A stretch of DNA of 32,834 bases from contig JAPYSM010000006.1 in the NCBI GenBank assembly GCA_029936485.1, positions 1-32,834 of the forward strand, written 5' to 3'. Made by a program: the position numbers and the translations under genes. Shown here in pieces: positions 1 through 32,834 of the stretch (positions are counted from its first letter, which is position 1; every line of letters begins with the position of its first letter). The notes beneath the pieces were generated by a model, which had not been told where the DNA came from, made no database searches, and saw only the letters and a program-made list of their open reading frames with translations. This DNA comes from Dehalococcoidia bacterium. GTDB taxonomy: Bacteria; Chloroflexota; Dehalococcoidia; Lucifugimonadales; Lucifugimonadaceae.

Positions 1-131
1 ACATCGTCTACGCCAGAAGTAACCTCCTCTTACGTTTGGAGCGGCCCACTTGCACACCCACGTGTCCTGCGTACACTGACGCCGCACCGTCAGCACGTAC
101 AAGTCTCTAATAGAAGGGCCGGCTCGCAACT

Positions 132-1310
132 TTGAAGATTGAACGCATAGAGATATACCCACTTGTGGCCGAGCTTAACGAGCCGTTTGGCTGGTCGCAG
201 AGATGGACGTCCACCCGAGCGACGACGGCGGTCAAGATAATCGCCAACGATGGGACGTACGGGTGGGGTGAAAGTGGTGCGGCCGAAACAATGCGATCGC
301 TGGCACCGCTGTTGATCGGCGAAGACGCCACGCTTCCCGAACGTGCATGGCAGAAGATTTACGCCGAGATCTACCAAGGCCATAACTACTCAGGCCCGGG
401 CATGAACGCCCTTAGCGCGTTCGACATGGCGCTGTGGGACATAGCCGGCAAGGTCGCGGGCCGACCTGTTTCCGAGATGCTCGGCGGCGGCTCCCGTGAT
501 CGGGTACCCGTATACGCGACCGGGTTGTACTACCTTGAAAACGACTACCCGAATCGGATGGCCGAAGAGGCGCGTGGCTACGTCGATGCCGGCTTTACTG
601 GGGTCAAGATGAAGGTCGGAGGGAAAGGATTTCTGGATGACGTAAACCGCGTTTATCACGTCCGGGACGTGATCGGCGAAGACATCCACTTGATGTTCGA
701 CGCCAATGAAGGCTATGACGTCAAAACCGCTATAGACTTCGGACGACGTGTCGCAGACGCGGATATTTCATGGTTCGAAGAGCCCTGTGGCTCATACGAT
801 CTCGACGCCAATATCCAGGTCCGAAACAACGTGCCTATGCCGACCTCAGGCGGCGAGAGTCGCCAGACGCGCTACGAGTTTTCCGATCTGTTTGCGAAAC
901 ATGTCTTCGACATCGTCCAGCCAGACATTGTGAACGTCGGCGGAATATCAGAAATGTTCAAAGTCGGACACATGGCGAACGCCTACGGTGTCCAGTTCAA
1001 TCCGCACTTCTGGGGCAGCGGCATCAGCCTCGCCGCCACCCTCCACGTAGCGGCGTGCCTGCCGTCCAACCCGCCGTCTTTTACGGCCGAACCTTACGTG
1101 AATCAGACGGTAATGGAGTTCGACCGTACCCCACACCCGATCCGTGAAAACCTGACCGAACCGATCTTCGATCAGGTCGACAGCCACATCGCGGTCCCGA
1201 CATCGCCCGGCCTGGGCATAGAGGTCCACGACGACGTGCTCAAAAAGTACCTGCAAGGAGACGGCCCGATAGTTGTGGACCAAGCAGCAACAACCGCGTG
1301 GGGGCGCTGA
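132..1310 (+). CDS. Mandelate racemase/muconate lactonizing enzyme (enolase superfamily), probable sugar-acid dehydratase
   Basis: ORF with TTG start; motifs VKMKVGG (KxK), LMFDANEGYD, WFEEP, GGESRQTRYEF, QPDIVNVGGISE, NPHFWGSG typical of the MR subgroup. Confidence 0.9.
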   Translation: MKIERIEIYPLVAELNEPFGWSQRWTSTRATTAVKIIANDGTYGWGESGAAETMRSLAPLLIGEDATLPERAWQKIYAEIYQGHNYSGPGMNALSAFDMALWDIAGKVAGRPVSEMLGGGSRDRVPVYATGLYYLENDYPNRMAEEARGYVDAGFTGVKMKVGGKGFLDDVNRVYHVRDVIGEDIHLMFDANEGYDVKTAIDFGRRVADADISWFEEPCGSYDLDANIQVRNNVPMPTSGGESRQTRYEFSDLFAKHVFDIVQPDIVNVGGISEMFKVGHMANAYGVQFNPHFWGSGISLAATLHVAACLPSNPPSFTAEPYVNQTVMEFDRTPHPIRENLTEPIFDQVDSHIAVPTSPGLGIEVHDDVLKKYLQGDGPIVVDQAATTAWGR

Positions 1311-1325
1311 GAAACCCCGTAACTT

Positions 1326-1363
1326 CCTCACTCCAACCCTGTCCCGCGAAGAGAGGGGTCACA
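1326..1363. repeat. Short palindromic repeat, CCTCACTCCAACCCTGTCCCGCGAAGAGAGGGGTCAC type
   Basis: Matches the layout CCTCACyC..CCCTCTCCC-loop-GGGAGAGGG seen at several other intergenic sites in the window. Confidence 0.55.
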
Positions 1364-1388
1364 CCACCCAGCACAATAGGAACCACTC

Positions 1389-2501
1389 ATGAAGATCACT
1401 GACGTCACGCTCACCCTGTTCGCCTGGAACGACATTCCAGCCACCAAGTACGGCCAGCTCAGCCAAGAGTTCAGCGGCACCTCTCAGATGGGGTTGGTCA
1501 CGATCACCACCGATCAGGGAATACAGGGCCACGCGTTCCTGGGATCGGCGAGTCGGGGCGCAAACCTTGATGGCCAGAGTTTGATCGACTACTTGAAGCC
1601 GGTCGTGATGGGCCAGGACCCGCTGGACCGTGAGCGGCTGTATCAGGATCTTCAAAAGCGCTACCGCAACACCACTCCTCGGGTAATTGGAGCTGTGGAC
1701 ATCGCGTTATGGGACATTGCCGGCAAAATCGCAGGGCTACCCATCCACCAGCTTCTCGGCTCGTACCGAGACAACGTCCCGGCATACGCAAGCTCCGCAG
1801 TTCTCGACTCACCTGAGGCCTACGGAGAGCAGGCAGCACAGTACAAGGCAGACGGCTGGGCGGCGTACAAGATTCACCCACCTACAATCAGCGCCAAGGG
1901 CGACATTGCAGTGTGCGAGGCCGTCAGGAAGGCGGTCGGCGACGATTACCGGATCATGCTGGACTCCACATGGGCCTACAACTACTACGAGGCGCTAGCG
2001 GTCGGCAAGGCGGCTGAACGTTTGGGCTTCTACTGGTACGAAGACCCACTAGCCGACGATGACATGTACAACTACATCAAGTTGCGAGAGCACATGGACA
2101 TCCCGATCATGGCGACCGAGTACTCGCCGGGCGGCTTCACCGCATACGCCCCGTGGCTGGTCTCGCAGGCAACCGACTACCTGCGCGGCGATGTCGCGGT
2201 CAAGGGCGGGATCACGGCCATCTACAAGACGGCGCATCTCGCCGAAGGCTTCCACCTCAACTACGAAGTCCACCATGGCGGCAACTCGCTGAACAACGTT
2301 GCCAACACACACGTGATCATGGCGATCAAGAACTGCGAGTACTTCGAGGTACTGCTGCCATCTGGTGCGCAGAAGTACGGTCTAATCGAGGATATCGACC
2401 CGGATGAGAACGGCCTGATATACGCATTCAACGAACCCGGCCTCGGCGCAAAGATCGATTTTGAGCTGATCGAGCGCATGAAGACGGCGGTTCTGAGCTA
2501 A
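1389..2501 (+). CDS. Enolase-superfamily MR/MLE protein, tandem paralog A (YKIHPP motif)
   Basis: ATG start; motifs AYKIHPP, IMLDSTWAYNY, YWYEDPL, ATEYSPGGF, HHGGNSLNN. Confidence 0.9.
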   Translation: MKITDVTLTLFAWNDIPATKYGQLSQEFSGTSQMGLVTITTDQGIQGHAFLGSASRGANLDGQSLIDYLKPVVMGQDPLDRERLYQDLQKRYRNTTPRVIGAVDIALWDIAGKIAGLPIHQLLGSYRDNVPAYASSAVLDSPEAYGEQAAQYKADGWAAYKIHPPTISAKGDIAVCEAVRKAVGDDYRIMLDSTWAYNYYEALAVGKAAERLGFYWYEDPLADDDMYNYIKLREHMDIPIMATEYSPGGFTAYAPWLVSQATDYLRGDVAVKGGITAIYKTAHLAEGFHLNYEVHHGGNSLNNVANTHVIMAIKNCEYFEVLLPSGAQKYGLIEDIDPDENGLIYAFNEPGLGAKIDFELIERMKTAVLS

Positions 2502-2620
2502 ATAGCCCCCGGCCATAAAGGTGTCTCGGCATTCAGTGCAAAGTCATTCTGAGCATATGCGAAGGACCTTCACCGACAGGCCATTCAACAGAAACATATC
2601 GATTGAGCCCGGACCTTGAA

Positions 2621-2658
2621 CCTCACTCACCCTAGCCCTCTCCCACTGGGAGACGGGA
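2621..2658. repeat. Short palindromic repeat copy (CCTCACTCACCCTAGCCCTCTCCCACTGGGAGACGGGA)
   Basis: CTCCCACTGGGAG core hairpin; similar to the other copies. Confidence 0.6.
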
Positions 2659-2677
2659 CCAAACGACAGGCAATCAC

Positions 2678-3775
2678 ATGAAGATCACAGACCTCACGAT
2701 CAAGCTTTTCAAATGGGAAGGCATCCCGCCACGCAGGCAGAGTGATGCGTCCACCAGCCAGCTAGGGCTAGTGACGATCTCTACAGACGAGGGTCTACAG
2801 GGCCACGCCTTCCTAGGGTCGTCTATGGCCACCGCCGAAGACGATGCGCCTGGATTAATCCGCTATCTGAAGCCGCTGGTCATGGGCCAGAATCCGCTGG
2901 ATCGTGAACGGCTCTGGCAGGAGTTGTGGACACGCAACCGACAGGTGAGCTTCCGAGCCATCGGTGCTATCGACTGCGCACTATGGGACCTCGGGGCTAA
3001 AGCAGCTGGACTACCGCTGCACAAGTTGCTCGGCTCGTACCGCACCAGCGTCCCCGCATATGCATCATCCGCGCCGATGGACAAGTTGGAGCTGTTCACG
3101 GACGAGGTCGCGCACTATAAGGAGCGTGGCTGGACGGCGTACAAGATTCACCCGCCACGGATACCGGCCTACGACATCGAGGTCTGCGCCGCAGTTCGGG
3201 AGGTCGCGGGATCGGATTTCACCCTGATGCTGGACTCGATGTGGTCGTATGACTATCCGTGGGCCCTACGTGTCGGTAAAGCGATCGAGGAGTTGGACTA
3301 CTACTGGTACGAAGACCCACTCCCGGAGGACGACCTCGGCGGTTACGTAAAGCTGCGCAAGAATCTTGACATCCCTTTGATGGCGACCGAGTACGCCCCC
3401 GGTGGAGGCTTCACAGCATTTGCGCCGTGGCTCCAGTACGGTGCGACCGACTATCTGCGCGGAGATATCCAGGTGAAGGGCGGTATAACCCCGCTCATCA
3501 AGGCTGCGCACATGGCAGAGGCTTTCCACCTGAATTTTGAGATGCACCACGGAGGCAACTCGCTCAACAACATCGCCCAACTCCACGTGATCATGGCGAT
3601 GAAGAACTGCGAGTTCCTCGAAGTCCTGCTCCCGGACGCCGCACAAAAGTATGGCATCTCGGAAGATATCGAGGTCGACTCAAACGGCATGGCGCACGCT
3701 TCGGACAAGGTTGGCATTGGCGCCGAGATCGACTTCGCGATGATCGAGAAGATGAAGGCAGCGGAGTTGTTTTAG
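2678..3775 (+). CDS. Enolase-superfamily MR/MLE protein, tandem paralog B
   Basis: ATG start; long shared blocks with 1389..2501 (GWTAYKIHPP, YWYEDPL, ATDYLRGDIQVKGGIT, HHGGNSLNN). Confidence 0.9.
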   Translation: MKITDLTIKLFKWEGIPPRRQSDASTSQLGLVTISTDEGLQGHAFLGSSMATAEDDAPGLIRYLKPLVMGQNPLDRERLWQELWTRNRQVSFRAIGAIDCALWDLGAKAAGLPLHKLLGSYRTSVPAYASSAPMDKLELFTDEVAHYKERGWTAYKIHPPRIPAYDIEVCAAVREVAGSDFTLMLDSMWSYDYPWALRVGKAIEELDYYWYEDPLPEDDLGGYVKLRKNLDIPLMATEYAPGGGFTAFAPWLQYGATDYLRGDIQVKGGITPLIKAAHMAEAFHLNFEMHHGGNSLNNIAQLHVIMAMKNCEFLEVLLPDAAQKYGISEDIEVDSNGMAHASDKVGIGAEIDFAMIEKMKAAELF

Positions 3776-3798
3776 ACTCGCGCCGGACCGGGCGTATT

Positions 3799-3849
3799 GC
3801 CATACGGCCCTACAACTCACCACAGGGCCACGCCATAGAAGCGTATGGC
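3799..3849. repeat. Nested inverted repeat GCCATACG-GCCCT...AGGGC...CGTATGGC
   Basis: 8-bp outer and 5-bp inner perfect complementary arms between an MR/MLE gene and an MDR dehydrogenase gene; no U-tract. Confidence 0.5.
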
Positions 3850-3893
3850 CAAACACGCCCTCGCCTGCACATTTGAATCTTGAGGAAGCAATA

Positions 3894-4976
3894 ATGAAAG
3901 CCGCACTTTTCTACGGCGAGAAGGACATTCGGATCGAGGACAGGTCCACCCCGGAACCCGGACCGGGGGAAGTCGTGATCGGTATCAAATCGGCCGGCGT
4001 ATGCGGATCCGATCTGCACAACTACCGCGGCAATCGTCCGTCCACAATCGACGTGCCATGGGAGCAGGGGCATGAGTTGGCGGGCGTTGTCGAGGGGCTT
4101 GGAGCAGGTGTCGTGAATCTCTCCGTCGGCGACCGCGTAGGCATCGAGGCCGAGCATCTCGTGGGCTGCGGTCGTTGCCGGGAATGTCTGCGTGGCGATT
4201 ATCACATCTGCCCGGATCGCGGTATCGTCCACGGCGCGCGCCACAGCAGCCACGGCTTCTCCAGTCACGACGTGACGCTGGCAAGCAACTGCTTCCACTT
4301 GCCCGACCATGTCTCGTTCGATGAAGCTGCCCTCCTCGACTGCTATGCATGTGGCGTGCACGCAGTGAATCGGACGCCCGTGCCGGTGGACGGGACCGTA
4401 GTCATCGTTGGCGCCGGTGCGATCGCGCTCACGCTGGGACAGATCGCTAAAGCCTACGGCGCAGGCCACATCATAATGATCGGAACACGTCCTGAACCTC
4501 TTCAGACTGCTATCGATGTTGGAGCGGCCGACGAGATAATCGTTAACGCTGACGAAGATCCAGTTCAGGGCGTAATTGATAGAACCCAGGGTGAGGGCGC
4601 AGAGGTCGTGTTCGAGACCGTAGGCGGCGAGTCACAACTGATCACACAATGCATGGCCATGACGCGCCGGGGTGGCAATGTGAGTGTGGTCGGGTTATTC
4701 ACTCAACCACAAACGGTGGACTCTCAAGCACAAGGAATGGCGAAGGAACTGGTACTAACTTGGTCCAACAGCTATTCAAGTTGGCAAGGTATTTCCGAGT
4801 ACCAGACTGCTCTTAACCTGCTGGCATCGGACAGACTCATTGCCGGCCCAATAATCACGCATCGATTCCCGCAGGCCCAGATTGCTGAAGCCTTCACAGC
4901 GGCAGACGATAAACGCACGTCCGGTGCAATCCGCGTGGTGGTCAATCATCACCACGAACACCCAGGCAAAGCTTAG
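3894..4976 (+). CDS. Zinc-dependent medium-chain (MDR) alcohol/polyol dehydrogenase
   Basis: CGSDLHNYRG, GHELAGVVEGLG, GCGRCRECLRGDYHIC structural Zn site, VVIVGAGAIALTLGQIAKAYG Rossmann motif; start refined to ATG 3894. Confidence 0.9.
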   Translation: MKAALFYGEKDIRIEDRSTPEPGPGEVVIGIKSAGVCGSDLHNYRGNRPSTIDVPWEQGHELAGVVEGLGAGVVNLSVGDRVGIEAEHLVGCGRCRECLRGDYHICPDRGIVHGARHSSHGFSSHDVTLASNCFHLPDHVSFDEAALLDCYACGVHAVNRTPVPVDGTVVIVGAGAIALTLGQIAKAYGAGHIIMIGTRPEPLQTAIDVGAADEIIVNADEDPVQGVIDRTQGEGAEVVFETVGGESQLITQCMAMTRRGGNVSVVGLFTQPQTVDSQAQGMAKELVLTWSNSYSSWQGISEYQTALNLLASDRLIAGPIITHRFPQAQIAEAFTAADDKRTSGAIRVVVNHHHEHPGKA

Positions 4977-5226
4977 TCGAGAGTACTCTGCAGCGGGAAC
5001 TAATGGCGACGTGGCCCGCACTCTGGAGATTGCCGAAACATTCAACCGCCACCATGATGGTCTCTTCGGACAATTAAACCGTAGGATGATCGATGGTGCA
5101 TACGACAAACTTCTTGTCTGGCTGACAGATCAGTTGTTCCCACGAAGATTGCTCCCGCCATACGAGGGTTTTTCAGACGCCGAAGCCGCTCTAAGCCTGC
5201 AGTACTACCGACGTAGCATCTCCTGA
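4972..5226 (+). pseudogene. C-terminal remnant of a dihydrodipicolinate synthase (DapA)-family aldolase/dehydratase
   Basis: Frame reads LSREYSAAGTNGDVARTLEIAETFNRHHDGLFGQLNRRMIDGAYDKLLVWLTDQLFPRRLLPPYEGFSDAEAALSLQYYRR, which resembles DapA-family C-termini (GD..A...; P.RLLPPY.G.S..E); no N-terminal barrel is present. Confidence 0.5.
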
Positions 5227-5282
5227 TTACTGCCAATTAATTAGACAATCGCCGGTTGTCGAATGAATGATGAGGAATATCT

Positions 5283-6173
5283 ATGACCCAATTTCGGATA
5301 ATGCTCAATCGTCACTCGGCCTTCTACTCTCCATTGCTGGGGACTGTCGCTGGTGGATTCCTTGCGGAAGAGGGATTAGACCCGCATTACGGCGGAGAGG
5401 TCCCACCAGGCAAATCATCACCGGAAATGCTAGCTACTGGGGAGCTTGAAGTTTGTCAGGGCGCAGTGTCGGCGAGCTGGAGTTATCTCGAACAAGGGAA
5501 GACCCCACCTATAGTGCATTTTGCACAGATCAATGAACGCGACGGGTTCTTTATTGCTGCCCGTGAGCCAGATCCCGACTTCACATGGAACAAGCTGTCC
5601 GGCGCCGATGTCCTCGCAGACCACGGAGGCCAGCCGCTCGCGATGTTCAAATACGGGGTCCACAAGATGGGCGTCGACTACGACTCACTAAATGCCATAG
5701 ATGCCGGGTCAACGGGAGAGATAGACGCCGCCTTCCGATCCGGAAAAGGGCAATACGTTCACCAGCAGGGACCGGCACCACAGCAACTCGAGGCTGACGG
5801 CCTAGGCCATGTCGTTGCATCTGTGGGTGAGGCCGTCGGGCCGGTTGCGTTCTCAAGCATCCAGGGAACTCGGGAGTTCGTTGCTTCCGACCTCGCCAAC
5901 GCGTTCATCCGGGCATACAAAAAGTCGCGTCAGTGGGTGAACGACGCTCCCGCTGAAGAGATCGCAGACAAAGAGGCCGAGTTCTTCCCGGGAATAGACC
6001 AGTCAGTGCTAGCCCACACCATCCGGTTCTACCAGGGGCTCGGCTGCTGGAACCCGGCGGTAGAAATATCTCGCAGCAGCTACGAGACGGCGCTAGATGT
6101 GTTCCTTCACAGCAATTTGATCACCAAACGCCACAATTACGACGACGTGGTTGTCGCGCCGCCAGCTGGGTAA
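5283..6173 (+). CDS. NMT1/THI5-like (SsuA/TauA-type) substrate-binding-fold protein without a signal peptide
   Basis: SBP-like layout (FYSPLLGTVAGGFLAEEGLDPHY..., GEIDAAFRSGKGQYVHQQGP); N-terminus MTQFRIMLNRHS is not a signal peptide. Confidence 0.65.
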   Translation: MTQFRIMLNRHSAFYSPLLGTVAGGFLAEEGLDPHYGGEVPPGKSSPEMLATGELEVCQGAVSASWSYLEQGKTPPIVHFAQINERDGFFIAAREPDPDFTWNKLSGADVLADHGGQPLAMFKYGVHKMGVDYDSLNAIDAGSTGEIDAAFRSGKGQYVHQQGPAPQQLEADGLGHVVASVGEAVGPVAFSSIQGTREFVASDLANAFIRAYKKSRQWVNDAPAEEIADKEAEFFPGIDQSVLAHTIRFYQGLGCWNPAVEISRSSYETALDVFLHSNLITKRHNYDDVVVAPPAG

Positions 6174-6262
6174 CAGGAATGCCTCTCCTAAAATGGGAGG
6201 GGTTCTCACCCTTTGAAACACTTGGGCCCTTTCACCAGGAGAGGGGGCAAAAAGGACCGTTA

Positions 6263-7123
6263 ATGGCATTCGCCGCCCTACCAATCACCGCAGTCGATTC
6301 ACACCGCAAGACAGTCACGACCAACAGCCTTGAGTACTCGTACCTTGAGTACGGTTCACCCGACAATCCACCGGTGATCCTGTTGCATGGCATCTGGAGC
6401 ACCGGCGCTGTATGGCATGACATCGCGATGGCACTCGCGGAGACGCACCACGTGCGATCGGTCGATTTCCGGGGGCGGTCCCAGACCGAGTGGTCTCCTG
6501 AAGGCGACTACTCGACGGAAGCGTACGTCTCTGACGTACTCGGACTGTACGAGGCTTTGTGCCTTGAGAAAGCCGCAGTGATCGGGCATTCCATGGGTGG
6601 TGGGATAGCGACGGCTCTAGCCGCTGCACACCCGGGGCTGGTGGAGTCGCTGGTCGTTATCGACTCCGGTCCTGTGATGCGCTCTGGATCGGCGGTCGAG
6701 TTTGAACGCCAGTTGGCATCGTTATCTCAGGACTTTCCGAGTATGGCCGCAGCGCGCGCCTGGCAGACCCATGCCTTACCGAACATTTCGGACGACGCGG
6801 TCGAACGGCGTCTGGATGCACGCCTTGTTGAGCGGGACGGACGGGTGGTCTGGCGCGAAGATCCACGAATCCGAACATCCAGGGATCTGATCGTGCGACC
6901 CTCCGAGGATGAGATGTGGGAACGCTACCTGTCGGTGAAGACCCGGACCCTCTTCGTGCTCGGCGGCAACAGCCAGTTAGTCACCGATGAAGCGGAGAAA
7001 AGACTCACCACCGGGATGGCGGACGCCACATCTGTCAGGATCCCCAAGGCCGGTCACAACGTCTTCGAGGACAACCACGACGATACGATGACCGCTATAA
7101 GCAAGTTCCTGGCCGATGATTAG
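6263..7123 (+). CDS. Alpha/beta hydrolase
   Basis: VILLHGIWSTGAVW oxyanion motif, GHSMGG nucleophile elbow, GHNVFEDN catalytic His; start refined to ATG 6263. Confidence 0.88.
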   Translation: MAFAALPITAVDSHRKTVTTNSLEYSYLEYGSPDNPPVILLHGIWSTGAVWHDIAMALAETHHVRSVDFRGRSQTEWSPEGDYSTEAYVSDVLGLYEALCLEKAAVIGHSMGGGIATALAAAHPGLVESLVVIDSGPVMRSGSAVEFERQLASLSQDFPSMAAARAWQTHALPNISDDAVERRLDARLVERDGRVVWREDPRIRTSRDLIVRPSEDEMWERYLSVKTRTLFVLGGNSQLVTDEAEKRLTTGMADATSVRIPKAGHNVFEDNHDDTMTAISKFLADD

Positions 7124-7247
7124 AGTCTGATAAGTGCCCTGTTGTACCGTTTCAGCATGTCGGTCCAACGTAGGCCTGTCGACTTTTGTAGGCCGACCGT
7201 CTGGACCAAAGGTTGTCTTGGAGCGGTGGGCGGTGCAAGCGAAGCCC

Positions 7248-8744
7248 CTACGGTGTAGGCGTCGCAATCTTCCCGAATATCTCAGTATCCGGGTGGAACG
7301 CGACCCAACCGAACCAGTACGACACCTGGCCAGGAAGCCGGGCAAGCGTCTCGGTTCCGTCCGATTTTACAAGGCCCGTCTCCTCAACACGCCACTGCAC
7401 CCCGTCCTCATCAAGCACCACGTCCGGGTCCTGCGTTGGCGTAAAGTTGTGACCAGCGCGCTCGTACGTCCGGGCTGCCTCGGCAAGCGGATTGAACGTA
7501 ATCACCAGTTCCTGCCCCCCCAGCGTGTCGTTCACGACAGGCGTTTCCTGGAGCGCCTCAAGCGAGTACGCCTTGGGAGAATCGGCGTAGTTGAGCGCAA
7601 GAACCCGATCCTTCAGGTTCAAAGCCTCGTTAGTCTGGAACGTCGGGAACAACCAGTCGGACGAGTTGAAGTAGTCGTAATAAGCCGAGCCGCGCGTGTT
7701 CAGATTGCGGTAATTCCGGTCGAAACCGGTATCTATGTCCAGGACCTTGGTTTTTGGGTTCTTCTCCAGCCAATCGCCCCATGTCGTTAGCGTTAGCGGC
7801 AGTTGCTTGAACCTGAGATCGCTGAACGCCAGTTTGCCGATGACCGGGTCCCCCGTTAATGAGTGCCAGAGCGTCCGGCTACCTGAGTCGTACATGAGCT
7901 TGTTGCTCTGATACAGGAACCCGGACGTGCCGATCCGCTGGACCTTCCCATCAAGCTCGGCGTCGTACAGGACGCCCATTCCGCAGAGAGTTCAGTAGAC
8001 GAGGGCGACGGGTTTTCCGCCCACCACGTCGTTCGATAACTCATGCCACGCCAGAATTCGCAACGGGTAGGCTCTTTCGTCGCCGTTGATGCTGACCCCG
8101 AATACAGGCTCGTCCAATTCCAGATATGTCGCTCCACCGGGTGCCGTGAACTCTGGATTGTCGAGCGGCGGTATCCCATCTACACCTACGCCGCCCCACA
8201 CCGCTCCGGATATCGGAACGCTTGCCGGGACGCCTTCGTAAAAGAAGTCGATGAACCGGCGGTCTATGACGCTATAGAGATCGCCCTTCCAAGCAGCGTA
8301 CCCCGGAACCGCCTCGATCTCCGGATGCTGCCCAAGCCACCGATATGCGTCCTCGTGGAGATTGAAGCTTGTTGGGTCAAACTCCTGACCCGTAAGCCGG
8401 GTCAGTGCGTCGGCTATCGCTGCCCGCTCCTCGTTGGCAAAACCAGCGCTGGCGAGGTCCACAATCGGAGCGATGAAGCCCGGGTTACCGGTATCGGCGG
8501 CCTGCCGTATCGCCGTTATCTCGATGCCCTCCTGCCGTGTGAACAGGTTCCGCAGTTGCAGCCGCACCTTGGCTTTTTCAGGTGAGGTCGAGAGCACCGT
8601 GGCGTTGGGCCCTGCGGTCCCGATCGCGATCGGAGCGGCTTCGTCGGTTCCGTTACCGCACGCAGTGATAAGAATTACGCCTAGTCCGGCTGTAAGGATC
8701 GATGCAACCCGAAAGTCAAAGGATAAGAAGTAACGATGTGTCAT
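7248..8744 (-). CDS. DUF3179-family lipoprotein, candidate selenoprotein with in-frame UGA (Sec) at the conserved YCxLCG motif
   Basis: ORF tracks 7992..8804 and 7248..7979 are the same frame, separated by a single TGA plus TLCG; N-terminal signal with LITAC lipobox; YPLRILAWHELSNDVVGGKPVALVY-[UGA]-TLCGMGVLYDAELDGKVQRIGTSGFLYQSNKLMYDSGSRTLW is DUF3179-like on both sides. Confidence 0.75.
7959..7976 (-). promoter_or_regulatory. Candidate bacterial SECIS hairpin GGCGUC-CUGUAC-GACGCC
   Basis: Perfect 6-bp stem, 6-nt loop containing GU, beginning 15 nt downstream of the UGA. Confidence 0.45.
7992..7994 (-). other. In-frame UGA at the Cys position of Y-C-T-L-C-G (candidate selenocysteine codon)
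   Basis: Minus-strand codons GTC TAC TGA ACT CTC TGC GGA ATG GGC GTC; the frame is open on both sides. Confidence 0.6.
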
Positions 8745-8883
8745 GGACGAAATTGGTGACGCAGCGATTGCGATGAACAGATAACCGGGAAGGCGGCTCC
8801 ACAAAAAAACGGACCGTTCGTATCCGTCCCTGTAGAGGTTACGAAGCGGCCCGTTATTCAGGTACCAATATTTTCCCGGTCGC

Positions 8884-9321
8884 CTACTTCGGCGGCTGGA
8901 TAAACTCGAGCCAGTTACCCTCGGGGTCCTGGAGATAAATGATCCCTCGGGTTCCTTCCGGCGTCTCCCGGAAAATCGGATCGGTGACGAACTTGATCCC
9001 CTTCGCAGTCAGGTCATCGAAGATCGTCTGCAGGTCCTCGACATGAAAACAGATGTGCATCGCGCCGAACTGGTTCTTTCGAAGGTAGCCTTCTTCACCC
9101 GGCGGATTGTGATATTTCACCAGCTCTATACGGTGATTGTTCTCGATCCCGACGAACCGCAGGGTACGGCGCGCGCCTGGGAATCCAGTGTGGTCACCTT
9201 CCGGAGGGGCGACAGCATCGACCTCGTGCTCGACCTTGAGGCCTAGAACGGTGACGTAAAATTCGGTGATCTTTTCCAGATCCTGGACCACAATTCCGGT
9301 GTGGTCGAAATTCATGACCAT
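8884..9321 (-). CDS. VOC (glyoxalase/bleomycin resistance/dioxygenase) family protein 1
   Basis: NFDHTGIVVQDLEKITEFYVTVLGLKVEHEV, MHICFHVEDL, YLQDPEGNWLEFIQ. Confidence 0.88.
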   Translation of the reverse strand: MVMNFDHTGIVVQDLEKITEFYVTVLGLKVEHEVDAVAPPEGDHTGFPGARRTLRFVGIENNHRIELVKYHNPPGEEGYLRKNQFGAMHICFHVEDLQTIFDDLTAKGIKFVTDPIFRETPEGTRGIIYLQDPEGNWLEFIQPPK

Positions 9322-9436
9322 CGAGGGTCTCCTCTATTTTCTGTCCGATAGCGCGCTATATCTGAGCGCTCGAAGAATGCCCGCAGGCCGTGCGCCACAA
9401 TCCTAGACGAAACCACGCCGCATGCGAGCATCACCC

Positions 9437-9874
9437 TTAAGGACGCTGGGTGAACTCCAGCCAGTTACCTTCCGGGTCTTGCCCGTAGACCAGCCCAACC
9501 GTGCTGCCGTCCGGCCGAGTTCGCCACTTTGGTTCGGTCACAAACTTCACTTTGTTTTTCAGCTCTTCGTAGACCGATGCGAGGTCCTCAACGTCCCAAC
9601 AGATGTGCGTAGAACCAAACCTATGGACGGCCACGTGGCCATCGGTAGCCGGTGGGTCTATGAAGTAGATTAGCTCGATCTCGTGGTCACCAGGGATTCC
9701 TACAAAGCGCAACGTTCGATGAACGTTTGGAACGCCTGTGTGATCTCCATCGGGCTGCGGTTTGGCGTCGATCTCGTGCAGCCGCTCTAACCCAATGGTG
9801 TTGACGTAGAAATCGGTCATCATTTCGAGGTCATCGACCACGATGCCGACATGGCTCCAGTTCTTGATCTTCAA
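9437..9874 (-). CDS. VOC family protein 2, paralog of 8884..9321
   Basis: TTG start (LKIKNWSHVGIVVDDLEMMTDFYVNTIGLERLHEID), THICWDVEDL, YGQDPEGNWLEFTQ. Confidence 0.87.
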   Translation of the reverse strand: MKIKNWSHVGIVVDDLEMMTDFYVNTIGLERLHEIDAKPQPDGDHTGVPNVHRTLRFVGIPGDHEIELIYFIDPPATDGHVAVHRFGSTHICWDVEDLASVYEELKNKVKFVTEPKWRTRPDGSTVGLVYGQDPEGNWLEFTQRP

Positions 9875-10480
9875 ATTTGTTCTCCCATCCGGATACGCCT
9901 CGCACGCACACAGCGCGGGCGCCATCCTAATCCAGACGGACGAACGTCACAGCCAATTTACCGTCGCCACCAACTCGAGTGCAACATCGCTCACAGGTCC
10001 CATATGACCATCCCTCGAGGTGACACCCTCGACGGCCGCGTCGTTCAGAATCCCGTCCAACTCTGCTGATCTAGCCAGAGCGGAATCGTGACCAGATCCA
10101 ACTTCAAGGATGTGAAGCCGCGTCTGCATCAGGCCGATCGGCGCGATTAACCGGCACACCGTCACTTCCCTATCTGGCACGGTTGATTGGTATTCAGCAA
10201 GTTCGCAGTCGTTTTTATGACGCGTGCGACCAGCAACCGTTCTGGCCGCGCGCTCGATAGATCCGCCAAACAGCGGCGAGGCTCTGAAACATCAATTCAT
10301 TACCGTAATTCGGTTGGAACGGATAAATGTCGGTGAAACAGTACAGGGCGATCTTCCGCGGTCAACAAGTTCACTCGGCGAGCACCACACGTCCCTCAAG
10401 CTAATCCCCTGTTACATTTGCTTCCTCGGGTGTCGACGCATCGGCCGTCGGCCTTCAATTGCAACGGAGCATTCGTAAAA

Positions 10481-11347
10481 ATGAATATCGGCGTCGTTTT
10501 TCCTCAGACCGAAATTGGACCGGACGCCAGCGGCGTTCGCGCATACACCCAGGCCGTGGAGCAGATGGGGTACACACACGTCCTCGCCTACGATCACGTA
10601 ATCGGCGCAAATCTGGCCAACCGACCAGACTGGAAGGGCCCGTACTCTCTTGAAACAGCATTTCATGAACCATTTGTGTTGTTCGCATTTATGGCAGGGA
10701 TTACAGAGAAACTAGAGTTCGCCACTGGGATCGTGATCCTTCCACAGCGCCAAACCGTGCTCGTAGCCAAACAAGCGGCGGCTCTAGATGTGCTGTCGGA
10801 TGGTCGATTCCGCATGGGGATCGGTATCGGCTGGAACGAAGTCGAGTACGAATCGCTCGGGACGGAGTTCACCAACCGAGGTGCGCGGTCGGAAGAACAG
10901 ATCGCTCTGATGCGAGCGCTCTGGACCAAAGAGAGCGTTAACTTTGAAGGTCGCTGGCACACGGTCCCGGACGCCGGAATAAACCCATTGCCTATCCAGC
11001 AGCCGATTCCGATATGGCTGGGTGGCGGGGCCGATATTGTGGTCAAACGGATCGCCCGAATAGCTGACGGCTGGATGCCGATGTGGCAGCCAGATGAAGC
11101 TGGATTGAAAGAGCTAGACAAGCTGTATACCTACGCTAAAGAAGCGGGTAGAGAAGGTTCGGATATCGGGATCAATGGGCGTGTTACGGCCGATCTTGCG
11201 AGTGAGGACTCATGGCCCGACGCCGTGAAATCATGGAGCGGAATTAATGCCGACTACCTAGACATCAACACTATGGGACAGGGCCTCTCCGGCGCGGACG
11301 CACACATCGAGCGACTCGAGAAGTTCAAACACGCGGCGGGACTTTAG
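10481..11347 (+). CDS. LLM-class flavin-dependent oxidoreductase (luciferase-like, F420/FMN)
   Basis: MNIGVVFPQTEIGPDASGVRAYTQAVEQMGYTHVLAYDHV, GIGIGWNEVEYESLG, PIPIWLGGGADIVVKRIARIADGWMP; start refined to 10481. Confidence 0.9.
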   Translation: MNIGVVFPQTEIGPDASGVRAYTQAVEQMGYTHVLAYDHVIGANLANRPDWKGPYSLETAFHEPFVLFAFMAGITEKLEFATGIVILPQRQTVLVAKQAAALDVLSDGRFRMGIGIGWNEVEYESLGTEFTNRGARSEEQIALMRALWTKESVNFEGRWHTVPDAGINPLPIQQPIPIWLGGGADIVVKRIARIADGWMPMWQPDEAGLKELDKLYTYAKEAGREGSDIGINGRVTADLASEDSWPDAVKSWSGINADYLDINTMGQGLSGADAHIERLEKFKHAAGL

Positions 11348-11513
11348 GGGAGACTATGCCCCCGTCGGGATGTGGGAGTCAGGTCACGGCACATTCAAAC
11401 GTATTAGCACGACAGAGTTCCCCCTCATCCTGCACCTTTTCCCGCCTCAATGGTGTATTCAGCAACTCGCTCACGTAACGATATTTCGCAATCACTCCAA
11501 GGATCTACCCACC

Positions 11514-12326
11514 ATGACTGAATACAGCAATCAGACACCGCGTGAGTTCGATCTAACGGGTCGTGCCGTGATCGTCGCTGGAGCCGGACGCGGTATTGGC
11601 AAGGGCATTGCTCGCGTACTGGCGGAGTCAGGCCTGAATGTACTCGCTACCGCCCTGACAGAGACGTACATGTCCCAGGTAGCCGCCGAACTTGCAGACG
11701 CCGGGCACCCGATCGAGTTCATGACCGCTGACGCCACGTGTGGCGAAGACATGGCCGAGGTTGTGGAACAAGCCTTGTCCCGCTTTGGCCGATTGGACGG
11801 ACTGGTCAACTGCGTCGGCGATGCCATCTCTAAGCCGATCGTTCCATTGCCCGATGGCGATAGCGGGGTCGGGCCGCTCAGCGACGAGGAGTGGCGCTTC
11901 ATCCTTGATGTGAACCTGACAGAAGCGTTTGTAGGATGTCGTGCCGCAGGCGACCACTTTCTCAAGCAGCGTTCTGGACGCGTTGTCAACATTGCTGGAT
12001 ACGCGGCGGCGCGCGGCGGAGCGAACTCAGTCGCATACGCGGCCGCCAAAGCTGGGCTGACACGTATGACCCAGGCACTTGCGCTTGAGTGGGCGCCATA
12101 CGACGTAAACGTGAACGCCATAGCTCCCGGCGTGTTCCCGGACGCAGTCACTTCGCCCGAGGCTGTGGAACGCGCCGCAGAACGAGCGGCCTCCGGGAAG
12201 ATCCCACTCCGCCGCCCGGGCCGGTTGCGAGAGGTCGGTCTGCTGACACACTTCATGCTCTCCGACGCCGCCGATTACATGACAGGTGAGACGGTCTATC
12301 TCGATGGTGGGGCGGTGTTTGGATGA
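11514..12326 (+). CDS. Short-chain dehydrogenase/reductase (SDR)
   Basis: VAGAGRGIGKGIA, NCVGDA, YAAAKAGL (YxxxK), MTGETVYLDGGAVFG; start refined to 11514. Confidence 0.92.
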   Translation: MTEYSNQTPREFDLTGRAVIVAGAGRGIGKGIARVLAESGLNVLATALTETYMSQVAAELADAGHPIEFMTADATCGEDMAEVVEQALSRFGRLDGLVNCVGDAISKPIVPLPDGDSGVGPLSDEEWRFILDVNLTEAFVGCRAAGDHFLKQRSGRVVNIAGYAAARGGANSVAYAAAKAGLTRMTQALALEWAPYDVNVNAIAPGVFPDAVTSPEAVERAAERAASGKIPLRRPGRLREVGLLTHFMLSDAADYMTGETVYLDGGAVFG

Positions 12327-12811
12327 GTGCTCCTGAGCCGATCCATATCGACCGCGCCATCTTGATACTCGCCTACGCCGAGGCACGGTCCGCCTACCCC
12401 GCAGAATGCTGTGGTTGGTTGGCGGGGCCTCCGGAGGGCCCGGTCACGACCGTACGCACGTGCGCGAATCAGCAGGCCTCCGGCAATCACCCAACGGCAG
12501 CGGGCCGGCCGGCCGAGACCGCGTATGTGATCGAGGGCGAAGACCTGATGGCGCTCAACCGTGATCTTGACGGAGACATGCCCCCACTCGTGATCTATCA
12601 CTCACACCCTAACGGCCGCGCATACTTGTCCGACACGGACCGAACCGTAGCCACCAATCCGCCCGAATGGGGCGGCGGACCGGCGTATCCAGTACAACAA
12701 CTCGTCATAGGTGTCGACCGCGAGCGCGTCGTGGAGTCGTCACTGTTCGCGTGGTCAGACGAAGAGGACGGCTATGTAGAGATAGCGCGATACGAGGGTG
12801 CCGAGGTGTAG
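12323..12811 (+). CDS. JAMM/MPN (Mov34/PAD-1) metallopeptidase family protein
   Basis: AECCGWLAG plus exact JAMM motif H-S-H-PNGRAYL-S-DT-D; overlaps the SDR stop by ATGA. Confidence 0.85.
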   Translation: MSAPEPIHIDRAILILAYAEARSAYPAECCGWLAGPPEGPVTTVRTCANQQASGNHPTAAGRPAETAYVIEGEDLMALNRDLDGDMPPLVIYHSHPNGRAYLSDTDRTVATNPPEWGGGPAYPVQQLVIGVDRERVVESSLFAWSDEEDGYVEIARYEGAEV

Positions 12812-12815
12812 GCTT

Positions 12816-12850
12816 GCCCTTCCTAATGTAGGAGGAGGGTCAGGGGGTGG
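12816..12850. repeat. Short palindromic repeat copy, reverse orientation (CCCTTCCTAATGTAGGAGGAGGGTCAGGGGGTGG)
   Basis: Reverse complement resembles CCnCCCCTGACCCTCCTCC...GGAAGGG. Confidence 0.45.
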
Positions 12851-13098
12851 TTACTACGGACGGAGGCAGGGATCATACCCGGCCCACATTGTTGAGTTGA
12901 ACTTCCGAGCATGACACGCGGGTCGCGCATTGAGAGATCGGGCGGAGCGATTCCCGTGAGATTCCTGAACCAAGTTCAGGACATGCTCTTCCCGATAATC
13001 GGAAGAGTAAATTGGTTCCGAATACAAGTCGATCGTTCAGTGGGGAATTGACTAATCCGCGTCAATCAAGTCAGCCAATCCAGAAGTCAGTACCTGAA

Positions 13099-13596
13099 AT
13101 GATTCCTCCGTCAGACATGCCCCAACTACTCTCGTACGAAGACCGGTGGCAGCCCGGGATCGCCGCCGTGATCAAGGCGGTGTACGACGAGTATCGGCTG
13201 ACATGGGACCCGGACGATTATCATCGTGACCTGTATACCGTCCAAGAAACCTACATCGACACCGGTGGGTTTTTCTCGGTGCTTGTACTGGCTGATCACG
13301 TTATCGGTACTGTCTGCGCACTGGACCGCGGTGCCGAAGCGGAGATCGAACGGCTGTACCTGCACAGAGATCACCGCGGACGCGGATATGGCCGCCTCAT
13401 GACGGAGCATTTCCTAAACTGGGCGAGGGTCACCGGACATCCGAAGGCTATCGCATGGTCCGACAAGCGGTTCAACGACGCTCACGAGATGTATAAAAAG
13501 ATGGGCTTTACCGTGGTGGGCGACCGGGTGTTGGACGATCCCGATAACAGCCCTGAATGGGGTTTTGAACTTGACTTATCAAAAGGCACGCCGTGA
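13099..13596 (+). CDS. GNAT-family N-acetyltransferase
   Basis: AEIERLYLHRDHRGRGYGRLMTEHFLNWA acetyl-CoA binding motif, MYKKMGF; start uncertain. Confidence 0.85.
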   Translation: MIPPSDMPQLLSYEDRWQPGIAAVIKAVYDEYRLTWDPDDYHRDLYTVQETYIDTGGFFSVLVLADHVIGTVCALDRGAEAEIERLYLHRDHRGRGYGRLMTEHFLNWARVTGHPKAIAWSDKRFNDAHEMYKKMGFTVVGDRVLDDPDNSPEWGFELDLSKGTP

Positions 13597-14411
13597 GTCT
13601 TAGGAGCTCCGACGAGACCGGCAGGCACGATAAGGAAACCCGGCGCTTCCGGTTACGTGATGCCGATCGAGAGGCCGCTTTTTTTCTGCCTTTCCTTAAG
13701 CCAAGAATGACCCTCCTAGACGCGGGCTGCGGTCCGGGATCCATTACCTGTGGCCTGGCCATGCACGTAGCCCCGGGTGAGGTCGTCGGCATAGACCTGG
13801 ATTCGACTAGGATCGAAACAGCGTCCAGGGACGGGCATCATGCGGGGATAGAAAACATCTCATACCAAGTCGATGATGTGACGAATCTTACGTTTGAAGA
13901 CGGTCATTTTGACGCGGTGTTCGCAAACGGCCTGATAGAGCACCTGACAGACCCGGGCGTCGGTCTTCAAGAACTGCTTCGAGTTTTGAAGCCCGGTGGC
14001 GTCATCGGCGTTCGAAGCCCTGACTGGGGCGTTGCTCTCTTGCATCCGGATACCGGGGCGTTGCGGGACTCAATCGAGTTAAGGAACCGCTGGCAACGGC
14101 ACCGAGGCGGACATCCAAACGTCGGCCGACGCCTACGTGAGCTTTTACTATCGGCCGGATTTCTTGATGTAAACGCCGACGCCATGGCCGAGTCGCACGG
14201 GACGGATAGCGGAACCGCCGAGGGCGTCGGCTACATGTACTCAATCCTAAGTAATCCGGAGCTTGTTGCGACGGTCCGAGACCAGGGCTGGGCGAGTGCG
14301 GACGAGATAGAGCGCATGCGCCAGGCGTGGACTGCCTGGGCGGCAACTCCCGGGGCGTTCGCATCATTCTTCTGGTGCCACGCCACGGGCATAGCACCAG
14401 TTACAGGGTAA
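13593..14411 (+). CDS. Class I SAM-dependent methyltransferase
   Basis: LLDAGCGPGSIT, VVGIDLDSTRIETA, FDAVFANGLIEHLTDP, LKPGGVIGVRSPDWG; GTG start overlapping the upstream stop (GTGA). Confidence 0.9.
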   Translation: MSLRSSDETGRHDKETRRFRLRDADREAAFFLPFLKPRMTLLDAGCGPGSITCGLAMHVAPGEVVGIDLDSTRIETASRDGHHAGIENISYQVDDVTNLTFEDGHFDAVFANGLIEHLTDPGVGLQELLRVLKPGGVIGVRSPDWGVALLHPDTGALRDSIELRNRWQRHRGGHPNVGRRLRELLLSAGFLDVNADAMAESHGTDSGTAEGVGYMYSILSNPELVATVRDQGWASADEIERMRQAWTAWAATPGAFASFFWCHATGIAPVTG

Positions 14412-14538
14412 GGACCGTATCCGCGACATACCCCTCCAATCGGCAAATCGACACCGCACTGGCGCAACGGTTCGGGGCAGGTCAAACTTGGCTCACAACT
14501 CATAAGCGAACGGAATCCTGACGATAGCTTCCCCACCA

Positions 14539-15330
14539 CTGATCCTTCTCCCGCCCTCGGAAGGCAAAGCCTCCGGCGGTGAAGGCGCGCCTCTTGATCT
14601 CGATTCGCTGTCGTTCGAGGAACTCAACCCGACACGTGCCCTGTTCACTAAGGCCATCGTGAAATTGAGTGAGAGACCCAGATCGTCACGGGCACTTCTT
14701 GGCGTCAAAGGTCCGGCGCTCGAAAAAGCGATGGCGGAAAACGCCGAACTGGATACGGCTCCGACACTCCCGGCTATCGAGCGTTACACAGGTGTGATGT
14801 ACGACGCGATCGACCACCAATCGCTTGATTGCGACGCCAAAGAAGTGTTTGGGAACTCTGTGATCATCATGTCAGGCGTGTTTGGCATAGTCCGGCCCTT
14901 CGATATGATCCCGGCATACAAGTTGAAGATGGGCGGCAAGCTACTACGCGGCAAGACCTGCGCCGCAGTCTGGAAACGTGCGATCACCGAATCCTTGGCG
15001 GAGTCAGCTGGAGATAGCGTTATCTGGGACTTGCTGCCGATCGAACACAGTGCCGCATGGGATTCTTCGAAGGTCCGGTACCAGACCCGATTCACGGTCA
15101 AGTTTCTTGAGCGGAACGCCGTCGGTGAATTGAAGACCGTTAACCACCGGTCCAAGTTGCTGAAAGGGGCACTGATACGTCACCTGGTCACCAACACGGA
15201 GGCAGCAGGCTCGACCGATTCTGCCCTAGATTTGCTTGCCGGTTTTTCACACCCAGAAGGACACGTGTTCAATCCAGAATTGACTTCTGAGAGCGACCGT
15301 GTGACCGAGATCGTGTTCGTTAAACGTTAG
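14539..15330 (+). CDS. yaaA: YaaA/UPF0246 peroxide-stress family protein, probable CTG start
   Basis: ILLPPSEGKASGGEG lies upstream and in frame with the called ORF 14659..15330; YTGVMYDAIDHQSL, SGVFGIVRPFDMIPAYKLKMG. Confidence 0.8.
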   Translation: MILLPPSEGKASGGEGAPLDLDSLSFEELNPTRALFTKAIVKLSERPRSSRALLGVKGPALEKAMAENAELDTAPTLPAIERYTGVMYDAIDHQSLDCDAKEVFGNSVIIMSGVFGIVRPFDMIPAYKLKMGGKLLRGKTCAAVWKRAITESLAESAGDSVIWDLLPIEHSAAWDSSKVRYQTRFTVKFLERNAVGELKTVNHRSKLLKGALIRHLVTNTEAAGSTDSALDLLAGFSHPEGHVFNPELTSESDRVTEIVFVKR

Positions 15331-15584
15331 GTGAATGAGCTCAGCACGGGTCCTCTCGCAACATCACTCTAGGCGCGGCTCTCGGCTTGTGGACGTAATC
15401 GAAAGTTAGCCGGGAGATCTCTGCTGGCTGGCGGCGTTTGTTGGTGTGTGATCCTGGTCGCCACAGTGGTGATCTCCAAGGCGTGCATGATCTGTACAGG
15501 CCGAAAGTGACTACTTGACGAATCCCAACCCTGTATCAACCGTGTCGGTGGGTATCGCTCCGCCGGTAGCGCATTAAATTCCTG

Positions 15585-15623
15585 AATCAGGGGCCGACCT
15601 TGGATTGAGGTCTGTCCCTGATT
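15585..15623. repeat. Long imperfect hairpin AATCAGGGGCCGACCT-TGGATTG-AGGTCTGTCCCTGATT
   Basis: 16-position arms with a single mismatch and one G-U pair, in the 360-bp intergenic region upstream of the AKR gene. Confidence 0.6.
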
Positions 15624-15690
15624 TGTCCGCCATTTGGTGATCGATCTAGGCTAGCCTCTCCGATACGAAAAACCGGCACTGGAGGCGTTA

Positions 15691-16599
15691 TTGGACACCC
15701 GACCGCTCGGAACGGACGGACCTCAGGTCTCTGCCGTCTGCCTCGGCGCATGGCCGCTTGGCGGTGGCATGGGCGTCATTCCTGACGAACAGGCGATCGC
15801 TGCGATCCACGCGGCTCTCGATGTTGGGATGACATTCATCGACACCGCAGAGGGGTACCGGACGAGTGAATCCGTACTCGGCAGGGCGCTGCAAGGACGT
15901 CGCCATGAAGCATTTCTGGCTACCAAGTTGTCGGGAAACCACTCACCTGAACACATTAATCGGGCAATCGAGAACAGCTTGACCTCGCTTGGCACCGACT
16001 ACGTAGACCTTTACCAACTCCATTCTCCTGACCCCCGGTGGCCAATCCGGGACACGATGGATGAACTTTTAAAACTCCAAGAGCAAGGCAAAATCAGGTA
16101 CATCGGAGTCTCCAACTTTTCAGGTGACCAACACCATGAAGCTGCAGCACACGGACCTATCAACAGTTCCCAACCCCGTTACAACATGCTGTTCAGAGGC
16201 GCTGAGGATTCAGTTCTACCTGCGTGTATTGAACTCGGCATCGGTGTGATGGCGCACTCCCCGCTCGCCAAAGGAATCCTTACCGGCAAGTACAAGCCGG
16301 GCCACCAGTTTCCGGTCGACGACGAACGAAGTGACCATTTCGTTTTCCGTGAGGGACGCGCTGATCGCGCGTGGGAGGTCGTTCCAGCGCTCCAAACCTG
16401 GGCCGCCGATCACGGCCATGATCTAGTTCAACTAGCGATCTCTTGGACCCTTGCCCATCCGTCCATGGCGTCGTGCATTGCGGGAGCGAAGACAGTGGAA
16501 CAGGTGCTGCACAACGCGAGCGCGGCAGACTGGCAACTCAGCGAGTTAGAGATGTTGGAATTGGACAATATCCTCGCCCCGGTAAACTTGGGAGCCTGA
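15691..16599 (+). CDS. Aldo/keto reductase
   Basis: FIDTAEGYRTSESVLGRAL, DYVDLYQLHSPDP, IRYIGVSNFS, GVMAHSPLAKGILTGKY; TTG start. Confidence 0.92.
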   Translation: MDTRPLGTDGPQVSAVCLGAWPLGGGMGVIPDEQAIAAIHAALDVGMTFIDTAEGYRTSESVLGRALQGRRHEAFLATKLSGNHSPEHINRAIENSLTSLGTDYVDLYQLHSPDPRWPIRDTMDELLKLQEQGKIRYIGVSNFSGDQHHEAAAHGPINSSQPRYNMLFRGAEDSVLPACIELGIGVMAHSPLAKGILTGKYKPGHQFPVDDERSDHFVFREGRADRAWEVVPALQTWAADHGHDLVQLAISWTLAHPSMASCIAGAKTVEQVLHNASAADWQLSELEMLELDNILAPVNLGA

Positions 16600-16622
16600 G
16601 CGAGACGGCGATTATGGTAACT

Positions 16623-17138
16623 CTATCGGGGAAACCAGCGTCGTCCTTCGATTAGCCCTCGGATATAGCCGATCTGTCCGATGTGTTGCAGGTTTCCGGT
16701 CGCCATACCGATCATCTCTTCGGCGAGCGTGTTGCCGGAATCATCGAGCACACGATCATGGTTATCCGCCTCAGGCGTAGCCAGGAACTTCAAAGTCCGC
16801 TGGAACACGGCATCATAATAGCCAAGGATCACGTCTGATCCGGACGGACGGACCGCGTCAACCTGATCCGAAGTGTGCCCCACACCGTAATCTTTTGGAT
16901 TCGCAGGAAGCCCGTACTTTTCGTACCAACGTCCCTCTATCCAGGTCTGCTCGCCCCGGTCCATATCTGATACGCGGCGGTCCAGTCCTCGGGTTAGATG
17001 CCAGCCAACCCAGGCAATCGAGTTCGCCTCAACGGCCGGGCGATACCAGAGTTGTTCCGGGGTTAAATCTGCAAACGCCAGGGCCATAAAATCGTGGACG
17101 CGTTCAAGTGCGTTTTCGGTGTATTCGTTGATCTTCAT
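16623..17138 (-). CDS. DinB-like (DUF664-type) family protein
   Basis: ALAFADLTPEQLWYRPAVEANSIAWVGWHLTRGLDRRV and GNLQHIGQIGYIRGL resemble DinB helices with metal-binding His. Confidence 0.7.
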   Translation of the reverse strand: MKINEYTENALERVHDFMALAFADLTPEQLWYRPAVEANSIAWVGWHLTRGLDRRVSDMDRGEQTWIEGRWYEKYGLPANPKDYGVGHTSDQVDAVRPSGSDVILGYYDAVFQRTLKFLATPEADNHDRVLDDSGNTLAEEMIGMATGNLQHIGQIGYIRGLIEGRRWFPR

Positions 17139-17159
17139 TAGATCGCCCTTTGACCAGAA

Positions 17160-17396
17160 TCAGCCCTGTAGAACAACGCAGGTCATGGTGCGCGTCACTC
17201 CCGACACGTTGTGGACCTGAGTCTGGTAGCTGGCCAGATTGGCCAGTTCATCGACCTGAACCGTACAGATGACGTCATGCGGGCCGGTGACGGCGTCCAC
17301 CCTTTTCGTTCCATCGATCGCGCTTAATGCATCGATGAGGGCCGACACATCGCTACCGGGTGCTGTGTCGACCAGTTGATATGCACGAACCGTCAT
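17160..17396 (-). CDS. Stand-alone Lrp/AsnC ligand-binding (RAM) domain protein
   Basis: 78 aa; AYQLVDTAPGSDVSALIDALSAIDGTKRVDAVTGPHDVICTVQVDE, no HTH. Confidence 0.8.
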   Translation of the reverse strand: MTVRAYQLVDTAPGSDVSALIDALSAIDGTKRVDAVTGPHDVICTVQVDELANLASYQTQVHNVSGVTRTMTCVVLQG

Positions 17397-17474
17397 TAAA
17401 CTCCCCGCCTACGCCCGAAAACCGTGGCATATTCCGGCGTCAGACGAATTGCGCCAGACCTGCTTCCTATTAGG

Positions 17475-17521
17475 AGAGTGTAACCGGGTGATCCCTAAAT
17501 GGTCTCTGCCGGTTACACTCT
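17475..17521. repeat. Perfect 13-bp inverted repeat AGAGTGTAACCGG-(21 nt)-CCGGTTACACTCT
   Basis: Arms 17475-17487 and 17509-17521 are exact reverse complements, located in a divergent intergenic region. Confidence 0.85.
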
Positions 17522-17670
17522 GCCGATCCCCAACAGGGCAAGCCCCATCCATCGCAAATGATCCGATTTCCGATCGCCACGTCATGTCGGCCACGGCAAG
17601 TGTGCAACCGCCTGTTATTACGACGACACCCATATACCCAGCGATAAATAAATATTGAGGGAGAAATTAA

Positions 17671-18690
17671 TTGAAGGTCTCAGGTCGATTTGGCGCAGGT
17701 CTACTATCGGACGTCCCATCCGAGGTCGAACGCGCTGAGCGTCTCGGTTACGACGCTATCACCACTTCGGAGACGAAGTACGAGGCGACTACTCGGTGGA
17801 CCCTTGCGGCACACATAAGCACGCGGGCGGAGATCGGCACCTCAATCATCATCGCCTTCCCGCGCAGCCCTTTTGTAATGGCGCAGATGGCCTGGGAATT
17901 GCAAAAACTGACCGGCGGCCGGGTCATGATCGGACTCGGAACACAGGTCAAGGGCCACAACGAGCGTCGATTCAGTTCCGGAATGTGGGAGGCTCCCGCC
18001 ACCCGAATGGAGGAGTACATTCGCATGATGCGGGCGGTATGGGACACGTTCCAGACCGGTGCGAAGCCGGAATTTGAGGGACGCTTCTACAACTTCACAC
18101 TATGCCCACCCGCCTTCAACATGGGGCCGATAGATGTCCCGCCGCCAAAGGTATTCATTTCCGCCGTCGGACCGGCTATGACCCGTGTCGCTGGCCGTGT
18201 CGCTGACGGACTTTTTCTCCACAGCTTCACGACCGAGAAGTACGTCAGGGAAGTCACACTTCCCGAACTGGCACGCGGAGCAGATCAGGCCGGTCGGGAT
18301 CTATCGGCTATCGAGGTGTCCGGAGGCGGCATGATGGCTCTTGGGAAGGACGATTCCGAAATCGAACAAAAGCTCCTCGAACTTCGCCAACCCATTTCTT
18401 TTTACGGGTCTACTCGCACGTATATGAACGTTTTCGACACACATGGGTTGGGTGAACTCGGGCTAATGCTTCACGACATGTCGGTCAAGGGCGAGTGGGA
18501 GCGAATGGTGGAATCCGTACCCTTGGATGTCGTGCGTGAGTTCGCAGTCACATCAACCTATGACAATTTGCCCGATGTTCTAACAAAACGAATGGATTAT
18601 GCGACCCGGGTTTCGTTCGATGCACCGTCAGATACACCTGAAGACGAGGCTCGTTTAATAGATCTGATCAGCAGAGTTCAGGCGATCTAA
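17671..18690 (+). CDS. LLM-class (F420-dependent type) oxidoreductase
   Basis: TTG start; GYDAITTSETKYEATTRWTLAA, GGRVMIGLGTQVKGHNERRF, VFISAVGPAMTRVAGRVADGLFLH. Confidence 0.88.
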   Translation: MKVSGRFGAGLLSDVPSEVERAERLGYDAITTSETKYEATTRWTLAAHISTRAEIGTSIIIAFPRSPFVMAQMAWELQKLTGGRVMIGLGTQVKGHNERRFSSGMWEAPATRMEEYIRMMRAVWDTFQTGAKPEFEGRFYNFTLCPPAFNMGPIDVPPPKVFISAVGPAMTRVAGRVADGLFLHSFTTEKYVREVTLPELARGADQAGRDLSAIEVSGGGMMALGKDDSEIEQKLLELRQPISFYGSTRTYMNVFDTHGLGELGLMLHDMSVKGEWERMVESVPLDVVREFAVTSTYDNLPDVLTKRMDYATRVSFDAPSDTPEDEARLIDLISRVQAI

Positions 18691-19052
18691 CCGCGCAATG
18701 ATCGACCGTTATCCACGTTTGCCCGGCTTGATATCATCTTTAAGCGGCGTTAATCAAACCGGGGTACATCGTGTACGCCGTGCATACGGTGGCCGTAGGG
18801 GCCACGATGTCGACCAAACTACGCGGTAGCAGCATCTTCGGTATGCAGCACGCCATGTATCATCCGGTCAACACGAGGCAGGTCCCTGGTATCGCCTCAG
18901 GGGCAGGTGACACACCGTTGAGTGAGCAACCGACCCTACTCGATGCCCAGTACAACTGATCTGCGACGGGGCCGTATCACATGCCCCACATTGTCCGAAG
19001 AGAAGGGTTGGGGCAAGACTAAAGGAGTTGGCCCCGGCATCTATCCGCAAGT

Positions 19053-19841
19053 TCAACTCGGGTATACCTTACTCAGAAAATCAGAGAGCAGTGAATTGAA
19101 CACGTCTGGCCGTTCGAAGTAGATCGAATGGCCGGTTTCTGGCACTAGCTCTAGATCGGCTCCGGGCGTAACCGCCGCCGCCGCCGCTATCATCGGAGAT
19201 GGCAGTACAACGTCTTCCTTACCTGTTATGTACACCGTTGGTGTGCGGTAACCGGACATCTCTTCGGGAGTAATATCGATCCCGGGTCTCGATACCCGCG
19301 GCTGGTTCAAGCCTTGGATAGCGGAGTAGAGATAGTGCATCCCAGGTTGCTCGGTGAAACAGCGTTCTCCGAGAGCTGGATTGAAGCTTCCAGCGGATCG
19401 TTCCTCCCACGCCTGTCTTAGCTCCTCCAACCTCTCCCGATTTGCCTCACGAGCCTGATCGATCTCGGGTGTGCGCAAGTTACCCGGCGTAGAAGCCATA
19501 AAAAGCGCCGCCACGCGTTCAGGCAGTCGGACCGCAACCGGGAGGCATATCCATCCACCCATGGACTGTGCAACCAGCACAGCCCGCTCTATCTCAAGAT
19601 GATCTAGCAACTCCAGCAGTACATCTGAGTAGCTGATGCGCTCAGAGACATCGCCAATCCAGACGGAACGACCAAATCCAGGATGGCTAAAGGTGACGCA
19701 GCTGTAACTGTCCATGAAATACGGAACCTGCTGCCACCATGAAAGACGATTCCCACCGGCCCCGTGTGCAAACAAGATCACGGGACCCTGCCCCTCTATT
19801 TCGTAATCAAGCGTTGCACTACCTAGGTTGATCAACGGCAT
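19053..19841 (-). CDS. Alpha/beta hydrolase
   Basis: PVILFAHGAGGNRLSWWQQ, LVAQSMGGWI nucleophile elbow, PETGHSIYFERPD catalytic His. Confidence 0.9.
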   Translation of the reverse strand: MPLINLGSATLDYEIEGQGPVILFAHGAGGNRLSWWQQVPYFMDSYSCVTFSHPGFGRSVWIGDVSERISYSDVLLELLDHLEIERAVLVAQSMGGWICLPVAVRLPERVAALFMASTPGNLRTPEIDQAREANRERLEELRQAWEERSAGSFNPALGERCFTEQPGMHYLYSAIQGLNQPRVSRPGIDITPEEMSGYRTPTVYITGKEDVVLPSPMIAAAAAVTPGADLELVPETGHSIYFERPDVFNSLLSDFLSKVYPS

Positions 19842-20083
19842 GTATGGTTCGGCCTCCTGCCTTACGGCTCTCCGCTAGTTCCTGTTAGCGAGATTATGGG
19901 CTTCTCAAACACTTGCCACAGGCGGCTCCATGCCGGATCTAGTGGTTTCCTCCGCTCTACGATGGACGCAATCGTATAAATTCCCCCAGCGTGTACCCCC
20001 GTCTCGCACGATTGGGATAAACGTAAATCTCCGGGCGATTTTGTGGGTGCCGTTGATTCACCCCCCCTCCAATCGTAAAAACT

Positions 20084-20193
20084 GGGGCTATAGGCCCCAA
20101 ACAGGGCTCTTTTTAGTCTCTTTTCCCAGTCGTTCCCTGACCAAAGCTACCTCAGCTTTGGGGATGTGGTGTTAACTTAAAGTCAGGTAGCTT
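20084..20193 (+). promoter_or_regulatory. Structured leader with alternative hairpins upstream of the zinc-ribbon gene
   Basis: GGCCC-CAAACA-GGGCT followed by CTTTTT competes with GGGGC/GCCCC; CCAAAGCT/AGCTTTGG (20141-20161) competes with AAGCTACCT (20144-20152)/AGGTAGCTT (20185-20193). Confidence 0.45.
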
Positions 20194-20236
20194 CGGTGGA
20201 AGACCGCCGAACAAGAGTCAATTTTGGAGGAACCTC

Positions 20237-20380
20237 ATGGACGCCTACTGCATGAAGTGTCGAACAATGCGAGAGATGAATGCTGCCGAACAGGTAACCA
20301 TGAAAAATGGTCGCCCGGCGACGAAGGGCAAGTGCGGCACATGCAGCACAACGCTATTCAAGATCGGCAAAGCCTCTTAA
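20237..20380 (+). CDS. 47-aa DUF5679-like zinc-ribbon protein
   Basis: MDAYCMKCRTMREMNAAEQVTMKNGRPATKGKCGTCSTTLFKIGKAS; CxxC pairs; TTGGAGGA Shine-Dalgarno at about 20224; too short for the supplied ORF track. Confidence 0.85.
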   Translation: MDAYCMKCRTMREMNAAEQVTMKNGRPATKGKCGTCSTTLFKIGKAS

Positions 20381-20406
20381 AGGGCATCCGCATCTGAATC
20401 GATAAA

Positions 20407-20441
20407 GGGGGTGGCAAGCGCTTGATGCGCGAGCCACCCCC
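20407..20441. terminator. Strong hairpin GGGGGTGGC...GCCACCCCC, possibly a bidirectional terminator
   Basis: 9-bp perfect stem with an inner GCGC/GCGC pair, followed by TTGT; lies between convergent genes 20237..20380 (+) and 20467..21459 (-). Confidence 0.75.
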
Positions 20442-20466
20442 TTGTCGCGTCTCCGGGATTGTTGTG

Positions 20467-21459
20467 CTAGCCGAGTCGGCCGAAGTCGGTCGCCACAAGC
20501 GCGTGGATCGCGTCCAGCACGTCTTCGGACAACGGACCCATCTCCTCAGCGCCCAACGCCTGGTAAAGATGATCCAGTTCCGCCATACCCACCAGGACAC
20601 CAGACACCTTGGGGTTTGAGAGCCCGTAGCGCACAGCCAGCTGTGCCCGGGTACCCTGACTGTCCCCAAGCGCTTCCACTATCAACTTCGTCCGCACTTC
20701 GTCCGCGGGCACATCACCGCCCGGGGCTACCGGAGATTCACGTCCGTGCCGCACATCGGTGGCGATCACACCCGCCGCCAGCACACGAATGTTCATTACG
20801 GCGACTTGGTGGGCAGCGCACTTGTCGATCACGTTTCCGAAATCGTATGCCGACCAGCCTTCAGGTACGGCGCGCCCCGAACTCGGGTTCAGGAGATTGT
20901 AGTAAACCTGCGCAGAGTTAAAGCGTTCGCTCTCAATTACCTTGTGTAGGGCGGAACTTTCGCCGGTGCAGGTGAAACCGGCGAACCGCGTCAAACCCTG
21001 CTCAACAAGCCTCTGTATCCCGTCCGCCACCCCGTCCTTGCCGATTGCGTCGACCGTAGCGACCGAGCCGGGGAACCAGCCGCGTTCCTCGGAAACACGG
21101 TTGTGTAGTTGGAAAACGTCCACGCTATCCCGCTGAAGGCGCTTAAGACTCTCGTGCATGGAGCGCTCAACCTGCCCCGGAATGTCGCCCAGTTCGGGGT
21201 CGATGCTGAACTTCGTAGACAGATAAGGCTGCTCATCTTGAGGAATCTCCTTCAACAACCAGCCGAGCGCTGTCTCTGAACGACCCTGCCCGTAAGAGGC
21301 GGCCGTGTCGATCCAGTTGATCCCGGCATCGAGCGCCATCCTGATGGCCTTGCGCCGCGTCTCATCATCGGCATCGATGAGAATGCCTCCAACGGCGCCC
21401 GCGCCGAAAACGATCTCCGATATCTCAAGTCCGGTGTTGCCATATGGTCGGTACTTCAT
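20467..21459 (-). CDS. Aldo/keto reductase
   Basis: MKYRPYGNTGLEISEIVFGAGAVGG, WIDTAASYGQGRSETALGWLL, DVFQLHNRV, LTRFAGFTCTGE; start refined to 21459. Confidence 0.9.
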   Translation of the reverse strand: MKYRPYGNTGLEISEIVFGAGAVGGILIDADDETRRKAIRMALDAGINWIDTAASYGQGRSETALGWLLKEIPQDEQPYLSTKFSIDPELGDIPGQVERSMHESLKRLQRDSVDVFQLHNRVSEERGWFPGSVATVDAIGKDGVADGIQRLVEQGLTRFAGFTCTGESSALHKVIESERFNSAQVYYNLLNPSSGRAVPEGWSAYDFGNVIDKCAAHQVAVMNIRVLAAGVIATDVRHGRESPVAPGGDVPADEVRTKLIVEALGDSQGTRAQLAVRYGLSNPKVSGVLVGMAELDHLYQALGAEEMGPLSEDVLDAIHALVATDFGRLG

Positions 21460-21546
21460 TGTTGCCCCTTGATCGGTGGCCAGGCCCCGCCTGGAACCTA
21501 TCCGTTGGGCTATATATGCCATATGCCCATTTGTTTGATGATCGAA

Positions 21547-22467
21547 TTAAGGCCGTATGTAGCGTCTCAGAGCGTCGAGATGCTCATCGTAGTCAAACAC
21601 CGGGTTCAACAAGAAATGCTCCGCTCCGGCGTCGATGATGGCATCGATCTGTTCATAACAATGATCTGCCGAACCCCATATCGAGACCCGTGATGCCATA
21701 TCCGCGTTGCCGTAGTGATGCCCGAACCAGTCAGCAAGGCGTCGTTCGGCGCGGTCGGCATCATCGTCGATAGCTACATACACCCTTTTCGAAACCGGGT
21801 AGCTCGCCGGGTCGCGGCCCTCGGCGTCCAGCGCATCACGCAGCATAGCTACGCTCTCCTTGAAATCGTCCGCGCTGGAAGAACCCGGGCCCATCCAGCC
21901 ATCGCCGTACTTCGCTGCGCGTTTAATTGCCGCTTCGGCCCGGGCGCCAAACCACACCGGCGGCCGCGGCTTCTGAATCGGCTTCGGCGCCATTGAACCA
22001 CCCAAAAGGTTGTACAACTCACCCTCGTACTCGACTATCTGGTTCTTCCAGAAGGCGTCCATAAATTCCAGAGCCTCATTGAAGCGACGTACGCGACGCC
22101 CGGACTCAAACCCGTACGCGGGTGCGTCCTTATCGCTGCCCCCGAGTCCAACGCCGACGATCAAGCGTCCTTCAGACAACACGTCCAACGTCGCCAGAGT
22201 CTTCGCCAGTTGCGGTGGACTGCGAAGCGGGAGGACGAGCACGCTCACGCCGAGCCGGACTTTTTCGGTGACCGCGGCTAGGTAAGAGAGAAGCGCCAGC
22301 GGCTCTAGGCTAACGCTCGGTCCGATAATCCGTTCCTGAGTCCACAGGCTGTCGTAACCCAACTGTTCAGCACGCAACGAAATGTCACGTATGACTGCCA
22401 GATCAACGTTTCCGTCCGGGAACACCTGCGGAACGGCAAACCCTGCGCCTGAGTAAACCTGGTCCAT
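21547..22467 (-). CDS. LLM-class flavin-dependent oxidoreductase (F420-dependent type)
   Basis: LGYDSLWTQERIIGP, VRLGVSVLVLPLRSPPQLAKTLATLDVLSEGRLIVGVGLG, PPVWFGARAEAAIKRAAKYGDGWMG. Confidence 0.92.
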   Translation of the reverse strand: MDQVYSGAGFAVPQVFPDGNVDLAVIRDISLRAEQLGYDSLWTQERIIGPSVSLEPLALLSYLAAVTEKVRLGVSVLVLPLRSPPQLAKTLATLDVLSEGRLIVGVGLGGSDKDAPAYGFESGRRVRRFNEALEFMDAFWKNQIVEYEGELYNLLGGSMAPKPIQKPRPPVWFGARAEAAIKRAAKYGDGWMGPGSSSADDFKESVAMLRDALDAEGRDPASYPVSKRVYVAIDDDADRAERRLADWFGHHYGNADMASRVSIWGSADHCYEQIDAIIDAGAEHFLLNPVFDYDEHLDALRRYIRP

Positions 22468-22597
22468 ACACGCGCTCCTTCAGTTGTGCAGCGATCCAAA
22501 GAACGCGCCAAAATGGCCACCCATGATGATCAAGCCGCAGCTTACCGCGACAGACCCACCATATGAGAGCTACGTCGCCGCCTGGCATTCCCGCGGT

Positions 22598-23140
22598 CTA
22601 CTCCTGAGTGTCGGACGGGCTGGAATCGAGCGAATTCACCATACGAAAGGCCACCGGACGCAGGAATGACGCTATCTCGGCCGCAAGTTCTTTTGATGCG
22701 CCGCAATCGAGCAGCGCCAGTTCCATATGGCCGACCCATCGGGTCGCGCCAGTCTCTGTTACGCGGAACGGAGCGTGGCGTCGACGTAGCTGCCATGGCC
22801 CGATGTCAGTGGTGTAGCGCGGTTCCCCACCCAGCCACTCCTCAAGGAAAAGCTTCTGGCGTGCACGCCCTTGCTCCATGCTCTCCGGGAAGATGGGCCG
22901 CAGCTCCGGGTCTTCGTCGATCAGGTCGTAAAAACGATCAACGACCTTCTCTATGTTGTTGCGTCCCCCCAGTTGTTTAAACAGACGCTTACGCGTGCCG
23001 GGTCCTCCGAGCACCGGTCCTCCGTCATTCTGAGCCGTGTTCAGCACGGACAGATCCTTCGACATGGATCGTGGGGGCCCCAAGTTCGGCTTCTCGCCCG
23101 GCCCTCCGGATATTCCAGACTCATCTGATTCGTTAATCAT
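22598..23140 (-). CDS. Truncated hemoglobin (group II-like)
   Basis: LFKQLGGRNNIEKVVDRFYDLIDEDPELRPIFP, KLFLEEWLGGEPRYTTDIGPWQLRRRHAPFRVT, RWVGHMELAL. Confidence 0.88.
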   Translation of the reverse strand: MINESDESGISGGPGEKPNLGPPRSMSKDLSVLNTAQNDGGPVLGGPGTRKRLFKQLGGRNNIEKVVDRFYDLIDEDPELRPIFPESMEQGRARQKLFLEEWLGGEPRYTTDIGPWQLRRRHAPFRVTETGATRWVGHMELALLDCGASKELAAEIASFLRPVAFRMVNSLDSSPSDTQE

Positions 23141-23254
23141 CCAGACCGTTCCTCAGGCCAATCCACAAGCCGTTCCAACGAAACCCGGCTCACGGCCAAG
23201 TTAAGCCATAACACCGGGCATTCGAAAACGACTCCAAATAATCACCCTCCGCGG

Positions 23255-24412
23255 TTAGATAGCGTATTGCTTGAGAAGGTTGCGGGCGATGACAAGGCGC
23301 TGAATCTCCGATGTACCCTCACCGATGATCATCAAAGGAGCATCACGGTAGTAACGCTCCAGTGGCAGGTCCTTGATGTACCCGTAACCGCCATGGATGC
23401 GCATCGCGTCCATCGTCACCTCGGCACAGATCTCGGATGCGTACAGCTTGGCCATCCCGGCTTCCAGATCGATACGTGCACCGCTGTCTTTCTTTGCCGC
23501 TGCGTCGTATGTCATCAGCCTCGCGGCGTGAATCTTGGTCGCCATGTCTGCCAGCATGTTCTGAATAGTCTGGCGCTCGGCGATCTTCTTGCCGAAGGTT
23601 TCCCGCTCTTGCGCGTACTTGATAGCAAGCTCAAACGCTCCCGTCGCTACACCCACCGCTCGGGCGGCGATGTTGATACGACCGGTCTCGAGCGCGTCCA
23701 TCACGTGATAGAAGCCTTTGCCCTCTTCCCCGCCGACCAGAAGATCTGCCGATACCCGGTAGTTCTGGAATATTAGCTCGGAGGTATCCACACCCCGGTA
23801 GCCGAGCTTATTCAGGTCCCGGCCCGCCGTAAAACCCGGGCCTTTCTCAGCGATGAAGGCACTGATACCGCGATGCTGTGGGTCGATGCCGGTGTCGGTC
23901 TTTGCAAGGAGTAGGTAAACATCGCCGGTACGACCATTCGTGATGAACAGTTTGTTGCCGTTTACAACATACTCTTCACCATCCCTGACTGCGGTTGTCT
24001 GCAAGCTTGCGACATCGCTACCACCGCCCGGTTCGGTCAGTGCCAGTCCGCCACGCTTTTCGCCGGAAGCCAGTTTTGGGAGCCACTCCCTCTTCTGCTC
24101 CTCAGTGCCGTAATTCACGATCGCGGCTGTGAGGATGGAGTGTGTGCCAATCGGCGCCGTGATCGACATCCAGCCCTTGCAAAGCTCTTCGAACACCATC
24201 GCGTACGTGGTGTAGTCCAGCCCCATACCCCCGTACTCCTCAGGGATCGTGATGCCAAACAGCCCCATCTCGGCCATCTGCTCTACGAGCTCCGTGGGGT
24301 AGGTGTCGTTCTCGTCGTGTTCCGCGGCCTGCGGTACAACGTCCTTCTGGACGAACTCACGAACAGTGGCAACTATTTGGCGGCGTACTTCATCGACGTC
24401 GGCGGTGGTCAT
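23255..24412 (-). CDS. Acyl-CoA dehydrogenase
   Basis: GLFGITIPEEYGGMGLDYTTYAMVFEEL, GLALTEPGGGSDVASLQTTA, YAQERETFGKKIAERQTIQNMLADMA, HGGYGYIKDLPLERYYRDAPLMIIGEGTSEIQR. Confidence 0.96.
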   Translation of the reverse strand: MTTADVDEVRRQIVATVREFVQKDVVPQAAEHDENDTYPTELVEQMAEMGLFGITIPEEYGGMGLDYTTYAMVFEELCKGWMSITAPIGTHSILTAAIVNYGTEEQKREWLPKLASGEKRGGLALTEPGGGSDVASLQTTAVRDGEEYVVNGNKLFITNGRTGDVYLLLAKTDTGIDPQHRGISAFIAEKGPGFTAGRDLNKLGYRGVDTSELIFQNYRVSADLLVGGEEGKGFYHVMDALETGRINIAARAVGVATGAFELAIKYAQERETFGKKIAERQTIQNMLADMATKIHAARLMTYDAAAKKDSGARIDLEAGMAKLYASEICAEVTMDAMRIHGGYGYIKDLPLERYYRDAPLMIIGEGTSEIQRLVIARNLLKQYAI

Positions 24413-24578
24413 TTTTGGTCCTGTTGGCTCTGGATGCGTTTAACGAAATTTCGTACCTGAGATTGTGCGTCTCAATTGGATGGGCGGCAAGGTGTCATCG
24501 CGTTAGATCACGGTCTGATCAGATCCCCGGCCTGTGGCGATAACAATAATTTCGGTAGCCACTATAGAATCCAATCCC

Positions 24579-25796
24579 ATGCCCCCAAATGACGTGGATC
24601 GACTTCTCGCCAATTTTGAGACCGGAACCCTGTTGCGTCCTTCGGTCGATATCCCGAACTCCGTGGACCTGTCCCGTGCGGTCGCTCACCTTTCTGGCGA
24701 CGGAACTATTCCTGTCGGAATCGGTTCCGAAGCCATGATCGGTAAGTTGATCGGCGCGTCGGAACACATCGTGTTCGTCGTCGTCGACGGGCTCGGGATG
24801 ACGTTGCTAGAGACGCTTCCTGAGAATTCATTCCTTCGCCGAAATTTTGCACTTGAACTGCGGTCCGTCTTCCCATCCACAACGTCCGCGGCGTTGACGA
24901 GCCTTGCCACCGGAGCCTGGCCATCAGAGCACGCCGTGATCGGCTGGTGGACGCACTTCACGGAAATACCCGGGCCTGCGACAGTGCTGCCGTTTATCAA
25001 TCGGGTTACCGGTGCGCCACTCTCAGAGCAGGGCCTCAGCACCGAGGCAGTATTTCCTCTTCCGTCGAGGATCTCCTCATTCGACAGAAGCGCCATCGGG
25101 ATTCTTCCGGTCCATCTTACCCACAGCGTTTATTCCGGATATTCGCTTGGAAAGGCCATCCGCAGGGGCTACGGCTCGATTGCTGAAGGGATAGATGCGA
25201 CGTTGACGAGACTCTCGGACGCTTCCGGCCCCACCTATACTTACCTGTATCTCCCACAGGTCGATTCGGCGGCGCACACAAGCGGCGTCGGTAGCGAATC
25301 AACACGCGCAGCGCTCGCCGATGTGGACAGCGGTCTGGAACGCCTTGCTCGAGACAAGCCGGATGCGACGAAACTTATCATCAGCGCCGATCACGGACAT
25401 CTGGATGCTTTCCCACCAGATCCGATGCTCATTCGGGAAGACGACGAGCTAGGCCTCATGCTCCGGCACACCCCATCCGGTGACGCGCGAGTGAACTATT
25501 ACCACGTGCGCGAGGACGCTGTTGACCGATTTGCTGACGCGTATGCCGATCGGATACCTGACGATGTGGTCCTCCTCACTCAGGACGAGATCGAGAGCCT
25601 TGAACTGCTTGGGCCCGGAATTATTCCCACTCGAACGCGTGATCGCATGGGCGACTACATCGCCATATGCATGAGTACAGCCGTTTTCGCATGGTCAGCG
25701 GCTAACTCCATTGGCCCGGATATGTCACGTCTCGTATCCCACCATTCCGGGCTGTCTCCGGACGAAGTTCGCATCCCGTTGATCATTGCCGACTAG
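24579..25796 (+). CDS. Type I phosphodiesterase/nucleotide pyrophosphatase (alkaline phosphatase superfamily)
   Basis: VFVVVDGLGMTLLE, SVFPSTTSAALTSLATGAWPSEHAVIGW, LPQVDSAAHTSG, LIISADHGH. Confidence 0.9.
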   Translation: MPPNDVDRLLANFETGTLLRPSVDIPNSVDLSRAVAHLSGDGTIPVGIGSEAMIGKLIGASEHIVFVVVDGLGMTLLETLPENSFLRRNFALELRSVFPSTTSAALTSLATGAWPSEHAVIGWWTHFTEIPGPATVLPFINRVTGAPLSEQGLSTEAVFPLPSRISSFDRSAIGILPVHLTHSVYSGYSLGKAIRRGYGSIAEGIDATLTRLSDASGPTYTYLYLPQVDSAAHTSGVGSESTRAALADVDSGLERLARDKPDATKLIISADHGHLDAFPPDPMLIREDDELGLMLRHTPSGDARVNYYHVREDAVDRFADAYADRIPDDVVLLTQDEIESLELLGPGIIPTRTRDRMGDYIAICMSTAVFAWSAANSIGPDMSRLVSHHSGLSPDEVRIPLIIAD

Positions 25797-26053
25797 TCAG
25801 ATCCAGCCGTTTCAATCCTCTGGAGAGTGCTGATTGGAAATTTGGCCTATGCCATGCGAGGCATTCCCGGTGTCATCGTTAGGTGCCAGGTCCTGCGCAT
25901 ATTCACATTTCCGCCCCCGACCGCCTCGCCAGTCCGTGCGGGTGGCGGTATCCTCCGGCTCTATTGATCTACGCTGCGCACACTTTAGGTGCTCACAGGG
26001 TAGATCTTTGCTTCCAGTCATCTGGCTGAACAAGAACCTCCCCGGGGGGGCAC

Positions 26054-26509
26054 ATGCCGAAATCGACGGACCCATCAAGCACGCTCGAACAAACAGGTCT
26101 AATAGGCCAACCGGACCGAGAACGGTTCGTGAATACAGCCGCCCGCCTCGCCGCAGAGGTGTACGACTTTCACGAGCGCTGGGCGCTGGAATCGGGAACG
26201 CCACTAGAGGTGATCATCAAGCGCACCCCTATGCTGGATGAAGAGGTGCGCGAGCTAAAGGAAGAGATCGAAAGGCCAGTTTCCGAATTCGATGAAGCGG
26301 CGATGGCGGAGGAAGCGGCGGATGTTCTTTTTGTCGCTCTTGGCCACATGGAGCAACTTGGCACCGTTGGACTGAACGGCATGAATGCGGTGACGGCGAA
26401 AAACGTCGCCAAGACCACGAAGTCTCACTTCAAGCACCCCGTATCCGGCAAAGTGACGCGCATCGGCCGGAAAGATTCCCCGCAGACTGAATCGGGGGCC
26501 CTATCGTGA
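26054..26509 (+). CDS. MazG-like/phosphoribosyl-ATP pyrophosphohydrolase-fold protein
   Basis: MLDEEVRELKEEIE... MAEEAADVLFVALGHMEQLG...NAVTAKNVAKTT matches the EExxE/EExxD metal-binding helices of the all-alpha NTP pyrophosphatases. Confidence 0.7.
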   Translation: MPKSTDPSSTLEQTGLIGQPDRERFVNTAARLAAEVYDFHERWALESGTPLEVIIKRTPMLDEEVRELKEEIERPVSEFDEAAMAEEAADVLFVALGHMEQLGTVGLNGMNAVTAKNVAKTTKSHFKHPVSGKVTRIGRKDSPQTESGALS

Positions 26510-26640
26510 AAATCCCCGGTATCGAGATCTTCGAGATCAACCCGACCGAAATCGTGGACCCCGGAAGAATCTAGCTGTTCGTTCGGGTCGACACCGATGA
26601 GGGGATCAGCGGTTGGGGAGAACGCCACTCACTCAATCAC
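26506..26640 (+). pseudogene. N-terminal remnant of an enolase-superfamily MR/MLE gene with in-frame TAG
   Basis: GTG start overlapping the upstream stop (GTGA): VKIPGIEIFEINPTEIVDPGRI*LFVRVDTDEGISGWGERHSLN; homology stops after about 45 codons. Confidence 0.8.
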
Positions 26641-26715
26641 GCGACGCACCCCCACCGAATCGCTGTATCATCCGCAATCCTTACGACACGGAACAACTAT
26701 CGGAAAAGAGACCCG

Positions 26716-28167
26716 ATGAGCAGACCGAACATCGTCTTAATCAACTGCGACGATCTGGGCTACGGCGATCTGGGCGTATACGGCTCACAGATCAACAAGA
26801 CCCCGGCCATAGACAAAATGGCCGCAGAGGGAATGCGATTCACGGACTTCTACGTCGCATCGCCGGTCTGTTCACCATCCCGTGGAGCGATGCTTACAGG
26901 CTGCTACCCGCCCCGAATCGATTTCGGCGACTTTGACGGCGGCTGGGTGCTGATGCCCGGCGATCCCATGGGCCTGAACCCGAACGAAACGACCATAGCC
27001 GGCGCACTGAGCGAAGTCGGTTACACGACTAAGATGATCGGCAAATGGCATTGTGGCGATCAGCCGGAGTTCCTTCCGACTCAACATGGATTCGACAGCT
27101 ACTTCGGGCTGCCGTACAGCAACGACATGGGTCGGCAGGTCGACGACCCACTGACGACAGACCCCGAACGCATTGAGCGCCTGCGGGCCCGACCACCACT
27201 GCCGCTAATCCGGGATAGGGAAGTGGTCCAGGAGCAACCAGATCTGCGGGCGCTGACCGAGCGTTATGCCGAGGAGGCCGTCCGCTTCATTCGAGAAAAC
27301 AAGGAAGGGCCATTCTTCCTCTACTTCGCCCACATGTACGTGCATCTGCCGCTGTACGCACCGGAGCCGATGGTCAACGCCTCGGGAAACGGCGATTACG
27401 GCGCATGTGTTGCCGGAGTCGACTGGGTGACAGAGGTCCTGATGGATGAGCTGAAACGGCAGGGGTTAGACGAGGACACTCTGGTCATCTTCACAAGTGA
27501 CAACGGCTCGCGCATGCAGGATCAGGGCGGCAGCAATGGCGAACTTCGTGGCATCAAGGGAACGACCTGGGAGGGGGGACTCAGGGTGCCGTGCATCATG
27601 CGCTGGCCATCAAAAATTCCCGCCGGTGTGGTGCGTAGCGATATCACGTCGTCGATCGATTTCTTGCCAACGCTGGCCGGTATTACCGGTGCGGATGTGC
27701 CGCAGGACCGGATTATCGACGGTACAGATATTTCCTCACTCATATTCACGGGTGATAACGTTACGCCTCCCCGGGACACGTTCTTCTACTACATGGGTAA
27801 TCGCCTTGAAGCCGTCAGGAAGGGGAAATGGAAGCTTCACGTCTCCAGAGAGCTACGAGCGCACCAGCAGACAGGCGTTGTTAGCCAGGCAGTCATAGAC
27901 GAAAACGCGGGGACTGTTCCAGGCTTGTTCGATCTTGAGTCCGATATCGGCGAGACAACAAACGTGTACGACAACCACCCGGACGTCGTGGCAGATTTGT
28001 CAGCCCTCGCACAGGCGTGCCGCGTGGACATCGGCGACGAGGCGACCGGGGTGGCTGGCGTAAACATCCGTCTGGCGGCACGTGTAGACAACCCGGAGAC
28101 CCTCACCCACTACGATCCGGAACACCCATACATCTACGCCGAGTACGATAAGTCAGAGCGGGGGTGA
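26716..28167 (+). CDS. Type I sulfatase (formylglycine-dependent arylsulfatase family)
   Basis: RPNIVLINCDDLGYGDLGVYG, C-S-P-S-R-G-A-M-L-T-G sulfatase signature, MIGKWHCG, VIFTSDNGSR. Confidence 0.95.
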   Translation: MSRPNIVLINCDDLGYGDLGVYGSQINKTPAIDKMAAEGMRFTDFYVASPVCSPSRGAMLTGCYPPRIDFGDFDGGWVLMPGDPMGLNPNETTIAGALSEVGYTTKMIGKWHCGDQPEFLPTQHGFDSYFGLPYSNDMGRQVDDPLTTDPERIERLRARPPLPLIRDREVVQEQPDLRALTERYAEEAVRFIRENKEGPFFLYFAHMYVHLPLYAPEPMVNASGNGDYGACVAGVDWVTEVLMDELKRQGLDEDTLVIFTSDNGSRMQDQGGSNGELRGIKGTTWEGGLRVPCIMRWPSKIPAGVVRSDITSSIDFLPTLAGITGADVPQDRIIDGTDISSLIFTGDNVTPPRDTFFYYMGNRLEAVRKGKWKLHVSRELRAHQQTGVVSQAVIDENAGTVPGLFDLESDIGETTNVYDNHPDVVADLSALAQACRVDIGDEATGVAGVNIRLAARVDNPETLTHYDPEHPYIYAEYDKSERG

Positions 28168-28366
28168 TGGCGGGGCGCGACTCCCCCAGAAGGAAGCCAG
28201 AGCCAGAGTTTTTCCAACCACCCTGAAGCTCTCGTAGGGTCCTCCTTCCCCCTCATCTTGGTCGACGGACCACGCGTATTGATCGCCCGACTACACTCGG
28301 GATGACCGTCTAACTTGCCCCATCACTCCCGCGAGAGAGGCCAATACGTATCGAGGGGATTGTGAT

Positions 28367-29398
28367 CTAAACTTTCACCAGTTTCTGCATCGACCGCAAC
28401 TCTGCCGGAATGTCCCAGCCACTGCCGTAATCGCTGTGCGACACCTCGGCCACATAGATGTTGCCTTTGGAGTCCACCGTGATGCCGTGCGGCGAGAAGA
28501 AGCGTCCGGTCTGCGAGCCGTATGGTTCGGTGCCGACTTTGGACAGCACTTTCCCGTCGGTGGTCATCACAGTGACTCGCGGCCCGAGATCGCTGCCGGT
28601 GTCGTTGCTGGAGATCCCGGCAAAGTACTCTCCGATGTACACGAGGTCCCGGTCGCCACGGGTGTCGATATACAGGCAGGCGGCGCGGGACAGGTTCACC
28701 CATTGGGTCTCGAACTTGCCTTCCGAACTGAACACCTGGATACGGTGGTTCTCGCGATCAGCAATGTAAACCCAGCCATTGCTGTCGGTCTCGACGTTGT
28801 GGACGATGTTGAACTGACCCTCTCCAGTGCCCGATTCGCCCCACGAGAACAAGTGCTTGCCCTCCGGCGAGTACTTGTGGACACGGGCGTTCGAGTAGCC
28901 GTCTGAGACGTAAAATTCGCCAGTTTTTTTGTCCACCCCGACATGTGTCGGAACGCTGAATGGCACACCGCTCATCGGCGGGCTAGGCTTATTTGCTTCT
29001 CCAAGCGTCATCAACAGCTTGCCGTCCGGCGTGAATTTCTTGACGGTCCCGTCGCCGTTATCGACCGTGAAAATGTTGCCGTCCGGAGCCACGGTCACGC
29101 CATGCGGGTTGCTGAACTCGCCCTCGCCCCAGTGGTCCACCAGATTGCCATCGGCGTCGAATACGATCATTGGCGATGTACCACGGTTGAAGACGTAGAT
29201 GCGGTCGTTCGCGTCGACGGCTACGGAGGTGGCTTCTTTGTAGTTCCAGTCGTCGGGAAGCTCTCCCCAATTCTTGCCGGAAACCTCGTACTTGAAGTCG
29301 CCTTCTCCGAGCACAACAAGGCCGGACGGCCCATCTGTTGCACGGTGCCCGTCCTGCGGTAATCCGGATTCGAGTTGTTCTACTTCACTGGCCATCAA
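28367..29398 (-). CDS. NHL-repeat beta-propeller protein (peptidylglycine lyase-like)
   Basis: Repeated units such as NPHGVTVAPDGNIFTVDNGDGTVKKFTPDGKLLMTLG and SPHGITVDSKGNIYVAEVSH. Confidence 0.88.
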   Translation of the reverse strand: MMASEVEQLESGLPQDGHRATDGPSGLVVLGEGDFKYEVSGKNWGELPDDWNYKEATSVAVDANDRIYVFNRGTSPMIVFDADGNLVDHWGEGEFSNPHGVTVAPDGNIFTVDNGDGTVKKFTPDGKLLMTLGEANKPSPPMSGVPFSVPTHVGVDKKTGEFYVSDGYSNARVHKYSPEGKHLFSWGESGTGEGQFNIVHNVETDSNGWVYIADRENHRIQVFSSEGKFETQWVNLSRAACLYIDTRGDRDLVYIGEYFAGISSNDTGSDLGPRVTVMTTDGKVLSKVGTEPYGSQTGRFFSPHGITVDSKGNIYVAEVSHSDYGSGWDIPAELRSMQKLVKV

Positions 29399-29664
29399 AT
29401 CTGCCTCTCGACGGGTTTGGGTGTGAGTTGGGTGCGCGGGGTCCGCCCGTTAGTCGCGATAGTACCGTGTGTCCCGCGTCCCGGGAATGGGCTCATCGGC
29501 TGGCTGAAACATCAGAGCTCATGTTCGACCCGACGAACACGGGCCGAAACACGATAGAACGCGCTGGCCACCACCCTGACGCGAATCAATAGCCCCCTGA
29601 TGCCCTCGAAGGCCCGTATTGCGGAAGAACGCCGCCCATCTCGGGAACCAACCACGAGACGCCC

Positions 29665-29688
29665 GCCCCCTCTCCCGGTGGGAGAGGA
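29665..29688. repeat. Short palindromic repeat copy (GCCCCCTCTCCCGGTGGGAGAGG)
   Basis: CCTCTCCC-GGT-GGGAGAGG perfect hairpin. Confidence 0.65.
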
Positions 29689-29716
29689 TTGGATGATAAG
29701 CGCCGCCCGTACCATG

Positions 29717-30181
29717 TTATTGCGAACTGGACCCGGGACGGGTGCTCGGTTCCGGCCGCCGCTGAAGCGCCCCAAGCTGACGCATCAGGCCTAAATCGTC
29801 CCGGTGTATCCACTCTTCCGCAATCTTCCCGTGATCGAATCGAGATAGAGCCATGCCTGTCGATGTGATCTTTGCACCGGTCGGAGCGATACCCATCCAC
29901 TGACCCTCGTGCGTCCCAGTCATCGTCCAGCGGCGTGTAACGAAGCCGTCGTCGTCGCTACTCGCGTATATCGATGCCTCAAACCGAAAGTCAGGAAACG
30001 CCCCTCTTAACGCCGAAACTTGCGTCTTGACCTCATCAATCCCCACCACATCACACTCCAGAACGGGATCATGCCGGACGTGCGCGGAGACCAGTAGCTC
30101 GTTCGCAACCTCGAGCATCCCCCGATTCCAGACCTCGTCCACATATCGGCGTATGACCGCCCCGTTAGTTCCCAACGGCAT
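29717..30181 (-). CDS. SnoaL-like polyketide cyclase/ester cyclase family protein
   Basis: VIRRYVDEVWNRGMLEVANELLVSAHVRHDP...FPDFRFEASIYASSDDDGFVTRRWTMTGTHEGQWMGIAPTGAKITSTGMALSRFDHGKIAEEWIHRDDLGLMRQLG. Confidence 0.9.
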   Translation of the reverse strand: MPLGTNGAVIRRYVDEVWNRGMLEVANELLVSAHVRHDPVLECDVVGIDEVKTQVSALRGAFPDFRFEASIYASSDDDGFVTRRWTMTGTHEGQWMGIAPTGAKITSTGMALSRFDHGKIAEEWIHRDDLGLMRQLGALQRRPEPSTRPGSSSQ

Positions 30182-30196
30182 CGAATACCTCTCTAC

Positions 30197-31162
30197 TCAA
30201 TTGGTCGACGCCGGCATTCCCGGAACCGGCGCACCCGGCGTCTTCACTCGCAAAGAGTAGACGGAGGTGCGGCATGTCAGATAGAGGGTCTTAAAATCGG
30301 TTCCGCCCCAGCCGACGTTTGCCGGCAGTTCCGGGGTCTCGATCACTCCTAAGAACTCACCGTCCGGCTCCCAGACCCAGCATCCTCCGGGACCGGTGCT
30401 GAACACCCGGCCTCGCGTATCGACCTTCAGGCCGTCCGGCACCCCTCCGCGCTCGCCGATCGGTCGCTCCGCACCCGAGTGGGCAATAAAAGTGTCACCC
30501 TCGTCGAATCCGGCGGGAACGTATGGCATCTCGGCGAATACTCGACCCTTCGATAGTGACCCATCGACAGCCACTTCATACACGTACATGTGCGGATTCG
30601 GCCGGGTATTCGAGACGTAAAGTAGCGATTCATCCGGCGAGAACGCCAGGCCGTTGGGGTGCGGCATGTCGGTCCCAGCCTGGTGAAGCCCGCCGTCACG
30701 GTCGATCCGAAAAACACTTGACGTGCCGATGAGTCGATCGTCCGGCTCCATCAGGAACTGCGGGTCGCTGAAGTAGAGAGATCCGTCGCTCCGGCCCACC
30801 ACATCGTTGCTGCGATTCAATCGCACGCCGTTGTACTCCGATGCCAGGACGGTCCACGAGCCGTCGTGCTCACGTCGAACCACCCGGTACACGTCCTGCT
30901 CACACCACACCACACTGCCCTGCAGATCGTACGTCGCCCCGTTGGCGCCGCCGTCGTTCTCGCGGAGCACTGTTTTTTCTCCAGTGTGTGCGTCTACAAG
31001 ATAGTGGATCGCGTCATCAACGTCCGATACATATAGCGCTCCGTCCGGGTGCTCTGGAGATGGTGGCTGCCATAGAGGGCCTTCTGTGAAGTGGAATCCG
31101 GTGGCGAGGAGCTTTGGGTCCCCGGGTTCTAGGACGCGGTCTAGCTTGTTGGGTGCGGTCAC
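30197..31162 (-). CDS. SMP-30/gluconolactonase/LRE family protein
   Basis: GFHFTEGPLWQP, NRSNDVVGRSDGSLYFSDP, HPNGLAFSPDESLLYVSNT, PDGLKVDTRGRVFSTGPGG. Confidence 0.92.
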   Translation of the reverse strand: MTAPNKLDRVLEPGDPKLLATGFHFTEGPLWQPPSPEHPDGALYVSDVDDAIHYLVDAHTGEKTVLRENDGGANGATYDLQGSVVWCEQDVYRVVRREHDGSWTVLASEYNGVRLNRSNDVVGRSDGSLYFSDPQFLMEPDDRLIGTSSVFRIDRDGGLHQAGTDMPHPNGLAFSPDESLLYVSNTRPNPHMYVYEVAVDGSLSKGRVFAEMPYVPAGFDEGDTFIAHSGAERPIGERGGVPDGLKVDTRGRVFSTGPGGCWVWEPDGEFLGVIETPELPANVGWGGTDFKTLYLTCRTSVYSLRVKTPGAPVPGMPASTN

Positions 31163-31274
31163 TTCTGGCTCCTCACTTCCAGCGGTCGAGTGTTGGCGTG
31201 ACGGCAGTTTAGCGGCTTACATACTGGCTGACTTTGATAGGCGCCCTTGGCCTCGTCCGCCTACGGCGAACGTT

Positions 31275-31311
31275 CCCTCACCCTGCGCCCTCTTTCATTT
31301 GGGAGAGGGAG
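31275..31311. repeat. Short palindromic repeat copy (CCCTCACCCTGCGCCCTCTTTCATTTGGGAGAGGGA)
   Basis: Same layout as the copies at 1326 and 2621. Confidence 0.6.
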
Positions 31312-31381
31312 ACACAGCCGTATACATCCCGGTATTGTGGCGCCCATACCGTTAAGCGCACATACCAACAGAGGACTCTCC

Positions 31382-32545
31382 GTGAAAATTACCGATGTCA
31401 TCCCACACGTCATCAAACCCGGGCTGCCCGGTGACACACCGGACCAAAGCGCGTGGGCGTTCATTGAGATTCGAACCGATGAAGGAATCACCGGGTGGGG
31501 TGAGGCGACAAAGTACGGGCGCGGCGGCAGTTTCCTGATCGGCCAGGCGATTCATATGGTGAAGGACGACTTCATCGGCGAGGATCCCGGAAATATCGAA
31601 GTCCTTTGGCACAAGTTGTACCGACGCTTCACCTACACCGGCGCACGGGGATTCCCCACGGCGCTGCTGGCCGGGTTCGACATGGCCCTGTGGGACATCA
31701 AAGGCAAAGCGACGGGACGGCCGGTTTTCGATCTGCTCGGCGGCAAGTTCCGGAACCCAGTGCCCCTGTACGCCAACGTCTGGTTCGAAGGCGCCGAAAC
31801 CCCGGAAGAGTACGCCGCGGCAGCAAAAAAGATGGTGGCGCTGGGGCACACCGCGTCCAAACACGACCCGTTCCACGAGATGAAACCGTTCCACTCGATG
31901 TACCAGGACGGGAAGATCTCGAAGAAGGGCGAGAATATTGGATACGATATTGTGGCCGCGGTGCGAGAGGCGGTTGGGCCGGACCACGAACTGTTGATCG
32001 ATGCCCACGGCCATTACAACGTGCCGACCGCTATCCGCCTGGCCAACAGGCTATTCGAACAGTCCGACATCGCCTGGTTCGAGGAGCCGGTACCGCCTGA
32101 GTCGTTCGAGGCTCTCAAGCAGGTCCGGCAGAACACCTCTGCGCCGATCTGCGTAGGCGAGAGGCTGTTCACCCGCTACGATTTCCTGCCGATATTCCGA
32201 GACGGCCTGGCAGATTACATCATGCCGGACACAATCTGGACTGGCGGCATATCGGAGATTAAGCGAATCGCCATAATGGCGGAGGCATACTACATTCCGA
32301 TCTCACCGCATTGCGTTCCGGCCGGTCCGCTGGAGCTGATATCGGCGGCGCACGTATGCGCAAGCGTTCCGAACTTCTACAGGCTTGAGCACTCGATCCT
32401 CGGCATCCCGATGCAGAACGATCTCCTGACGGAGCCGATGGAGATCAGCAACGGATCGATCCACCTGAATGAGAAGCCCGGGCTAGGCTACGACCTCGAC
32501 CCGGACGTGCTAGCGACAAAGCGGCATCCGCTGTGGGAGGGGTAG
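31382..32545 (+). CDS. Enolase-superfamily MR/MLE protein, galactonate/mannonate dehydratase-like
   Basis: GTG start VKITDVIPHVIKPG; ASKHDPFHEMKPF, LLIDAHGHYN, WFEEPVPPES, GERLFTRYDF, MPDTIWTGGISE, ISPHCVPAGP. Confidence 0.9.
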   Translation: MKITDVIPHVIKPGLPGDTPDQSAWAFIEIRTDEGITGWGEATKYGRGGSFLIGQAIHMVKDDFIGEDPGNIEVLWHKLYRRFTYTGARGFPTALLAGFDMALWDIKGKATGRPVFDLLGGKFRNPVPLYANVWFEGAETPEEYAAAAKKMVALGHTASKHDPFHEMKPFHSMYQDGKISKKGENIGYDIVAAVREAVGPDHELLIDAHGHYNVPTAIRLANRLFEQSDIAWFEEPVPPESFEALKQVRQNTSAPICVGERLFTRYDFLPIFRDGLADYIMPDTIWTGGISEIKRIAIMAEAYYIPISPHCVPAGPLELISAAHVCASVPNFYRLEHSILGIPMQNDLLTEPMEISNGSIHLNEKPGLGYDLDPDVLATKRHPLWEG

Positions 32546-32565
32546 GAGCGCGGAGCGACTGCGTT

Positions 32566-32604
32566 TGACCCTGCCATCCGGGCACGACTCGGATGGCAGG
32601 GTCA
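32566..32604. terminator. Perfect 15-bp inverted repeat TGACCCTGCCATCCG-GGCACGACT-CGGATGGCAGGGTCA, putative terminator
   Basis: Located 20 bp after the MR/MLE stop; exact complementary arms, 9-nt loop, no U-tract. Confidence 0.6.
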
Positions 32605-32637
32605 GGGGCGCAGACAACCTCAACAATAGAGCCAGCC

Positions 32638-32712
32638 TTACTGGTTCGCCCCGCCATCCACAACGAAATGGCCTGTAACCGGGTGAGCCGTTAACAGCTT
32701 CAGGCAACCGGA
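32638..32712 (-). pseudogene. C-terminal remnant of an SDR
   Basis: Minus strand reads *SGCLKLLTAHPVTGHFVVDGGANQ*; VTGHFVVDGG is typical of SDR C-termini; an in-frame stop lies upstream. Confidence 0.5.
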
Positions 32713-32799
32713 CTACAATTCGGGTCAGCAGATCCCCGGCGATCGGCCGGGGTTGAGCAACCCACCTTCCAGCGGATGCACCAACTCGGAGGACCACTC

Positions 32800-32834
32800 A
32801 TGGCGGACGTAGTAATCGTCAGCGGCGCTCGGAC
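32800..32834 (+). CDS. Thiolase (acetyl-CoA acetyltransferase) N-terminus, truncated by the window edge
   Basis: CTCGGAGGA Shine-Dalgarno then MADVVIVSGART, typical thiolase N-terminus. Confidence 0.6.
   Translation, partial: MADVVIVSGAR

Follow-up and report, generated by a model that had tools for sequence, protein, structure and literature searches.

Background

Selenoproteins with selenocysteine (Sec) in place of the leading Cys of a CxxC motif, as is predicted for the protein described here, include the Trx-like, DsbA-like and Prx-like UxxC proteins treated in PMC2398784. A DUF3179 domain-containing protein (pfam11376, motif UxxC/T) also figures among the selenoprotein families listed in passages of a 2022 review (PMC9312934) and a 2026 review (PMC13188914), and both listings credit Zhang & Gladyshev 2007 (NAR 35:4952). 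In the literature searched, the passages found to mention DUF3179 did not deal with structure or function, and “selenoprotein” and “SAR202” occurred together in no paper. DUF3179 differs from the Trx-like, DsbA-like and Prx-like proteins in being a duplicated, mainly beta domain in which a thioredoxin fold was not found. Rieske [2Fe-2S] domains, such as naphthalene dioxygenase ferredoxin (PDB 2qpz), were the top structural neighbours of its first repeat and space their His, Cys and next ligand position as DUF3179 spaces its His, Cys/Sec and following Cys; DUF3179, however, lacks the first Cys ligand, has Cys in place of the last His, and shows no significant sequence similarity.

The DUF3179 selenoprotein is said to have been listed first, by Zhang and Gladyshev, from a deltaproteobacterial symbiont. 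The locus studied here shares with that predicted family the Pfam family (PF11376) and the UxxC motif, but belongs to marine Dehalococcoidia (Chloroflexota), in which most DUF3179 clades are predicted to use Sec and many paralogs occur per genome; the clade of the protein is further distinguished from the first case by an N-terminal helical domain. A sequence-only reading of this DNA had proposed a new selenoprotein family. Since DUF3179 had already been listed, the gene is very probably, on the sequence evidence below, a well-supported new case within a known predicted family.

The DUF3179 gene and its in-frame UGA

The window (the whole stretch of DNA that was analysed, 32,834 nucleotides) carries a DUF3179 lipoprotein gene on its minus strand (7248..8744) which, read through the UGA, runs for 498 codons from ATG 8744 to a TAG stop at 7250-7248. 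The single in-frame stop of the frame 8804..7248 was the TGA at 7994-7992 (7992..7994, codon 251), in the context ...GGKPVALVY-[TGA]-TLCGMGVLYDAELDG..., and the reading of the frame together with the relatives predicts Sec here as first residue of U-x-x-C. Its partner, Cys254 (7983..7985), was Cys in 55 of the 56 aligned sequences, and a conserved His234 (8043..8045; 52/56), 17 residues before Sec, is a candidate active-site or metal residue. The Pfam match to PF11376 covered residues 189-487, spanning the UGA (E=2.2e-72), with 244 bits against a gathering cut-off of 27.

The sequence-only reading had described ORFs 7992..8804 and 7248..7979 as one minus-strand frame divided by a single TGA, with about 500 codons free of any further stop; these coordinates were recovered as given, and the 498-codon frame is otherwise intact. 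The frame does extend to 8804, but this position is probably not a real start: ATG 8744 is the likely one, because the congener alignments begin there. The lipobox that had been noted was recognized by eye as ILITAC at residues 24-29 (signal peptide plus lipobox ITAC with Cys29, 8658..8744), AC(G/S) being common to the congeners, and a lipoprotein is therefore predicted.

Conservation of the UGA site in relatives

Seventy-six genomes from the bacterial family of the window were searched for DUF3179, which was found in 48 of them (up to 14 genes per genome); UGA-containing copies were tallied in at least 36 of the 76, often several per genome. Among the DUF3179 matches listed in these genomes the in-frame stops were TGA only, and in all 54 family genes inspected at nucleotide level it fell at [YFW]-U-x-[LIK]-C, with the variants YUTLCG, FUTLCG, WUPLCF, YUILCN and WUPICF. 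Homologs without UGA carry Cys at this position (YCTLCG in the nearest ones, FCPLCN or YCPLCN in others), and UGA was aligned to this Cys both in the 54 family genes and across the phylum, the same site pattern being present in further Chloroflexota lineages (400 genomes). TGA stood at the identical codon in seven separately assembled congeners, and distant paralogs carried it too; because the identical codon is TGA in the seven congeners, its occurrence at codon 251 is far beyond chance. The closest named genomes were metagenome bins labelled “Dehalococcoidia” or “Chloroflexi”, and several of them bear marine isolate names.

Stops elsewhere in DUF3179 genes were rare: two Cys homologs contained TAG, a single TGA occurred in a Cys homolog, and one Sec copy had additional TGAs. 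Such stops resemble lesions and provide a natural control for the TGA of the Sec site. In the Cys homolog L127 (G031:C46) the TGA stood off the site, at the position of a conserved Trp, and L108 (G048:C46), in which the domain contains further TGAs besides the one at the Sec site, appears to be a decayed gene. Recoding of TAG in the two genes that contain it was considered and rejected, since the TAG lies off the site and the host genes are Cys homologs.

In an unrooted tree of 89 rows, the distribution of Sec and Cys needed three changes. A pair of Cys genes (L111, L112) was placed within the Sec clade of the window gene, which suggests a change whose direction, from Sec to Cys, we infer on an unrooted tree. 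The present analysis adds that most DUF3179 clades in Lucifugimonadaceae (marine Dehalococcoidia) are, as predicted from their genes, users of Sec. One full-length relative of the window gene (L113, G008:C1:181740-182636) had neither Sec nor Cys at the site, which reads SPVNG, and also lacked the second Cys. The second DUF3179 gene of the window genome (L028, G000:C150:10271-11281) contained no internal stop and gave no match to the UxxC/CxxC pattern applied; together with L119 to L123, it may belong to a group from which the redox site has disappeared.

A hairpin downstream of the UGA

A predicted bacterial SECIS hairpin, GGCGUC-CUGUAC-GACGCC, was located on the minus strand at 7959..7976 (nucleotides 19-36 from the U of UGA), with a 6-bp stem and an apical loop at 7965-7970; it starts 15 nt past the UGA codon and spans 16-33 nt after it. 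The mean minimum free energy of the 24-nt stretch was -10.1 kcal/mol in 51 Sec genes vs. -3.5 in 35 Cys genes, and the mean z with respect to synonymous recoding was -2.1 vs. 0.0 (Mann-Whitney p about 1e-13 for the Sec vs. Cys difference). Significance per gene was moderate (many p values of 0.02-0.09), and the strength lies in the whole set.

Stem cells were paired in 98.9% of cases in the UTLC/UILC types (29 sequences) and in 99.0% in the UPLCF type (15 sequences, shifted register), with double, compensatory changes at four and two stem pairs, respectively. Pairing fell to 14-54% when the partner was slid along, and Cys homologs at the same registers were paired at 47% and 38%; as the sequences are related, the shuffles are not probabilities, and the weight rests on the occurrence of two registers and on the Cys homologs as a control. 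The stem directly after the UGA is thus conserved with compensatory changes and missing from most Cys homologs. In two Cys homologs, L116 (G072:C181) and L127, the Cys codon is still followed by a SECIS-like hairpin, which may be left over from earlier use of Sec, before a change to Cys.

Selection and selenocysteine machinery

The dN/dS after the UGA was 0.08-0.14 against the seven congeners, indicating strong purifying selection, and was about equal to or below the upstream value (one pair had a saturated dS in the upstream part). Neither stops nor frameshifts were present downstream of the UGA in the comparison with these congeners, so the downstream half showed neither relaxed selection nor lesions.

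The source genome contained selA in two pieces on contigs C121 and C105 (with the junction LSATLT common to both), selB on contig C108 (679 aa) and selD on contig C122 (L022, G000:C122, at 1527); in-frame TGA was absent from selB and from the selA pieces. The selD gene has an in-frame UGA of its own (CAGUAGKYSQADL), at the usual Sec position of SelD proteins, so that SelD, too, is predicted to contain Sec. A DNA search located the 5' 46 nt of tRNA-Sec at the very end of contig C110, with 100% identity to the gene of a congener; the contig breaks off after the UCA anticodon arm, about half of the gene being present. No tRNA-Sec was returned for the source genome by RF01852 and ARAGORN, only tRNA-Ser and other tRNAs (150 of 317 candidates scored). 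A 94-nt tRNA-Sec match was present in all seven congeners, the anticodon UCA being confirmed in two. Of the 36 genomes tallied with UGA-containing DUF3179, 29 had a tRNA-Sec match above 60 bits; the other seven are drafts, and include the genome of the window, which nevertheless has the fragment. Two matches occurred in one genome at G037:C329 735-828 and 2393-2486, and likewise at G051:C3 and C17; these pairs may reflect duplication or overlapping assembly. As the sequences are metagenome bins, the link between the window and the Sec genes of further contigs depends on binning; the congeners speak against an error of this kind.

Decoding of the UGA

The window gene is almost certainly a functional selenoprotein gene. 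SelA, SelB, SelD and tRNA-Sec(UCA) would decode UGA codon 251 as Sec, with the mRNA hairpin 16-33 nt downstream (bSECIS) directing insertion, and the product would be a secreted lipoprotein, presumably membrane-anchored, made up of an N-terminal helical domain and the duplicated DUF3179 domain. Computation shows that the UGA site is conserved, that the hairpin follows it, that the codons beyond it are under selection and that the Sec machinery is encoded; from this we infer Sec insertion itself. These four lines uphold the proposal of the sequence-only reading that Sec replaces the first Cys of CxxC, and leave its caveats, mutation or assembly error, excluded or very unlikely.

True lesions do occur in the family (the TGA at Trp in L127, the extra TGAs of L108, the TAG of two Cys homologs), and a Cys codon could in principle have become TGA by nonsense mutation, in a pseudogene, or by sequencing error. 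Its presence in seven separately assembled congeners and in distant paralogs, the low dN/dS after it (0.08-0.14) and the maintained hairpin make this extremely improbable; the relatives already refute it. Hardly any probability remains either for reassignment of UGA (e.g. to Trp) or for non-specific readthrough in the source organism, for which nothing was found besides the in-frame UGA itself: UGA terminates ordinary genes, as had been pointed out for the gene ends at 1310 and 12326 (both were seen, the latter in an ATGA overlap), selB and the selA pieces contain no in-frame TGA, and in DUF3179 the in-frame UGA is limited to one Cys-equivalent site accompanied by the hairpin. That reassignment had been judged unlikely from the outset agrees with this. 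An ATG (7979) 12 nt past the UGA might allow two products, by a stop at the UGA and a restart, but the Met is Thr or Ser in most congeners (GTGVLY, GSGVLY), so the restart is not conserved, and the UGA lies inside one Pfam domain, where a predicted strand ends; the chance of such an arrangement appears negligible.

With the UGA read as Sec, the UxxC motif and the lipobox make an anchored, extracytoplasmic selenol/thiol oxidoreductase the most likely role, which would be exerted via selenenylsulfide chemistry or with Sec as a metal ligand.

Fold and candidate active site

The DUF3179 domain is an internal duplication, an observation added by the present analysis: repeat 1 (residues 189-352, 7689..8180, minus strand) contains the candidate active site, with His234 and U251xxC254, and repeat 2 (residues 360-498, 7251..7667, minus strand), homologous to repeat 1 (hhalign E=5e-29), is degenerate, without the His, Sec and Cys. 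AlphaFold2 gave a mean pLDDT of 89.8 for the whole protein and 94.9 for repeat 1. Nearly all Foldseek matches of repeat 1 were Rieske domains (2qpz with probability 0.99 and TM 0.56 by target length; best E 0.049), and several were also returned with the whole-protein model. No sequence homology between DUF3179 and Rieske proteins was found with hhalign (small and large alignments), Pfam (to E 10) or a PDB profile search, and no sequence relative was found in the PDB. The resemblance of the predicted fold, closest to Rieske domains, is taken as a lead only.

This lead raises a different reading, in which Sec is used but the site would hold a metal within a Rieske-like fold rather than form a selenenylsulfide redox pair. 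It draws on the Foldseek matches of repeat 1 and on the spacing His-x16-Sec/Cys-x2-Cys, from His234 to U251 (17 residues) and C254 (3 more), which equals the Rieske His-x16-Cys-x2-His. Against it, the Foldseek E value was never below 0.049 and the profile comparison with Rieske sequences was negative; of the Rieske ligands CxH...CxxH, DUF3179 has H-x16-[UC]-x2-C only, with a variable residue at H-2. The first Rieske Cys is thus not conserved, and an ordinary Rieske [2Fe-2S] cluster is therefore not expected. We consider a metal centre possible, though rather unlikely. Equally tentative is the wider model, in which DUF3179 would be a tandem-duplicated, divergent Rieske-like fold with Sec at a cluster-Cys position, either as a new metal-site ligand or as a redox pair in a former cluster loop, within an anchored lipoprotein expanded in marine Dehalococcoidia.

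Gene context

A VOC/glyoxalase-family gene (8884..9321, minus strand) lies directly upstream of the DUF3179 gene and is preceded by a second one (9437..9925, minus strand), the order being kept in congeners. The neighbourhood was rejected as a functional clue, as the VOC-VOC-DUF3179 order occurs only within the genus and the neighbours in other clades are unrelated; besides these two genes, no stable partner of DUF3179 was found among the clades compared. Elsewhere in the window, three successive plus-strand genes (132-3775) look like members of the enolase superfamily.

Conclusions

Standard annotation splits or truncates genes such as these UGA-containing DUF3179 genes. Specific, testable ideas about the DUF3179 family arise from its Sec site, its internal duplication and the lead towards a Rieske-like fold, and the presence of UGA-containing copies in at least 36 of the 76 family genomes points to a real demand for selenium at the cell surface of these uncultured bacteria.
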